This document shows positions 1-64,000 of a stretch of DNA of 64,000 nucleotides, piece by piece (the stretch's first letter is position 1; the number at the start of each line of letters is the position of its first letter). Both the position numbers and the translations under genes were made by a program. The stretch spans positions 1 through 64,000 of the forward strand of contig NZ_JYJG01000093.1 in NCBI RefSeq assembly GCF_000955955.1, written 5' to 3'. This DNA comes from Lentzea aerocolonigenes. Lineage in GTDB: Bacteria; Actinomycetota; Actinomycetes; Mycobacteriales; Pseudonocardiaceae. Under the pieces are notes generated by a model. The model searched no databases. It had not been told where the DNA came from and was given only the letters and a program-made list of their open reading frames with translations.

Positions 1-122
1 GCGTACGCAACGGGACACGCTCAACGCAAAGCGACCACCCGGCAAAGCCGCGATTCGCACCCAACGGGACCGCCCAAACCAAGCCGCCCACCCACCCAAG
101 CCGCGAATCCAAGCCGCAAAAC

Positions 123-809
123 CTAAACCCCAGACACCCGCACCAACGGCGGATACAACACCGAAGCATCCCCCCGCCGAAACAGCGCAGCTGGCCGCCC
201 CCCATCCCGAACGGTCGTCTCCCCAGTAGCCACCAGCAACCCGTCCACCCCAGTCACCTTCCGATGAAAGTTCCGCGGATCCAACGAGACCCCCCAAACG
301 ATCTCGTAGACCCGCCGCAGCTCAGCCACCGTGAACTCGGCAGCACAGAACTCAGTCCCCAACGGCGTGTACTCCAGCTTGGCCCGAGCCCGCTCCACCC
401 CGTCCCCCAAAATCCGCGCATGATCGAACGCCAACGCGGAAACCTCCTCGACCGGCACCCAAGAGGCAGCGGCAGCATCAGTCCCAGCAACGGGAACCGG
501 CAGGTCAGGCGCCAACGCCAGGTACGCAACGGAAACAACCCTCATCCGCGGATCCCGCCGAGGCTCTCCGTACGTCCCCAGCTGCTCAAGATGCAGCCCG
601 GACACGCCTGTCTCCTCACGCAACTCCCGCACAGCCGCCGCATCCACCGACTCGGTGACCTGCACGAACCCCCCGGGCAACGCCCACCGCCCCCGATACG
701 GCGCCTCCCCTCGCCGAACCAGCAGCGCACACAGCGCGTCAGACCGCACGGTCAGCACCACCAGGTCGACCGTGACCGCGAAGGGAGGGAAATCACTTGG
801 CGAGTACAC
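123..809 (-). CDS. NrtR-like Nudix/winged-helix transcriptional regulator
   Basis: The N-terminal ~150 residues form a Nudix domain: a WALPGGFV stretch is followed by the helix containing AAVRELREETG, the core of the Nudix box. The last ~75 residues (AAEFTVAELRRVYEIVWG, then NFHRKV) resemble the winged-helix tail of NrtR-type regulators, which sense ADP-ribose-like ligands and control NAD metabolism genes. About 228 aa, typical for NrtR. I chose the GTG at 809 because a -10-like TATACT ends 7 nt upstream, implying a leaderless mRNA; the open frame extends further but only as antisense to the SPFH gene. It is divergent from an SPFH/NAD-kinase-like pair, which fits control of NAD-linked genes. 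Enzymatic Nudix activity cannot be excluded. Confidence 0.85.
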   Translation of the reverse strand: MYSPSDFPPFAVTVDLVVLTVRSDALCALLVRRGEAPYRGRWALPGGFVQVTESVDAAAVRELREETGVSGLHLEQLGTYGEPRRDPRMRVVSVAYLALAPDLPVPVAGTDAAAASWVPVEEVSALAFDHARILGDGVERARAKLEYTPLGTEFCAAEFTVAELRRVYEIVWGVSLDPRNFHRKVTGVDGLLVATGETTVRDGGRPAALFRRGDASVLYPPLVRVSGV

Positions 810-846
810 ACCGAGAAGTATAGGCTTATCGTCAGATCGACGACAA
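797..846. promoter_or_regulatory. Overlapping divergent promoters of the Nudix regulator and SPFH operon
   Basis: Rightward: TTGGCG at 797-802, a 16-nt spacer and TATAGG at 819-824. Leftward: TTGTCG (complement of 841-846), an 18-nt spacer and TATACT (complement of 817-822), 7 nt before the GTG at 809. The two -10 boxes share the same TATA core, so the promoters are mutually exclusive and one bound regulator could control both. The box matches are visible; activity is inferred. Confidence 0.5.
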
Positions 847-881
847 CAGACCCGAACGCCCCGACCAAGGAGGCAACACCC

Positions 882-1829
882 ATGGCCGACATCAGCAGGT
901 ACCCCGGACTCAGGCACCTCAGAGGAGCCCCGACCGTCCACATCAGACACATCCGCAAGGGCAAGCTGATCCACGAAGGCACCGGCCTGAGCTTCTGGTT
1001 CCGCCCCAGAACCGCAGTCCTGTCCGAAGTCCCGGTGGACGACCGCGAACTCCCCACCCTGTTCCACGCCCGCACCAAGGACTACCAGCAGGTGACGGTC
1101 CAGCTCACCGTCACCTACCGCTGCACCGACCCCGAGACCACGACAGCCAGGATCGACTTCTCGATCGACCCCGACACCGGGACGTGGCGCCAGGATCCGC
1201 TGAGCCAGGTGTCGAGCATGCTGACGGAGCGCGCCCAGCAGCTGGCCCTGAAGGTCCTCTCGACGCTGGACCTGGAGACCGCCCTGCGCGCCGGCGTGGA
1301 GCGAGTGAAGGAGTCCGTGAGCGCGAACCTCACAGCGGAGCACATCGGCCTGGACATCATCGACGTCCGCGTCGTGGCGATCCGGCCGGACTCCGACATG
1401 GAGAAGGCGCTGCAGACCACGATCCGCGAGAAGGTCCAGCAGGAGGCGGACAAGGCCACCTACGAACGCCGGGCGCTCGCGGTCGAACGGGAGCGGGCGA
1501 TCAGCGAGAACGAGCTGCAGAACCAGATCGAGCTGGCCAAGCGGGAAGAGCTGCTGGTCGTCCAAAAAGGAGCGAACGCTCTCAAGAAGGCCGAGGACCA
1601 CGCCAGGTCCAGCCGCATCTACGACGACACGAAGGCGGAGGGCATCCGCAAGCTCGCCGAGGCAGAGGCTGCGGGTGAGAAGGCACGTCTCGAGGCGTAC
1701 AAGGAGATTCCTCAGGGCACGCTGCTCGCGATGGCGGCCAAGGAGCTCGCCGGTCACCTGCCGGAGATCGGCAGCATCACCATCACGCCGGACATGCTCG
1801 CGCCGGTCCTGCGGAAGCTCGCGGAATGA
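882..1829 (+). CDS. SPFH/band 7 domain protein
   Basis: About 315 aa. Residues ~20-170 resemble an SPFH (stomatin/prohibitin/flotillin/HflK) domain, with the typical [11 protein letters not shown] and [16 protein letters not shown] strands and VDIRVVAI-like [11 protein letters not shown]. It is followed by a long charged helical region (~170-280, rich in [24 protein letters not shown]) that should form a coiled coil. Unlike most SPFH proteins there is no N-terminal membrane segment, so it is probably cytosolic or peripheral. The start has an AAGGAGG ribosome site 8 nt upstream (867-873). The stop overlaps the NAD-kinase-like start by 4 nt (ATGA), so the two are translationally coupled. The role is unknown; SPFH proteins usually form oligomeric scaffolds. 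Confidence 0.85.
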
Positions 1830-2677
1830 GCCTCGCCCCGCGAATTGTGCTGGTGCACCGGCGCACCGAGCTGACAGAGTTGCTGGCACGGCATGGCACA
1901 CGAGGCCAGGTCGAGTTCTTCCTGAAGTCCCGCAACAGAACTCTCACAGAGGTGGTGGATCGTGACGAGCAGGCCCGGAGGGCGCTGGGAAAGGTCAGCG
2001 CCGCCATCCCGCTGGACTGGCGCCGTGGCGTGGTCGAGAGGGAAGACCTGTCGCGGTTCCTGTTCGCGCCCGAGGACGTAGTCGTCATCGTCGGGCAGGA
2101 CGGGCTGGTCGCCAACGTCGCCAAGTACCTCGACGGCCAGCCCGTGATCGGCATCAACCCGGACGAAGGCGTGCTCGCCAAGCACGCGCCGGAAGACGCG
2201 GAAGAACTCCTGCACGGCACCGAGAACACCGAAGACCGCACGATGGTCGAGGCCAGGTCGGACGACGGCCAGACCCTATACGCGCTCAACGAGATCTACG
2301 TCGGCCACCCGAGCCACCAGACCAGCCGGTACCGCATCGAGAACGAACGCCAGGCGTCGTCCGGCATCCTCGTCGGCAGCGGCACCGGAGCGACGGGCTG
2401 GTGCTCGAGTGCCCACCGCGAACGGAAAAGCCCGATCCGCCTCCCCGAACCGACCGAGCCGAGACTCGTCTGGTTCGTGAGAGAAGCATGGCCGTCGCCG
2501 AGCACCGGCATCGAGCACACCGAAGGCGAGCTCACCGACGATCCACTCCACATCGACGTGGAATCCGACGGGCTGGTGGCGTTCGGCGACGGCATCGAGA
2601 GCGACGCGCTACGCCTCGGCTGGGGTCAGCGGCTGAGCGTCGGGCTCGCCGCTCGCCGGCTCCACCTGGTGCGCTGA
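1826..2677 (+). CDS. NAD(+)/NADH kinase-like protein with altered motif
   Basis: 283 aa with the order of NAD kinase motifs: [16 protein letters not shown] where the family has GGDGT, INPDEG where it has a substrate-loop NxxxxG, a conserved LNEIYVG, and GSGTGATGW matching the later TPTGST loop. The catalytic Asp is kept (GQDGL) but the neighbouring Gly and Thr of GGDGT are replaced by Gln and Leu. It may therefore be a diverged kinase or a nucleotide-binding sensor. Coupled to the SPFH gene by a 4-nt overlap, and adjacent to an NrtR-like regulator, which supports an NAD-related role. Its 3' end overlaps the converging MFS gene by 69 bp. Confidence 0.75.
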
Positions 2678-3886
2678 ACCGATCACCAGCAAGCACACGC
2701 CGGACAACACCGCACCAAGAATCAGGTACAGCGCGATCGCCCAGGTTCCCGTGCGCAGCAACGACTGTGCGACCAGCGGTGCCAGGCCGCCACCGAGCAC
2801 AGCACCGAGCTGGAAGCTCAGCGCCACCCCGGAATACCGCACCCGAGTCCGGAAGAGCTCGGCGAAGTAGGCAGCGGACGGACCGAACAACGCCGCGGAG
2901 CCCACGAAGCCGAGCACCATCGCGAACGTGAACCAGCCCGCGTCCGTGAGCCAGAACAACGGGAACGCGAACGCGGCCTGGAAGATCGCGCCACCGAACA
3001 TCACCGGCAGGCGGCCGACGCGATCGGACAGCCAGGCGAACGCAGGCACCGCGATCACCTGCGCGAACGAGCCCACGACAGTGGCCACCAGCAGGTCGTC
3101 CGCGGAGATCTTCAACGCCGTGCGACCGTAACCGATCATGAACACGCTCAGCACGTAGATGAAGATCGTGAAGCCCAGGTTCACACCCGCGCCCAGCAAC
3201 ACGACGCGCCACCGGTCGCGCAGCACCTCGGCGATCGGCAGCCGCGACTTCTCCACGGCGGCGAACCGCGGCGATTCGGTCAGCCGCAACCGGATGTAGA
3301 GGCCGATCCCGACCAGCACGACCGAGAACAGGAACGGCAACCGCCAGCCCCAGGACAGAAACGACGCACCAGAAGCCTTCGAGGACAGGTACATCGCCAG
3401 GTTCGCCAGCACGAGACCGACTGGCGACCCGATGAACACCCAGCTGCCGTACCAGCCCCAACGGCCTGGTGGCGCGTGCTCGACGGCCATCAGTGACGCG
3501 CCGCCCTGTTCACCGCCCATGAAGAAGCCCTGCACGATCCGCAGCAGAACCAGCAACAGTGGCGCGAGGATGCCCACCTGCGCGTAAGTCGGCAGCAACC
3601 CGATCGCAGCCGTCGACAGGCCCGTGACGGACAGCGTCACCACGAGCATCGCGCGCCGGCCTATCCGGTCGCCGAGGTGCCCGATCACCGCGCCGCCCAA
3701 CGGTCGTGCGAGGAAGCCCGCGCCGAACGTCGCGAACGCCAGCAGCACGGCGACGCGCGAGTCGAACTGCGGGAAGAAGATCTTGTCGAACACCAGCGCC
3801 GAGGCAGTGCCGTAGAGCAGGAAGTCGTACAGCTCGATCGTGTTACCGACCGCGGATGCCACAGCTACTTTGCGTACCCCCGTCAT
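2609..3886 (-). CDS. MFS transporter, metabolite:H+ symporter (ShiA/ProP-like)
   Basis: 425 aa with about 12 hydrophobic segments. The opening [21 protein letters not shown], the loop HLGDRIGRR between helices 2 and 3, and [11 protein letters not shown] are signatures of the metabolite:H+ symporter branch (ShiA, ProP, KgtP). The substrate is probably a small organic acid, osmolyte or shikimate-like compound, but it cannot be read from sequence. It is monocistronic and divergent from the secreted esterase. Its last 23 codons overlap the end of the NAD-kinase-like gene on the other strand. Confidence 0.85.
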
Positions 3887-3973
3887 CGTTCCAGCCTGGT
3901 CGAGGGATTGACACTGCGCAATGGTCCGGTCACCCTTCGTCCTACGTTCCTACTCTTCAGTAACGAGGTAGCA

Positions 3974-4843
3974 ATGACGCGCCGAGTGACTGTTGTTTCC
4001 CTGCTCACCGCCCTGATCGCGGCTCTTTTCGTCCCCTCCGCCACGGCCGCGCCGAAGTACCGGAACTACGTCTCACTCGGAGATTCGTTCGTCTCCGGAC
4101 CGTTCATCCCGCTGCAGCGCCTCGATCCGCTCAGCTGCTTCAAATCGACCCAGAACTACCCATCGGTCGTCGCCCGCAGGCTCGGGATCGCCAACTTCAC
4201 CGACATCTCCTGCGGCGGCGCGCAGACCAAGGACATGGCCGGCGTCCAGTCCGGGATTCCTGGCCAGTCCGTGCCGCAGTTCTCCGCCCTGAAAGCGGAC
4301 ACCGACCTCGTCACGGTGTCCATCGGCGGCAACGACATCGGCTTCATGGACATCATCCTGACCTGCGCCGGCAAGAGCCTGCTCGACCCGAACGGCGCAC
4401 CTTGCAAGGCCAACTACGGCGACTCGCTCGCCGCACGCGTCAACGCCACCGCCGCCAAGGTGGCCGACGTCCTCAACGGCATCAAGCAGCGCTCCCCGAA
4501 CGCCAAGGTCGTCGTGGTCGGCTACCTGCGGATCCTGCCGCCGTCCGGTGGGTGCTGGCCGATCGTGCCCATCTCGAAGGGCGACGTGCCGTATCTCGAC
4601 AACGTGCAGAAGCAGCTCAACGGAATGCTCGGCGCCCAAGCCCACGCCGCCGGCGCCACTTTCGTGAACCCCTACGACATCAGTCTTGGTCGCGACACGT
4701 GTGCGGCGCCGTGGGACAAGTGGGTCGAAGGCATCATTCCCACGAGCCTCGCGTTCCCAGTTCACCCGAATGCCAATGGCATGGCTGCGGTGGGTGAGCA
4801 GGTCGCCGCCGCACTCGCCGGGACGGAACTCGCAGGCGTCTAG
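3974..4843 (+). CDS. Secreted SGNH/GDSL-type esterase
   Basis: 289 aa with a Sec signal peptide (MTRRVTVVSLLTALIAALF, cleavage near ATAAP). SGNH blocks are visible: YVSLGDSF (nucleophile Ser), a conserved Gly in SCGGAQT, GGNDIGF (Asn) and FPVHPNANG (His). Six Cys in the mature part suggest three disulfides, as in the Streptomyces extracellular SGNH lipases. I chose ATG 3974 because it gives the signal peptide directly and has a GAGG ribosome site ~7 nt upstream; the open frame extends 99 codons further upstream without support. Likely an extracellular lipase or carboxylesterase; substrate unknown. Confidence 0.9.
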   Translation: MTRRVTVVSLLTALIAALFVPSATAAPKYRNYVSLGDSFVSGPFIPLQRLDPLSCFKSTQNYPSVVARRLGIANFTDISCGGAQTKDMAGVQSGIPGQSVPQFSALKADTDLVTVSIGGNDIGFMDIILTCAGKSLLDPNGAPCKANYGDSLAARVNATAAKVADVLNGIKQRSPNAKVVVVGYLRILPPSGGCWPIVPISKGDVPYLDNVQKQLNGMLGAQAHAAGATFVNPYDISLGRDTCAAPWDKWVEGIIPTSLAFPVHPNANGMAAVGEQVAAALAGTELAGV

Positions 4844-4901
4844 TTGCACGCACTTTCGGCGGTTTACACGATCTGGTGTTACCGCTCAGTTGATTGGAAT
4901 T

Positions 4902-4945
4902 CCGGGTCCTTGCCGCGCCAGAGTGTTGGCATGGCAAGGACCCGG
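4902..4945. promoter_or_regulatory. 13-bp perfect inverted repeat spanning the subtilisin-inhibitor start codon
   Basis: CCGGGTCCTTGCC at 4902-4914 is the exact reverse complement of GGCAAGGACCCGG at 4933-4945. The arms flank an 18-nt loop that contains the region where a ribosome site should be and the first two bases of the ATG at 4931. In mRNA this would be a stable stem directly over the initiation region; in DNA it could be an operator. Confidence 0.6.
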
Positions 4946-5326
4946 CTTCTGTTCACCTGCCTCGCGCTCGCCGCGCCGCTCGTCCCCACAACGGCCGCGG
5001 CGGCACCCCTGGCAGCGCCCCTCCTCCCCGCATCCGGCCTGGTGCTGTCGGTGCAACCGGAGATGGGCACGCTCAGCACCACGCAGTTGTCCTGCGAACC
5101 CGCGGGCGGACTGCACAAGCACGCCAAGGAGGCGTGCGCCCAGCTCATGCCCGTCGAGGGTGACTTCCGCAAGCTGGAGGACACCGGCGCGATGTGCACG
5201 ATGGAGCTGAACCCGACCAAGGCGACGTTGCGCGGCAAGTGGCGCAACAAGAAGGTCGACTTCCAGCAGGTCTACTCGAACCCGTGCGTCGTGCGCGCGT
5301 TCACCGGCAAGGTCTTCGACTTCTGA
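4931..5326 (+). CDS. Secreted subtilisin inhibitor-like protein (SSI family)
   Basis: 131 aa with a Sec signal (RTRLLFTCLALAAPLVPTTAAAAP), then a ~105-residue domain matching Streptomyces subtilisin inhibitor (MEROPS I16): an LVLSV start, four Cys (SCEP, ACAQ, MCTME, PCVV) in the SSI pattern, and the C-terminal YSNPC..RAFTGKVFDF. The reactive-site loop should be near the second/third Cys (DTGAMCTME). It would act outside the cell against subtilases; two secreted S8 proteases are encoded at 38.3 and 40.6 kb. No clear ribosome site is seen; the start lies inside a strong inverted repeat. A perfect terminator follows. Confidence 0.9.
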   Translation: MARTRLLFTCLALAAPLVPTTAAAAPLAAPLLPASGLVLSVQPEMGTLSTTQLSCEPAGGLHKHAKEACAQLMPVEGDFRKLEDTGAMCTMELNPTKATLRGKWRNKKVDFQQVYSNPCVVRAFTGKVFDF

Positions 5327-5334
5327 GACCGCGT

Positions 5335-5377
5335 CACCGGTGTTCCAGCGCACCGCCGTCGCGCTGGAACACCGGTG
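5335..5377. terminator. Bidirectional terminator hairpin
   Basis: A perfect 17-bp stem (5335-5351 with 5361-5377) and 9-nt loop between the convergent ends of the inhibitor gene and the GH95 gene. It is followed on the + strand by GCGTTTC, so the U-tract is weak. Confidence 0.8.
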
Positions 5378-5383
5378 GCGTTT

Positions 5384-7651
5384 CTAACCGGGCAAACCCC
5401 ACGACGGCACCGGAGCACCGATCACCGGGCCGACCTTCAGGTCTGGCTCATCACCGCTGCGGTGGATGACGGCTTCCTCACCGCGCCGCAGTTCGATCCG
5501 CAGATCTCCGTTGGGCAGCACCGAAAAACGCTTCGGCCGCCCCCATCGATCCCGCACGACCGGGTCCTTGATGTCCGTGCGCACAACGCAAGGTGCACCG
5601 GCCTCACTCCGCAGCTTGATCCACCGCGTCGCGCCCTTCTGCCGTGAAGCGGAGAGCAGGAACGCGCCCTGCGTACGGAAGTTGTCCAGCGAGATCTCCG
5701 GCCACGGCACCGCCGGGAACACCCGGATCACGCCACCCCAGCTCTGACAGAGCATGTCGTACATGGACTGCACGGCGCTCAACGGCGTTTCGATGACCGG
5801 ACCCGACTCCTGGTACATCGTGTTCGGCTTGATGTACCGGCGCATCAGCTCACCGAGGTAGAAGTCCGCCTTGTCACCGCGCAACATCTGCGCCGAGATC
5901 GACGCCGCACCCGTGAACGTGTAGCCCTGCAACGCGCCTTCGAAGCTGATCCAGTGGTTCAGCGAAGTCTCGATGACCTGGCGCTGCGCCGGATCCTCCC
6001 AGGTGACCTCGTACAGCGGATAGATCTGCAGCATGTGCGAGTAGTGCCGGTGCGACTTCGCGAACGGCACCCCCGCACCGATCATGTACCCGTTCGCGTC
6101 CACCGGGTACGGCGTGAGGTTCGCCAGCGTGTCCTGCCACTTCGGGATCAGCGGATCGTTGACGCGCAACGACTTCGCGGACTCCAGCAGCGTCTTGCAG
6201 CCCCACCGGATCAGCGCGAGGTCGTAGTTCGTGTCCGGCGAGTTGACGCCGTACTCGGGCGAGAACGTGATCGGCAGGTGCCACTTGCCGTCCGCACCCT
6301 TGGTCAGGAAGTGGAAGTAGTAGTTGATGGCCCTGCGCAGCAACGGGAACAGCACTCCCCGCAGGATCCGCTCGTCCATCGTGTGCCGGTACGTGAGCCA
6401 GACGTTGTGCATCGTCCAGGTCAGGTTGCCGACCTCCGGCGTCGGCACGTCCTTGCCGGGAATGCCCACGCCGTAACCGGAGTTTCCGATCCCGGCGCCG
6501 TTGTTCAGCACCGTGTCGGTCGTGCGCGGGATGCCGGCCGAGTCATGACGGTACTCGGCCGGCACCTGTTCGACGAGCACGTCCCGATACCTGTCGACCG
6601 AGTACGTGACGGCGTCGAAGTCGACGTGGTTGGAGCCGTGGATCAGCCAGTACTCCAGCTGCACGTTGAGGTTCCACCACGTGTTGGGCCACGGCGTGTT
6701 CTCGAGCCACGGCCCGCAGGTCGCGATGGCCGGTGCTTCCTTCCGTGCCGCGGACGCGAACTTGTAGAGCTGGATCCAGTAGAACGCCTGCAGCTTCTTG
6801 TCCGGAATGGACAGGAAGCTCCTGCGGTAGAAGTCGTGCCACCACAACCTGTGGTCGACGGCGAGGCCTTCGATCGAGCCGCACCGGACGTTGGTGATCG
6901 CCTTGCGCACGGCGGTTTTCGTCGGATGAGACCACGCGACGCTGGTGAAGAGCGTGCGCCGAGTGCCACGGGTGCTCTCCCGCCACGCCGTCACGTGCTC
7001 GCCACCCGCGTTCAACGGCTGCACGGCCAGCTGCACGTCACCGGAGCTGGTCAGCTGCACGGGCGGGTTGTCGGTGAAGCCCGCGGGTGCCGGCTTGTTC
7101 CACTTCGGGTCGGTGCGCGGGCTGATCGCCTTGAGCGGGTGGAAGACCCACTTGAACGCGCGCTCGCCCTCGCTGGCCTGCACGTCGATGGCGTAGAGAT
7201 CGCGCTTGGTGTGGATGAACGCGCGGATCCTGAGACTGCCCGCGGCCGTGGTGATCGTGCCGGTCAACTCGGCGTTCCACAGGTCCATGCGCAGGTCGAC
7301 GCCCGTGATCGCGCCGACGGGTTCGAGCGTGAAATAGCCGATGGGCAGCCGGGCGAGGCCGAACAACGCCCCGAACTCCGGCCGGTGGTCCTGCACCTGG
7401 GAGTGCTGGACGTTGAATCTGACGGCGTTGGCGCCGGGCTCGGCGTAGATGCCGGACCCCAGGTAGCCGTTGCCGAGGTATGGGCCTTCGTACCAGGTCG
7501 TCGGCATCTTCTTCCAGATGAGATCCGATGACCCGATGAAGTCACGCCAGTTGAAGTCATCGCCCGCGGATGCGATGTCAGGGAGCAGCGCACTGCCCGC
7601 TACCCCGGCCAACGCGCCTCCGATCAGCGTGCGCCGGTTCAGTTCGACCAC
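5384..7651 (-). CDS. Secreted GH95-family alpha-L-fucosidase-like glycoside hydrolase
   Basis: About 755 aa. A twin-arginine-like signal (NRRTLIGGALAGVAGSALL) opens the protein, then an N-terminal beta domain, and a helical (alpha/alpha)6 barrel region with family-like motifs (WYEGPYLGNGYLGSGIYAEP; WLENTPWPNTWWNLNVQLEYW; FSPEYG; YPLYEVTW). These are seen in GH95 and related GH65-type clans, which release fucose or galactose from oligosaccharides. A GTG at 7666 is also possible, but the GTG at 7651 has GAGG 9 nt upstream. Expected location extracellular via Tat. It may cooperate with the GH29 fucosidase at 17.1 kb. Exact sugar specificity is inferred. Confidence 0.78.
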   Translation of the reverse strand: MVELNRRTLIGGALAGVAGSALLPDIASAGDDFNWRDFIGSSDLIWKKMPTTWYEGPYLGNGYLGSGIYAEPGANAVRFNVQHSQVQDHRPEFGALFGLARLPIGYFTLEPVGAITGVDLRMDLWNAELTGTITTAAGSLRIRAFIHTKRDLYAIDVQASEGERAFKWVFHPLKAISPRTDPKWNKPAPAGFTDNPPVQLTSSGDVQLAVQPLNAGGEHVTAWRESTRGTRRTLFTSVAWSHPTKTAVRKAITNVRCGSIEGLAVDHRLWWHDFYRRSFLSIPDKKLQAFYWIQLYKFASAARKEAPAIATCGPWLENTPWPNTWWNLNVQLEYWLIHGSNHVDFDAVTYSVDRYRDVLVEQVPAEYRHDSAGIPRTTDTVLNNGAGIGNSGYGVGIPGKDVPTPEVGNLTWTMHNVWLTYRHTMDERILRGVLFPLLRRAINYYFHFLTKGADGKWHLPITFSPEYGVNSPDTNYDLALIRWGCKTLLESAKSLRVNDPLIPKWQDTLANLTPYPVDANGYMIGAGVPFAKSHRHYSHMLQIYPLYEVTWEDPAQRQVIETSLNHWISFEGALQGYTFTGAASISAQMLRGDKADFYLGELMRRYIKPNTMYQESGPVIETPLSAVQSMYDMLCQSWGGVIRVFPAVPWPEISLDNFRTQGAFLLSASRQKGATRWIKLRSEAGAPCVVRTDIKDPVVRDRWGRPKRFSVLPNGDLRIELRRGEEAVIHRSGDEPDLKVGPVIGAPVPSWGLPG

Positions 7652-7758
7652 TTTCGGGCACCTCACTTCGATGTGCGGTCAGGTCCACGCGGGCGGCGAT
7701 TCATCGGATCTTTCGTGAGAGCCCAGCCAGAGTCAAGAGGCGTAATTAGGCTTCGATC

Positions 7759-9636
7759 ATGGGGGACTTCCTGGTCACCGCGATCGGCTTCCCGATCACG
7801 TTCCTGCTGCTGGTCATGGGCATGGCGCTCGCGGCTCGGCGGATCCTGGGCCTGCGCATCGGCCTGATCCGCACGGCGCTGGCGTGCCTGCTGGCGATGT
7901 CCGTCGCGTCGAGCGCGTTCGGCGAGACCACCGCCGAGCCGACGGCGGGGCTGGTCACGCTCCAGCTCGGCATCTCGATCCTCGCGGTGATCGGCGTGCT
8001 GGCGTTCGCGGAGATCATCGTGCCGACCGGCTCGATCCCGCCGCCGACGGAGTGGTGGGGCATGCTGCGCCGCCGCATCGCCCGCACGCGCCGGTACTCG
8101 CGGATCACCGCGATCGCGTTCCGGCACGGGCTCGGGCCCTACCTGCGCGGCCGCGAACGCTCGTCCACCGGCCTGGCACGGTCGCTGCGACTCGCGTTGC
8201 AGGACGCCGGGGTGACGTTCGTGAAGCTCGGACAGGTGCTGTCGACGCGCGCCGACCTGCTGTCGGAGGAGTTCGTCGAAGAGCTCAGTCTGTTGCAGGA
8301 CAAGGTTCCTCCGGCCAAGTGGGAGGACGTGCGCGCGGTGCTCGACGCCGAGGTCGGGCTCGATGCCTTCACGTCGGTCGATCCCGAGCCGTTGGCTGCC
8401 GCTTCGGTGGCGCAGGTGCACAAGGCCGTGCTGAAGTCCGGCGCCGAGGTCGTGGTGAAGGTCCAACGGCCGAACGTGCGCGCGGTGGCCGAGGGTGATC
8501 TGGACATCGTGTCCAGGCTCGCGGAAACGTTGCAGCGCACGCGATGGGGCTCGGCGCTGGGCGTGCGCGACCTGGCGGCGGGGTTCGCGGCGGCGTTGCG
8601 CGAGGAGCTCGACTTCAAGGTCGAGGCGCGCAACATCGCGGCTGTGGCAGCGGCTTCCGACTCCTCGGTGACATTGCCACAAGTCCATTTGTCGACTTCT
8701 CGAGTTCTCGTCATGGACCGACTCGACGGCGTGCCTTTGCGCAGCGCCACCGAGGACGAGGGCCTCGCGCGGACGTTGCTGCGGTTCGTGCTGCGCCAGG
8801 TCATGCTCGACGGCGTCTTCCACGCCGATCCGCACCCCGGCAACGTGCTGCTGCTCAACGACGGACGACTGGGCCTGCTCGACTTCGGCTCGGTCGGGCG
8901 GATCGACTCGGCGCTGCGGTCGGCGTTGCAACGACTGCTGATCGCGATCGACCGCAGCGACCCGGCGAGCCTCACGGATGCGTTGCTGGAACTGACTTCC
9001 CGGCCGGAGGACATCGACGAGCAACGGCTGGAGCGCGCGCTCGGCCAGTTCATGGCCAGGCATCTGGGCGCGGGCATGCGGCCGGACGTCGAGATGTTCG
9101 GCGACCTGTTCCTGATCGTGTCGCGGTTCGGGCTGAGCATCCCGCCGGAGATCGCGGCGGTGTTCCGCGCGCTGGCAACCCTCGAAGGCACGCTGGCGGT
9201 GCTCTCACCGGGCTTCAACATCGTCGTCGAGTCGCGGTCGTTCGCCGCCGAGCAGATCTCCGAGCGGCTCTCCCCCGAGTCGGTGCAGCGCACGCTGACC
9301 GAGGAACTGCAGGCCGTGCTGCCGATGCTCAGGCGGGTGCCGCGCCGGATCGACCGGATCACCGGCGCGATGGAGCAGGGCCGGCTGAGCATGTCGATGC
9401 GGCTGTTCGCGGACGAGCGCGACCGCTCGTTCCTGACCGGCCTGCTGCACCAGGTGATGCTGACGGTGCTGGGCGCGACCGCGGGGGTGATGGCGGTGCT
9501 GCTGCTCGGTTCATCGGGCGGGCCGCAGGTGATTCCGGAGATCGGGCTGTACCAGGTGCTCGGCTACAACCTGCTGATCGTGTCGGTCCTGCTGGGTCTG
9601 CGCGTCGTGGTCACGGTGTTTCGCCCGCGTCCTTGA
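7759..9636 (+). CDS. UbiB/ABC1 family atypical kinase-like membrane protein
   Basis: 625 aa. Hydrophobic helices lie at the N-terminus (first ~90 aa) and C-terminus (last ~70 aa, with GVMAVLLLG and LLIVSVLLGLRVVV). Between them is the ABC1/ADCK/UbiB core: VKLGQVLSTR (KxGQ motif), AAASVAQVHKA (Ala-rich loop replacing the P-loop), VVVKVQRP (ATP Lys), ELDFKVEARN (ExD), HADPHPGN (catalytic) and LLDFGSVG (metal-binding Asp). UbiB proteins support quinone or lipid biology. The longer ATG frame begins 7 nt after a TAGGCT -10-like box, which suggests a leaderless mRNA. The final TGA lies just before the palindrome at 9644. Confidence 0.9.
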   Translation: MGDFLVTAIGFPITFLLLVMGMALAARRILGLRIGLIRTALACLLAMSVASSAFGETTAEPTAGLVTLQLGISILAVIGVLAFAEIIVPTGSIPPPTEWWGMLRRRIARTRRYSRITAIAFRHGLGPYLRGRERSSTGLARSLRLALQDAGVTFVKLGQVLSTRADLLSEEFVEELSLLQDKVPPAKWEDVRAVLDAEVGLDAFTSVDPEPLAAASVAQVHKAVLKSGAEVVVKVQRPNVRAVAEGDLDIVSRLAETLQRTRWGSALGVRDLAAGFAAALREELDFKVEARNIAAVAAASDSSVTLPQVHLSTSRVLVMDRLDGVPLRSATEDEGLARTLLRFVLRQVMLDGVFHADPHPGNVLLLNDGRLGLLDFGSVGRIDSALRSALQRLLIAIDRSDPASLTDALLELTSRPEDIDEQRLERALGQFMARHLGAGMRPDVEMFGDLFLIVSRFGLSIPPEIAAVFRALATLEGTLAVLSPGFNIVVESRSFAAEQISERLSPESVQRTLTEELQAVLPMLRRVPRRIDRITGAMEQGRLSMSMRLFADERDRSFLTGLLHQVMLTVLGATAGVMAVLLLGSSGGPQVIPEIGLYQVLGYNLLIVSVLLGLRVVVTVFRPRP

Positions 9637-9643
9637 CGAATCT

Positions 9644-9660
9644 GGTTTGCAATGCAAACC
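9644..9660. promoter_or_regulatory. Perfect 17-bp palindrome, probable operator
   Basis: GGTTTGCA-A-TGCAAACC: 8-bp perfect arms around a single base, 34 bp upstream of the membrane-protein start. A TTGACG (-35-like) at 9633-9638 immediately precedes it, so a bound dimer would overlap the promoter. The obvious binder is the winged-helix protein encoded two genes downstream. Confidence 0.65.
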
Positions 9661-9693
9661 TGATTGCAGTCGAGTGACGTTGGGGGACGCATC

Positions 9694-10503
9694 ATGACTG
9701 GGGATCCGACGGGTCTGCTCATCGAGCTGAGCGACCTGCGCAAGCGGGCACGCATCGACCGGCACGGCTACTGGCTGCCATTTCTGCTGTTCGGGTTGAT
9801 CACGTTGGGGGCGACGCCGTTCTACGTGCCCGAGTACTGCCGCAAGACCGGCGCGTGCCTCGCGGACAAGCCGTGGCTCTACCACTGGCTGCATCCGGAC
9901 GGGCGGCTGAACGGACCGATCGGCAGCTACGAACCGACCGTGGCCGCCGACATCTACTGGATCGTGGCGTTGTTGTGCGGCTATCTCGCGGTCGTGTGGT
10001 GGTACCGCTGGCGCGCGGCGCAGGTCGGGGTGGAGACGCCGACCAGGCTCTACGCCCAGGTCACGATCTTCATGCTGGTGCTGCCGCTGGTCGGGGTTCC
10101 GGTGCTGAGCAAGGTGTTCTTCAACCAGGTCGGCTGGCAGATCGCGCTCCCGGTCACCGTGGTGGCGATCGTGGCGGCCACGTGGACCGCGCGCCGGCGG
10201 GTCGTGACGGCCCTCGCGGTGCTGGCGTTGTTCGGTCTCGCGCACTTCATCCCGGCCTATCCGTACGGCCAGATGTTCGTGCTGGCAGCGGGACTCGCCG
10301 GCCTCGCGTGGGTCGAGCGCAGCAAGGTGTGCACGGTGTTCGTGGCCCTCTTCGCGGCGGCCGTGGTGTTCGTGAACGAAGCCGGCCGCTTCGACCTCTA
10401 CTGGCCGTACCAGGTCGAGCAGTACGCGACCACGGGGCTGCCCGCGGTCATCCTGCTGGCGGGCGGGATCATCGGGTCCGTGCGACGAGAGATGGCCCGA
10501 TGA
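9694..10503 (+). CDS. Multi-pass membrane protein of unknown function
   Basis: 269 aa with about 7-8 hydrophobic segments (WLPFLLFGLITLGATPF, IYWIVALLCGYLAVVWWY, FMLVLPLVGVPVL, LPVTVVAIVAAT and later). A periplasmic-looking loop near residues 45-85 carries two Cys (YCRKTGACL). I do not recognise the family. The start ATG 9694 has GGGGG 8 nt upstream. It overlaps the following winged-helix gene by ATGA, so they form a two-gene operon, a common arrangement for a regulator and its membrane target. A perfect palindrome sits in the promoter. Confidence 0.8.
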   Translation: MTGDPTGLLIELSDLRKRARIDRHGYWLPFLLFGLITLGATPFYVPEYCRKTGACLADKPWLYHWLHPDGRLNGPIGSYEPTVAADIYWIVALLCGYLAVVWWYRWRAAQVGVETPTRLYAQVTIFMLVLPLVGVPVLSKVFFNQVGWQIALPVTVVAIVAATWTARRRVVTALAVLALFGLAHFIPAYPYGQMFVLAAGLAGLAWVERSKVCTVFVALFAAAVVFVNEAGRFDLYWPYQVEQYATTGLPAVILLAGGIIGSVRREMAR

Positions 10504-10802
10504 ATCCCACGGCGGGGCTGGACGACACAGTCCACCAACGACACCGGCTCGGCGTGCTGACCATCGCGGCCGAGGCGAAACGGGTGGAGTTCTCGTACCT
10601 GAAGTCGGCGCTGGAGCTGACCGCGGGCAACCTGTCGCGGCACATCACCGTGCTGGAACAGGCGGGCCTGGTCGAGGTCGAGAAGGGCTACGAGGGCAAG
10701 CGGCCCAAGACGTGGCTGCACATCACCGCCGCAGGCCGCACCGCGCTCGCGGCGGAGATGGCCGCGTTGCGAGCACTGCTTGAACGGCACGACAACCTTT
10801 AG
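10500..10802 (+). CDS. Small winged-helix transcriptional regulator (HTH_34/MarR-like)
   Basis: 100 aa. A single winged-helix domain with a recognition helix (TAGNLSRHITVLEQAGLVEVEK) and a wing (GKRPKTWLHITAAGR), as in the short MarR/ArsR-like winged DNA-binding proteins that sit beside a membrane protein. It is translationally coupled (ATGA) to the membrane gene upstream. Likely autorepressor through the 9644-9660 palindrome (inferred). Its stop overlaps the stop of the opposite-strand gene by 4 bp. Confidence 0.85.
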   Translation: MNPTAGLDDTVHQRHRLGVLTIAAEAKRVEFSYLKSALELTAGNLSRHITVLEQAGLVEVEKGYEGKRPKTWLHITAAGRTALAAEMAALRALLERHDNL

Positions 10803-11203
10803 AACTGCCGCCGGTACACCGAAACGTCGTCGCGCCACACGCCGAACACGTCCGGTGCCGACTGGACGATCGTCATCTCGTTGAGGTTGCCGAGGATCCG
10901 CCACGCCCGCGCAACCGCTTGCGCGCCCGCGTAGGCGATCGTGCAGAACCGGCGCGGCTCGACGACGGTGCGCACGCGGTCGACCGCGCCGACGCTCATC
11001 GGCGTGTCCTGCCACAGGTCCAATGTGTACCCGGTGCGGATCGGATCACCCGACCCCAGCACGCCTTCGATGCTGACGACCAGCCGGTCACCGTCCAGTC
11101 GCAGGTCGTAGTGACCGCTTCTGGGCGGGTTGCCCCCGGTGTAGGCGGAGCGCGCCGGATCGAGCACCCAGTGGCCCAGGAACGGCACGAGGTCGTCACT
11201 CAT
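10799..11203 (-). CDS. Hypothetical small protein, beta-rich
   Basis: 134 aa, no signal peptide or membrane segment. The sequence alternates short polar strands (GHYDLRLDGDRLVVSIEG; GYTLDLWQDT; RTVVEPRRFCTIAY; NEMTIVQSA), suggesting a lipocalin-like beta barrel, but no family is recognised. The start ATG at 11203 has a strong GAAGGAGA ribosome site 7 nt upstream, which makes this a real gene. Divergent from the DedA/VTT gene (71-bp gap). Confidence 0.75.
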   Translation of the reverse strand: MSDDLVPFLGHWVLDPARSAYTGGNPPRSGHYDLRLDGDRLVVSIEGVLGSGDPIRTGYTLDLWQDTPMSVGAVDRVRTVVEPRRFCTIAYAGAQAVARAWRILGNLNEMTIVQSAPDVFGVWRDDVSVYRRQF

Positions 11204-11274
11204 GTGTGTCTCCTTCGCGGAACCTGCGCCACTGGCGGATTGTCCGGCGCATCGAGGTGGGCGACCATCACCCG

Positions 11275-11925
11275 ATGAGTTATGAGACGGGCGTTCGGTG
11301 GAAGTGGATACCGTTCGTCGTGCTCGGCTTCGTGCTGCTGAGCTGGATCGTGTTCGAGGCACTCGACCTGATCGACTTCGAGGGAGTCGTGACGTGGGTG
11401 CGCGGAATCGACCCTGTGTGGGCGGCGGTGGCGATCTTCGCCCTGCTCGTCGTGGACGTGCTGCTGCCCGTGCCGTCCACCCCGCTCATCGTGCTGGCGG
11501 GAACGGCACTCGGCCTGCCCGCTGGGCTGGCGCTCGCAATCATCGGATCCCTGGGTTCCTCTGCCGCAGGATACGCGCTCGGGCGCTTTGCGGGTCCGTG
11601 GTTGGTGCGCCGGGTTGTAACCATCGAGGAACTAACCGAAATGCGGCGCTGGGGCCGTCAGTTCGGGCCCTGGTTCTTCGGGGTGGCGCGCGGCATTCCG
11701 ATGATGGCCGAAACCGTGTCCGTGTCCGCCGGAGTGTCCCGGACGCCGTTCCGGACTTTCATGATGTACACCCTCATCGGCACCGTTCCCATTTGTGCCG
11801 CCTACGTGTTCGCGGGATCGAAGGCCGACACGGTCGAACAGATCGTGATGATCAGCGCGGTGGGGTTCCTGCTCACCGTCGGGCTCTTCTACCTGCTGCG
11901 CCGGCTCGTGAAGGCGGCGCCCTAG
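11275..11925 (+). CDS. DedA/TVP38 (VTT domain) membrane protein
   Basis: 216 aa with about five hydrophobic stretches and the VTT/SNARE-associated core: PVPSTPLIVLAGTALGLPAGLALAIIGS followed by SSAAGYALGRFAGP, then FFGVARGIPMMAE matching the conserved [F/Y]xxRxxP motif of DedA proteins, which are thought to flip or transport lipids in the plasma membrane. No close partner is visible. The next 486 bp contain the three structured RNAs. Confidence 0.85.
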   Translation: MSYETGVRWKWIPFVVLGFVLLSWIVFEALDLIDFEGVVTWVRGIDPVWAAVAIFALLVVDVLLPVPSTPLIVLAGTALGLPAGLALAIIGSLGSSAAGYALGRFAGPWLVRRVVTIEELTEMRRWGRQFGPWFFGVARGIPMMAETVSVSAGVSRTPFRTFMMYTLIGTVPICAAYVFAGSKADTVEQIVMISAVGFLLTVGLFYLLRRLVKAAP

Positions 11926-11926
11926 G

Positions 11927-11959
11927 AAAATCGCTGGCGCGGGGTGGTTGTATGTAGAT
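11927..11959 (+). promoter_or_regulatory. Promoter-like block of the first Y-like RNA
   Basis: This block (AAATCGCTGG, then GTGGTTGTAT) is nearly identical to the one before the second RNA at 12107-12138 and ends at the predicted 5' stem. GTGGTTGTATGTAGAT can supply a -10 (TATGTA at 11951-11956). Duplication together with the RNA suggests a transcription start at about 11958-11960. Confidence 0.55.
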
Positions 11960-12079
11960 GCGCCCGGTGCGCAGCAGAGGGTTACTTCTGGTATCTCAGG
12001 TTCGACTCCTGAGGCCGGCTCCGGCCGGTCTCGCTCACCCCGGTGGGCACGTCACCTTCTGCGACTTGAACTCGGGCGC
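11960..12079 (+). ncRNA. Bacterial Y RNA candidate 1 (T-arm-like domain)
   Basis: About 120 nt. The ends pair perfectly (GCGCCCG 11960-11966 with CGGGCGC 12073-12079). Inside is an asymmetric internal loop (GTGCGCA opposite GACTTGAACT), then a second helix GCAGAGGGT (11974-11982) with ACCTTCTGC (12054-12062, one G-U). The apical part holds a tRNA T-arm look-alike: CTCAGG and CCTGAG (11995-12000, 12008-12013) around the 7-nt loop TTCGACT, then a GGCCG/CGGCC hairpin (12013-12026) and a third hairpin (12033-12048). The paired ends, conserved internal loop and tRNA-like head match bacterial Y RNAs, which tether Ro60 to nucleases such as PNPase. It precedes the Ro60 gene. Confidence 0.8.
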
Positions 12080-12106
12080 CCACAGAACTCCACATCGGCC
12101 GGAATT

Positions 12107-12138
12107 AAACCGCTGGACCGGCGTGGTTGTATAGAAAT
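12107..12138 (+). promoter_or_regulatory. Promoter-like block of the second Y-like RNA
   Basis: AAACCGCTGG then GTGGTTGTAT, with TATAGA at 12130-12135 as the best -10. It copies the block at 11927-11959 with few changes, while the sequence between RNA 1 and this block is not conserved. No such block precedes RNA 3. Confidence 0.55.
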
Positions 12139-12212
12139 CGCACCCGGTGCGAAGCCAACGGTTACTTCGCCTCGAAACCGCAAAACCGTTGGCGACTTTG
12201 ATCTCGGGAGCG
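12139..12212 (+). ncRNA. Bacterial Y RNA candidate 2 (short, no tRNA-like head)
   Basis: About 74 nt. The outer helix CGC-A-CCCG (12139-12146) pairs with CGGG-A-GCG (12205-12212), seven pairs with one A-A mismatch. An internal loop GTGCGAA/GACTTTGATCT has the same sequence as in the other two RNAs. A perfect 10-bp helix follows, GCCAACGGTT (12154-12163) with AACCGTTGGC (12184-12193), closed by a 20-nt loop containing a TTCG/CGAA mini-stem. It keeps the presumptive Ro60-binding stem but lacks the T-arm and D-arm modules, so it is a minimal Y RNA. Confidence 0.75.
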
Positions 12213-12220
12213 CACAACTT

Positions 12221-12367
12221 CACACGTGTCCGGTGCGAAGCAGAGGGTTACTTCCACTGTTAATGGGCGGGTTGCGGGTTCGAATCCCGTCGGCCGGGAA
12301 ACCGGTCGTAGCTCAATCTGGCAGAGCAGCTGCGTACCTTCCGCGACCTTGATCTCGGACACGTGTG
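12221..12367 (+). ncRNA. Bacterial Y RNA candidate 3 with circularly permuted tRNA-like domain
   Basis: About 147 nt. The ends form a perfect 12-bp helix (CACACGTGTCCG 12221-12232 with 12356-12367). After the conserved internal loop comes helix GCAGAGGGT (12240-12248) with ACCTTCCGC (12336-12344). The head is a permuted tRNA: T-arm stem 12274-12278/12286-12290 with loop TTCGAAT; then a 7-bp acceptor-like stem (12291-12297 with 12302-12308) closed by a GAAA tetraloop; then TA (positions 8-9); D-arm GCTC/GAGC (12311-12314, 12324-12327) with loop AATCTGGCA holding the GG pair; then A26. The Y stem occupies the place of the anticodon arm. This is the hallmark of YrlA-type Y RNAs. It starts only 8 nt after RNA 2 and has no promoter block of its own. 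Confidence 0.85.
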
Positions 12368-12376
12368 GGGTTTGTG

Positions 12377-12411
12377 GGCTCCCCTTTCTTTTGTCCTGAG
12401 GGGGAAGAGCC
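12377..12411 (+). promoter_or_regulatory. Possible hairpin over the rsr ribosome binding site
   Basis: GGCTC (12377-12381) can pair with GAGCC (12407-12411) and CCC (12382-12384) with GGG (12402-12404), enclosing the GGGGAAGAG ribosome site of the Ro60 gene. The pairing is short and could be chance in this GC-rich stretch. Confidence 0.35.
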
Positions 12412-12412
12412 G

Positions 12413-13993
12413 ATGGCGAAGTTCAACATCTTCCGCGCACGTCCGGCGGGCACCAGCCCGGTCGCCACGGCGCCGGTGCCGACCGTCCGCACCTACGAGG
12501 GCGGCGGCGGCTACGTCCGCGACGCGAAGTCCGAACTGTTCCTGCTCGCCGTGTCGAACATGGGCGGCGAGGACACCTTCTACGAGTCCGGTGGCCGGCG
12601 CGACACCCGGTTCGCCCAGCTCGTGCACGCCGCCGCGCTCGCGGATCCCGAGTGGACCGCGCGCTTGCTGAAGTGGCTGCGCGGCGAGGCGAACATGCGC
12701 ACCGCGTCGCTCGTCGGCGCGGCCGAGTTCGTGCTCGCGCGCCTGCTCGCCGAGTCCGGCGCGGGCGTCACCAACCGGGCCGTCATCGACTCCGTGCTGC
12801 AGCGCGCCGACGAACCGGGCGAACTGCTCGCCTACTGGACCGCCATGAACGGCCGGCGCGTGCCGAAGCCGATCAAGCGCGGCATCGCCGACGCGGTGCG
12901 GCGGCTCTACGACGAGCGCGCGATCCTCAAGTGGGACAGCGACTCGCGCGGCTTCCGCATGGCCGACGTGCTGAACCTCGTGCACCCCTCGCCCGCCGCC
13001 GACTGGCAGGGCTCGCTGTTCCAGTACGTGCTGGACCGGCGCCGGGACGCTGAAGTCGCGGTTCCTTCCGATCTGCGCGTGATCGCGGCACGGCGTGAGC
13101 TCATGTCGTGGCCGGTCGAGGAGCGGCGTGCGCTCTTCGGGCGTCCTGACGCGGCGGACGTGCTCCGGCGTGCGGGGATGACGTGGGAGGCGGTGGCCGG
13201 ATGGCTGCAGGGTCCGCTCACCCGTGAGGTGTGGGAGGCGCTCGCGCCGTCGATGGGTTACATGGCAGCGCTCCGCAACCTCCGCAACTTCGACGAGGCA
13301 GGCATGTCCGACGAGGTCGCGGCGGCTGTCGCGGCACGACTGGCCGACCCCGGCCAGGTCGCGCGCTCGCGGCAGTTCCCGTTCCGCTTCCTGTCGGCGT
13401 ACGAGGCGGCACCGAGCCTGCGCTGGGGCCACTCCCTGGACCAGGCGCTGCAGGCGTCGCTGAGCAGCCTGCCCGCACTGCCGGGCCGGTCGCTGATCCT
13501 CGTCGACACCTCGGCGTCGATGACGCAGACCACGATCTCGGCGCGGTCGAAGGTCACCCCGGCCAAGGCCGCGGCGGTCTTCGGTGTCGCGCTGGGAGCC
13601 AAGGGCGAGCAGGTCGACGTCGTCGGGTTCGCGACCGGCACGTTCCAGCACCACGTCAAGCCGGGCGCGTCGGTCATCCGCGAGGTCGACCGGTTCCTGA
13701 AGCGGATCGGTGAGGTCGGGCACGGCACCGACATCGCCGGATCGCTGCAGCGGACCTACCGAGGTCACGACCGCGTGTTCATCATCTCGGACATGCAGAC
13801 GGTGTCCGGGCCGGGCATCTCGGACCTGGTGCCGCGGCACGTGCCGATCTACGGCTTCAACCTGGGCGGATACCAGCAGGCGGCGTTCGCGACCGGCAAG
13901 GCCAACCGCCACGAGTTCGGTGGCCTGTCCGACGCTACGTTCAGGATGGTTCCGCTTCTCGAAGCAGGTCAGAACGCGGACTGGCCGTTCTGA
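12413..13993 (+). CDS. rsr: Ro60/TROVE domain RNA-binding protein (Rsr)
   Basis: 526 aa. Residues ~30-340 are the TROVE HEAT-repeat ring (GGGYVRDAKSELFLLAVSNMG, then FYESGGRRDTRFAQLVHAAA), and ~350-526 a von Willebrand A domain with the MIDAS start LILVDTSASMT (DxSxS). Ro60 binds misfolded RNA 3' ends in its ring and Y RNAs on its surface; in Deinococcus it works with PNPase. I chose ATG 12413 over an in-frame ATG 48 nt earlier because GGGGAAGAG lies 6-12 nt upstream and the earlier start falls inside RNA 3. Three Y-like RNAs lie immediately upstream; no rtcB ligase gene, a frequent neighbour elsewhere, is nearby. A perfect hairpin follows. Confidence 0.93.
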   Translation: MAKFNIFRARPAGTSPVATAPVPTVRTYEGGGGYVRDAKSELFLLAVSNMGGEDTFYESGGRRDTRFAQLVHAAALADPEWTARLLKWLRGEANMRTASLVGAAEFVLARLLAESGAGVTNRAVIDSVLQRADEPGELLAYWTAMNGRRVPKPIKRGIADAVRRLYDERAILKWDSDSRGFRMADVLNLVHPSPAADWQGSLFQYVLDRRRDAEVAVPSDLRVIAARRELMSWPVEERRALFGRPDAADVLRRAGMTWEAVAGWLQGPLTREVWEALAPSMGYMAALRNLRNFDEAGMSDEVAAAVAARLADPGQVARSRQFPFRFLSAYEAAPSLRWGHSLDQALQASLSSLPALPGRSLILVDTSASMTQTTISARSKVTPAKAAAVFGVALGAKGEQVDVVGFATGTFQHHVKPGASVIREVDRFLKRIGEVGHGTDIAGSLQRTYRGHDRVFIISDMQTVSGPGISDLVPRHVPIYGFNLGGYQQAAFATGKANRHEFGGLSDATFRMVPLLEAGQNADWPF

Positions 13994-13995
13994 AA

Positions 13996-14028
13996 GTGAG
14001 GGCGCTTACTTTTCGTAAGCGCCCTCAC
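13996..14028. terminator. Terminator of rsr that also looks like an HxlR operator
   Basis: GTGAGGGCGCTTAC (13996-14009) and its exact complement GTAAGCGCCCTCAC (14015-14028) flank TTTTC, 2 nt after the rsr stop. The centre CTTACTTTTCGTAAG resembles known HxlR-family operator palindromes and covers the -35 position of the HxlR gene that starts at 14037. Confidence 0.65.
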
Positions 14029-14036
14029 CAGCTATC

Positions 14037-14399
14037 ATGGCTCGCATGGAGTTCAACGTGTTCGCCAAGGCGTGCCCGTCACGCCCGACGCTGGAGCACG
14101 TCACCGGCAGGTGGGGCAGCCTGACGCTGGGCGCGCTCGTGGACGGTCCGCTGCGGTTCAACGAGCTGCGCCGCCGGGTCGACGGCGTCAGCGAGAAGAT
14201 GCTGTCCCAGACGCTGCACGCGCTGGAGCGGGACGGGCTGGTGCACCGCGACGCGCAGCCGACGAACCCGCCGCGGGTCGACTACACCCTCACGCCGCTC
14301 GGCCGCGAGACGGCGGAACGGTTGCTGTCGCTCATCCACCTGCTGGAAGAGCGCATGCCGGACGTGCTGGCGGCGCAACAGGAGTACGACGCCCGCTGA
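14037..14399 (+). CDS. HxlR-family winged-helix transcriptional regulator
   Basis: 120 aa. A single HxlR domain: CPSRPTLEHVTGRWGSLTLGALVDGPLRFNELRRRVDGVSEKMLSQTLHALERDGLV, then a beta wing with VDYTLTPLGRE. The Cys in KACPS near the N-terminus may sense oxidants or electrophiles, as in HypR/YodB. TATCAT at 14033-14038 is a good -10, which would put the transcription start near the second ATG at 14046, so the true protein may begin MEFNVFAKAC and be leaderless. A palindrome upstream suggests autoregulation. The controlled partner is not obvious: the next gene is an unknown. Confidence 0.88.
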   Translation: MARMEFNVFAKACPSRPTLEHVTGRWGSLTLGALVDGPLRFNELRRRVDGVSEKMLSQTLHALERDGLVHRDAQPTNPPRVDYTLTPLGRETAERLLSLIHLLEERMPDVLAAQQEYDAR

Positions 14400-14422
14400 T
14401 CCTCCCGGCCTACGCTGGGCAC

Positions 14423-15035
14423 GTGAAATGCTGTGGACGTGGCCTGACCGAGGCCGAGCTGGTGCTGCTCGACTCGGATCCCGCGCTCGTACCGGACGAG
14501 CTCGTCCAGAAGGTCGCCTGGCACAGCCCGACCTGCTTCGACCGGGACGAGTACGAGGCTGCCTGGCGCCGGCTCACGTCCCGGGTGATCCAGGTCCTCC
14601 ACAACGCCCCGGACTCCCAGCTCACCGCGGGACTGTGGTGGGCGAGGTGGACCGACTGGCCCGAGGACGAGCGCGCGGCGTTCCGCGCCGAGATGACCGA
14701 GGTCCTGGTCAGCGCCGCCGGGGACGAGCGGCGCTGGCCCGGACTGGATGCCGTGTTCCAGGCCGCCGCCCAGCTCGACCAGGACCTGACTCCGTGGCTG
14801 CGTCTCGTCGACGGCTTCCCCGACGCCGTCGTCGCGCATCTCGCCGACTTCTGGTCGCTCGACGTCTGGATCAGCGGCGGCCACTACGGCAGCCGGCTCC
14901 TCTGGGAGAACCCGTCAGCCACCGAGCAGCTCGTGGCGTGGCTCGTCGCTCCGGCGCTGCGCGACCGGCTGTCCGAAATGGACGGTCAGGTCGCGCAGCG
15001 CGCGGTGGAGCAGATCGGCTGGCACCTGCTGGAGA

Positions 15036-15049
<14 letters not shown>
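14423..15049 (+). CDS. Hypothetical protein
   Basis: 208 aa starting with GTG ([20 protein letters not shown]). It is acidic and rich in Trp ([21 protein letters not shown]), with no signal, membrane segment or recognised domain, and is probably a soluble helical protein. The start is set by the reading frame and the 23-nt gap after the HxlR gene; the ribosome site is weak. Its 3' end overlaps the converging sdaA by 14 bp. Function unknown. Confidence 0.65.
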
Positions 15050-16400
<1,351 letters not shown>

Positions 16401-16431
16401 TGATCAGTCCTTCGTGGTGGGGTTCTGCAGG

Positions 16432-16812
16432 TCAGTCGTTGGTCAGCTCGGCGTACTTGGCCGCCGTGAGCAGGTTCTCCGCCGACTCCACGCGAACCTT
16501 GAACAGCCAGCCGGCGCCGTACGGGTCGTTGTTGATGACGGCCGGGTCGTCGACGACCGCACCGTTGACCTCGATCACCTCGCCGGTCACCGGGGAGAAC
16601 AGGTCGCTGACGGACTTGGTGCTCTCGAGCTCGCCGCAGACGGCGTTCGAGACGACCTTGGCCCCGACCTCGGGGAGCTGGACGAAGACGATGTCGCCGA
16701 GAGCGTCCGCGGCGTACTCGGTGATTCCGCAGGTCAGCGGGTCCTGGGTACCCGGCGTCCAGTCGACCCACTCGTGCTCGACGGTGTAGAGCAGGTTCTC
16801 GGGGAACTCCAC
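16432..16812 (-). CDS. gcvH: Glycine cleavage system H protein
   Basis: 126 aa lipoyl carrier of the glycine cleavage complex. YTVEHEWVDW opens the fold and ESTKSVSDLFSPVTGEV holds the lipoylated Lys. GTG start at 16812 with an AGAGGAG ribosome site 5 nt upstream. First gene of a two-gene operon with sdaA, behind a single glycine riboswitch. gcvP and gcvT are not in this window. Confidence 0.95.
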   Translation of the reverse strand: MEFPENLLYTVEHEWVDWTPGTQDPLTCGITEYAADALGDIVFVQLPEVGAKVVSNAVCGELESTKSVSDLFSPVTGEVIEVNGAVVDDPAVINNDPYGAGWLFKVRVESAENLLTAAKYAELTND

Positions 16813-16877
16813 GGCGACTCCTCTGGCTGTGACGGCTCGGTCAGGTGACTACCCCCTCCGCCGTGCAGAGTTGCCTA

Positions 16878-16963
16878 CCCCGAGCGGTCTTGCTGCCTGA
16901 GAGTGTGCGGGAGCTTGCCCCTTCGGCGCCTCGACTGCTTCGTCGAGGTCTCTCCCACTCGGG
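16878..16963 (-). promoter_or_regulatory. Glycine riboswitch (single aptamer) upstream of gcvH-sdaA
   Basis: On the minus strand the P1 arms CCCGAG (16963-16958) and CTCGGGG (16884-16878) close an 86-nt domain. Inside are the conserved gcvT-type blocks GGGAGAGACC, GCGCCGAAGGGGCAA and CTCTCAGGCA. These are the glycine-binding core. Only one aptamer is visible, not the usual tandem pair. An expression platform of ~65 nt leads to the gcvH ribosome site; glycine is expected to turn the operon on. Confidence 0.9.
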
Positions 16964-17037
16964 TTTCGGTGCCGCCCTGGTTGGACCAAAGGGCACCACG
17001 GCCGATGTTCAGTTTTGAGTCCTTCGAGACCAGGCGA

Positions 17038-17067
17038 ACGCTATGTGCGTCCCCCGCCAAGTGTCAA
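17038..17067 (-). promoter_or_regulatory. Promoter of the glycine riboswitch leader
   Basis: TTGACA (complement of 17062-17067), an 18-nt spacer and TAGCGT (complement of 17038-17043). This gives a start near 17031 and a leader of about 220 nt before gcvH. Confidence 0.7.
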
Positions 17068-17131
17068 CGCGAGATGGTTGACATCCGGGAGAGCGCTGCC
17101 ATGGTGAGCAGAGGCAGACATCGGAGGTCTC

Positions 17132-19387
17132 ATGAGGAAGCCGTTCATCGTCGCCTTGCTCGCCACACTCGTCCTGACCCCTGTGCCCGCTGTCTCGGCA
17201 GCTCCGGCACCGTCTCCGATCACCGTCCCCCTCACCCAGTACTTCGACAACGACGGCATCGACACCGCGTCCGGCCGGACCGGGAACTTCGACGGCTCCG
17301 GTTACGCTTTCCCTGCGGAAGGACTGCCGTCCGGGCAGGTCACGGCCGATGGCGTGCCGTACCTGTTCCCGGGAAATTCACAGGCCGAGAACAACAACGT
17401 GGTTGCCCTGGGGCAGCGGATCGAGCTGCCGCGCGGACGCTACCTGACCCTGCACTTCCTCCTGGCGTCCTCGTACGGGGCAGCCGGCGGAACCGCGACC
17501 GTGCACTACGCGGACGGGTCTTCGACGACCGGTTCGGTGAGCGGGCCGGACTGGTATTCGGGCAGTGGTCCGATCTCCGCGCCGTTCCGGTACTCGCCCG
17601 GCGGCACCGACCAGCACCCCGTGTCGATCGGCACCTCGCAGGTCTGGGCGGATCCCCAGAGGGAGGCCGTCGGGGTCACGCTGCCGGTCACGAACCCTGC
17701 GGTCGAGGGCAAGTCCTCGCTGCACGTGTTCGCGCTCTCGTTGCAACCGGTCGGCAAGGGCTCGGTGATCGCGGTTCGCGGTGCGCGCAGCACGACCAAG
17801 TTGCCGCGCGTGGGCGGGCAGACGATCGAGGCCACCGTCGTGAACCTCGGCGACCAGTGGCTGTCGAACGTCTCGGTGCGGGCCGAGGGGCTCGGTCTCG
17901 TGACGCTCGCGCCGGCGTCGGTGAAGCGGCTCGCGCCCGGTGAGGAAGCTCGGGTGCGGATCGGGATCCACGCGTACCGGACCGGCACGTTCGACGGCCG
18001 GGTGGTCGCGTCGTCGGCCAAAGCTTCGGCCTCACAGGACGCTCGGTTCACGCTGGGCGTGACGGACTACCAGGCGACTGACGCGTCGTTGGCCGCGCAC
18101 GAGTCGCCTTATTGGTTCGACGACGCCAAGTTCGGCATCTTCATCCACTGGGGGCTCTACTCGGTGCCGGCGTGGTCGCCGCCGGGTGAGCAGTACGCGG
18201 AGTGGTACTGGCAGTGGATGCAGGACCCGGCGAACGCCGTCAACGCGTACCACGCGGCGACGTACGGGAAGGACTTCTCGTACGACCAGTTCATCCAGCA
18301 GTTCACCGCCTCGAAGTTCGATCCGGAGGAGTGGGTCCGGCTGTTCGAGGCGGCCGGCGCGAAGTACTACGTGCTGACCTCCAAGCACCACGAAGGTTTC
18401 GCGCTGTGGGACTCGAAGGTGTCCGGCCGGGACTCCGTCGACCTGGGACCGAAGCGCGACCTGGTGAAGGAGCTGTTCGAGGCATCGCGGAAGTACACGC
18501 CAGGGCTCAAGAACGGGCTCTACTTCTCGATGCCGGAGTGGTTCAACCCGGACAACCCGTGGAGTGGGCACGGTCCGAAGAATCCGTGGACTGGAGCCGC
18601 TGAGCCGTACACCGGCTATCAGGCCGGGCGGGACTTCGTTCGCGACTACCAGGCGCCGCAGATGACCGAACTGGTCAACGGCTACGACCCCGACGTCATC
18701 TGGTGCGACATCGGCGGTGCGAACGACTCGCGGCGGGTCATGGCCGACTACTTCAACAAGGCCAAGAACCGGGCTGTCCCCAAGGACGTGACCGTCGACG
18801 ACCGGTGCGGCATCCCGACCCACGACTACACGACGCCGGAGTACGCGACGTACCCGAACACCGTGGTGAAGAAGTGGGAGGCGTCGCGCGGCCTCGACCC
18901 GCGGTCGTACGGCTGGAACCGGGCGACGCCGGACTCGATGTACATGACCGCGGACGAGGTGATCGACACGCTGGTCGACACGACGTCCAAGAACGGCAAC
19001 TTCCTGCTGGACATCGGCCCGCGCGCGGACGGTTCGATCCCCGAGATCATGCAGCAGCGGTTGCGCGAGACCGGGGCTTGGCTGCGGACGAACGGCGAGT
19101 CGATCTACGGCACGACGTACTGGTCGCGGATGGCTCAGCAGGGTCCGCTGCGCTTCACGGTGACAACTCCTGGGAGGACGAACGAGGCGTTCTACATCAC
19201 CTCGTTGGTCCAGCCGGGGTCACAGCTCGTGGTCGACGCTCCAGTGCCGCTCAAGGACTCGGACAAGATCACCTTGCTGGGGCATGACAGGCCCCTGAAT
19301 TGGACCCGATCGGGTGGAAAACTGGTGGTAGACGTGCCGCAGGGCGTTGGCCAGCACGCATGGGTGTTCAAAGTGGCTTTGTCCTGA
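17132..19387 (+). CDS. Secreted GH29-family alpha-L-fucosidase
   Basis: 751 aa with a Sec signal (FIVALLATLVLTPVPAVSA). Residues ~25-220 are a beta-rich accessory domain (possibly carbohydrate-binding), ~220-310 a CARDB/NEW3-like Ig-type domain (RGARSTTKLPRVGGQTIEATVVNLG), and ~320-660 the GH29 barrel: AKFGIFIHWGLYSVPAW, YVLTSKHHEGFALWDS, and PDVIWCDIGG with the expected nucleophile Asp. NGNFLLDIGPRADGSIPE is also typical of the family. It removes alpha-L-fucose from glycans outside the cell. A GGAGG ribosome site supports the start. Monocistronic. Confidence 0.9.
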   Translation: MRKPFIVALLATLVLTPVPAVSAAPAPSPITVPLTQYFDNDGIDTASGRTGNFDGSGYAFPAEGLPSGQVTADGVPYLFPGNSQAENNNVVALGQRIELPRGRYLTLHFLLASSYGAAGGTATVHYADGSSTTGSVSGPDWYSGSGPISAPFRYSPGGTDQHPVSIGTSQVWADPQREAVGVTLPVTNPAVEGKSSLHVFALSLQPVGKGSVIAVRGARSTTKLPRVGGQTIEATVVNLGDQWLSNVSVRAEGLGLVTLAPASVKRLAPGEEARVRIGIHAYRTGTFDGRVVASSAKASASQDARFTLGVTDYQATDASLAAHESPYWFDDAKFGIFIHWGLYSVPAWSPPGEQYAEWYWQWMQDPANAVNAYHAATYGKDFSYDQFIQQFTASKFDPEEWVRLFEAAGAKYYVLTSKHHEGFALWDSKVSGRDSVDLGPKRDLVKELFEASRKYTPGLKNGLYFSMPEWFNPDNPWSGHGPKNPWTGAAEPYTGYQAGRDFVRDYQAPQMTELVNGYDPDVIWCDIGGANDSRRVMADYFNKAKNRAVPKDVTVDDRCGIPTHDYTTPEYATYPNTVVKKWEASRGLDPRSYGWNRATPDSMYMTADEVIDTLVDTTSKNGNFLLDIGPRADGSIPEIMQQRLRETGAWLRTNGESIYGTTYWSRMAQQGPLRFTVTTPGRTNEAFYITSLVQPGSQLVVDAPVPLKDSDKITLLGHDRPLNWTRSGGKLVVDVPQGVGQHAWVFKVALS

Positions 19388-19415
19388 CAGAACAACCAGC
19401 CAGTGACCGGATAGT

Positions 19416-19500
19416 GCGATCCGCACGGTGACATGACCTTCCGGGTGCCCCACATTGTGAGATGTCGGCCACCGAACGGAGGAGTCATCGTGCGGATCGC
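19416..19500 (+). promoter_or_regulatory. Long-range inverted repeat pairing the ald leader with its start codon
   Basis: GCGATCCGCACG at 19416-19427 is the exact reverse complement of CGTGCGGATCGC at 19489-19500, which includes the GTG start (19490). The 61-nt loop contains the GGAGGAG ribosome site. If the leader begins upstream of 19416, the start codon can be sequestered; alternatively the repeat is a DNA-binding pair. Confidence 0.5.
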
Positions 19501-20602
19501 AGTGCCCCGCGAGATCAAGAACCACGAGTACCGCGTCGCTCTCACCCCTGCCGGTGCGCACGAACTGACCAGCCGCGGCCACGACGTCTTCGTCGAGCAG
19601 GGCGCCGGCCTCGGTTCCGCGATCACCGACGAGGAGTACCTCGCCGCGGGCGCCAAGATCCTCGCCTCCGCCGACGACGTGTGGGCCGAGGGCGACATGG
19701 TCCTCAAGGTCAAGGAGCCGATCGCGGCGGAGTACCCGCGTCTGCGCGCCGGCCAGACCCTCTTCACGTACCTGCACCTCGCCGCCGACAAGCCGCTGAC
19801 CGAGGCGCTGCTGGCCTCCGGCACCACGGCCATCGCCTACGAGACCGTGCAGCTGCCGAACCGCTCGCTGCCGCTGCTCGCCCCGATGTCCGAGGTCGCG
19901 GGCCGGCTGGCTCCGCAGGTCGGCGCGTTCTCCCTGATGAAGCCCTCCGGCGGCCGCGGCGTGCTGCCCGGCGGCGTCCCCGGCGTCGCCCCGGCCCGCG
20001 TGGTCGTGATCGGCGGCGGCGTGGCCGGCGTCAACGCCGCCACCATCGCCGTCGGCATGGGCGCGGACGTGCAGATCCTCGACACCAACGTCGATCGCCT
20101 GCGTCAGATCGACGCCCAGTTCCAGGGCCGTCTGCGCACGCTGGCCTCGAACGCTTTCTCCGTCGAGCAGGCCGTCCGAGAGGCCGACCTGGTCATCGGC
20201 GCCGTCCTGGTGCCGGGTGCCGCGGCTCCGAAGCTGGTTTCCAACTCCCTGGTCGCCGACATGAAGCCGGGCTCCGTCCTGGTGGACATCGCCATCGACC
20301 AGGGCGGCTGCTTCGAGGACTCCCGCCCCACCACGCACGCCGAGCCGACCTACGAGGTCCACAACTCCGTCTTCTACTGCGTGGCGAACATGCCGGGCGC
20401 CGTCCCGCGCACCTCGACCTACGCGCTGACCAACGTGACGCTGCCCTACGCGGTCGCGCTGGCCGACAAGGGCTGGACGCAGGCGCTGAAGGACGACCGT
20501 TCGCTCGCCCTGGGCCTCAACGCCCACGCCGGCCAGCTGACCAACGGCCCGGTGGCCGAGGCGACCGGCCTCGTGCACACGCCGCTGGAGACCGTCATCT
20601 GA
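19490..20602 (+). CDS. ald: Alanine dehydrogenase
   Basis: 370 aa. Reversible NAD-linked deamination of L-alanine to pyruvate. MRIAVPREIKNHEYRVALTPAGA opens the PNT/AlaDH N-terminal domain; the catalytic Lys/His region is VLKVKEP and YLHLAADK; the Rossmann motif is VVVIGGGVAGVNAA. GTG start with GGAGGAG 5-10 nt upstream. Monocistronic with a terminator after the stop. Its leader shows an inverted repeat over the start codon. Confidence 0.95.
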   Translation: MRIAVPREIKNHEYRVALTPAGAHELTSRGHDVFVEQGAGLGSAITDEEYLAAGAKILASADDVWAEGDMVLKVKEPIAAEYPRLRAGQTLFTYLHLAADKPLTEALLASGTTAIAYETVQLPNRSLPLLAPMSEVAGRLAPQVGAFSLMKPSGGRGVLPGGVPGVAPARVVVIGGGVAGVNAATIAVGMGADVQILDTNVDRLRQIDAQFQGRLRTLASNAFSVEQAVREADLVIGAVLVPGAAAPKLVSNSLVADMKPGSVLVDIAIDQGGCFEDSRPTTHAEPTYEVHNSVFYCVANMPGAVPRTSTYALTNVTLPYAVALADKGWTQALKDDRSLALGLNAHAGQLTNGPVAEATGLVHTPLETVI

Positions 20603-20622
20603 GGCCAACTGAATGAATGAGG

Positions 20623-20652
20623 CCCCCGCACGCGATCACGCTGCGGGGGTTT
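20623..20652. terminator. Rho-independent terminator after ald
   Basis: CCCCCGCA (20623-20630) pairs with TGCGGGGG (20642-20649), loop 11 nt, followed by TTT. It also lies at the 3' end of the convergent gene at 20656. Confidence 0.8.
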
Positions 20653-20655
20653 CGC

Positions 20656-21000
20656 CTATTCCGGTTTCAGTTCGGCGCGGTACTCGTCCACGAGGCGGAA
20701 GAACAGGTCGAGCGGGTCGTCCGCCCCGCCGTACTCCTCAATGGCACAGGCCCAGCCGAGGGACATCCCCCAGCCGAACCTGGCCGCCAGCCAGCTGCTG
20801 AAGTCACGGCTCGACCCGAACGCGAACTGCTCCTCGACGCCGTGCACCTCCAGAGCAAGGCCATAGCCCCAGAGCAGGGTCTGCAGCGTCCCGAGCCGTC
20901 TCCCCGGAACCCACAGCTCCGGCCGGAGCCGGATGTCCTCCAGCAGGCCGTAGACGTCTTCGTGCTCGGACGGCAGTTTCGGCCGCGGTGAGGCGCTCAT
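20656..21000 (-). CDS. Hypothetical small protein coupled to TetR
   Basis: 114 aa, no signal or membrane segment. VYGLLEDIRLRPELWVPGRRLGTLQTLLWGYGLAL and FSSWLAARFGWGMSLGWACAIEEYGG resemble small uncharacterised actinobacterial proteins with an [IL]RxRPxxW start; I do not recognise a function. The ATG at 21000 overlaps the TetR stop by 4 nt, so it belongs to the TetR-efflux operon (pump, TetR, this gene in transcript order). Confidence 0.72.
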   Translation of the reverse strand: MSASPRPKLPSEHEDVYGLLEDIRLRPELWVPGRRLGTLQTLLWGYGLALEVHGVEEQFAFGSSRDFSSWLAARFGWGMSLGWACAIEEYGGADDPLDLFFRLVDEYRAELKPE

Positions 21001-21680
21001 GACCGCAGCGCCGCCACTCGCGCCTTGATGCCGTCGATCACGCAGTCCAGCCCGAACTCGAACTGCCCCTCCAGCATCCACACCGCCGGATCGTTCAGCA
21101 TCTCGACGTAGCGGGGGTGCTTCTCCCGGTACAGGTCGGCGATCTTCCCCAGGTCCGGCGGCGGCTCGTCCATCCCGCCGCGCGCGGCGAAGTTCGCCTC
21201 GGCCAGCGCGAACCCGGTGACGAAGCTCGACACCGTCGACACCGACTGGGCGGCCGCCGCCGTCGACAGTCCCGCGCGCAGCATGGGTTCGAGCATCGAG
21301 TCGGCCATCGCCACCGCGTTCGGGCCGATCGAGTTGAACTCGCCGATGCCGCGCACCCACCACGGGTGCTTGAGCGCGAGATGACGCAGCGAGTGCATCA
21401 TCTCGCGCAACGCGGGCTCCCAGTCCGCGTCCGGGGCCGGCAGCGGGAACTCGCCGTAGATCTCGTCGAGGCAGAGCTCGATCAACGCGTCCTTGGTCGG
21501 CACGTGCCAGTAGAGCGACATCGGTGCCGCGCCCAGCTCGGCGGCGAGCTTGCGCATGGACAGCTTCTGCATGCCGTGCGCGTCCAGCATCTCCATCGCC
21601 TTGCGGACGATCGCCTCCCGGCTCAGGCCGAGAGGCTGGCCGCTGCCGGGCCTGGGCTTGCTGAAGAACACGCTGTCCAC
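20997..21680 (-). CDS. TetR-family transcriptional regulator
   Basis: 227 aa. An N-terminal HTH (LSREAIVRKAMEMLDAHGMQKLSMRKLAAELGAAPMSLYWHVPTKDALIEL) is followed by an all-helical ligand domain like the TetR-class C-terminal family. I chose GTG 21680, 10 nt after the pump stop, because AGGA lies 8 nt upstream; a GTG at 21698 would overlap the pump gene. As a TetR gene in an operon with a DHA2 efflux pump it probably represses that operon through the repeat at 23159-23180. Confidence 0.87.
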   Translation of the reverse strand: MDSVFFSKPRPGSGQPLGLSREAIVRKAMEMLDAHGMQKLSMRKLAAELGAAPMSLYWHVPTKDALIELCLDEIYGEFPLPAPDADWEPALREMMHSLRHLALKHPWWVRGIGEFNSIGPNAVAMADSMLEPMLRAGLSTAAAAQSVSTVSSFVTGFALAEANFAARGGMDEPPPDLGKIADLYREKHPRYVEMLNDPAVWMLEGQFEFGLDCVIDGIKARVAALRS

Positions 21681-21690
21681 GGCATCGATC

Positions 21691-23139
21691 CTAAGCACGC
21701 CGCAACAACACGCTGGCCACAACACCTCCCAGGAACACGGCGATCGCACCGATCACCAGGCTCACGCTCATACCGGACGAGAACGCGTCGCGCACGACCG
21801 TGATGTCCGCGCCGCTGTGCAACGCCACGCTCAAAGAGCGACCGGGAACGCCGTCCGGAAGCTCGGCAGCGAACCGGGCCGACAGCAGCGCGCCGAGCAC
21901 CGCGATGCCAAACGACGAACCCAGCTCGGTCAACGTGCCGGAGAGCCCGGATGCGATGCCGGCGCGTTCCGGGGGAATCGACCCCATCAGCGCGTTGACC
22001 GCAACTGGTTGTGCCACACCGACTCCCACGCCGATGAGGATCAGTCCGGCCAGCGTCGGCGGATACGTCGTGCCGATCGACAACAGCGCCACGCCTCCCG
22101 CGACGATCGTCATGCCGAGCAGCATCGCCTTGCCGGCGCCCAGTTTCAGCACGAGCTGGCCCAGGGTGTTGCTCGTGACGAGCAACGCGATCGCCATCGG
22201 CGCCACGCGGATGCCGGCCTCCAACGGGCTGTAGCCGAGCACGCCCTGAAGGTGTTGTGTCAGCAGGAAGAGCGAGCCCGCCATGCCGAACGCCGCCAGC
22301 ACGCCCGACGCCACCGCACCGGTGAAACGGCGGTCCTTGAAGAACCCGAGGTCCAGCATCGGTTCGGCGGTGTGCCGTTCCCACAGCCCGAACGCCGTCA
22401 TGGTGACCACGCCGAGCGCCACCGGCACGCCGAACTCCAGCGAGCCGAAACCGTGCTCCGGCACCGAGATCACCGCGTACACCAGCGAGACCATGCCGAT
22501 GATCGACAGGATCGAGCCGAGGACGTCCGGCTTGCGCACGGTCGGGTCCTTGGACTCCGGCACCAGCGCCGCCACGGCCGCGATCGCGAGGACCGCCACC
22601 GGCACGTTGATCAGGAACACCGAGCCCCACCAGAAGTTCTTGATGAGCGCGCCACCGATCACCGGCCCGGCCGCGAAGCCGAGGCTCGTCACCGCCGCCC
22701 AGATGCCGATGGCCTTCGGGCGTTCCTTCTCGTCGAACAACTGCATCAGCACGGCCAGCGTGCCCGGCATCAGCATCGCCGCGCCGACGCCCATGAAGCC
22801 CCGTGCCGCGATCAACGCCTCGGACGAGCCCGCGTAGGCCGCCACGGCGCTGCCCGCGCCGAAGAGCAGCAGACCGCCCAGCAACGCCTTCTTGCGCCCG
22901 AACCTGTCGCTGAGGCTGCCGGTCGTGAGCAGCAGACCCGCCAGCGCGAGCGAGTAGGCGTTGATCATCCACTGGATGTCCGCGGTACTGGCGTCGAGAC
23001 CCGTGGAGATCGACGGGATCGCCACGTTCAGCACGGTGTTGTCCAGCACCACGACCATCACGGACAGGCAGAGCACGCCGAGCACGGCCCAGCGCTGGGG
23101 ATGCGGGTGCACCCCGATCTTCTCGGTCGTCGAAGTCAT
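21691..23139 (-). CDS. DHA2-family (14-TM) drug:H+ antiporter
   Basis: 482 aa, about 14 hydrophobic segments. Motif A GSLSDRFGRKKALLGG, motif C-like GFAAGPVIGGALIKNFWWGSVFLINVP and DNTVLNVAIPSIS identify an EmrB/QacA-type exporter. The ribosome site AAGGGGGACGAGAG precedes ATG 23139. First gene of an operon with TetR. Likely exports a toxic or self-made compound; substrate not predictable. Confidence 0.9.
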   Translation of the reverse strand: MTSTTEKIGVHPHPQRWAVLGVLCLSVMVVVLDNTVLNVAIPSISTGLDASTADIQWMINAYSLALAGLLLTTGSLSDRFGRKKALLGGLLLFGAGSAVAAYAGSSEALIAARGFMGVGAAMLMPGTLAVLMQLFDEKERPKAIGIWAAVTSLGFAAGPVIGGALIKNFWWGSVFLINVPVAVLAIAAVAALVPESKDPTVRKPDVLGSILSIIGMVSLVYAVISVPEHGFGSLEFGVPVALGVVTMTAFGLWERHTAEPMLDLGFFKDRRFTGAVASGVLAAFGMAGSLFLLTQHLQGVLGYSPLEAGIRVAPMAIALLVTSNTLGQLVLKLGAGKAMLLGMTIVAGGVALLSIGTTYPPTLAGLILIGVGVGVAQPVAVNALMGSIPPERAGIASGLSGTLTELGSSFGIAVLGALLSARFAAELPDGVPGRSLSVALHSGADITVVRDAFSSGMSVSLVIGAIAVFLGGVVASVLLRRA

Positions 23140-23158
23140 CTCTCGTCCCCCTTACGGT

Positions 23159-23180
23159 GTACGAGCAACTTACATCGTAC
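23159..23180. promoter_or_regulatory. Probable TetR operator in the efflux-pump promoter
   Basis: GTACGA (23159-23164) and TCGTAC (23175-23180) are perfect inverted arms 10 bp apart, 20 bp upstream of the pump start. Size and spacing suit a TetR dimer. Confidence 0.55.
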
Positions 23181-23590
23181 GAGACCGCAGGGCGCAAGAG
23201 GATTTCGCTCAGAGACGAGGAGTGCCCGCAGCCGGCGAAAAGGGGGAGAAGGGGGAGACCCGGGGGTTCGGGGGTGTCCCCCGAAAAACACTGCGGGCTC
23301 TGGCGAAATCGGCCGAAGGTCGATGAGCGCCAGAGCCCGCCACGTAAAGGGCGGCCGCGCTCAACCAGCCTGGGGGTCACTGGGAGCGGGGCCGCCGTCA
23401 CCAAATATAGCGGGCCCGAGGCACCGCCGCCCAGCACCCCCACCGAAACGCGACCAGAAAGTTTCCCCAACTGGACCACTGCCCGTGTTGGGCCCGTCCA
23501 GCAAACGAGTGAATTCCCCCTCGCGCGGTGCGGCGAGCAGGGCCAACGACCGATGAAGACGGAGTCGGGTGTCCCTCGAAGGGAGATTCC
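23181..23590. other. Hairpin-rich intergenic region of 410 bp
   Basis: No gene with a ribosome site or coding-like composition is seen. It contains a GGGGGAGAAGGGGGAG purine run (23242-23257), a TTCGGGGG-TGT-CCCCCGAA hairpin (23267-23285), a 13-bp perfect stem (23293-23305 with 23328-23340), and further GC-rich blocks up to the small gene at 23591. It may hold an untranslated RNA on the minus strand ending at the T-run near 23285. Confidence 0.45.
23285..23340 (-). terminator. Minus-strand terminator-like hairpin
   Basis: Read leftward, GCGGGCTCTGGCG (complement of 23328-23340) pairs with CGCCAGAGCCCGC (complement of 23293-23305) and is followed by AGTG and TTTTT (to 23285). No minus-strand gene lies immediately upstream of it, so it either protects the pump promoter from read-through or ends an unknown RNA. 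Confidence 0.5.
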
Positions 23591-23773
23591 ATGGCTGAAC
23601 CACAGGGATGGATCCACTGCCACGACCCGTTCGGTCGGGACAGATCGATGACCGTTCTGGTCGAGAACGACCGAGTTCTCCTGGTCACGCCACCGGGCGA
23701 GACCGCTGTGATGTCCGCCACTCAGACGCGTCGGCTGGGCTCTTTGCTCGACCAGGCCACGGCGAAGATGTGA
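23591..23773 (+). CDS. Small conserved hypothetical protein (60 aa)
   Basis: 60 aa, MAEPQGWIHCHDPFGRDRSMTVLVENDRVLLVTPPGE. A short beta-strand protein reminiscent of the tiny partners found beside regulators in actinomycetes. AGGGAGA lies 5-11 nt upstream of the ATG and the stop overlaps the next start (TGATG), both strong signs of a real gene. Function unknown; expected to act with the next protein. Confidence 0.75.
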   Translation: MAEPQGWIHCHDPFGRDRSMTVLVENDRVLLVTPPGETAVMSATQTRRLGSLLDQATAKM

Positions 23774-24213
23774 TGGACGACGCCCTGCGAGACGCGGTGC
23801 TGCAACGGCTGGCACTGCTGGACAAGGTGGCCGAGCACGGCGAGGCCGAGGCCCTGGTGCCCCTGGCCCGCGCGGAGATCCACCGCCTGGCGGACGGCTG
23901 GCGCCTGCTGCTGACGGTCCACCAGCCCGATGAGGACGGCCGCTGCAAGGCGTGTCCTGGCTGGTTGCGGCGACGGCGGTGGCCCTGCCAGGTCTGGAAC
24001 ATGGCTCATCAGCACCTGATCGGCGAGGGTCTGCCGCACCGGGAACGCCGCAAGCCGTTGCGCAACCCGTTCACCCGATCAGGCACGATCGAGATTCCCG
24101 AGGAAACACCGGTCGAGCTGACCACCGAACTGCCGCCGATCTTGTCCGACGTGCCGCCGCAGGTGCACCGGGCTCCGGTCGTGACACGTCCGAAGCACGC
24201 CTTGCCCGACTGA
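23773..24213 (+). CDS. Hypothetical protein with Cys-rich CxxC/WPC motif
   Basis: 146 aa. The middle contains DGRCKACPGWLRRRRWPCQVWNMAHQHLIGEG, a CxxC...C pattern that could bind zinc. The N-terminal ~50 residues are helical, and the C-terminal third is Pro/Glu-rich and probably disordered. It overlaps the 60-aa gene by one base. I recall similar CxxCP/RRWPC proteins in related actinomycetes, but no function is assigned. An ABC transporter follows 22 bp later. Confidence 0.72.
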   Translation: MDDALRDAVLQRLALLDKVAEHGEAEALVPLARAEIHRLADGWRLLLTVHQPDEDGRCKACPGWLRRRRWPCQVWNMAHQHLIGEGLPHRERRKPLRNPFTRSGTIEIPEETPVELTTELPPILSDVPPQVHRAPVVTRPKHALPD

Positions 24214-24235
24214 CACTTCAGGCAGGATGGGCCGC

Positions 24236-25186
24236 ATGCATGACGGCAGCGGCCTCATCGCGGTCCAGAACCTGACCAAGCAGTTCGGTTCGGTCACCGC
24301 GGTGCAGAACCTGAGCTTCACCGTGTCCCCCGGCAGTGTGACGGGCTTTCTCGGCCCGAACGGCGCGGGGAAGACGACGACCCTGCGCATGCTGCTGGGT
24401 CTGGTGACGCCCACGAGCGGCACGGCGACGATCAACGGACGGCAGTTCCACCAGCTCGGCCAGCCCGGCCGCGTGGTGGGTGCGGTGCTGGAGGCGCAGG
24501 GCTTCCACCCGCGCCGCACCGCGCGCAACCACCTGCGGGTCTACGCGGCGGCGATCGGCGTGCCGGACACGCAGGCCGACCAGGTGCTGAGCCTGGTCGG
24601 CCTCGCCACCGCGGCCGACCGCGCGGTCGGCGGGTTCTCGCTGGGCATGAAGCAACGGCTGGCGGTGGCCACGGCGTTGCTCGGTGATCCGCAGGTGCTG
24701 GTGCTCGACGAGCCGGCGAACGGGCTGGATCCCGAGGGCATCGCGTGGCTGCGCACGTTCCTGCAGTCCTACGCCCGCATGGGTCGCACCGTGCTGATCT
24801 CCAGCCACCTGCTGGCCGAGGTCGAGCAGACGGTCGACCAGGTCGTGATCATCTCCCGTGGGCAGACGATGTACTACGGGCCGTTGGAACACCTTCGCCA
24901 GCAACAACAACGCCGCGTTCTCGTGCAGCCATCGGACGTCGGTGCGCTCGCGACCGCGCTGCGAGAGGGCGGCGTGCTGACGATCGAGCAGCTCGTGGAC
25001 GGGCGGCTCGCCGTGTCCGGAGTGGACTCGAAGCACGTCGCGGACGTCGCGTTGCGCGCGGGCGTGTCGGTCTACGGCATCCAGGAGGAGCAGGTCGACC
25101 TGGAACGGATCTTCTTCCAGCTCACCAGTGGTCAGTACGCCGGACAGGCGCCGGCTCCGTATCAGCAGCAGGGTGGTTGGGCCTGA
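24236..25186 (+). CDS. ABC-2 type transporter ATP-binding protein
   Basis: 316 aa. NBD of the DrrA/BcrA type: Walker A GPNGAGKTT, Q-loop VLEAQGF, signature FSLGMKQRLAVATALL, Walker B VLVLDEPANGLDP and H-loop SSHLLAEVEQ. A C-terminal ~90-residue extension is usual for this group. I prefer ATG 24236 over 24227 because AGGATGG then sits 6 nt upstream. Overlaps the permease by 3 nt (coupled). Together they form an exporter for a drug or lipid-like compound. Confidence 0.93.
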   Translation: MHDGSGLIAVQNLTKQFGSVTAVQNLSFTVSPGSVTGFLGPNGAGKTTTLRMLLGLVTPTSGTATINGRQFHQLGQPGRVVGAVLEAQGFHPRRTARNHLRVYAAAIGVPDTQADQVLSLVGLATAADRAVGGFSLGMKQRLAVATALLGDPQVLVLDEPANGLDPEGIAWLRTFLQSYARMGRTVLISSHLLAEVEQTVDQVVIISRGQTMYYGPLEHLRQQQQRRVLVQPSDVGALATALREGGVLTIEQLVDGRLAVSGVDSKHVADVALRAGVSVYGIQEEQVDLERIFFQLTSGQYAGQAPAPYQQQGGWA

Positions 25187-26061
25187 TGGGCAACCTCGTA
25201 CAGGCGGAACTCCGCAAGACGACGACGACCGGACTGTGGTGGGGCCTGCTGATCCCGACGGTGCTGGTGGCGTTGGGCGGAGGCCTGCTCTCCGGCCTGA
25301 TCGGGCGCGCCTTCGTCGACCTCACGTCGAGCGCGGACGCGGAGCAGCTCTCGGAGATGCTCGGGGTCACGCCGGACCAGTGGAAGTTCTCGCTGTTCGG
25401 CATCGCGCGGTCGATCAACCTCGCCACGGTGTTCCCGTTGATCTTCGGTGCGCTCGCGGTCTCCGGTGAGATCGGCAGGCGGACGATCACCACGACGTTC
25501 CTGACGGCGCCGTCGCGGATGCACACCATGCTGGCGAAGATGCTCGTCTACGCGCTGTGGGGCGCGATCTACGGGCTGGCGATCATGGGGTTCGTCGCGC
25601 TCGGCGTGGTACTGACCAGTTCGTCGGGTCAGCTGCCCGACTCCGGCGGCTGGGCGATGCTCACGCTGGTCTGCGTGGTGTCGTCGATCCTGATGACGAT
25701 GTTCGGCATCGGTCTGGGCGCGTTGATCCCGAACACCGCCGGCGTGGTCGTGCTGCTGACCATGTACTTCGTGGTGATCGAGAACGCGGTGCTGCTCGGC
25801 CTGCGGATCGCGGGCACGCCGGAGACGGTCGTCGGGTTCCTGCCGAACGGGTCGGTGAACGGGCTCACCGGCTCGGTCGTCGTGGACCTGTTCCTCTCGA
25901 AGGCCGGCGTGGTGCCGGAGGAGGCCATCACGTTCCTGCGGATGTTCGCGGGCGCGGGCGGCGCGCAGTCGTGGTGGCTGTCGGGCCTGATCTTCCTCGG
26001 CTGGGTGGCGGTCGCGTTCGGCGGCGGCTGGGCACTGACGGCCCGCAAGGACATCACCTGA
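25186..26061 (+). CDS. ABC-2 type transporter permease
   Basis: 291 aa with six hydrophobic segments, an N-terminal AELRKTTTTGLWWGLLIPTVLVAL, and the EIGRRTITTTFLTAPSR coupling loop that follows TM2 in such permeases. Membrane partner of the upstream ATPase; the stop of the ATPase overlaps its start. Confidence 0.9.
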   Translation: MGNLVQAELRKTTTTGLWWGLLIPTVLVALGGGLLSGLIGRAFVDLTSSADAEQLSEMLGVTPDQWKFSLFGIARSINLATVFPLIFGALAVSGEIGRRTITTTFLTAPSRMHTMLAKMLVYALWGAIYGLAIMGFVALGVVLTSSSGQLPDSGGWAMLTLVCVVSSILMTMFGIGLGALIPNTAGVVVLLTMYFVVIENAVLLGLRIAGTPETVVGFLPNGSVNGLTGSVVVDLFLSKAGVVPEEAITFLRMFAGAGGAQSWWLSGLIFLGWVAVAFGGGWALTARKDIT

Positions 26062-26083
26062 CCTGCATATATTCAAGATCTAG

Positions 26084-26110
26084 TTGACTGTCGGACCCCA
26101 TCCGTAGTCT
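26084..26110 (+). promoter_or_regulatory. Promoter of the fused ABC exporter, probably leaderless
   Basis: TTGACT at 26084-26089 and TAGTCT at 26105-26110 (spacer 15), ending 7 nt before the GTG at 26118. This predicts transcription starting at or near the start codon. The short spacer weakens the call. Confidence 0.45.
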
Positions 26111-26117
26111 TGGCTGC

Positions 26118-29100
26118 GTGACAAAAGGCTGGATCCGCCGACTGACTGCCGCGTGCTGGCAGCACCCCCGCCTGGTGGTGCTGTCGGTGCTCGCCGCCGT
26201 CGTCGGTGTCGGGCTGCAGGCGGCGGGCCCGTTGCTGCTCAAGACCGCGATCGACGACTCGACGGCGGGCCGCACCGACCGCCTCTGGGCGTTGATGGTG
26301 GCGTTGATCGTGCTGGAGCTGCTCACGTTCGGCTCGGCGTACTTGCGCCGGTACCTGGGCGGGCGGCTGGCGCTGGGCGTGCAGCACGATCTGCGGCTCA
26401 ACGTGTTCTCGGCGGTGCAGCGGCTCGACGGCGCGAAGCAGGACGAGATGCGGACCGGGCAGATCGTGTCGCGGTCGATCACCGACCTGCAGCTGGTCCA
26501 GTCGCTGCTGATGATGGCTCCGCTGGCCGTCGGCACGGTGGTGTTCGCGGTGGCTGCTTTGGCCGCGATGCTCTACCTCTCAGTGCCGCTGACCTTGATC
26601 GCCGTCATCGTGCTGCCGCTGGTGGCGTGGCTGGCCGGGCGCACCCGGCTGACGTTGTTCCCGGCCACGTGGTCGGCGCAGCAACGAGCGGCCGATCTGG
26701 CACAGCAGGTCGAGGAGACCGTCACCGGTGTGCGCGTGGTGAAGGGCTTCGGCCAGGAGATGCGCGAGGTGGCGCGCCTGGAGAAGCACGCTCGCGCCCT
26801 GTTCGCGGAACGCATGCGGGCCGCCCGGCTGACCTCCCGGCCGCTCGCCACGGTGACGGCGCTGCCGTTGCTCGGCCAGGTCGGCGTGCTCGCTCTGGGC
26901 GGCTGGCTGGCGTTGCACGGGCAGGTCACCCTGGGCACGTTCCTCGCGTTCACGACGTACGTGGCCAACCTGGTGGGCCCGACCAGGATCCTGTCCGGTC
27001 TGGTGGTGACCGCGCAGCTGGCCAAGGCCGGTGTGACGCGCGTGTACGAGCTGATCGACTCGCAGCCGGACGTGACCGACGGCCCCGGCGAGGTTCCGGA
27101 CGGCCCGCTCGCCGTCTCGTTCTCGGACGTGACGTTCGGCTACGCCCGCAGCGAACCGGTGCTGCAGAACTTCTCGATCTCCGTGGAGCCGGGCGAAACC
27201 CTCGCCCTGGTGGGCACCGCGGGTTCTGGAAAGTCCACTGTTTCCCTGCTGCTGCCCCGTTTCTACGACGTCCACTCCGGGTCCGTGCGGGTCGGTGGTG
27301 CCGATGTCCGCACGCTGCGCCTGGAGTCGTTACGCGGCTCGGTCGGCGTCGTGTTCGAAGAGGCGTTCCTCTTCTCCGACACGGTGTTCGCGAACATCGC
27401 GTACGGCCGTCCCGACGCCTCGCGCGCGGAAGTGGAGCGTGCCGCGAAGGCCGCCGAGGCGCACGACTTCATCGAGGCCCTCCCGCTCGGCTACGACACG
27501 GTGGTGGGCGAACGCGGCCTGACCCTCTCCGGCGGCCAGCGCCAGCGCGTGGCCCTGGCCCGTGCCCTGCTCTCCGACCCGCGCATCCTCGTACTGGACG
27601 ACGCGACGTCCGCCGTGGACAACGCGACCGAGGCGGCCATCCACGCGACCCTCGCCTCGGTGACGGCCAACCGCACCACTCTCCTGGTGGCCCACCGGCG
27701 GTCGACGCTGTCGTTGGCGGACCGGATCGCCGTCCTGGACGCGGGCCGAGTGATCGACATCGGCACGCACGACGAGCTGACGTCCCGCTGCGCCCTCTAC
27801 CGCGATCTGCTTGCGGGCCCGGACGAGGCCATCGAGTCCGCTGCCCCGGAGCCTTGCGGCGAGCTGTGGCCGGCGGTCTCGCAGGACGACCTGGAGCAGC
27901 GCCTGATCGACGACGCCCGGACCACGGCTCCGGCCGCGTCCGGCCGGCGCGGAGGTGGCGCCGGCGGCATGTCCGCTCTCGCCGGCGGCCCGCCGACCCC
28001 CGAGCTGCTGGCCCAGGTCCGCGCGTTGCCGCCGGCCACCGAAGTCCCGGTCCTGCACGGCGAAGACCCGCGCGCGCCCGATCCCGGTTTCCGCCTGGCC
28101 AGCCTGCTGCGCCCGGTCCGCTGGGCTCTTGGCGCGGTGGGTGCCCTCGTGGTGCTCGATGCGTTGGTGGGCATGGGTTTGCCCGCGCTGGTCCGGCTCG
28201 GCGTGGACGGCGGCGTGATGACGGGCCGGCAGTCCGCGCTGTGGCAGGCGGTGAGCCTCGGCGTGGGTCTGGTGGTGATCGGCTGGCTGACCACCACGGG
28301 CAGCACGGTGTTCGCCGCTCGCCTCGGTGAACGCCTGCTCTACCTGCTCCGCGTCCGCAGTTACGCCCATCTGCAACGGCTCGGCCTCGACTACTACGAG
28401 CGCGAGATGGCCGGCCGCATCATGACCCGCATGACCACGGACGTCGACGCTCTCTCGACGTTCCTGCAGACCGGCCTGGTCACCGCCGTGATCAGCCTGC
28501 TGACCGTCGTGGGCATCACCGCGGCCCTGGTGATCACCGACGGTTCGCTGGCCCTGATCGCCCTGGCCGTGCTGCCGATCCTGGCGGTCGCCACGGCGAT
28601 CTTCCAGCGCCTCTCCTCCACGGCCTACGCCGAGGCCCGCGAACGCGTCAGCGCGGTCAACGCCGACCTCCAGGAGAACGTCTCGGGCCTGCGCGTCTCC
28701 CAGGCCTACACCCGCGAACGCCACTCCGCGGAGGCCTTCGCCGAACGCAGCGACGCCTACCGCCGCTCCCGCCTGCGCGCCCAGCGCTACATCGCCACCT
28801 ACTTCCCTTTCGTGGCACTGCTTTCCGGGGTGGCCCAGGCGGTAGTGCTGGCCGTCGGTGCCCACCGGGTGGCCACCGGCACGCTGACTCCCGGTGTGCT
28901 GCTGGCGTTCCTGCTCTACCTGGGCCTGTTCTTCAGCCCGATCCAGCAGCTCTCCGGTGTCTTCGACGGCTACCAGCAAGCCCGCGTGGGTCTGCGCCGA
29001 ATCGGCGACCTGCTGCGCACCCCGACCTCGGTCGAACCGCCCTCGGACCCGGTCCCGGTACCGCCCCGCCTGCGCGGCGAGGTGGAGCTGCGCAACGTCT

Positions 29101-29813
29101 CCTTCACCTACCAGGGCGCCGACCACCCGGCCCTCGACAACGTCTCCCTGCGCGTGACGCCGGGCGAAACCGTCGCCCTGGTGGGCGAAACCGGCGCTGG
29201 CAAGTCCACTCTGGTCAAACTGATCGCCCGCTTCTACGACGCCACCGCGGGTTCGGTCCTGATCGACGGCGTGGACGTCCGCACCTACGACCTCTCGGCC
29301 TACCGCCAACGCCTGGGCGTGGTCCCCCAGGAGGCCCACCTCTTCGGCGGCGACGTGGCCGCGAACGTCGCCTACGGCCGCCCCACCGCCACCGAGCCGG
29401 AAATCCAGCACGCCGTGGAAACCGTCGGCGCCCTCCCGATGGTCGCGAGCCTCCCCAACGGCTTCCGCCAACCGGTGGGCGAACGCGGCACCCGCCTCTC
29501 CGCGGGCCAGCGCCAACTCCTCGCCCTGGCACGAGCCGAGCTGGTCAACCCGGACCTGCTCCTGCTGGACGAGGCCACCGCGGCCCTCGACCCCGCGACG
29601 GAATCCGCGGTCCTGGCCGCCGCCGACCACCTGACCGGCTCCCGCACCACCTTCGTGGTCGCCCACCGCCTGGCCACCGCGGCCCGAGCCGACCGCATCG
29701 TCGTCCTGGCCGACGGCCGCATCGTCGAGCAAGGCACCCACACCGACCTCTTGGCCGCCAACGGCGCCTACGCCCACCTGTGGCGCCACGGCACCCCGGA
29801 AGCCGCCGCCTGA
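26118..29813 (+). CDS. Fused heterodimeric-type ABC exporter (TMD-NBD-TMD-NBD)
   Basis: 1231 aa, two complete ABC exporter halves in one chain. Half 1 (1-~600): six TM helices, Walker A GTAGSGKST, signature LSGGQRQ, Walker B LVLDDATSAVD. Half 2 (~650-1231): TM helices, Walker A GETGAGKST, signature LSAGQRQ, Walker B LLLDEATAALD. Half 1 has Asp where the catalytic Glu follows the Walker B Asp, and half 2 an altered signature. Both lie in the same composite site, so one ATP site is degenerate, as in TM287/288-type heterodimers. Exporter of drugs or lipids. GTG start, no ribosome site, probably leaderless. Such pumps are more often encoded as two genes. Confidence 0.92.
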   Translation: MTKGWIRRLTAACWQHPRLVVLSVLAAVVGVGLQAAGPLLLKTAIDDSTAGRTDRLWALMVALIVLELLTFGSAYLRRYLGGRLALGVQHDLRLNVFSAVQRLDGAKQDEMRTGQIVSRSITDLQLVQSLLMMAPLAVGTVVFAVAALAAMLYLSVPLTLIAVIVLPLVAWLAGRTRLTLFPATWSAQQRAADLAQQVEETVTGVRVVKGFGQEMREVARLEKHARALFAERMRAARLTSRPLATVTALPLLGQVGVLALGGWLALHGQVTLGTFLAFTTYVANLVGPTRILSGLVVTAQLAKAGVTRVYELIDSQPDVTDGPGEVPDGPLAVSFSDVTFGYARSEPVLQNFSISVEPGETLALVGTAGSGKSTVSLLLPRFYDVHSGSVRVGGADVRTLRLESLRGSVGVVFEEAFLFSDTVFANIAYGRPDASRAEVERAAKAAEAHDFIEALPLGYDTVVGERGLTLSGGQRQRVALARALLSDPRILVLDDATSAVDNATEAAIHATLASVTANRTTLLVAHRRSTLSLADRIAVLDAGRVIDIGTHDELTSRCALYRDLLAGPDEAIESAAPEPCGELWPAVSQDDLEQRLIDDARTTAPAASGRRGGGAGGMSALAGGPPTPELLAQVRALPPATEVPVLHGEDPRAPDPGFRLASLLRPVRWALGAVGALVVLDALVGMGLPALVRLGVDGGVMTGRQSALWQAVSLGVGLVVIGWLTTTGSTVFAARLGERLLYLLRVRSYAHLQRLGLDYYEREMAGRIMTRMTTDVDALSTFLQTGLVTAVISLLTVVGITAALVITDGSLALIALAVLPILAVATAIFQRLSSTAYAEARERVSAVNADLQENVSGLRVSQAYTRERHSAEAFAERSDAYRRSRLRAQRYIATYFPFVALLSGVAQAVVLAVGAHRVATGTLTPGVLLAFLLYLGLFFSPIQQLSGVFDGYQQARVGLRRIGDLLRTPTSVEPPSDPVPVPPRLRGEVELRNVSFTYQGADHPALDNVSLRVTPGETVALVGETGAGKSTLVKLIARFYDATAGSVLIDGVDVRTYDLSAYRQRLGVVPQEAHLFGGDVAANVAYGRPTATEPEIQHAVETVGALPMVASLPNGFRQPVGERGTRLSAGQRQLLALARAELVNPDLLLLDEATAALDPATESAVLAAADHLTGSRTTFVVAHRLATAARADRIVVLADGRIVEQGTHTDLLAANGAYAHLWRHGTPEAAA

Positions 29814-29847
29814 CCGACCGCGTCCCTGAGCCGCCTACTGTCTGCCA

Positions 29848-30759
29848 ATGCTCGAGATCATGGTGGAGACGGAGAACAGCGAGCGGCACGTCCGCCCCAC
29901 CGCCGAGGCCCTGGCCGCACTGGTCGAGCGCATCGGCGGCCCAGGCGACCGCTTCCTGGTCGTCCAGCGGATCCCGGACCTGCCCGACGTGTTCGCGCAG
30001 ATCTGGCACGAGGCCGGCGGCGACTACACGCTGGAGCACCGCGCCGGAGCCGCACACCTCCAGACGAACGCCGGCACCGCCGAGACAGTCGCGAAGGCCC
30101 TGACCGGCTGGGCCGGCCGGCAAGCCGGGTGGGACAGCGGGCTGAACTGGTCGAAGCTCGACCTCGGCCCCGCCCCCGAGGCGCCGCCGCTCGATCTCGA
30201 CGAGGACGAGCGCGATCAGCTGGAAGAACGTGTCCGCGAGGTCCTGAACGGCGGGTACGCGGACCGCGCCGAGCTGGCCGAACTCGCGGAGGACTACCTG
30301 GTCGACGGCGACCGCAGGCCTGTCACGCCGGAGCAGGCGCGCGCGCTGGTGGACCAGTTGTGGCTGGAACGGGTCGCCGAGCAGGAATCCTGGCACGGCG
30401 AGACCGACCCGGAGCGGCTCACCAGGGCGTTCGAAGCGCTGAACAAGGCCGGCATCACGGCCCGCGAGAACTTCACCTGCTGCCGGAGTTGCGGCCAGGC
30501 CGAGATCGGCGGGGAGAGCGCGCCCGGTGCCCGCGGCTTCGTCTACTTCCACTCTCAGTGCACTGACGGAGCCGCGTCCGGCCACGGGCTGATGCTGCTC
30601 TACGGCGGTTTCGACGGCACCGAAGAAACCACCACGGCCATCGGCGACGAGGTCGTAGCCGCCCTCGAAGCAGCGGGACTGCGCACCGAGTGGGACCGCG
30701 ACCCCGGCCGGGCCATCAACCTCACCCCGCTGGACTGGCGTCGCCGCCTGGTCGGTTAG
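29848..30759 (+). CDS. DUF6891-like protein
   Basis: 303 aa, soluble. The second half contains NFTCCRSCGQAEIG with three Cys, then GARGFVYFHSQCTD and LLYGGFDG, matching the DUF6891 pattern as I remember it. The N-terminal ~110 residues form a separate small domain. Function unknown. The gap to the ATP-grasp gene is only 10 bp, so they form a pair. Confidence 0.75.
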   Translation: MLEIMVETENSERHVRPTAEALAALVERIGGPGDRFLVVQRIPDLPDVFAQIWHEAGGDYTLEHRAGAAHLQTNAGTAETVAKALTGWAGRQAGWDSGLNWSKLDLGPAPEAPPLDLDEDERDQLEERVREVLNGGYADRAELAELAEDYLVDGDRRPVTPEQARALVDQLWLERVAEQESWHGETDPERLTRAFEALNKAGITARENFTCCRSCGQAEIGGESAPGARGFVYFHSQCTDGAASGHGLMLLYGGFDGTEETTTAIGDEVVAALEAAGLRTEWDRDPGRAINLTPLDWRRRLVG

Positions 30760-30769
30760 GAGTCCCGCC

Positions 30770-31576
30770 GTGCCCTCTGTCCTCTACGTCTCCGACCTCG
30801 CCTACCCCGCCAGAGGCAGGCGCTACTGCGACGAGGACATCTACCTGACCTCGCAGCTCCGCAAGGCGTTCAACCTGGCCGTCTGCCACCCGGAAGACGC
30901 CGCGCACCTGATGCGGGGCTTCGACACGGTCGTCGTCCGCAACAGCGGCCCGGTGATCGGCTACCAGGACGCCTACGAACACTTCAAGAAGCAGGCGAAC
31001 GCGACAGGTCAGCGCGTCTACAACCCGCTCACCGGCAAGGCCGACATGGCCGGCAAGCAGTACCTGATCGACCTGACCGGCCTGAACTACCCGGTGATCC
31101 CCACGATCGACACCCCGGACCACCTGGACCGGCTCCCCGACGCGGCCGAGTACGTCGTGAAACCCAAAGCCGGCGCCGACTCGCACGGCCTGGAGTTCGT
31201 CGCCCGAGACGAACTCGCGAACAAATCAGGTCTCCTCATCCAGCCCAAGATCGATTTCCGGTACGAGGTCTCGTTCTACTTCGTGGACCACGAGTTCCAG
31301 TACGCGCTGAACGCACCGGACCCGGCGCACCGCTGGGAACTCACGAGCTACACCCCGACGACCGCGGACCTGGAATTCGCGCAGAGGTTCATCGACTGGA
31401 ACGACCTCGGCCACGGCATCCAGCGCGTCGACGCCTGCCGCACCCAGGACGGCGGCCTGCTGCTGGTCGAGCTCGAGGACCTCAACCCCTACCTGTCGCT
31501 CGACCGCGTCCCGGAAACGACGAGGGAGCGCTTCGTGCAGGCGATGACCAGCTCGATCCGAGGTTCGCTCACCTGA
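30770..31576 (+). CDS. ATP-grasp superfamily protein (RimK/glutathione synthase-like)
   Basis: 268 aa. The central and C-terminal part shows an ATP-grasp pattern: EYVVKPKAGADSHGLEFV (glycine-loop strand and Lys), LLIQPKIDFRYEVSFYFVD, and LVELEDLNPYLSLD with the metal-binding Glu/Asn. Members ligate an amino acid or peptide to a carboxylate using ATP. GTG start with TAGGAG 6 nt upstream. Coupled in space to the DUF6891-like gene. Substrate unknown. Confidence 0.75.
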   Translation: MPSVLYVSDLAYPARGRRYCDEDIYLTSQLRKAFNLAVCHPEDAAHLMRGFDTVVVRNSGPVIGYQDAYEHFKKQANATGQRVYNPLTGKADMAGKQYLIDLTGLNYPVIPTIDTPDHLDRLPDAAEYVVKPKAGADSHGLEFVARDELANKSGLLIQPKIDFRYEVSFYFVDHEFQYALNAPDPAHRWELTSYTPTTADLEFAQRFIDWNDLGHGIQRVDACRTQDGGLLLVELEDLNPYLSLDRVPETTRERFVQAMTSSIRGSLT

Positions 31577-31690
31577 ACAAGATCAACCCGTGGGGTGCAC
31601 TTCCGGCACCTATCGTGAACTGATCACTGCTCTCGGTGCGTATGCCCGTCCAACAGCTCAACCACCATTGCCCGAAAGAGAGGAGACGTA

Positions 31691-31744
31691 GTGAGACGCA
31701 CATCAAGAATTGCTCAACTGCGGGTGACGCCAGGCCCGTCCTGA
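31691..31744 (+). CDS. Possible 17-aa leader peptide ORF upstream of kgd
   Basis: GTG start at 31691, 17 codons (VRRTSRIAQLRVTPGPS) and TGA at 31742-31744, with a strong AGAGAGGAG ribosome site ending 5 nt before the start. It lies in the 294-bp gap (31577-31870) before kgd, which otherwise shows only a TAGCCT -10-like box near 31813. The peptide is very basic. Either a translated leader or a chance ORF. Confidence 0.45.
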   Translation: MRRTSRIAQLRVTPGPS

Positions 31745-31870
31745 TCGATCCTGTGACTGAGCACTCCTTGCCAGGTGCCTCCAGCGTGTGAAGGCGCGGG
31801 CCAGGGGGACTAGCCTGACTACCGCATGAGTCAACACCAAGAGCGAGATGGATAGAGGCGAGCGCCAGCC

Positions 31871-34800
31871 GTGTCCAGCAGCAGTCCTGCGTCACAATTC
31901 GGGCCGAACGAGTGGCTCGTCGAGGAGATGTACGAGCAGTTCCTCGCGGACCCGTCATCCGTAGACCCGGCATGGCATGACTTCTTTGCCGACTACAAGC
32001 GTGCGGGTGGCAACGGCACCGCCACGGCGAGCGCGGCGGGTGGCGGAACGGCCACCACGACCGCGACCGTGACGCCGCCAGCCGCCGACAACGGCAAGGC
32101 CGCGCCCGCCGCCGCACCCAAGCCGGCCGCCCAGCCGAAGCCCGCGGCCACGCTGCCGCAGACCGGCAAGGCGACGCCGCAGCAGGCCGCGAAGGCCAAG
32201 CCGGTCACGCAGAGCGCGCAGGCCGAGCAGAAGCAGCTGCGCGGCGCCTCCGCCGCGATCGCGAAGAACATGGAGCTGTCGCTCACCGTTCCGACCGCGA
32301 CCAGCGTGCGCGCCGTGCCCGCCAAGCTGCTGGCCGACAACCGCATCGTGATCAACAACCACCTGAAGCGGACGCGCGGCGGGAAGGTCTCCTTCACGCA
32401 CGTCATCGGCTACGCGGTGGTCCGGGCGCTGCAGGCGTACCCGAACATGAACCGGCACTACGCCGAGGTCGACGGCAAGCCGTTCGTCGTCACGCCGGAG
32501 CACGTGAACTTCGGCCTGGCGATCGACCTGCCCGGCAAGGACGGGCAGCGCACGCTGGTCGTCGCGTCGGTCAAGGGCTGCGAGAACATGACGTTCACGC
32601 AGTTCTGGCAGGCCTACGAGGACCTGATCCGCAAGGCCCGCGGCGGTTCGCTGACGGCGGACGACTTCTCCGGTACCACGATCTCGCTGACCAACCCCGG
32701 CACGATCGGCACGAACCACTCGGTGCCGCGGCTGCAGGCCGGTCAGGGCGCGATCATCGGCGTCGGCGCGATGGAGTACCCCGCGCACTTCCAGGGCACC
32801 AGCGAGCAGGCGCTCACCGACATGGGCGTCAGCAAGATCATCACGCTGACCTCCACGTACGACCACCGCATCATCCAGGGCGCGGAGTCGGGCGAGTTCC
32901 TCAAGCGCGTGCACCAGCTGCTGCTCGGCGAGGACGGCTTCTACGACGACATCTTCGCGTCGCTGCGGCTGCCCTACGAGCCGATCCGCTGGGTCGCCGA
33001 CATCCCGGAAGGCGCGGTCGACAAGACGGCCCGCGTCATCGAGCTGATCGACGCGTTCCGCACCCGCGGCCACCTGATGGCCGACACGGACCCGCTGAAC
33101 TACCGCCAGCGCTCCCACGCCGACCTGGACGTGCTCAGCCACGGCCTGACGCTGTGGGACCTGGACCGCGAGTTCCCGGTCGGCGGGTTCGCCGGCCAGG
33201 AGCGGATGAAGCTGCGCGACATCCTGGGCGTGCTGCGCAACTCGTACTGCCGCACCGTCGGCGTCGAGTACATGCACATCCTGGAGCCGGAAGAGCGTCG
33301 CTGGATCCAGGACCGCGTCGAGGTTCCGCACGAGAAGCCGCCGGCCACCGTGCAGAAGTACATCCTCAGCAAGCTGAACGCGGCTGAGGCGTTCGAGACG
33401 TTCCTGCAGACCAAGTACGTCGGCCAGAAGCGCTTCTCGCTGGAGGGCGGCGAGACCGTCATCCCGCTGCTCGACGCGGTGCTCGACAAGGCCGCAGAGC
33501 ACGAGCTCGACGAGGTCGTCATCGGCATGCCGCACCGCGGCCGCCTGAACGTGCTCGCGAACATCGTCGGCAAGCCGATCTCGCAGATCTTCCGCGAGTT
33601 CGAGGGCAACCTCGACCCCGGCCAGGCGCACGGCTCCGGCGACGTGAAGTACCACCTCGGCGCCGAGGGCAAGTACTTCCGGATGTTCGGCGACGGCGAG
33701 ACCAAGGTGTCGCTGACGGCGAACCCGTCGCACCTCGAGGCCGTCGACCCGGTGCTCGAAGGCATCGTGCGCGCCAAGCAGGACCTGCTCGACAAGGGTG
33801 GCGACTTCTTCCCCGTCCTGCCGGTCGCCATGCACGGTGACGCGGCGTTCGCGGGCCAGGGTGTCGTGGCCGAGACGCTGAACCTGGCGCTGGTGCGCGG
33901 TTACCGCACCGGTGGCACGGTCCACATCGTCGTGAACAACCAGGTCGGCTTCACCACCGCGCCGGAGCACTCGCGGTCGTCGAAGTACTCGACCGACGTC
34001 GCGAAGATGATCGGCTCGCCGGTCTTCCACGTGAACGGCGACGACCCGGAGGCCTGCTACTGGGTCGCGAAGCTGGCCGTCGAGTACCGCCAGGCGTTCC
34101 ACAAGGACGTCGTGATCGACATGGTCTGCTACCGCCGCCGCGGCCACAACGAGGGCGACGACCCCTCGATGACGCAGCCGGCGATGTACGACGTGATCGA
34201 CCAGAAGCGCTCGGTCCGCAAGACCTACACCGAGTCCCTGATCGGCCGCGGCGACATCACGGTCGAAGAGGCCGAGAAGGCGCTGCAGGACTTCTCCAGC
34301 CAGCTGGAGCACGTCTTCAACGAGGTGCGCGAGCTCGAGAAGCACCCGGTGACGGTCAGCCCGTCGGTGGAGGCCGAGCAGCAGATCCCGGCGAAGCTGC
34401 CCACCGGCATCTCGCGCGAGGTGCTGGAGCACATCGCCGACGCGCACGTGAACCTGCCGGAGGGCTTCACCCCGCACGCCCGCGTCAAGCCGGTGCTCGA
34501 GCGCCGCGCGAAGATGGCGCGCGAGGGCGGCATCGACTGGGCGTTCGCGGAACTGCTCGCGCTCGGCTCGCTGTCGATGGAGGGCCGCAAGGTCCGCCTG
34601 GCCGGTCAGGACTCGCGCCGCGGCACGTTCGTGCAGCGCCACGCGACCCTGGTCGACCGCAAGACCGGCGACGAGTACACGCCGCTGCAGAACCTGTCGG
34701 ACGACCAGGGCAAGTTCATGGTCTACGACTCGGTGCTGTCGGAGTTCGCGGCGGTCGGTTTCGAGTACGGCTACTCGGTCGCGAACCCGCAGGCGCTGGT

Positions 34801-35560
34801 GCTGTGGGAGGCGCAGTTCGGTGACTTCGTGAACGGCGCGCAGCCGATCATCGACGAGTTCATCTCGTCCGGTGAGGCCAAGTGGGGTCAGCGTTCCGAC
34901 GTCGTGATCCTGCTGCCGCACGGCCACGAGGGCCAGGGCCCTGACCACACGTCGGGCCGCATCGAGCGCTGGCTGCAGCTGTGCGCCGAGGGCTCCATGA
35001 CCGTCGCGGTGCCGTCGACCCCGGCGAACTACTTCCACCTGCTGCGCCGCCACGCCCTCGACGGCGTCGACCGGCCGCTCGTGGTGTTCACGCCGAAGTC
35101 GATGCTGCGCCTCAAGGCGGCCGTCAGCGGCACGGAGGAGTTCATCAGCGACCGCTTCCACTCGGTGATGGACGACCCGACGATCAAGGATCCGAACGCG
35201 GTCACGAAGGTCCTGCTGTGCAGCGGCAAGATCTCCTACGAGCTGCACGCCGAGCGCGAGAAGCGCGGCGGCGGCGACGTGGCGATCGTGCGCGTCGAGC
35301 AGCTCTACCCGGTCCCGGCCCGCAAGCTGACCGAGACCCTGGAGCGCTACCCGAACGCGAAGGACGTCCGCTGGGTGCAGGAGGAGCCGGCGAACCAGGG
35401 TGCCTGGCCGTTCTACGGTCTGGCCCTGCCGGAGCTGCTGCCCGAGCACCTGGGCACCGTCCGCCGCGTGTCGCGCCGCCCGATGGCCGCCCCGTCGGCC
35501 GGTTCGAGCAAGGTGCACGAGGTCGAGCAGCGCGAGATCATCACCCGCGCGTTCGAGTAA
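31871..35560 (+). CDS. kgd: Multifunctional 2-oxoglutarate metabolism enzyme (alpha-ketoglutarate decarboxylase/dehydrogenase E1o-E2o fusion)
   Basis: 1229 aa. N-terminal helix with the E1o-type motif [27 protein letters not shown]; a Pro/Ala/Thr-rich linker (~45-115); an E2 succinyltransferase domain (~120-360) with [18 protein letters not shown] holding the catalytic His; then the ThDP-dependent E1 (~400-1229) with [22 protein letters not shown] metal/ThDP site, [10 protein letters not shown] and [19 protein letters not shown]. No lipoyl domain, as in mycobacterial Kgd. It makes succinic semialdehyde, or succinyl-CoA with the complex, at the TCA cycle branch. GTG start with a weak ribosome site. 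Confidence 0.96.
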
Positions 35561-35574
35561 GTCGTTGTGAGGTG

Positions 35575-35615
35575 ACGAGCCGCCGGGCCCCCGCATGGGT
35601 CCGGCGGCTCGTTTT
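35575..35615 (+). terminator. Rho-independent terminator after kgd
   Basis: ACGAGCCGCCGG (35575-35586) pairs perfectly with CCGGCGGCTCGT (35601-35612), followed by TTTTC. It lies between kgd and the small downstream gene, so the latter needs read-through or its own promoter. Confidence 0.88.
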
Positions 35616-35640
35616 CTAAGGCGTGCAAGGGAGTTCTGCC

Positions 35641-35823
35641 ATGTACCACACCGATCGCGGTATCGAGGAGCTCGAGAAACGGCGCGGCGAGGAGGAGGTC
35701 ACCCTCGCGTGGCTCGCCGACAAGCTCCGCTCGTTCGTCGACGCCAACCCGGACTTCGAGACAGCCGTCGAGCGCTTCGCCACCTACCTGGCGCGCGACG
35801 ACGAAGACGACTTCGAGGACTGA
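35641..35823 (+). CDS. DUF6104-type small protein
   Basis: 60 aa, MYHTDRGIEELEKRRGEEEVTLAWLADKLRSFVDANPDFE, ending in an acidic tail (DDEDDFED). This matches a small conserved actinobacterial family that I recall next to kgd. Helical and soluble; no known function. AAGGGAG lies 7-13 nt upstream of ATG 35641. Genomic linkage suggests a role with Kgd, unproven. Confidence 0.82.
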   Translation: MYHTDRGIEELEKRRGEEEVTLAWLADKLRSFVDANPDFETAVERFATYLARDDEDDFED

Positions 35824-35854
35824 ACGCCGAGGATCAGGTGCTGTCCACCCGAGG

Positions 35855-37089
<1,235 letters not shown>

Positions 37090-37191
37090 CATGCCGGTCA
37101 GGATGCACCCGGCAAAGCCAAGGGGCCGAACGCCGGCGACCGGCCTTCGACCCCGAGACTGCTGAACGAATGCGGCACAAGCCCTGGTCCG

Positions 37192-38184
37192 TCACCAGGC
37201 ATAGGCCTCCGGCGCCGGCTTGGAGCCGTTGGGACCGGGCGCCGGGAACAGCTCGTCGAGCTTCGCCAGCACGTCCGCGTCCAGCTTCAGCTCCGCCGCC
37301 CGCAACGAGCTGTCGAGCTGCTCGACAGTGCGCGGCCCGATGATCGGCGCGGTGACGCCGTCCTGGTGCAGCAGCCAGGCCAGGCCGACGTTGGCCGGGT
37401 CCTCGCCCAGTTCGGCGCAGAGCTTCTCGTAGGCGTCGATCGTGTCGCGGTTCTTCTCCAACGCGTCCGCGGACCGCCCGGACGACGAACGAGAGCCACC
37501 GCCCTCGCGCTGCTTGCGCAACACACCGCCGAGCAGGCCGCCGTGCAACGGCGACCACGGGATCACGCCGAGGCCGTAGTGCCGGGCCGCAGGCAGGACC
37601 TCCAACTCGGCCCAGCGGGTCATCAGGTTGTAGATCGACTGCTCGGAGACCAGGCCGAGGAAGCCTCGGGTGCGCGCGGCTTCGGCCGCCTGGGCGATGT
37701 GCCAGCCGGCGAAGTTCGACGAGCCGAAGTAGATGACCTTGCCCTGCTGGCGCAGCACGGAGAACGCTTCCCAGATCTCGTCCCACGGCGTGTCCCGGTC
37801 GACGTGGTGCATCTGGTAGAGGTCGATGTAGTCGGTTTGCAGGCGCTTCAACGACGCGTCGCACGCGCGGCGGATGTTCAACGCCGACAGCTTGTTGTCG
37901 TTGGGCCAGTCGCCCATGCTGCCGTAGAGCTTGGTCGCGACGACCGTCTTCTCGCGACGGGTGCCGCCTTGGGCGAACCACCGGCCGATGATCTGCTCGG
38001 TGACGCCCTCGCCCTGCTTCCAGCCGTAGACGTTGGCCGTGTCGAAGAAGTTCAGGCCGTGCTCGTGGGCGCGGTCCATGATCGCGTGGCTGTCGGCCTC
38101 GGACGTCTCGGGGCCGAAGTTCATGGTGCCGAGGCACAGGCGGGAGACGGACAGACCGCTGCGACCGAGGTTGGTGTATTCCAT
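37192..38184 (-). CDS. Aldo/keto reductase
   Basis: 330 aa NADPH-dependent (alpha/beta)8 oxidoreductase. MEYTNLGRSGLSVSRLCLGTMNFG; FFDTANVYGW with the catalytic Asp/Tyr; VVATKLYGSM with the Lys; YIDLYQMHHVD with the His; NVGLAWLLHQDGVTAPIIGPRTVEQL for the cofactor end. AKR12/AKR11-like (YghZ/oxidoreductase branch). The ATG at 38184 has GGTGGACGG upstream. Substrate not known. Divergent from the first protease. Confidence 0.9.
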   Translation of the reverse strand: MEYTNLGRSGLSVSRLCLGTMNFGPETSEADSHAIMDRAHEHGLNFFDTANVYGWKQGEGVTEQIIGRWFAQGGTRREKTVVATKLYGSMGDWPNDNKLSALNIRRACDASLKRLQTDYIDLYQMHHVDRDTPWDEIWEAFSVLRQQGKVIYFGSSNFAGWHIAQAAEAARTRGFLGLVSEQSIYNLMTRWAELEVLPAARHYGLGVIPWSPLHGGLLGGVLRKQREGGGSRSSSGRSADALEKNRDTIDAYEKLCAELGEDPANVGLAWLLHQDGVTAPIIGPRTVEQLDSSLRAAELKLDADVLAKLDELFPAPGPNGSKPAPEAYAW

Positions 38185-38247
38185 ACCGTCCACCCTGCCT
38201 CGCGGCGCGGCATTGTGCCACGTGGAGCTGCTCCAGCTCGCCACAGA

Positions 38248-38277
38248 TTTGACAGTATTGGTCACCAAATTTTCTGA
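38248..38277 (+). promoter_or_regulatory. Promoter module of subtilase 1 (duplicated)
   Basis: TTTGACAGTATTG at 38248-38260 holds TTGACA (-35) with TTCTGA 17 nt on. The same 13-nt block recurs at 40516-40528 before subtilase 2, and both genes share CTGCCAGGAGGAACTC just before the ATG. Confidence 0.6.
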
Positions 38278-38340
38278 ACTGCCATTTCACCCACTCGTGA
38301 AGTTACGTTCATCGCGTTCAACCCTGCCAGGAGGAACTCG

Positions 38341-39507
38341 ATGAGAATCAACACCTGCATTGCGACGGCATTGTTCGCAACTGTTCTCTGCACACCGACG
38401 GCCAATGCCGAGCAGGCGCTCACCGGCGAAGGAGAGGCCATTCCCGGTAGCTACATCGTCGAGCTCAAGGATGGCGTCACGGCATCACCGCAGACGCTGC
38501 TCGCCAAGTACAAGGGCACCCTCAAGCGGACCTACCGGGCCGCGCTGAACGGGTTCTCCGTGCGGGACATGTCCGAACAGCAGGCCAGGCGCCTCGCCGC
38601 CGACCCGCGGGTCGCCGAGGTGCACCGCAACGTGGTCGTCTCGATCCTGGACACGCAGGCCAACGCCGGGTGGAACCTCGACCGGATCGACCAGGCGGCG
38701 CTTCCGCTCGACACGAGGTACGAATACCCGAACACCGCCCAGAACGTGACCGCCTACGTGCTCGACACCGGAATCCGAATCACCCACCGGGAATTCGGAG
38801 GACGCGCGGCGAACGGTTTCGACTTCATCGACGACGACGGCATCGCACAGGACTGCCACGGCCACGGCACGCACGTCGCGGGCACCATCGCGGGACGCGA
38901 CAGCGGTGTCGCGAAGCAGGTGCGCGTCGTCGGCGTCCGGGTGCTCGGCTGCGACGGCAGAGCGGACCAGGACAGCGTCATCGCGGGCATCAACTGGGTC
39001 ACCGCCAACGGCGTCCGGCCCGGCGTGGTCAACATGAGCCTCGGCCAGTCCGTCCCGGACGACCAGATGGAGCGGGCGATCAGCCGTTCGATCAGGGCCG
39101 GCTTCACCTACGTGCTCGCCGCCGGCAACGACGGCCGCGACGCCTGCGGTTACTCGCCAGCCCGGCTCCCCGAGGCGATCACGGTCGGCGCCACCGACCG
39201 CAACGACAACCGGTCGACCTGGCCGCAGTACAACAAGGCGTCCAACTGGGGGCGCTGCGTCGACATCTGGGCACCCGGCTCGGACATCAGCTCCACCTCG
39301 GCCGCGAACGACTTCGACACGAGGCTCGACAGCGGTACGTCGATGGCGGCGCCCAGCGTGGCCGGTGCCGCGGCGCTCTACCTGAGCACGCACCCGAACG
39401 CGTCGAACCTGCAGGTGCGCAACGCACTCGTGGACAACGCGACGCCGAACAACCTGCGCGGCCTGTTCCCGGGCTCGCCGAACAAGCTGCTGCGCATCGG
39501 GAACTAG
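38341..39507 (+). CDS. Secreted S8 (proteinase K-like) serine protease 1
   Basis: 388 aa. Signal peptide (TCIATALFATVLCTPTANA), an inhibitor I9 propeptide (~35-105: GSYIVELKDGVTASPQTLL to AEVHRNVVVSI), and the peptidase S8 domain: Asp in YVLDTGI, His in CHGHGTHVAG, oxyanion Asn in AAGNDG, Ser in GTSMAAPSVAG. Cys pairs such as DCHG...GCDG are as in proteinase K. Extracellular degradation of protein. AGGAGG ribosome site. Followed by a convergent HTH regulator; the whole unit is duplicated downstream. Confidence 0.95.
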   Translation: MRINTCIATALFATVLCTPTANAEQALTGEGEAIPGSYIVELKDGVTASPQTLLAKYKGTLKRTYRAALNGFSVRDMSEQQARRLAADPRVAEVHRNVVVSILDTQANAGWNLDRIDQAALPLDTRYEYPNTAQNVTAYVLDTGIRITHREFGGRAANGFDFIDDDGIAQDCHGHGTHVAGTIAGRDSGVAKQVRVVGVRVLGCDGRADQDSVIAGINWVTANGVRPGVVNMSLGQSVPDDQMERAISRSIRAGFTYVLAAGNDGRDACGYSPARLPEAITVGATDRNDNRSTWPQYNKASNWGRCVDIWAPGSDISSTSAANDFDTRLDSGTSMAAPSVAGAAALYLSTHPNASNLQVRNALVDNATPNNLRGLFPGSPNKLLRIGN

Positions 39508-39535
39508 GGGAACTTCGAACCCTCGATGAGCAGTC

Positions 39536-39568
39536 GTGGGAGTAGCGAGCGAGGGCCGCTACTCCCAC
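39536..39568. terminator. Bidirectional hairpin at the end of regulator 1
   Basis: GTGGGAGTAGCG (39536-39547) pairs perfectly with CGCTACTCCCAC (39557-39568). The 3' arm covers the last codons and stop of the leftward HTH gene (stop at 39559). Confidence 0.75.
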
Positions 39569-40440
39569 TCCCATTTGACGCCGTAGACGCCGGGCTGGAC
39601 ATCTCGCACGACCAGGTGCGTGGCGGCGGTGGTACCGATCCACAGGTCCCCGGTCTCCACCACCGGCGCATCCGGCTCGGTCTGGGTGAAGCTGTAACAG
39701 CGCACCGGAATGGCCTCCGGGTGGAACTCCACCTCCAGCACGTAGTCCTGCGTGGCACGGATGAACCGGCGGTCCTCCGAACCACTGTCCGCGCCGGGGT
39801 CGTAGGTGAACCTCACATCGACGAGCGCGGTGTCTCCCGCTCGCAGCACGCGGTCGAGAATGACCTCGGCGATGATCAGCCTGTTCTTCTCGTCCGTGCG
39901 GATCCTGCCGATCCGGCACGTCTTCTCCGCATGGATCCCGCCGGCCGAACGGTCGGTGTCGTCAGCCGTCCTGCCCACGAGAATCCGGTCCACGCCGTCC
40001 TCGAACGCCTCGATCACCGAACTGCTCCGAAACTCGATCGCGCGCCGGTCCGGGCCGATCACGACCACATCCCGCTGGCGGAGAGTCCGGGCGGGGTGCG
40101 GCAGCAACCTGTCGGCCTTGGCGATGGCGCGGCCGAGGTCGATGAGTTCCTCCTGCCAGATCCCCTCCAGCGCGGCGGCCCGCTCGACCCATCGGCCGCG
40201 CGGCCGCTTGCCGCCGAGCTTCCCGCTCAGCTCCCCCGGTGCGAGCTTCAGGATCTCCTCGAGCGCGGCAACGGCCTGCATCGACTCGGGGCGCTCAGGA
40301 CGGCTGCGGCCGCGGCGCCAGTAGCTCAACGTCGACAGGCTGACCTGCACGCCGCGCAACTCCAGGTGGTGCTGGATCCGCTCCAGACTGAGGCCGCTCG
40401 CCTCCACGGCCTTGGCCAGCGCCTCGGCGAATTCCTGCAT
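39559..40440 (-). CDS. HTH regulator 1 with unknown C-terminal domain
   Basis: 293 aa. N-terminal HTH (~1-70: SLERIQHHLELRGVQVSLSTLSYWRRGRSRPERPESMQAV) of XRE-like type, then a ~200-residue beta-rich region (GDLWIGTTAATHLVVRDVQPGVYGVKWEWE at the end) with no recognised family. The first Met begins right after GGAGGAATG on the other strand; on this strand the start has only a weak ribosome site. Convergent with protease 1. It may control the adjacent protease or sense its substrate. A paralogue lies at 41904-42782. Confidence 0.8.
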   Translation of the reverse strand: MQEFAEALAKAVEASGLSLERIQHHLELRGVQVSLSTLSYWRRGRSRPERPESMQAVAALEEILKLAPGELSGKLGGKRPRGRWVERAAALEGIWQEELIDLGRAIAKADRLLPHPARTLRQRDVVVIGPDRRAIEFRSSSVIEAFEDGVDRILVGRTADDTDRSAGGIHAEKTCRIGRIRTDEKNRLIIAEVILDRVLRAGDTALVDVRFTYDPGADSGSEDRRFIRATQDYVLEVEFHPEAIPVRCYSFTQTEPDAPVVETGDLWIGTTAATHLVVRDVQPGVYGVKWEWE

Positions 40441-40515
40441 GGAGGAATGCTACGGCCAGTGATCGAACCTGGCTCGCCCAGCACGTCGCGTGCGCAAATC
40501 GGGGCTCACAACAGT

Positions 40516-40545
40516 TTTGACAGTATTGCGAACTGAAGTTTCGAA
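40516..40545 (+). promoter_or_regulatory. Promoter module of subtilase 2 (duplicated)
   Basis: TTTGACAGTATTG at 40516-40528 (TTGACA at 40517-40522) with TTCGAA 17 nt on at 40540-40545. The spacing to the ATG is 100 nt, against 92 nt in the first unit. Confidence 0.6.
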
Positions 40546-40616
40546 CCTGTTATCCGGCCCACAGCACGCGTTAGTTTCTTTGTGTTCCCCAGTTCATTCC
40601 CTGCCAGGAGGAACTC

Positions 40617-41789
40617 ATGGCACTTCGGCGTCATGTCGCCATTGCGGCGGCATTCGGCATCGCTTCCACGGCGATGTTGACGCCCACCGCGATCGCTGAG
40701 GAGGCCGTGCTTCCCGGCGCGGGCGCACAGGCGGTCGAGGGCAGCTACATCGTGGTGCTGAAGGACGGCGCGCGCACCCCTGCCAGCGCGTTGGCGTCCC
40801 GCTACCAGGGCTCGGTCAAGCACACCTACAGCACCGCGCTGCACGGGTTCTCCGTCACCGGGATGTCCGAGCGCCAGGCACGACGGCTCGCGGCGGACCC
40901 GGACGTCGAGTTCGTCGAGCGCAACACGGTCGCCACGATCCAGGAAACGCAGACGAACCCCACCTGGGGCCTCGACCGGATCGACCAGGCGAACCTGCCG
41001 CTCAACCAGAAGTACACGTACCCGAACACCGCTGCCAACGTCACGGCGTACGTGCTCGACACCGGAATTCGCAAGACGCACACCGAATTCGAGGGCCGCG
41101 CCTCCGACGGTTACGACTTCATCGACAACGATGCCGTCGCGCAGGACTGCCAGGGCCACGGCACGCACGTCGCCGGCACGGTCGCGGGCAAGACGTACGG
41201 CGTCGCGAAGAAGGCCAAGATCGTCGCGGTCCGCGTGCTCGACTGCAACGGCAGCGGCGCGTGGGACGGCATCATCCGCGGCATCGACTGGGTGACGCAG
41301 AACGCCAAGAAGCCCGCCGTGGTCAACATGAGCCTCGGTGGCAGCGGCACGAACAGCTCGCTGGAGAACGCCGTCAAGCGGTCCATCGACGCGGGCATCA
41401 CGTACGTGCTGGCGGGTGGCAACAGCGGCCAGGACGCGTGCGACTTCACCCCGGCCCGCACGCCCGAGGCGATCACCGTCGGCGCGTCCGACCGCAACGA
41501 CAAGCGTTCGATCTGGAGCGCCGGCTCGTCGAACTACGGCAGGTGCCTCGACATCTGGGCTCCCGGCAGCGACATCATCTCGGCCTCGCACAGCAACGAC
41601 ACCGGCACCCGCTCGATGGGCGGCACGTCGATGGCCTCCCCGCACGTCGCGGGCGCGGCGGCGCTGTACCTGAGCGCGAACCCGAACGCGACGCCCGCCC
41701 AGGTGCGCGACGCGCTCGTGAACGGGGCGACGCCGAACAAGATCACCGATGTGAAGACGGGTTCGCCGAACCTGTTGCTCAAGGTCTAG
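40617..41789 (+). CDS. Secreted S8 (proteinase K-like) serine protease 2
   Basis: 390 aa with the same plan as protease 1: signal (RRHVAIAAAFGIASTAMLTPTAIA), I9 propeptide (GSYIVVLKDGARTPASALAS), triad Asp (YVLDTGIRKTHTEF), His (CQGHGTHVAG), Ser (GTSMASPHVAG), and Asn in AGGNSG. Compared with protease 1 it keeps the consensus SxPHVAG where protease 1 has APSVAG. Likely a different specificity or expression. A likely target of the SSI-type inhibitor at 4.9 kb. Confidence 0.95.
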   Translation: MALRRHVAIAAAFGIASTAMLTPTAIAEEAVLPGAGAQAVEGSYIVVLKDGARTPASALASRYQGSVKHTYSTALHGFSVTGMSERQARRLAADPDVEFVERNTVATIQETQTNPTWGLDRIDQANLPLNQKYTYPNTAANVTAYVLDTGIRKTHTEFEGRASDGYDFIDNDAVAQDCQGHGTHVAGTVAGKTYGVAKKAKIVAVRVLDCNGSGAWDGIIRGIDWVTQNAKKPAVVNMSLGGSGTNSSLENAVKRSIDAGITYVLAGGNSGQDACDFTPARTPEAITVGASDRNDKRSIWSAGSSNYGRCLDIWAPGSDIISASHSNDTGTRSMGGTSMASPHVAGAAALYLSANPNATPAQVRDALVNGATPNKITDVKTGSPNLLLKV

Positions 41790-41889
41790 CCAGATCCGCT
41801 TCCCTGCAGCGGAGACGGCACCCTGCTCCCTGATGCCCGAGGCCGAATGCGGCTCGGCCGAGGGCGTCGATCGACTGGGGGCGCGACGC

Positions 41890-41920
41890 GGTGGGGGTGG
41901 GTCCTATTCCCACTCCCACC
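41890..41920. terminator. Hairpin at the end of regulator 2
   Basis: GGTGGGGGTGGG (41890-41901) pairs with CCCACTCCCACC (41909-41920) with one G-T. As in unit 1 the arm overlaps the 3' end of the HTH gene, here covering codons for the final WEWE. Confidence 0.6.
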
Positions 41921-42782
41921 GCACTCCGTAGATCCCGGGTTTCGAGTTCCGCACGTGGATGTGCGTCGAGCCGGTGTTCCCGATCCACAGCTCGTTCACG
42001 GTGGTTTCCGGTTCCTGCAACGACGGCCGGGTGAACCGGTAGCAGCGCGTGGGCACCGCGTCCGGGTGGAAGTCGATCTGCAGCACGTAGTCGCCCACCG
42101 GCCGCAGGAACCGCCGGTCGCAGACCTCGCTGTCCGCACCGGGTTTCATCCGGACCACGTAGTCGACGAGCGCCGTCTCCCCCGCTCTGAGCATCCGGTC
42201 GAAGAGGATCTCCGCGACGAGGAACCCGGTGGTCTCCTCCGACCGCACCCGCCCGAGCCGGCACGGCGGCCCCGCCTCGATCGACGCGATCCCGATGTCC
42301 GTGGCGTCGGCGAGCTGGATGGCCAGGAACCTGTCGACGCCGTCCTCCAGCGCCTCGACGACGCCCGTGCAGCGCATCTCGACCTCACGCCGGTCCGGAC
42401 CGACCACCTGCCGGTCCTTCACGCTGAGGTACCTCGACGCGGCCGGTTGCTCCCGGTCGATGCGCGCCATGACCTCGCCGAGGTCGGTGGCGCGCGAGTC
42501 CCACATGTCCTCGAGCGACATCGCCTGCCCGACCCACCTGCCGCGCGGCCTCTTGTCACCCAGCCGGTCGGTGAGGAACCCCTCGCCGAGGTCGAGCAGG
42601 TCTTCCAGCGCGGCAACGACCTTCAGCGACTCCGGCCGTTCTGGCCGGCTGCGGCCGCGACGCCAGTAGCTCAGCGTCGAGAGGCTCACCTGCATGCCGC
42701 GCGCGGCCAGGTGGTGCTGGATGCGTTCGAGGCTGAGGCCGCTGCTGTCGACTGCTTTCGTCAGGGCCTCCGCGAAGTCCAC
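41904..42782 (-). CDS. HTH regulator 2 with unknown C-terminal domain
   Basis: 292 aa, starting at GTG 42782 so that it aligns with regulator 1 (DFAEALTKAVDSSGLSLERIQHHLAARG). HTH with SLSTLSYWRRGRSRPERPES identical to the paralogue; the C-terminal part ends GIYGVRWEWE. A longer frame to 42830 adds 16 unmatched residues. Convergent with protease 2. Function inferred as transcriptional control only. Confidence 0.8.
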   Translation of the reverse strand: MDFAEALTKAVDSSGLSLERIQHHLAARGMQVSLSTLSYWRRGRSRPERPESLKVVAALEDLLDLGEGFLTDRLGDKRPRGRWVGQAMSLEDMWDSRATDLGEVMARIDREQPAASRYLSVKDRQVVGPDRREVEMRCTGVVEALEDGVDRFLAIQLADATDIGIASIEAGPPCRLGRVRSEETTGFLVAEILFDRMLRAGETALVDYVVRMKPGADSEVCDRRFLRPVGDYVLQIDFHPDAVPTRCYRFTRPSLQEPETTVNELWIGNTGSTHIHVRNSKPGIYGVRWEWE

Positions 42783-42852
42783 CACGGCAGCACCGTACGG
42801 CGGCGGCACCCTCCGCCAGTAGGCCCACACGGAGGGTTATGAGAGAGCGGTC

Positions 42853-43986
42853 TCAGAGAGACCGTTCACCCCGACGCCACACCGAGTGGGTCAACGGGAC
42901 GCCCGGCCGGTACGCCAGATGCGTGATCGACGGTGCGTCCAGGACGTGGAGGTCAGCGCGCGCACCAGGCCTGATGACGCCGACGTCGTCCCTCTTGAGG
43001 GACTGCGCTCCTCCGGCCGTGGCCGCCCACACTGCTTCCTCGACGGTCATCCGCATCTGCAGGACGGCTGTCGTCACGCAGAACGCCATCGACGAGGTGT
43101 AAGACGAGCCGGGGTTGCAGTTGCTGGCGAGCGCGACCGTGGCGCCCGCGTCCAGCAGCGCGCGGGCCGGCGGCAGCGACTGGCGGGTCGAGAGGTCGCA
43201 GGCCGGCAGCAGAGTCGCGACTGTCTGCGAGGACGCCAGCGCGTCGATGTCCTCTTGCGACAGATAGGTGCAGTGGTCGACGGACGCGGCGCCGAGCTCG
43301 ACGGCCAGCCGCACACCGGGACCCTCGCCGAGCTGGTTGCCGTGCACGCGCAGGCCGAGACCCTTGGCCTGTGCCGCCTCGAGCACCGCCTTGGACTGGT
43401 CGTAGTCGAACGCGCCCTTCTCGCAGAACACATCTGCCCAGCGCACGAGCGGCGCGACGGCGTCGAGCATCTCGCCGCGGACCAGGTCGACGTACGTGTC
43501 TGCGTCCTCGCCGGGCGGGACGAGGTGGGCGCCGAGGAACGTGATCTCGTCGGCGTGCTCGGCGGCGATGCGCGCTGATCGCACCTCGTCCGGGACGTTC
43601 AGGCCGTAGCCGGTCTTGGTCTCGATGAACGTCGTGCCCTGCTTCAGGGCCTCGGCGACGTGCTTGCGGACGACCTCCGCCAGTTCGGCGTCGGTGGCCT
43701 GCCTCGTCGCGTTGACGGTGACCGCAATGCCACCCGCGGTGTAGGGCTTGCCGGCCATGCGCGCGCCGAACTCCGCGGTGCGGTCGCCCGCGAAGACCAG
43801 GTGGGTGTGGCTGTCGACCCAGCCCGGCAGCACCGCGCGTCCCTCGACGTCGACCCTCTCGTCGGCGGCCGGGGCGTTCTGCGCGTTGCCGACCCAGGCG
43901 ATCTGCTCGCCGTCGATGACCAGTGCGTCGCCGGCGGCCTCGGTGTTCGTGGTCAGCTCACCGATTCCGGTGATCAGCACGCTCAT
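42853..43986 (-). CDS. hutI: Imidazolonepropionase
   Basis: 377 aa. Hydrolyses imidazolone-5-propionate to N-formimidoyl-L-glutamate. Amidohydrolase fold with [14 protein letters not shown] (metal His-x-His), [31 protein letters not shown] (His) and [14 protein letters not shown] (Asp/Asn site). ATG 43986 overlaps the hutF stop (ATGA). Last gene of the hut operon. Confidence 0.95.
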
Positions 43987-45263
43987 GCCCACAGCTCCTC
44001 GATCGCGTCCGCCAGCAGCCTGCCGACGTCTCCCAAAGTCTCGTGCACGCCACCGCTCGCGACCACCCGGCCGCCGACCACCACTGTGTCCACATCGGAC
44101 GCCGTGGCGCTCAGGAACACCTGCTGCGGCAACGAACCCGCGGTGCGTGGCGTCGAGCAGCTGATGGCCACGAGGTCGCAGGGCGCGCCGGGAGCGATCT
44201 TGCCCGCTTCCGGCCAGCCCAGTGCGTCGTGCCGGGTGGCGGCCTGGAGCAGCTCCGCCGGCGAGAACCGGCCGCGCTGACCGGTGCGGAGGCGCTCGTT
44301 GTGTTCCAGGGCGCGGGTTTCCAGCAGCGGGTCGATCACGGCGTGCTGGTCGCTGCCGAGCGACAGCGGGCTGCCCGCGTCGGCGAGTTCGCGGGCGGGG
44401 CCGATGCCGTCGGCCAGATCTGCTTCGGTGGTCGGGCAGAAGCACGCACCCGTGCCGGACCCGCCGAGCAACGCGATGTCCTCAGGCGTCAGGTGAGTCG
44501 CGTGCACTGCCGTTGTGCGCGGAGAAAGCGCGCCTGCTTCGGCGAGGATTCCGGTCGGTGTCAGGCCGTGCGCTTCGAGGCACGCTTCGTTCTCCGCGGG
44601 CTGCTCGGAGAGGTGGACGTGCAGCGGTGCGTCCGGGAGCGCTTGGGCCACCACGGGAAGTTCATCGCGCGGAACGGCACGGACCGAGTGGATCGCGGCG
44701 CCGACGCGCATCACGTTGTCGGACTTGAGTTCCGCGACCCGATCGGCCCACGCCTCGGCGGTGCCGTCGGAGAAGCGTTGCTGCACCTCGTTGAGCGGCT
44801 GGTCGATCCCACCCGCGAGATAGCACGTGTCCAGCAGCGTCAGGCGGATGCCCGCGTCCGCGGCGGCCTCACGCAGGCAGTGGCCGAACTCGTTCGACCT
44901 GTCGTGGACGTAGTGGAACTCGCCGACGGTCGAGACGCCAGCCAGCGCCATCTCGCCGTAGACCGCGCGGGCGAGGCGGTAGTACGACTGCGGGGTGAGC
45001 TTCCCGGCCAGCGCGTACATGCCCTCGCGCCACGTCCAGAACGTGCCGCCCCCGTCGTGCGTGCGACCTCTCAGCGCGCGGTGGAAGGCGTGCGAGTGGG
45101 CGTTCGCGAAGCCCGGCACGACCACGCCGTGCAGCCTTCTGACGCCCAGCGGAATCGTGTCCACTTCGGACACCGAGGTGATCACGCCGTTGTCGACGCG
45201 GACCAGCACGCGTTCGGCGAGCCCGTCAGGAAGCCAAGCACGCTCGCACCAGAAGTTCACCAC
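43983..45263 (-). CDS. hutF: Formimidoylglutamate deiminase
   Basis: 426 aa. Converts N-formimidoyl-L-glutamate to N-formyl-L-glutamate plus ammonia. Amidohydrolase motifs [62 protein letters not shown] chose GTG 45263 because AGGAGG lies 7 nt upstream; a longer frame from 45323 lacks homology-like sequence. Its presence means histidine breakdown runs through formylglutamate, not directly to glutamate. Confidence 0.93.
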
Positions 45264-45341
45264 ACGTCCACCTCCTGCCGTGACGACGAGTCCGTGCAGC
45301 TCGCCCAGGTTCCACTGCCGCACGTGGCGCGGCCGTGCGGT

Positions 45342-46511
45342 TCATGATCCGAGATGTTCGAGCGTCGCGGCCAGAGCCTTGACACCTTCGTCGACATCGG
45401 ACTGCTCAGCGAACTCCTCCGGCGCGTGGCTCACGCCGGTGGGGTTGCGCACGAACAACATCGCGGTCGGCACGTGCGCGGCCAGGATGCCCGCGTCGTG
45501 GCCCGCACCGGTCGGCAGTGCCGGCACACCGCCGAGTGCTCCGGCGATGTCGTCGCGGAGTTGCGCGTCGAAGTACACCGTGTCGCCGTACGACTCCTCG
45601 GTGATCTTCAGCTCACAACCCTCCTCCTTCGCAACCTGGTGGGCTGCCTCGGAGATCTCGGCGACCATCGCGCGGGTGCGCTCGTCGTCGGTGTCGCGCG
45701 CGTCCAGCCAAACGTCCACAGTGGACGCGATGACGTTGGTGCCGCCGGGGTTGGGGACGAGCCTGCCGACCGTCGCCCGTCCGCCTCCGCGAGCCGCTTT
45801 CCGGGCTGCCAGCACGAGTTGCGAGGCCGGGAGCATCGGGTCGCGGCGGTCCTCGATCAGCGTGGCGCCGGCGTGGTTGCCCTCACCCGCGAACGTGAAC
45901 CGCCACCGGCCGTGCGCCAGGATGCTGCTCGCGACGCCGACCGGGACCGTCAGACCGCGGCCCTGCTCGACGTGGAGCTCGACGAACTGGCCGATCCTGT
46001 TGAGGGTTCTGGTGTCCTTGCCCGCCAGGTCCGGGTTGTAGCCCGCGGCCTTCATGGCCTCGGCGAGCGTGATGCCGTCCGGGTCCTTGAGGTTGAGGGC
46101 CTTGTCCGCGTCGATGGCACCCGTGAGGAGACGGGATCCGAGGCACGCGACACCGAACCGGCCGCCTTCCTCCTCGGCGAAGACCGCGATGGCGAACGGC
46201 CTGTTCGGCGTGAACCCCTTGGCCTGCAGGAGATCCACGGCCTGCAGAGAGCTGGTCACGCCGAGCGGGCCGTCGAACGCGCCGCCGCCGGGAACCGAGT
46301 CCAGGTGGCTGCCGGTGACGAGCGCGTTGTCGCCGCGCTCGCCCCACCAGGCCCAGAGGTTGCCGTTCTGGTCGGTCTCGACGTTCAGGCCGCGCTTGAC
46401 GGCCTGCTCGACGAACCAGTGCCGGAGCTCCAGCTCGGGCTTGGCGTAACCGTGGCGGGAGTAGCCGCCGCGCTTGAGGTCCCGCCCGACGTCCGCGATC
46501 TGGTCGAGCAT
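45342..46511 (-). CDS. M20-family Zn hydrolase (allantoate amidohydrolase-like), hut operon member
   Basis: 389 aa. M20/ArgE/AllC family: TGSHLDSVPGGGAFDGPLGV (metal His/Asp), VFAEEEGGRFGVACLGSR (catalytic Glu), QFVELHVEQGRGL, and GAGHDAGILA near the end. Annotated in most genomes as allantoate amidohydrolase. The gene lies between hutU (overlap TGATG) and hutF, exactly where an N-formylglutamate hydrolase (HutG) is needed, so it most likely performs that step. The operon has no recognisable hutG. Confidence 0.9.
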   Translation of the reverse strand: MLDQIADVGRDLKRGGYSRHGYAKPELELRHWFVEQAVKRGLNVETDQNGNLWAWWGERGDNALVTGSHLDSVPGGGAFDGPLGVTSSLQAVDLLQAKGFTPNRPFAIAVFAEEEGGRFGVACLGSRLLTGAIDADKALNLKDPDGITLAEAMKAAGYNPDLAGKDTRTLNRIGQFVELHVEQGRGLTVPVGVASSILAHGRWRFTFAGEGNHAGATLIEDRRDPMLPASQLVLAARKAARGGGRATVGRLVPNPGGTNVIASTVDVWLDARDTDDERTRAMVAEISEAAHQVAKEEGCELKITEESYGDTVYFDAQLRDDIAGALGGVPALPTGAGHDAGILAAHVPTAMLFVRNPTGVSHAPEEFAEQSDVDEGVKALAATLEHLGS

Positions 46512-48151
46512 CAGCCCTCCATCGGGATGCGCACGCCCTTGTCGGCGGCCACGGACTTGGCCTCGTCGTACCCGGCGTCCACGTGCCGGATGACGCCCAT
46601 GCCGGGGTCGTTGGTCAGCACGCGCTCGATCTTCTGCGCGGCCAGCTCGGTGCCGTCCGCGACCGTCACCTGACCGGCGTGGATCGACCGCCCGATGCCG
46701 ACACCACCACCGTGGTGGATCGACACCCACGTCGCACCCGAAGCCGTGTTGACCAGGGCGTTGAGCAACGGCCAGTCGGCGATCGCGTCCGAACCGTCGG
46801 CCATCGCCTCGGTCTCGCGGTACGGCGAGGCCACCGAGCCGCAGTCGAGGTGGTCGCGGCCGATCACGATCGGCGCGGACAGCTCGCCGGACGCCACCAT
46901 CTCGTTGAACTTCAGGCCCGCGAGGTGCCGTTCGCCGTAACCCAGCCAGCAGATGCGGGCAGGCAGGCCCTGGAACTCGACGCGCTCGCCGGCCATCTTG
47001 ATCCACCGGTGCAGCTGCTCGTTCTCCGGGAAGAGTTCGAGGATCGCGGCGTCGGTCTTGGCGATGTCGGCCGGGTCGCCCGACAGCGCGGCCCAGCGGA
47101 ACGGGCCCTTGCCCTCGCAGAACAGCGGCCGGATGTACGCGGGCACGAAGCCCGGGAAGGCGAACGCGCGGTCGTAGCCGCCGAGCTGGGCCTCGCCGCG
47201 GATCGAGTTGCCGTAGTCGAACACCTCGGCGCCGCGGTCCATGAAGCCGACCATGGCCTCGACGTGCGCGGCCATCGACTTGCGCGCCCGGTCGGTGAAC
47301 TCCTCCGGCTTCGCGGCGGCATACGAGGCCCAGTCCTCCAACGCCACGCCCACCGGAAGGTACGCCAGCGGGTCGTGCGCCGAGGTCTGGTCCGTCACGA
47401 TGTCGACGGCGACCTCGCGGCGCAGCAGCTCGGGCAGGATCTCGGCCGCATTGCCCACGACACCAACGGAAACGGCCTCACCGGCGGCCTTCGCGGCCAA
47501 GCAACGCTCGATCGCCGAATCCAGGTCGGAGGCGACCTCGTCCAGGTAGCGGGTCTCCAGACGACGCTGCGCCCGGTGCGGGTCGACCTCGATGCACAGC
47601 GCGACGCCCTCGTTCATCGTCACAGCGAGCGGCTGCGCGCCACCCATGCCGCCGAGGCCCGCGGTCACGGTCAACGTCCCACGCAGGGTGCCGCCAAAAC
47701 GCTTCGTAGCGACCGCGGCGAACGTCTCGAACGTGCCCTGCAGGATGCCCTGCGTGCCGATGTAGATCCACGAACCCGCGGTCATCTGCCCGTACATGGT
47801 GAGGCCCTCGGCCTCCAGGCGGCGGAACTCGGGCCAGTTCGCCCAGTCCGGCACCAGGTTCGAGTTCGCGATGAGCACCCGCGGCGCCCACTCGTGCGTG
47901 CGCATGACGCCCACCGGACGGCCGGACTGCACGAGCAGCGTCTCGTCGGCTTCGAGATTCTTGAGCTCGCGGGAGATCGCGTCGAACGACGGCCAGTCGC
48001 GCGCGGCCTTGCCCGTGCCGCCGTAGACGACCAGGTCCTCGGGGCGCTCGGCGACGTCGGGGTCGAGGTTGTTGTGGAACATCCGCAAAGCGGCCTCTGT
48101 CGACCAGTTCTTCGCGGTCAGCGAGGTACCTCGGTCAGCACGAACAACCAT
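46511..48151 (-). CDS. hutU: Urocanate hydratase
   Basis: 546 aa. Adds water to urocanate to make imidazolone propionate using tightly bound [24 protein letters not shown] (NAD site), [21 protein letters not shown], and the conserved DQTSAHDPL and [14 protein letters not shown] stretches. ATG 48151 overlaps the hutH stop (TGATG) and has GGAG 7 nt upstream. Confidence 0.96.
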
Positions 48152-49656
48152 CACAGAGCTCCACTTCGAATCAGGGCCTCGGCGGCAGCGATCTCGGGTG
48201 CGAGGTGGCGGTCGGGACCGGGTCCCTGGACCGTCTCGCGCAACTTCGCCACGGCGGCGGCCGTCGCGGGGGCGGGCTTGAGGGGCGCGCGCAGGTCGAG
48301 CGCACGCGCGGCGGTGAGAAGTTCGATGGCCAGCACGGTGGTGAGCCCGTCGACGGCCTTGCGCAGCTTGCGAGCGGCGGACCAGCCCATCGACACGTGG
48401 TCCTCCTGCATCGCGGAGGACGGGATCGAGTCGACGGACGCCGGCACCGCGAGCCGCTTGAGCTCGGACACGATCGCCGCCTGGGTGTACTGGGCGATCA
48501 TGTGACCGGAGTCGACGCCGGGGTCGTCGGCGAGGAACGGCGGCAGGCCGTGCGACCGCGACACGTCGAGCATGCGGTCGGTGCGGCGCTCGGCGATCGA
48601 GGCCACGTCCGCGAGCGGGATGGCCAGGAAGTCCAGCGCGTAGGCGACGGGCGCGCCGTGGAAGTTGCCGTTCGACTCGACCCGGCCGTCCGCGAGCACG
48701 ACGGGGTTGTCGATCACGGACGACAGCTCCCGGTCGGCCACCGTCGCCGCGTACGCCACGGTGTCGCGGGCCGCGCCGTGCACCTGCGGGGAGCAGCGCA
48801 ACGAGTACGCGTCCTGCACGCGGGTGCAGTCGGGGCCGCGGTGCGAGGCGACGATCTCGGAGTCGCGCAGGAACGCGAGCATCCGGGCGGCACTCAGGTT
48901 CTGGCCGGGGTGCGGGCGCAACGCGTGCAGCTCCGGCTCGAAGACCCGGTCGGTGCCGAGCAGTGCCTCGACGCTCATGGCGGCGGTGAGGTCGGCGATG
49001 TCGAGCAGCTTCGTCAGGTCGGCGATCGCCAGCGACAACATGCCGAGCATGCCGTCGGTGCCGTTGATCAGCGCGAGGCCTTCCTTCTCGGCCAGCTGCA
49101 CGGGTTCGATGCTCGCTTCGGCGAGTGCGTCGGCCGCGGGAACGAGCTCGTCGCGGGCGTTGCGGACCATGCCCTCGCCCATCAACGCCAGCGCGTTCGC
49201 GGACAGCGGCGCCAGGTCGCCGGAGCAGCCCAGCGAGCCGAACTCGTGCACCACCGGGGTGATGCCGGCGTTCAGCATGCCCGCCATGGCGTCCACAGTG
49301 GACAGCCGGACGCCGGTGTGGCCGGTCGCGAGGGTGCGCAGCCGCAGCAGCATCAGCGCCCGCACGACCTCCCGCTCGACCTCGGGACCGGAACCGGCGG
49401 CGTGGCTTCGGATCAGCGAACGCTGCAGCTGGGCACGGCGGTCCGGCGGGATGTGCCGGACGGCGAGCGCGCCGAACCCGGTCGAGACGCCGTAGGTGGG
49501 GCGTTCGGCCGTGGCGAGCTGTTCGATGTGGCCGCGGGCGGCGCTGACCGCCTCACGGGCCGCCTCGGTGATCGCCACCGGGGCGCCGTCGCGGGCGACG
49601 GCATGAACGTCCTCGAGGGTCAGCGGCTTCGGACCCAGCTCCACCGGTTGTCGCAT
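48151..49656 (-). CDS. hutH: Histidine ammonia-lyase
   Basis: 501 aa. First step of histidine breakdown (L-histidine to urocanate and ammonia). [11 protein letters not shown], and the MIO-forming loop [13 protein letters not shown], where the usual Ala-Ser-Gly is Cys-Ser-Gly; then [14 protein letters not shown]. First gene of the operon. The promoter region holds a HutR-type palindrome (49712-49725) and a perfect hairpin (49668-49703) ending 11 nt before the start; no clear ribosome site lies between them. Confidence 0.95.
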
Positions 49657-49667
49657 GCAGACATCAC

Positions 49668-49703
49668 AGCGCTCCGGGGCCGACTCAGCGACCCCGGAGC
49701 GCT
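49668..49703. promoter_or_regulatory. Perfect hairpin in the hutH leader
   Basis: AGCGCTCCGGGG (49668-49679) pairs with CCCCGGAGCGCT (49692-49703), loop 12 nt. It lies between the HutR-like site and hutH on the minus strand and has no T-run, so it may end the sigma-factor operon or attenuate hut. Confidence 0.5.
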
Positions 49704-49711
49704 CGATCGTG

Positions 49712-49725
49712 TCTGGGATGCCAGA
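49712..49725. promoter_or_regulatory. HutR-type operator upstream of hutH
   Basis: TCTGGGATGCCAGA, inside the palindrome TGTCTGG-GATG-CCAGACA (49710-49727). It matches the TCTGwwATwCCAGA consensus reported for HutR, an IclR-family regulator of hut genes in Corynebacterium, at every fixed position. An IclR-type gene is encoded 1.6 kb away. Confidence 0.75.
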
Positions 49726-49731
49726 CAGACC

Positions 49732-50676
49732 CTACTCGAGGCCGCTGCCGATCCAGCTCGTGTCAGGAGAGGGCACGAGCTCGACCTTGTTCACCGCCTC
49801 GAGAACTGTGTCGCTGTACGGTTCCGCCGTCGCCCAGACCCACACGTTGCCGTCGAACACCGCCACACCGTTGTCGGCCCGGAGGCCCTGCCTGCCGCGC
49901 ACGTCGATCTGCCGGGTCTCGCCCAGCAGCTTCGGTGGCGCCGTTCCGACATGCACGCTGACCTGGTTCTTCCAGTTCGTCATCGCTTCCCAGTCGCTGG
50001 GCTTGGTGCCCCACATGTGGTCGGCGAACCTGCTGTCGAGCTTGAACGCCGGCTGGTAGGCGAGCTTCGGGTCGGCGCGCACGGACTCGGCGACGCGCAT
50101 GGCGATGGTCCGCACGTCCTCCACGCCGCGCACCTCGACGTTCAGCACGTCCTGCGCCTTCCACACGACGTGTGCGGTCAGGCCGGACGACTGGCCCTGG
50201 GCGACCCGCACCCAAGCCTTGAGACCGCGGACGCTCACCCCGTCCCAGCCGGAAGTGGTGTCCGGCAACTTCGGACTGGTGCTGATGCTCACGGTCGGAC
50301 CGCCGTCGTTGAACGGGTAGCCCTTGGCGTTCGCCGGCACCCACACGCGGGAGACCTGGTCGTTCGTGCTGCGGTAGTTCTCGACGAAGCCGGGCGGCAA
50401 CCAGTGCGGCGCGTACTTCAGCGCAACGCTCTGGCCGTTGCCCGGCATGAGCACGGCGCCCGCTTCGTTGCTGTTCGGTGGTGCGTACCGGTCGCTCGCG
50501 ATGACCCCCGCGAAGATCAGGACCGCGACGGCGGCCATCCCGGCGGTGGCGATCATGAAGACGTTGCGGTGCCGCTTGCGCTTGCGCCGCAGCGCGTTCA
50601 ACGTCGGCCCCGGATGCGGGGTGCGTTCGGCGAGCTTGCCGAGCGCGTCCTTGACGAGCTGTTCGGTGTCGTTCAC
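49732..50676 (-). CDS. Membrane-anchored protein coupled to a sigma factor (possible anti-sigma)
   Basis: 314 aa. A short cytosolic N-terminus (NDTEQLVKDALGKLAERTPHPGPTLNALRRKRKRHR), one TM helix (VFMIATAGMAAVAVLIFAGVIA), then an extracellular ~250-residue beta-rich domain. A topology typical of anti-sigma factors or sensors linked to SigE-type sigmas, but no zinc anti-sigma motif (HxxxCxxC) is present. The GTG at 50676 overlaps the sigma stop (GTGA). Function inferred. Confidence 0.78.
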   Translation of the reverse strand: MNDTEQLVKDALGKLAERTPHPGPTLNALRRKRKRHRNVFMIATAGMAAVAVLIFAGVIASDRYAPPNSNEAGAVLMPGNGQSVALKYAPHWLPPGFVENYRSTNDQVSRVWVPANAKGYPFNDGGPTVSISTSPKLPDTTSGWDGVSVRGLKAWVRVAQGQSSGLTAHVVWKAQDVLNVEVRGVEDVRTIAMRVAESVRADPKLAYQPAFKLDSRFADHMWGTKPSDWEAMTNWKNQVSVHVGTAPPKLLGETRQIDVRGRQGLRADNGVAVFDGNVWVWATAEPYSDTVLEAVNKVELVPSPDTSWIGSGLE

Positions 50677-51200
50677 GACAGGCCCTCCCCGAGCCGCAAC
50701 CCGACACCAGCGGGCTCCGGCGTGTGATCCAGGCGGAGTGTGGCCAGCGCACGTGAGATGTGGCTGCGCACGGTTCCCTCGGCACAACCGAGCATCTGTG
50801 CGATCTCCGAGTCCTCGTAGTTCTCGTAGTAGCGGAGCACGATCGCGGCCCGCTGTTTGCGGGGCAGCTTGGCGATCCGCTGCAACATGGCTTCCCGCTC
50901 GTCGTAGTGGTGCGTCGTGTCTCCGACGGGCGGGGTGACGGACTCCAGCGTCGTCATGCAGAGGGCGACGTCCTTGGCGGCCCTGCGGCGGCGCCACGAG
51001 AGGTACTCGTTGGTCACCATGCGCTTGACGTAGGCGTGAGGGAGGTCGACTGAACCGATGCGATCCCACTTCTGCTGCGCGCGCAGCAGCACTTCCTGGA
51101 CCACGTCCTGGGCCAGGTGCGGGTCACACGTGAGCACGGTGGCGTAGCGCAGCAACGGGGTCACCTGTTCTGCCACGAAGTCATCGAAACTCGGTGTCAA
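50673..51200 (-). CDS. SigE-family RNA polymerase sigma factor
   Basis: 175 aa ECF-like sigma. Region 2: FVAEQVTPLLRYATVLTCDPHLAQDVVQEVLLRAQQKWDRI; region 4: QRIAKLPRKQRAAIVLRYYENYEDSEIAQMLGCAEGTVRSHISRAL. The actinobacterial SigE subfamily often pairs with a membrane protein, as here. TTG start at 51200 with GAAGGGGG 8 nt upstream. Unknown stress signal. Confidence 0.9.
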   Translation of the reverse strand: MTPSFDDFVAEQVTPLLRYATVLTCDPHLAQDVVQEVLLRAQQKWDRIGSVDLPHAYVKRMVTNEYLSWRRRRAAKDVALCMTTLESVTPPVGDTTHHYDEREAMLQRIAKLPRKQRAAIVLRYYENYEDSEIAQMLGCAEGTVRSHISRALATLRLDHTPEPAGVGLRLGEGLS

Positions 51201-51313
51201 TCCCGACCCCCTTCAAAACCGTCACGCCACTCCAACGCACGTGCGGGCTGTTCTGTTGAGTGTGCACTGATGGAGGAACGGCGTGGGCTGCATCACGTGG
51301 GAAAATCACTTTT

Positions 51314-52096
51314 GTGGGCAGCAGCAGTGACGTTCCCGCACTGCGGCGCGGACTCGCGGTGCTGCGGTTGCTGGCGGGCAGACCCGGACCGGTCTCCGCG
51401 GCGTCGGTGGCGCGCGAGTTGAATCTGCCCAGGTCAACGACTTATCACCTGTTGTCGGAGCTGACCGAGGCCGGCTTCGCGACGCACTTCCCGGAGGAGA
51501 AGCGGTACGGCCTGGGCGTCGCCTCCTTCGAACTCGGCTCCGCGTACCTGCGACACGACCCGCTGGAACGGCTGGCCCGACCACTGCTGCGCAAGCTCGC
51601 CGATCGCATGGAGAAGGTCGCGCATCTGGGCGTCCTGCACGGCGCTGAAGCTCTGTACCTGGTGCGGGAGCAGCCCCGGCAACCGCAGACGATCGTGTCC
51701 GACGTCGGCGTCCGGTTGCCCGCGCATCTGACCGCCTCCGGGCGCGCGATGCTGGCGCACGTACCTCCGGCGCAGGTCAGGGCGTTGTTCCCGTCGGTCG
51801 CTTCGTTCGTGGACCGGACCGGGCGGGGGCCGCACAACCTGCCTGCTCTGCGCCGGCTGCTGACGTCGGAACGCCGCCAGGGCTGGGCGGTCGAGGACGG
51901 TTTCGTGACCGTCGGGTTCGCCTCGGTGGCGGCGCCGGTGTTCGACCACGGCGAGCGTCCGATCGCGGCCATCACGCTGACGTTCCGCCATTTGTGCGAC
52001 ACGCCCTGCGGTCAGACGTGGCCGGAGCTGGCCAAAGAGGTGCGCAAGGCGGCCGAGGAGCTGACCACGCGCATCGGCGGGCACGTCGTCACTTAG
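51314..52096 (+). CDS. IclR-family regulator, probable HutR
   Basis: 260 aa. N-terminal winged helix (VPALRRGLAVLRLLAGRPGPVSAASVARELNLPRSTTYHLLSELTEAGFA) and the IclR effector domain (LGVLHGAEALYLVREQP to TLTFRH). GTG start at 51314 is my choice; the ribosome site is weak (GGGAAAA). A HutR-consensus palindrome lies upstream of hutH, and HutR of Corynebacterium is an IclR protein, so this gene is the likely local regulator of histidine use. Confidence 0.85.
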   Translation: MGSSSDVPALRRGLAVLRLLAGRPGPVSAASVARELNLPRSTTYHLLSELTEAGFATHFPEEKRYGLGVASFELGSAYLRHDPLERLARPLLRKLADRMEKVAHLGVLHGAEALYLVREQPRQPQTIVSDVGVRLPAHLTASGRAMLAHVPPAQVRALFPSVASFVDRTGRGPHNLPALRRLLTSERRQGWAVEDGFVTVGFASVAAPVFDHGERPIAAITLTFRHLCDTPCGQTWPELAKEVRKAAEELTTRIGGHVVT

Positions 52097-52104
52097 TAGC
52101 CATA

Positions 52105-52121
52105 TACATAGTAGCTATGTA
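52105..52121. promoter_or_regulatory. Palindromic MarR-type operator
   Basis: TACATAG-TAG-CTATGTA: 7-bp perfect arms around 3 bp, 12 bp upstream of the MarR start and next to the -10 region. Size and AT-rich arms are typical of MarR autoregulation. Confidence 0.65.
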
Positions 52122-52132
52122 CCGTATCTGCC

Positions 52133-52555
52133 ATGAGCAGTGCGGAGTTCTCAGCTGGGCATCTCGTGTGGCGGTTGGCGATGAAGTGGCGTGTTGCGGT
52201 TGACCGCGCGTTGGACCCCCTCGGGCTGACGCACGCGCAGTACGTCGTGCTGGCTTCTTTGTTGGCTTTGGATCGTCCGTCGCAACGCGAACTGGCCGAC
52301 CACACCGGGCTCGAACCGCTCTACGTCTCGAAGCTGGCGCGCGCACTCGAGTCGTCAGGGTTCATCGCGCGCACACGCGACACCGTCGACACACGGACCG
52401 TGCGACTCTCCTTGACCCCGCATGGGCGCACGACCGTGGAGCCCGCGGTGGCACTCGTTAGTTCGTTGCTGGACCGGTTGCTGGAACCCCTGGGCGACCG
52501 CGCCGACACCTTCTCCCGCGAGCTCGCCGCGCTGCTCGCCGTCCCGCTCGGCTGA
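52133..52555 (+). CDS. MarR-family transcriptional regulator
   Basis: 140 aa. Winged helix with LTHAQYVVLASLLALDRPSQRELADHTGLEPLYVSKLARALESSGFIAR and the wing DTRTVRLSLTPHGR, flanked by dimerisation helices. Followed 9 bp later by a hydrolase gene, which it probably represses together with itself through the 52105-52121 palindrome. Confidence 0.9.
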   Translation: MSSAEFSAGHLVWRLAMKWRVAVDRALDPLGLTHAQYVVLASLLALDRPSQRELADHTGLEPLYVSKLARALESSGFIARTRDTVDTRTVRLSLTPHGRTTVEPAVALVSSLLDRLLEPLGDRADTFSRELAALLAVPLG

Positions 52556-52564
52556 GGAGTCCCG

Positions 52565-53395
<831 letters not shown>

Positions 53396-53400
53396 CGCGC

Positions 53401-54372
53401 ATGGGGGACATCGACATCGAGGAACTCGACTTCGCCGGCGCGCCCGAAACCGACCAGCGCGCTCTCTTCGACCTCCAGGTGATCTGGTGGACGAGCGCGA
53501 TGCCGTCACGCGAACTGCCCGACTTCACCGGGTGGGCACGCCGGATGCCGATACCCGACCTCCACTGGGGCGCCCCGCGGTTCGTGGTCGCGCGGGAGAA
53601 CGGGCGGATTGTCGGGTACGCGAACGGACATCTCCCTCCGACCGAGAACACCCACCTGGTCTCGGGCATCGTGGTGGTGGACCCCGGCCGGCGTGGCAGG
53701 GGCATCGGTACCGCGCTGCTGCGGTTCGCGCTGCGCCTGGCAGACCGGGAGGTGGCGGAAGCCTCGTGGATTCCCGGCGGTGGCGCAGGAGAGCAGTGGG
53801 CCGTCAGGCGTGGTTTCACCCTGATCAACGCGCTCACCATTCAGGAGCTCGTGCTCACCGATCCGCTGCCCGCTGTGGGCGAGGTTCCGTCCGGGTACCG
53901 CCTGGCGCACTGGACCGGACGCGCACCGGATGAGCTGCTCGACGCCTACGTCGACGCTCTCGGTGCGATGAGCGACCAGCCGCTCGGCGACAGGTCGATC
54001 GAGCCGTTCACGCACACGCGCGAACAGGTGCGACAGGAAGAAGACGAGCTGTTGGCCCGAGGCGTCGAGGAGTGGGTCGTCCTCGCACTGCACGGCGACG
54101 AGGCCGCCGGCGTCACGGTGCTGCGCCGGTCTCTCGCACGACCTTCGGTAGGCCAGCAACGGCACACCGGCGTGCTTTCCGCCTATCGCGGCAAGGGGCT
54201 CGGTCGGCTGATCAAGGCCCACTTGCTCCGCCAGCTGACCGGCATCGAGAGCGTCGAGACCGAGACGGACAGCACCAACGACCACATGCGCAGGATCAAC
54301 CACTCGCTTGGCTACACCGACCGGCTGACCACCGTCAACCTGAGCGCCCGCGTCGCCGATCTGTTGCGGTGA
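53401..54372 (+). CDS. Tandem GNAT acetyltransferase-like protein
   Basis: 323 aa. Two GNAT folds: the first (~60-160) with VSGIVVVDPGRRGRGIGTALLRFALRLA, the second (~200-323) with TGVLSAYRGKGLGRLIKAHLLRQL and NHSLGY. Both keep the R/Q-x-x-G-x-G/A acetyl-CoA loop. Such tandem proteins in actinomycetes include mycothiol synthase-like enzymes, but this one is shorter in motif conservation, so the substrate is open. Terminated by a strong hairpin. Confidence 0.85.
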   Translation: MGDIDIEELDFAGAPETDQRALFDLQVIWWTSAMPSRELPDFTGWARRMPIPDLHWGAPRFVVARENGRIVGYANGHLPPTENTHLVSGIVVVDPGRRGRGIGTALLRFALRLADREVAEASWIPGGGAGEQWAVRRGFTLINALTIQELVLTDPLPAVGEVPSGYRLAHWTGRAPDELLDAYVDALGAMSDQPLGDRSIEPFTHTREQVRQEEDELLARGVEEWVVLALHGDEAAGVTVLRRSLARPSVGQQRHTGVLSAYRGKGLGRLIKAHLLRQLTGIESVETETDSTNDHMRRINHSLGYTDRLTTVNLSARVADLLR

Positions 54373-54373
54373 A

Positions 54374-54420
54374 ACGAAAAAATGGGGCGGGCACCCGCGG
54401 GTGCGCGCCCCATTTTTCGT
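54374..54420. terminator. Bidirectional terminator
   Basis: ACGAAAAAATGGGGCG (54374-54389) pairs with CGCCCCATTTTTCGT (54406-54420), allowing a one-base bulge. A-tract and T-tract on either side make it work in both directions between the GNAT gene and the uptake operon. Confidence 0.9.
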
Positions 54421-54424
54421 CAGG

Positions 54425-55321
54425 TCAGATGCCCGCGGAGGCCAGCCACTCCTTGGCGACCTTCTCCGGCTCCGGCTTGTCCGGCGACGACAGCTTCTGG
54501 TTCAGATCCAGCAGCGTCTTCGTGTCGAGCTTCTTCGAGATGGCGTTGAGGGTGTCGCGAACCTGCTGCGACGCCTTCTTCTCGTTGACGAGCGGCAGCA
54601 CGTTCTGCGCGGCGAACACGTTCTTCGGGTCTTCCAGCACCACGAACTCGTTCGCCTTGATGGCGGCGTCCGTCGTGAACAGGTCGGCCGCCTGCACCGT
54701 GTTGTCCTTCAGGCCCGCGACGGTCAGCGGGCCGCCGACGTCGAGCGACTTGAACTGCTTGAACTCGCAGGAGTACTTGGCCTTCAGGCCGGGCAGGCCG
54801 TCGGGGCGGTTCTGGAACTCCGCCGGGCCGCCGAAGACGAGGTCCTTGCAGTACGGCACGAGATCGTCGATCGACTTGAGGCTGTACTGCGCGGCGATCT
54901 GCTTGGTGACGACGACCGCGTCCTTGTCCTCGGCGGAGGACTTGTCGAGCACGGTCAGGCCCTGCGGCAGCGCCTTCTTCAGCGCCGCGTAGACCTCGTC
55001 GGAGCTGACCTCCTGGGCTTCCTTGTTGACGTGCTTGAGAAGCACGCCGCTGTACTCCGGGATCAGGTCGATCGAACCGTCCTGCACACCCTTGAAGTAC
55101 AGCTCGCGGTTGCCGATGTTCAGCCTCTTGGAGACCTTGACGCCCTTGGCCGCCAACGCTTGCGCGTAGATCTCGGCGAGCACGGTCGACTCCGGGAAGT
55201 TGGCGGAGCCCACGACGATCGTGTCCGTCGGGGCCGGGTTGTTGTTGCCGCCCTGCAACGGGTCACCGCCGCACGCCGACAAGAGCATCACGGCAGCGAC
55301 AGCGGTGGCGATGCGCTTCAT
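54425..55321 (-). CDS. Osmoprotectant (glycine betaine/choline) ABC transporter, substrate-binding lipoprotein
   Basis: 298 aa. Lipoprotein signal with lipobox LLSAC; then the OpuAC-type domain: TIVVGSANFPESTVLAEIYAQAL (typical of ProX/OpuCC) and LIPEYSGVLL. Binds quaternary ammonium compounds. ATG 55321 overlaps the permease stop (ATGA), last gene in a four-gene operon. The usual aromatic cage residues cannot be checked by eye. Confidence 0.9.
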   Translation of the reverse strand: MKRIATAVAAVMLLSACGGDPLQGGNNNPAPTDTIVVGSANFPESTVLAEIYAQALAAKGVKVSKRLNIGNRELYFKGVQDGSIDLIPEYSGVLLKHVNKEAQEVSSDEVYAALKKALPQGLTVLDKSSAEDKDAVVVTKQIAAQYSLKSIDDLVPYCKDLVFGGPAEFQNRPDGLPGLKAKYSCEFKQFKSLDVGGPLTVAGLKDNTVQAADLFTTDAAIKANEFVVLEDPKNVFAAQNVLPLVNEKKASQQVRDTLNAISKKLDTKTLLDLNQKLSSPDKPEPEKVAKEWLASAGI

Positions 55322-55983
55322 TTCTTTCCTCCGGTTCCCACTGGACGCAGCCCTGGCGAGACCGTCAGCCGTTGCAGGCCGGCGAACCCCAGGTCGACGA
55401 GAACGGCGAGCAGTGCCACGAGCACCGCGCCGGCGAGCATCTGACCGAACTCCTGCAGGGCGAGGCCGTCGAAGACGAACCTGCCCAGACCACCGGCACC
55501 GGTGTAGGCGGCGATGGTGGCGGTCGCGACGACCTGCAGTGCGGCGCCGCGGAAACCGCCGAAGATCAACGGAAGCGCGTTCGGGATCTCCACGTTCAAC
55601 AGCACGCCCGACTCGCGCATGCCGACGCCTCGTGCCGCGTCGACGGTCACCGGGTCGACCGCGCGGATGCCCGCGTAGGTGCCCGCCATGATCGGCGGGA
55701 TCGCGAGCAGCACCAGCGCGACGTACACCGGGAAGTCGCCGAGCCCCGCCCACAGCACCACGAGGATCAGCACCGCCGTCGTCGGCAACGCGCGCAGCAC
55801 GTTCGAGAGCCCGACGATCACGAACCCGCCTTTGCCCGTGTGGCCGACGAAAGCGCCGAGCGGGACCGCGATCACCGCGGCTATCAACAGGGTCAGCAGC
55901 GTGTAACCGAGATGTTCCAGCAGCCGCACCGGAATTCCGGTCGGGCCGGACCAGTGTGCGGGGTCGAAGAGCCAGCCGCCCAT
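55318..55983 (-). CDS. Osmoprotectant ABC transporter permease 2
   Basis: 221 aa, about six TM segments, with the EAA-like loop (DPVTVDAARGVGMRESGVLLNVEIPNALPLIFGGFR) of BPD_transp_1 permeases. ATG 55983, 4 nt after the upstream permease stop. Confidence 0.88.
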   Translation of the reverse strand: MGGWLFDPAHWSGPTGIPVRLLEHLGYTLLTLLIAAVIAVPLGAFVGHTGKGGFVIVGLSNVLRALPTTAVLILVVLWAGLGDFPVYVALVLLAIPPIMAGTYAGIRAVDPVTVDAARGVGMRESGVLLNVEIPNALPLIFGGFRGAALQVVATATIAAYTGAGGLGRFVFDGLALQEFGQMLAGAVLVALLAVLVDLGFAGLQRLTVSPGLRPVGTGGKK

Positions 55984-55987
55984 CAGC

Positions 55988-56626
55988 TCACCTCCCCGCC
56001 CTTGCCCACGGCGTGAGCACTCGCCCGATCAGCAACAGCAATCCGTCCGCCAGCGCCGCGAGCACGACCGTCCCGATGAGACCGGCGAAGACCTTGGCGC
56101 TGTTGTCGGTCTGGTAGCCCTCGGTGAAGAGCTGGCCGTAGCCGCCGAGACCGACGAGCGCGCCGACGCTCACCATGCTGATGTTCGACACCGTCGCCAC
56201 CCGCAGACCCGCGATCGTGACCGGCAGCGCGAGCGGGAAGTCGACCGTGAGGAACCGGCGCACCGGCCGGAACCCCATCGCGTTCGCCGCGGCGGTGACG
56301 TGGCCCGGCACCGCCGACAGCGCGTCGGCGACCGCGCGGACCATCAGCGCGACCGTGTAGATCACCAGCGGCACGATGACGTTGATCTCGTCGAGGATCT
56401 TCACGCCGAGCAGCACCGGGGTGATCACGATCAGCGCGATGGACGGGATCGTGAACAGGATGTTGGCCAGCGGGAAGAGGATCGCGCGTGCCGTGGCAGA
56501 CCGGCTCGCCACCCACCCCAGCGGGATGGACAGCACGAACCCGATCAGCACCGGCACGACGGAGAGCCGGAGGTGCACCTCGGTGACTTCCCAGAACCTG
56601 TCCCAGTTCTCGAAAATCCAGGTCAC
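55988..56626 (-). CDS. Osmoprotectant ABC transporter permease 1
   Basis: 212 aa, about five or six TM segments; coupling loop AAANAMGFRPVRRFLTVDFPLALPVTIAGLR and NISMVSVGALVG typical of OpuCB. GTG start overlaps the ATPase stop (GTGA). Confidence 0.88.
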   Translation of the reverse strand: MTWIFENWDRFWEVTEVHLRLSVVPVLIGFVLSIPLGWVASRSATARAILFPLANILFTIPSIALIVITPVLLGVKILDEINVIVPLVIYTVALMVRAVADALSAVPGHVTAAANAMGFRPVRRFLTVDFPLALPVTIAGLRVATVSNISMVSVGALVGLGGYGQLFTEGYQTDNSAKVFAGLIGTVVLAALADGLLLLIGRVLTPWARAGR

Positions 56627-57705
56627 TTCGGGACCTCACCCGCCGCGCGGGCCTTCGCGAGCGCCTTGATCACGTCGTCCGCCTTGACCACGCCGGTGAC
56701 CGCGCCCCGGTCGTCGACCACCACGCCGAGCGCGGACGGCGAGCTGAGCGCCGCGTCCAGCGCACTGCGCAGGGTGCTGCCGTCGTAGAGCGAACCGCCG
56801 GAGATCAGGCGTTGTTCGCTGACCTCGACCTCGCCGTCCACATCGGACAGCCAGCCCTTCGGCCGGTTCGCGTCGTCGACGACCAGCGTCCAGTCGGTGA
56901 CGGTGATCCGCTCGCCGAGCTTGGCCGTGGTGACGGGGTGCACGGGCACCTCGGCGTGCAGGAACGTGAGCGTGCGGTAGCCGCGGTCCCTGCCGACGAA
57001 CGACGCCACGAAGTCGTTGGCGGGCGCGCTGAGCAGTTCCGTCGGCTTCGCGTACTGCGCCAGGTGCCCGCCCGTCTGGAACACCGCGACGCGCTCGCCG
57101 AGCTTCAGCGCCTCGTCGATGTCGTGCGTGACGAACACGATCGTCTTGTCGAGTTCCGCTTGCAGGCGAAGGAGTTCGTTCTGCAGGTCCTCGCGCACGA
57201 CCGGGTCGACGGCACTGAACGGCTCGTCCATCAACAGCACCGGCGGGTCTGCCGCCAACGCCCTGGCCACGCCGACGCGTTGCTGCTGACCACCGGACAG
57301 CTGGGCCGGGTACCGCTTGCCGAACGCCGGGTCGAGCCCGACGATCTCCAGCAGCTCGGCCGCGCGGGTGCGCGCCTTGCTTCTGTCCCAACCGGACAGC
57401 AGCGGCACGGTGGCGACGTTGTCCAGCACAGTGCGGTGCGGGAACAGGCCCGCCTGCTGGATCACGTAGCCGATGCCACGCCTCAACGTCGGCGGATCCA
57501 CGGTGAGGACGTCCTTGCCGTCCACCAGGATCGTGCCCGACGTGGGGTCGATCATGCGGTTGACCATGCGCAGCGACGTCGTCTTGCCGCAGCCGGAAGG
57601 ACCGACGAACACCGTGATGGTGCCCGCCTCGACCGTGAGGTCGAGCTCGTCGACAGCGATGGTCCCGTCCTCGAACCGCTTGGTGACGGCCCGGAACTCG
57701 ATCAC
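56623..57705 (-). CDS. Osmoprotectant ABC transporter ATP-binding protein
   Basis: 360 aa. Walker A GPSGCGKTT, Q-loop YVIQQAGLFPH, signature LSGGQQQRVGVARAL, Walker B VLLMDEPFSAVDP. The C-terminal ~120 aa hold one CBS-like motif pair (GGSLYDGSTLRSALDAALSSPSALGVVVDDRGAVTGVVKADDVIKAL), which in OpuA senses ionic strength. GTG 57705 chosen as VIEFRAVTKRF is the normal start; a GGAGG lies 10 nt upstream. Confidence 0.92.
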   Translation of the reverse strand: MIEFRAVTKRFEDGTIAVDELDLTVEAGTITVFVGPSGCGKTTSLRMVNRMIDPTSGTILVDGKDVLTVDPPTLRRGIGYVIQQAGLFPHRTVLDNVATVPLLSGWDRSKARTRAAELLEIVGLDPAFGKRYPAQLSGGQQQRVGVARALAADPPVLLMDEPFSAVDPVVREDLQNELLRLQAELDKTIVFVTHDIDEALKLGERVAVFQTGGHLAQYAKPTELLSAPANDFVASFVGRDRGYRTLTFLHAEVPVHPVTTAKLGERITVTDWTLVVDDANRPKGWLSDVDGEVEVSEQRLISGGSLYDGSTLRSALDAALSSPSALGVVVDDRGAVTGVVKADDVIKALAKARAAGEVPK

Positions 57706-57837
57706 CCTTCGGATCCCTCCGGTCGTGACAGCCACCCCGTTTGGGCTGCCCTGGATGTAGATCCCAAAGACCTTAACTCGTTCGGCGTACCCCGGCACAG
57801 CGTTCCAGGATGTGGCAGGCCGTATGGTTCAGCGTTT

Positions 57838-59388
57838 GTGACGATCGACCAGGTTCGCCAGTTGGTGTCGGAGCGCGGGGTACACGCCCGCAAGCTCCGC
57901 GAAGTGTTGTCCCTGCTCAGTGAGGACTGGCACCCGCTGGCCGAGCTCGTGCGCCTGCCCGCCGTGCCCCGCCGCACCGTCCAGGACCTGCTCAAGGCCC
58001 TCGGTGACGACGCGGAATCTTCAGACGATCGTTACCGCATCGCGCCCGGTGTCGTGGCCTCCTACCGGGCGGAGTTCGGCATCTCGGGCGTCCGCGACCA
58101 CACCGACGTGCTGCGGCAGATCCTCGTCGACATCGCCGACGTCCCAGCGCCTTTGTCCTCGTTGGACCACGTGCAGGCGACCGCGGAGACGGCACTGAAC
58201 CGCGCGGTGTGGCTGGATTCCGTCTACGACCTCAAAGGCAAGCGTTTGCTGTGCCTCGGCGACCACGACCTGACGTCGCTCGCCGTCGCCGCCGTGAATC
58301 CCCACGTGTCGATCACGGTCGTGGACCTGGACGAGCGGCTGCTGGAGTTCATCGACTCGCGTGCTGCTGCTCGTGGACTCGATGTGCGGACGTTGCACTG
58401 CGACATGCGTTTCGGGCTGCCGCAGTCGGTTCTCGAGTCGTTCGACCTCGTCTTCAGCGACCCGCCCTACTCGCCGGAGGGCATGGGCCTCTTCGCCGGA
58501 CGCGCGGTCGAAGCTCTCGCGGATGTGGCTGACGGCCGGGTGCTGCTCGCCTACGGCTTCTCCGACCGCACGCCCGCGCTGGGGTTGAAGGTGCAGCAGG
58601 AACTCCAGAAGCTCGGTCTGGTCTTCGAGGCGATCCTGCCCTCGTTCCACCGGTTCGACGGCGCCCAGGCCATCGGATCCGCTGCCGATCTGTACGTGTG
58701 TCGGCCGACCGGCCGCCGCGCAGTGTCCGGTGGCACGCGGATCTACACGCACGGCGCGCAGTCGGTCGAGTCGTCCGGCCCTTCGAAGGAAGCTCTCGCC
58801 GCCCTGTCGGAACTGGCGCCGCGACCCGAGTCCTCGCCGCCGCCGAAGCCCCGCGCGGCCGGCTGGGCCGAGCCGGTCGGCAAGGGCGCGGCGTCGCTGG
58901 CCGTTGACCTGTCAGCGGATCCGGGGCCGTGGCTGCTGCGCACGCTGCTCGCCTCGTCTCCCGCACGACTGGCCTGCCTGGTGCCGAACAACCATCCGGC
59001 CGTGTCGTCCGAAGCCGGGCAGAAGGAACTGCAGGAACTGGTGCAGACGCGGTTCAAGCTGAAATTCCTGCGCAACAACCCAGATGGCAAGACGACGATC
59101 GTCGTCGCCGATCAAGTGCTGACCGGAACGCTGTCGCTCGGCGACCGCGCGATCCGCGAGGTGCTCATGAAGGCGCACGGCAAGCTGCGCAACGTGTGGC
59201 GTGAGGCGTTGATCACGGCGTCGCAGGGCGTGCTGACCAAGAAGCAGGCAGCGGAGATCGTCGACAACGCGCGAACGTCATCGGACGACCTCGAACTGCG
59301 GTTGATCGACCTGCCGAAGCACCGGATCGCGGCGCTGCTGGCGGAGATCTCAGCCAGCGCGCGGTATGTGGAGCGGCCCGAGAGCTAG
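57838..59388 (+). CDS. Branched-chain polyamine synthase (BpsA)-like protein with extra C-terminal domain
   Basis: 516 aa, GTG start, -10-like TATGGT 10 nt upstream (leaderless). N-terminal ~65-residue winged-helix-like region (VRLPAVPRRTVQDLLKALGDD), then a Rossmann aminopropyltransferase core with LLCLGDHDLTSLAVAAVNPHVSITVVDLDERLLEFI and VFSDPPYSPEGMGLFAGRAVEAL, matching the BpsA (DUF43) GDxDLTS and DPPY patterns. A further ~190 residues (from ~340) form a separate basic domain not in archaeal BpsA. BpsA proteins add aminopropyl groups to spermidine. Converges with the PAS gene (39-bp overlap). Confidence 0.78.
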   Translation: MTIDQVRQLVSERGVHARKLREVLSLLSEDWHPLAELVRLPAVPRRTVQDLLKALGDDAESSDDRYRIAPGVVASYRAEFGISGVRDHTDVLRQILVDIADVPAPLSSLDHVQATAETALNRAVWLDSVYDLKGKRLLCLGDHDLTSLAVAAVNPHVSITVVDLDERLLEFIDSRAAARGLDVRTLHCDMRFGLPQSVLESFDLVFSDPPYSPEGMGLFAGRAVEALADVADGRVLLAYGFSDRTPALGLKVQQELQKLGLVFEAILPSFHRFDGAQAIGSAADLYVCRPTGRRAVSGGTRIYTHGAQSVESSGPSKEALAALSELAPRPESSPPPKPRAAGWAEPVGKGAASLAVDLSADPGPWLLRTLLASSPARLACLVPNNHPAVSSEAGQKELQELVQTRFKLKFLRNNPDGKTTIVVADQVLTGTLSLGDRAIREVLMKAHGKLRNVWREALITASQGVLTKKQAAEIVDNARTSSDDLELRLIDLPKHRIAALLAEISASARYVERPES

Positions 59389-62300
59389 CACGGCGCGGAA
59401 CTCCTTGGGCGGCACCGGACGCGAGAACAACCAGCCCTGGTAAGCGTCCACCCCGACACCGCGCAGCACGTGGAACTGCGTCGCGGTCTCGACACCCTCG
59501 GCCACGCACTTGCGTCCCATCGCGCGAGCCATGTCCACGACGGCGCGCGCGACCGCGAAGTCCGAGGAGTCGTTGCCCACACCGGAGACGAAACGGCGGT
59601 CCACCTTGATGATCTGCGCGGGCAGGTCCTTCAGGCGGGCCAGCGACGAGTAACCGGTGCCGAAGTCGTCCACGGCGAACTGCACACCGCGCTTCACCAG
59701 CTCGTCCATCGACTGGCGGACGCGGGACGGCAGGTCGACGAACGCCGTCTCGACCAGTTCCAGGACCACGCGTTCCCACGGGACGCCGGACTCCATGATC
59801 GCGGTCGAGACGATGTCCACGAACTCGGGATCGCCAGGCACCAAGCCGGCCAGGTTGATCGCCACCGACACCGGACGGCCGTCGGGTGCGGGCCAGGTCG
59901 CGGCTTCCTTCAACGCCGTCCTCAACACCCAGCGGTCGAGTTCGCGCATCAGGTCGCCCTGCTCGGCGACCGGCAGGAACACGTCCGGTGGCAGCAGGCC
60001 GCGGTCCGGATGCGGCCAGCGCACCAGGGCCTCGGCGGTCAGCACGGCGCCGTCGACGCCCACGACCGGCTGGAAGTGCAGCGCCAGGCCGTCGTGCTGC
60101 AGGGCGTCGCGCAGCTGGCCCTCGAGGTGCACCTGGCGGTCCGCGGAAGCGATCAACGCCGCCGAGGCGAGCGACACCCGTCCGGCACCGTTGCGCTTCG
60201 CCTCGAACATCGCCGCGTCGGCGAAACGAAGCAGATCCGCACCGTTGGCCCGCGACCCGTTCGGCACCGCGGCACCGATGGAAGCCGAGACCCGGACGAG
60301 CTGTCCGTGCACCGGAACCGCGGTGCGCAGCAACGAAGCGACCCGAGTCGCAAGAGCGTCGACGCCGCCAACGGAGTCGATGTCCTCGCAGATGATCACG
60401 TACTCGTCACCGGACAAACGCGCGGCCGTGCAGCCGTCAGGAAGACCGCCCTCGAGCCGCCGAGCCAGAGCGACCAGCAGCTCGTCGCCGGCGTCGTGGC
60501 CAAGAGAGTCGTTGACGCGCTTGAAGTTGTCGATGTCGCAGAAGAACACGGCGACCTTGGACCGGCCGGGCCCGTCCAGCAGCTTGCCGAGCATCTCCTT
60601 GACCAGAGCGCGGTTCGGCAGTCCGGTCAGCTCGTCGTGCGTCGCCTGGTGCCGCAACGCTTCCGCGGTGCGACGACGTTCGGTGATGTCCAGGAACACG
60701 ATCAGCCAGAACCGGCGGCCGTCGTCCTGCACCGACAACGCGATGTGCAGCTCGCAGTAGACCTTCTCGCCGTCCGGGCGAACCAGAATCCGCTGCGGGA
60801 TCTTCTGCGTGCGCTCGGCGGCCCACTGCAGGCCCGGCGACGTGTCCTCGGGGTGCGTGAGCTGCTCGGCGGTCATGCCGCGCAGCTGCTCAAGTTCCAT
60901 GCCCAGCAGGTCGCAAAGCGCGTCGTTCGCGTCGACCAGCCGCTCGCCCTCGTCGAACAACCCGATGCCGACGGGAGTCACCGACACCAGATCCGTGAAG
61001 CGCTGGGACGAACGCTTCATGCGAGCCTCGGCGGCGCGCTGTTCGGTCAGGTCCTGGGCGGTGCCGACGGCGAGCTGCTTGCCGTGCGCGTCACGAACGA
61101 TCATGCCGTGGCACCGGAAGATCCGGGTGGAGCCGTCGCGGCGCACCACGCGGTGCTCGCACTGCACGGCGACCTCGTCGACGGCGAGCTGCCGCCACAG
61201 GTCGTCGACCCAGCCGCGGTCCTCGGGGTGCACGAGGTCGAGATAGGTCTGGTAGCTGCCCAGGACATCGGCCGGGATGCCGTAGAGCTCGCGCAGCATG
61301 TCCGACCACACGACGTCGCCGGTCGCGGGATTCCACTCCCACATGCCGAGGCGCGCTGCCTGTTGCGCGTCGGCCAGTCTTCGGCGGTCCTCGCGCATCT
61401 GGCGTTCCAGCGCACGCGCCTCGGTGACGTCCTGGATGGTGCCGTGGTAGCGATCCACCCGTCCGGAAGGCGAAATCTCGGCGCGCACGCGGCAGATGTA
61501 GACGCGGTCACCGATCTCGCTGCGGACCTCGATCTCGATCGGGGCGTCGTCGGCGGTGTGCAGCAGCTGGTGCCGGATCTCCTTGACCGCTTCGCGGTCG
61601 TCCGGGTGCACGCCGCTCAGCAGGTCGTCGTCCGGCGTCATGCCGAGCTCGGCGTACATCTCCATCAGCACCTCGCTGCGGTGCACCGCGCGCGTGCCGG
61701 TCTCGTACGCCCAGCTGCCGATGCGGGCGATGCGCTGCGCTTCGAGCAGCCGCGCCCGTTCCTGCGCGAGCTCGGTGGCCGCGCGCTTGGACTCGGTGAT
61801 GTCGCGGATGTAGCCGGTGATCTTGTCCAGCTGGCCGTCGTCGAGCAGCCTCGCCTCGGCGACACCGCGGATCCACCGCAGCTGGCCGTCGGGGCGCACG
61901 ATCCGGTACTCGATGTCGATCGGGTCGCCGGTGATCTCGCGGCCCTGCCAGTACGACTCGACGTAGTGGTAGTCGTCCGGGTGCACCACGTCGAGGACGG
62001 CCTGGGCGCCGGGCACGACCGCACCGCGTTCGACGCCGAGAAGTTCGTAGTGGGTGTCCGACCAGACGGTCAGACCGGTCTCCGGGTCGTACTCCCACGA
62101 GCCCAGCTCCGCGACCCGCTGGACCTTGCGCAGCCGGCGCTGTTCGTCGCGCAACGCGTCGGCGGCCGCGGCCAGGTCGGAGACGTCGATCAGCAGAACG
62201 GCCTGCAGGCCCGTACCGGGAACCGCGTGCCGGGCCACGCGCACCGGCAACTCGGAGCCGTCACGGCGCAACAACCGCAGGTCGGCCTGGTTGCCGAGGA

Positions 62301-62592
62301 GCAGCTCACCCAGCGGGTGCCCGACGAGGTCGTCGGCTCCCTGCGCGCCGGCCAGATCCACCGCCGCGGGATTCGCCTGCATGACGACACCCTTGATGTC
62401 CACGAGCAACGACGGCGCGTCGGGCAGCGTCAGCCCGTCCAACGTCACCGGAGGCTTGCCAGCCGTCCGTGCACGGCCGTTCACCACCGTCGCGCGTCCT
62501 ACCCACTTGGGCACCGGCCCACCCTCTCCCGCATCCGCCGCCCGCGGCAATTCGGGTGGGCACGACAACGGCACCCGAACGGCGGCAAACAC
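59350..62592 (-). CDS. PAS-multidomain GGDEF-EAL protein (cyclic di-GMP turnover)
   Basis: 1080 aa, no TM segment. Five PAS/PAC-like segments: ~55-145, 155-270, 280-395, 405-520 and 530-645, each ending in D[IVL]T/DIS-like linkers. GGDEF domain (~650-820) with motif LSGDEY (Tyr instead of Phe) and no RxxD inhibitory site; EAL domain (~825-1075) with EALVRW, INLAG (Asn), ELVET (Glu), VDDFGTGYSSL (DD) and IIKVD (Lys), all required for phosphodiesterase activity. Soluble sensor of c-di-GMP. GTG start with GAGGAGAGGG, which lies in a palindrome. Confidence 0.93.
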   Translation of the reverse strand: MFAAVRVPLSCPPELPRAADAGEGGPVPKWVGRATVVNGRARTAGKPPVTLDGLTLPDAPSLLVDIKGVVMQANPAAVDLAGAQGADDLVGHPLGELLLGNQADLRLLRRDGSELPVRVARHAVPGTGLQAVLLIDVSDLAAAADALRDEQRRLRKVQRVAELGSWEYDPETGLTVWSDTHYELLGVERGAVVPGAQAVLDVVHPDDYHYVESYWQGREITGDPIDIEYRIVRPDGQLRWIRGVAEARLLDDGQLDKITGYIRDITESKRAATELAQERARLLEAQRIARIGSWAYETGTRAVHRSEVLMEMYAELGMTPDDDLLSGVHPDDREAVKEIRHQLLHTADDAPIEIEVRSEIGDRVYICRVRAEISPSGRVDRYHGTIQDVTEARALERQMREDRRRLADAQQAARLGMWEWNPATGDVVWSDMLRELYGIPADVLGSYQTYLDLVHPEDRGWVDDLWRQLAVDEVAVQCEHRVVRRDGSTRIFRCHGMIVRDAHGKQLAVGTAQDLTEQRAAEARMKRSSQRFTDLVSVTPVGIGLFDEGERLVDANDALCDLLGMELEQLRGMTAEQLTHPEDTSPGLQWAAERTQKIPQRILVRPDGEKVYCELHIALSVQDDGRRFWLIVFLDITERRRTAEALRHQATHDELTGLPNRALVKEMLGKLLDGPGRSKVAVFFCDIDNFKRVNDSLGHDAGDELLVALARRLEGGLPDGCTAARLSGDEYVIICEDIDSVGGVDALATRVASLLRTAVPVHGQLVRVSASIGAAVPNGSRANGADLLRFADAAMFEAKRNGAGRVSLASAALIASADRQVHLEGQLRDALQHDGLALHFQPVVGVDGAVLTAEALVRWPHPDRGLLPPDVFLPVAEQGDLMRELDRWVLRTALKEAATWPAPDGRPVSVAINLAGLVPGDPEFVDIVSTAIMESGVPWERVVLELVETAFVDLPSRVRQSMDELVKRGVQFAVDDFGTGYSSLARLKDLPAQIIKVDRRFVSGVGNDSSDFAVARAVVDMARAMGRKCVAEGVETATQFHVLRGVGVDAYQGWLFSRPVPPKEFRAVLALGPLHIPRAG

Positions 62593-62595
62593 GAA

Positions 62596-62627
62596 CCCTC
62601 TCCTCGGGTGAACACCCGAGGAGAGGG
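62596..62627. promoter_or_regulatory. 32-bp palindrome containing the ribosome site of the PAS-GGDEF-EAL gene
   Basis: CCCTCTCCTCGGGTG (62596-62610) and CACCCGAGGAGAGGG (62613-62627) are perfect 15-bp arms around 2 bp. On the minus strand the 3-prime arm is the GAGGAGAGGG ribosome site, 3 nt before the GTG. In mRNA the site would be fully paired; in DNA it is a strong dimer site. Confidence 0.75.
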
Positions 62628-62674
62628 ACGGTAGCGCTTCGGAGCGTCATCGCCCACCCCTGCACGGGTTAACG

Positions 62675-62693
62675 AAAAACCACGTTCGTGGTT
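62675..62693 (-). terminator. Terminator after the malic enzyme gene
   Basis: On the minus strand AACCAC (complement of 62688-62693), loop GAAC, GTGGTT (complement of 62678-62683), then TTTTT-type run ending at 62675. Short stem with a GNRA-like loop. Confidence 0.65.
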
Positions 62694-62738
62694 CCGGTAC
62701 CCGGCACTTGCAAATGGGTGGCGAATATCCGGGCTGAA

Positions 62739-63935
62739 TCAGGCCACGCCGTCGGCCTTTGCCGCGACCGCCACAGCCGCCGCGACCTCGGGTCCGACCC
62801 GCGGGTCCAGTGCGGACGGAACAATTCGGTCTGGACCCAAATCATCTTTCGCGACGGCCAGAATGGCATCGGCGGCCGCGAGTTTCATGCCCTCGGTGAT
62901 CCGCCGCGCACCCGCGTCGAGAGCCCCGCGGAAAATGCCGGGGAACGCGAGCACGTTGTTGATCTGGTTCGGGAAGTCGCTGCGGCCGGTCGCCACGATC
63001 GCGGCGTGCCGGGCGGCGATCTCCGGGTGCACCTCGGGGTCCGGGTTGGACAGTGCGAACACGATCGAGTCGTCCGCCATGCTCGCGATGAGGTCCTCGG
63101 ACACCTTCGACGACGAGACGCCGATGAAGACGTCCGCACCGCGCAGGGCCACGTCGATGCCGCCGTCGAGGTTGGCCTTGTTGGTGACCGCCGCGATCTC
63201 TTCCTTGATCGGGTTGAGACCGGCCCGGCCGGTGCGGACGATGCCGCGCGAGTCGAGCAGCGTGATGTCGCCGACGCCGGCGGCGAGCAGGATCTTGGCG
63301 ATCGCGATGCCCGCGGCGCCCGCACCGGAGATGACCACCCGCTGGTCACTCACGTTCTTGCCGAGCACCGTGTTCGCGCCGTTCAAGGCAGCCAGCGACA
63401 CGACGGCCGTGCCGTGCTGGTCGTCGTGCATGACCGGGCAGTCGAGCGCCTCGATCAGCTTCTGCTCCAGCTCGAAGCAGCGCGGCGCGGAGACGTCCTC
63501 GAGGTTGACCGCGCCGAACGACGGGCGCAGCCGGACGAGCGTCTCGACGATCTCGTCCACGTCCGTCGTGTTCAGCACGAGCGGGATGGAGTCGAGGCCG
63601 CCGAACGTCTTGAACAGCGCGGACTTGCCCTCCATGACGGGCAGCGACGCGCTGGGGCCGATGTCGCCGAGACCGAGCACGGCGGTGCCGTCGCTCACGA
63701 CGACGACCAGGCGGTGCGCCCAGGTGTACTTCGCGGCGAGCGAGGCGTCCTCCGCGATGGCCTTGCTCACTCGTGCGACACCAGGGGTGTACGCGATGGA
63801 CAGCGCTTTCGGGTCAGCGAGCGAGGCGGTCGCGCCGACCTCGAGCTTCCCGCCCAGGTGCGCGTTGAAGATCTCCTCGTCCGTCAGCTGCGTCGGATCG
63901 GAGTTCTCGGTACGGGCTTCGTTCACTGCTGTCAC
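62739..63935 (-). CDS. NAD(P)-dependent malic enzyme (oxaloacetate-decarboxylating)
   Basis: 398 aa. Converts malate to pyruvate, CO2 and NAD(P)H. ALSIAYTPGVARVSKAIAED (Tyr), VVSDGTAVLGLGDIGPSASLPVMEGKSALFKTFGGLDSIP, NLEDVSAPRCFELEQKL (metal Glu/Asp), HDDQHGTAVV, the Rossmann VVISGAGAAGIAIAK and NPDPEVHPE. Short bacterial form. I chose GTG 63935 because AGGAGG lies 6-11 nt upstream. The remaining 65 bp to the window end are non-coding upstream DNA. Confidence 0.95.
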   Translation of the reverse strand: MTAVNEARTENSDPTQLTDEEIFNAHLGGKLEVGATASLADPKALSIAYTPGVARVSKAIAEDASLAAKYTWAHRLVVVVSDGTAVLGLGDIGPSASLPVMEGKSALFKTFGGLDSIPLVLNTTDVDEIVETLVRLRPSFGAVNLEDVSAPRCFELEQKLIEALDCPVMHDDQHGTAVVSLAALNGANTVLGKNVSDQRVVISGAGAAGIAIAKILLAAGVGDITLLDSRGIVRTGRAGLNPIKEEIAAVTNKANLDGGIDVALRGADVFIGVSSSKVSEDLIASMADDSIVFALSNPDPEVHPEIAARHAAIVATGRSDFPNQINNVLAFPGIFRGALDAGARRITEGMKLAAADAILAVAKDDLGPDRIVPSALDPRVGPEVAAAVAVAAKADGVA

Positions 63936-64000
63936 GGCGTCCCTCCTGCGGTGCGGGCGGCGTAGTAGCCCCGGACATGGGCTCATCACCAAACGGCGCA

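Follow-up and report, generated by a model that had tools for sequence, protein, structure and literature searches.

Which RNAs are encoded directly upstream of the Ro60 gene of Lentzea aerocolonigenes, and what is the function of the heads that they carry? An earlier note on this DNA proposed that three Y-like RNAs precede the Ro60 gene (rsr). In the window, which is the whole stretch of 64,000 nucleotides that was analyzed, three RNAs are indeed present at the positions that it gave, and the outer stems that it quoted are found in the sequence, with an A-A mismatch within the Y2 stem. The locus is organized as follows.

Organization of the locus

11933-11953 (+): promoter-like box GCTGGCGCGGGGTGGTTGTAT, upstream of Y1 (a sequence pattern with a putative promoter function)
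11960-12079 (+): Y1, a Y stem with a three-arm tRNA-like head, without an anticodon arm
12112-12132 (+): second copy of the promoter-like box, upstream of Y2 (also a sequence pattern with a putative promoter function)
12139-12212 (+): Y2, a short Y RNA with a Y stem and second helix only
12221-12367 (+): Y3, a Y stem bearing what is very probably a complete circularly permuted tRNA
12413-13993 (+): rsr, Ro60 homologue with TROVE and von Willebrand A (VWA) domains (ATG at 12413, stop at 13993)

The pattern for the promoter-like box was built from the copies at 11933 and 12112, so these two match each other by construction, and there is no further copy elsewhere in the window at ≤3 mismatches (0.02 expected). 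The GTGGTT core of the box is seen upstream of Y1 and Y2 across the genus rows. An attempt to assign a sigma factor to the box gave no candidate. A hairpin that would hide the rsr ribosome binding site (12376-12411) is predicted, yet its stability is that of shuffled sequences (z scores of 0.00 and -1.07), and it was rejected. Elsewhere in the window, a glycine riboswitch (RF00504, 64.8 bits) is located at 16875-16967 on the minus strand, upstream of a GcvH gene (16432-16812, minus strand).

The neighboring protein and its homologues

Rsr has Pfam matches to TROVE (3.1e-16, residues 270 to 335 only) and VWA (4.8e-6), and in the PDB its sequence matches 9kop/9l5y at 8e-31 and, weakly, 1yvp (0.008). 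An AlphaFold model of modest confidence (pLDDT of 62) has 13 PDB fold matches at E ≤0.001, all of which are Ro60/TROVE proteins, including Deinococcus Rsr (2nvo, E of 1.2e-7), Xenopus Ro (1yvp), and the Ro60 of Thermus phage phiLo (9l5y), with TM-scores that are low (0.32 to 0.39). Based on the domains and on the sequence and fold matches in the PDB, we conclude that the neighbor is a Ro60 homologue; it has the TROVE and VWA domains and the Ro60 fold that define membership in the Ro60/Rsr family.

Several rsr genes of the genus are interrupted or duplicated. In two Lentzea relatives, Rsr has an in-frame insert of ~387 amino acids at residue ~288 (L019:340-1500, minus strand; the same place in L020/L026, genome G003). 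The L019 insert has a LAGLIDADG match (3.3e-12) and an intein-splicing match (1e-7, just under the cut-off), and it is a predicted intein within a Ro60 gene. The rsr gene is interrupted by the insert in genomes G003 and G007 and by an apparent frameshift at codon ~220 in G013, while G019 and G022 have just rsr fragments with an internal stop (L022, L023, and L027 are these plus G013); a 41-bit Y match is still present in L022. Genome G002 has a second rsr (L024, 62 to 63% identity) with two Y elements; in one of these the anticodon loop is CTGCAAA, and the D arm looks Glu-like by eye. Three Lentzea genomes also encode remoter Rsr-like paralogues (L028, L029, and L030; 42 to 47% identity) with a 5' Y motif just ahead of the match, and model R1 finds no match in these three loci at E ≤1e-4.

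Conservation and covariation of the three RNAs

We searched 60 relatives and found an orthologous rsr in 20 of the 24 same-genus (Lentzea) genomes, including that of L. aerocolonigenes itself. The three-RNA array is present in all 20 of these, and one has a fourth copy. In alignments of 20 rows each, 96.8% (Y1), 92.5% (Y2), and 98.2% (Y3) of cells are paired, compared with 29 to 49% when the partner strand is slid. The earlier note had argued from covarying helices and had staked its claim on compensatory changes in relatives. Such changes are present, with five pairs changed on both sides in each of the three RNAs (20 rows each), and the covariation score of each RNA is greater than that of all 500 shuffles. 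For Y2, the 20 cells with double changes were matched by 0 of 500 shuffles, although its number of double-changed pairs was equalled in 52 of 500; the outermost pair fails to form in 10 of the 20 Y2 rows. The z scores for folding energy are -3.18 (Y1), -2.30 (Y2), and -3.25 (Y3).

The RNAs have the conserved stem pairing the 5' and 3' ends that is characteristic of Y RNAs, and they adjoin the Ro60 gene in 20 of 20 genus loci. This adjacency, the covarying structure, and the identification of the neighbor as a Ro60 homologue bear out the identity proposed earlier, and Y1, Y2, and Y3 are almost certainly Y RNAs. The number of RNAs at the locus, which the earlier note had singled out as worth characterizing, is not special. 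Beyond the genus, one or more Y elements precede rsr in 38 of 41 loci (L040 to L080, part of a set of 50) and in 28 of 29 loci (L081 to L109) according to a single motif scan, a few of these loci being duplicates of one another or of the genus set, and where the scan found any, there were 1 to 5 Y elements per actinobacterial rsr locus. Y1 to Y3 are best read as Y RNAs of a known type, and it is the head of Y3 that appears to be new.

Two kinds of tRNA-like head

One of the three RNAs had been thought to lack a tRNA-like head, and this holds for Y2, which has a short variable loop in its place. However, the heads of Y1 and Y3 are of two different kinds. The arms of the Y1 head are the following.

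11996-12012 (+): T arm
12013-12026 (+): acceptor-like hairpin
12033-12048 (+): D arm

Permuted D, T, and acceptor arms, which are a feature of YrlA, are present in both Y1 and Y3, and Y1 is the second-best R1 match within its own genome (80.8 bits). The covariance-model check suggested in the earlier note did not assign the array to an Rfam family, since none reaches its cut-off there: the YrlA family RF02553 has a cut-off of 69 bits, and its scores are 39.6 bits for Y3 and 18.4 bits for Y1. This cut-off is not reached in the window, in the loci of 20 relatives, or in 10 phage loci. No Rfam Y RNA is found at the gathering score in the loci of the 20 relatives or the 10 phage loci. Other Y elements have Glu-like or Gln-like D arms, and those of L097, L098, L104, and L105 have heads like a class II tRNA-Leu, long variable arm included (tRNA types in both cases recognized by eye).

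What distinguishes Y3, and was overlooked in the earlier note, is its complete anticodon arm. The parts of Y3 are the following.

12221-12232 with 12356-12367 (+): Y stem
12240-12248 with 12336-12344 (+): second helix
12254-12266 (+): anticodon hairpin, tRNA positions 29 to 41
12257-12263 (+): 7-nt loop CTGTTAA (anticodon GTT at 12259-12261)
12267-12268 (+): positions 42 and 43, paired with 12329-12330 (27'-28'), which completes the anticodon stem
12274-12290 (+): T arm (100% of cells paired, 39 rows)
12291-12308 (+): acceptor stem, closed by a loop and without a CCA end (98.3% of cells paired, 39 rows)
12311-12327 (+): D arm (four pairs invariant, 39 rows; position 26 is 12328)

From 5' to 3', the head consists of the hairpin of positions 29 to 41 (3 bp and a 7-nt loop), positions 42 and 43, five bases, the T arm, the loop-capped acceptor stem, UA, the D arm, a single base, and a dinucleotide that pairs with 42 and 43; that is, it contains an anticodon arm, a variable loop, a T arm, a loop-capped acceptor stem, and a D arm.

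The structure was evaluated in alignment A5, which holds 39 of 43 nonredundant sequences (L067, L082:991, L083:3604, and L194 were omitted because of short ends or another D-arm type). Candidates for A5 were selected on local pairing of the anticodon hairpin (≥4 of 5) and not on the pairs 27'-43 or 28'-42. Pair 42-28' is GC in 26 and AU in 13, and pair 43-27' is GC in 30 and CG in 9, so each is paired in 39 of 39 aligned relatives, while the local alternative at position 43 fails in 9. Because both pairs are held in all 39, we conclude that the anticodon stem is complete and that the Y stem interrupts the tRNA between positions 28 and 29. Over the whole of Y3, 96.8% of cells are paired and 25 of 36 pairs are changed on both sides, with a covariation score of 0.494, compared with 0.147 for shuffled and ≤0.092 for slid alignments (39 rows). 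In the acceptor stem, 6 of 7 pairs are changed on both sides, the innermost pair having letters in just 7 of 39 rows. When no structure is supplied, RNAalifold recovers both Y helices, the anticodon hairpin, the T arm, the acceptor stem, and the D arm, but it gives position 42 a local partner in place of 28'. Single-sequence folding was dropped as proof of a cloverleaf, since the lowest-energy fold of Y3 alone is a different one (-62.1 kcal/mol, versus -44.2 kcal/mol for the structure as drawn and -55.3 kcal/mol with free helices added), a result that weighs against the structure as drawn. It is very probable that Y3 carries a complete circularly permuted tRNA.

It is very improbable that Y3 is instead a circularly permuted tRNA gene whose transcript matures into a functional tRNA. 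In permuted tRNA genes the 3' half precedes the 5' half, and the gene order of Y3 is the same. However, its acceptor is closed by a short loop and has no CCA, the extra helix at 28/29 covaries as a Y stem, and the copies adjoin Ro60. ARAGORN, a tool that is not designed for permuted genes, finds 0 tRNA genes in the window, and there is no Rfam tRNA match in the window.

Passages of PMC8394870 and PMC11472068 indicate that permuted tRNA mimicry by YrlA (RF02553; PDB 6CU1) is already known, and YrlA is like Y3 in its linkage to Ro60, its terminal stem, and its permuted D, T, and acceptor arms. In contrast to Y3, the Rfam consensus of YrlA has no anticodon loop, and the stem that closes its head runs into the Y stem. 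A literature search that stopped short of the key Y RNA papers did not turn up, in the parts of sources that it covered, any Y RNA described as having an anticodon arm, and such a description may be in print.

The loops of Y heads follow tRNA rules

Of 347 pooled Y elements, 114 have a full anticodon stem. These 114 heads were chosen by complete anticodon-stem pairing, and the letters of the loop played no part in the choice. The pooled set used 150 aligned of 190 R1 matches, and the input to the R1 search was 84 loci (40 of 59 loci, 38 viral loci, L021 to L023, and L028 to L030). Repeats were removed (L018, L068, L084, L168, L196, L198 to L204, L228 to L230, and L235), some stay (e.g., L059 and L164), and merging these gives 107 head signatures. 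R1 matches that span just positions ~32 to 108 resemble tandem real tRNAs and were excluded, together with the genome tallies containing them.

U33, A38, and a purine at position 37 are each found in 110 of the 114 heads. Furthermore, base 37 follows base 36: U36 goes with A37, G36 with G37, C36 with A37, and A36 with A37. This 36-37 rule, which was framed after part of the data had been seen and is evaluated by permutations that ignore shared ancestry, is true of 108 of 114 heads compared with 73.5 when position 36 is permuted (P of ~2e-5), of 38 of 43 distinct loops compared with 20.8 (P of ~2e-5), and of 101 of 107 distinct head signatures compared with 67.2 (P of ~2e-5). Without L211, which is possibly tandem tRNAs, the count is 107 of 113. 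As a yardstick, the rule is true of 44 of 52 distinct real tRNA loops in the organism's own genome. The heads have 32 kinds of anticodon and 0 stop anticodons; U36 is over-represented (62 of 114). An A34 anticodon, seldom used by bacterial tRNAs, occurs in 3 of 114 (AGG twice and ATG once).

The Y3 loop, CTGTTAA, is identical to the tRNA-Asn loop of the same genome. Exact identity with own-genome tRNA loops, which were taken from 61 distinct ARAGORN predictions of which several are doubtful, is found for 54 of 93 elements compared with 44.2 expected (P of 0.0003), but for distinct loops it is marginal (13 of 35 compared with 9.9; P of 0.08). Exact 7-mer identity was therefore set aside as the main statistic, and we rely mainly on the 36-37 rule.

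The presence of tRNA rules in the loop suggests that some factor reads it as an anticodon loop, and the loop is probably under selection as such. One rather unlikely, though substantial, alternative is that these are ordinary YrlA-type Y RNAs in which the head just tethers PNPase or shapes the RNP, the U-turn and purine 37 being kept for stability while the triplet drifts neutrally. The heads of YrlA are known permuted tRNA mimics, as noted above. However, a free triplet predicts that base 37 is independent of base 36, and the 108 heads that obey the rule, against 73.5 by permutation, do not fit this prediction.

The enzymes that make m1G37, t6A37, and i6A37 act on G36-G37, U36-A37-A38, and A36-A37-A38, respectively. 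The loop contexts of the Y heads fit enzymes that modify position 37, as does the frequency of U36, and the head could serve enzymes that modify anticodon loops as a substrate or sensor, or it could enter the ribosome as an unchargeable tRNA specific for one codon. A passage of PMC8394870 reports that YrlA is modified by DusA and TruB. Both of these roles are improbable, since they leave the turnover of the triplet (see below) unexplained and the acceptor end is a closed hairpin; in a ribosome, moreover, the Y stem at 28/29 would presumably be bulky.

Turnover of the anticodon within Lentzea

When changes are counted on an rsr tree for the 20 genus loci, position 34 has 9, position 35 has 7, and position 36 has 4, which makes the anticodon the fastest-changing triplet among the 155 columns of Y3. 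The other Y3 columns have a mean of 0.96 changes, and third codon positions of rsr have 2.14. U33 and A38 have 0 changes in Lentzea. At least 11 loop switches are required, and two loops, CTCCTAA and CTTTTAA, are each found in species that are not sisters, which reflects either convergence or exchange between species. Between L002 and L003, which are sister loci, 5 of the 7 loop bases are different, as are 10 of the 145 other columns.

These rates bear on neutral drift in a YrlA-type RNA in both directions. A triplet in the D loop is nearly as fast as the anticodon (18 changes compared with 20), and two spacer stretches have means of 2.36 and 1.97 changes per column, the most variable columns in them having 9 and 8; since the D loop is nearly as fast, rate alone is no proof of diversifying selection. 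In contrast, the difference at 5 of 7 loop bases between sister loci argues against drift.

The loop rules could also have been inherited rather than selected in place, if the head was repeatedly copied from tRNA genes by capture or gene conversion. Consistent with copying, head types are varied (D arms resembling those of Glu or Gln tRNAs, and class II heads resembling tRNA-Leu), and the element of L041 has a T arm, acceptor, and anticodon like those of tRNA-Asn (all by eye). Within Lentzea, however, the anticodon stem TTCCA/TGGG is constant in 20 of 20 loci while the loop has 7 forms, so that copying of the whole anticodon arm is unlikely there and conversion tracts of ~7 nt would be needed. 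Capture can be the source of older head changes, but as an account of the loop rules we consider copying improbable.

Y elements beside phage Ro60 genes

The viral collection of 38 Rsr loci is the source of 29 of the 114 full heads, and we examined 10 phages out of 44 records with a Ro60 match. R1 matches adjoin a Ro-like gene in six actinophages (Satis, GiJojo, VanLee, Atuin, Neville, and BRock), and in five of the six, VanLee being the exception, other annotated tRNAs lie in the stretch shown. The anticodon hairpin is readable in the R1 matches of VanLee, Satis, and BRock (the last two by eye). Anticodon-bearing R1 matches are also present in Xanthomonas phage Olaya (99.4 bits) and Caulobacter phage CcrColossus (89.5 and 84.6 bits), and Brevundimonas phage Kabachok has weaker R1 matches (51 bits). 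Thermus phage phiLo, one of the four non-actinobacterial phages examined, has no R1 match. Three annotated tRNAs overlap R1 matches.

L259:2204-2275: Gordonia phage VanLee, annotated tRNA-Arg(tct)
L258:2269-2343: Streptomyces phage GiJojo, annotated tRNA-Arg(cct) (R1 match of 50.7 bits, a candidate Y RNA)
L266:1637-1704: Caulobacter phage CcrColossus, annotated tRNA-Gln

None of these three features has an Rfam tRNA match at the gathering score, and "tRNA" annotations beside phage Ro60 genes can be Y RNAs.

According to a passage of PMC10264068, phage tRNAs are proposed to have evolved anticodon loops that resist anticodon nucleases. The likeness to Y3 is in loops shaped, as proposed there, by anticodon nucleases, and some phage Y RNAs sit among tRNA genes; the difference is that the phage tRNAs described in that passage are mutated and resistant, whereas the Y3 loop is that of the host tRNA-Asn and its head is unchargeable.

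Proposed function of the Y3 head

The best overall explanation for Y3, to which we assign a probability of roughly 0.35, is that it is a Ro60-tethered tRNA mimic that works as a bait or sensor. The terminal stem of Y1, Y2, and Y3 would bind the neighboring Ro60 (we infer both transcription and binding), and on this Ro60-bound stem Y3 would display a complete tRNA mimic, anticodon arm included. The head, being permuted and closed by a loop, should not be chargeable with an amino acid, and this suggests a role as Ro60-tethered bait or sensor. Enzymes that recognize anticodon loops would be presented with a correct one and might thereby be diverted from real tRNAs; the likeliest of these enzymes are anticodon nucleases from phages, from competitors, or from the cell's own toxin systems. 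The cut or bound RNA would then be passed to Ro60, and to PNPase if that is tethered as in Deinococcus, and rapid anticodon turnover would track shifting targets. Many Y loops are host-type tRNA loops (the 54 of 93 described above, versus 44.2 expected), as bait should be.

The structure, its complete anticodon stem, the tRNA-like rules of the loop, and the diversity of anticodons are indicated by comparison of sequences, while a role of the Y3 head specifically as nuclease bait is a tentative proposal, somewhat less probable than the broader bait-or-sensor reading. It has a precedent in a passage of PMC7790460, whose authors suggest that YrlA is a competitive inhibitor of an anticodon nuclease, and TROVE proteins are assigned to RNA repair in phages in a passage of PMC7824862.

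Known Ro60 systems resemble this locus in part. In the Deinococcus Rsr/Y RNA/PNPase complex (RYPER), Rsr likewise adjoins a Y RNA, and Deinococcus Rsr (2nvo) is among the fold matches; here, in contrast, there are three RNAs with different heads. As of 2020, tethering of PNPase by a Y RNA had been studied in Deinococcus only, according to a passage of PMC7790460. The Salmonella rsr-yrlBA-rtcBA RNA repair operon, described in part of the same paper, similarly combines Rsr with more than one Y RNA, but neither RtcB nor RtcA is among the four window proteins that were scanned here.

It is possible, if unlikely on present evidence, that actinobacteria and several phages have Ro60 particles showing complete, unchargeable tRNA mimics, with anticodons that diversify as nuclease bait in an arms race. 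If this were true, these mimics would form a new class of regulatory RNA, and Ro60 would gain a new role. The loop grammar is kept while the anticodon switches, and this narrows the question of Ro60/Y head function to factors that read anticodon loops. The 32 natural anticodon variants could be used for direct tests, including tests of whether the head acts in tRNA biology as a decoy or sensor.
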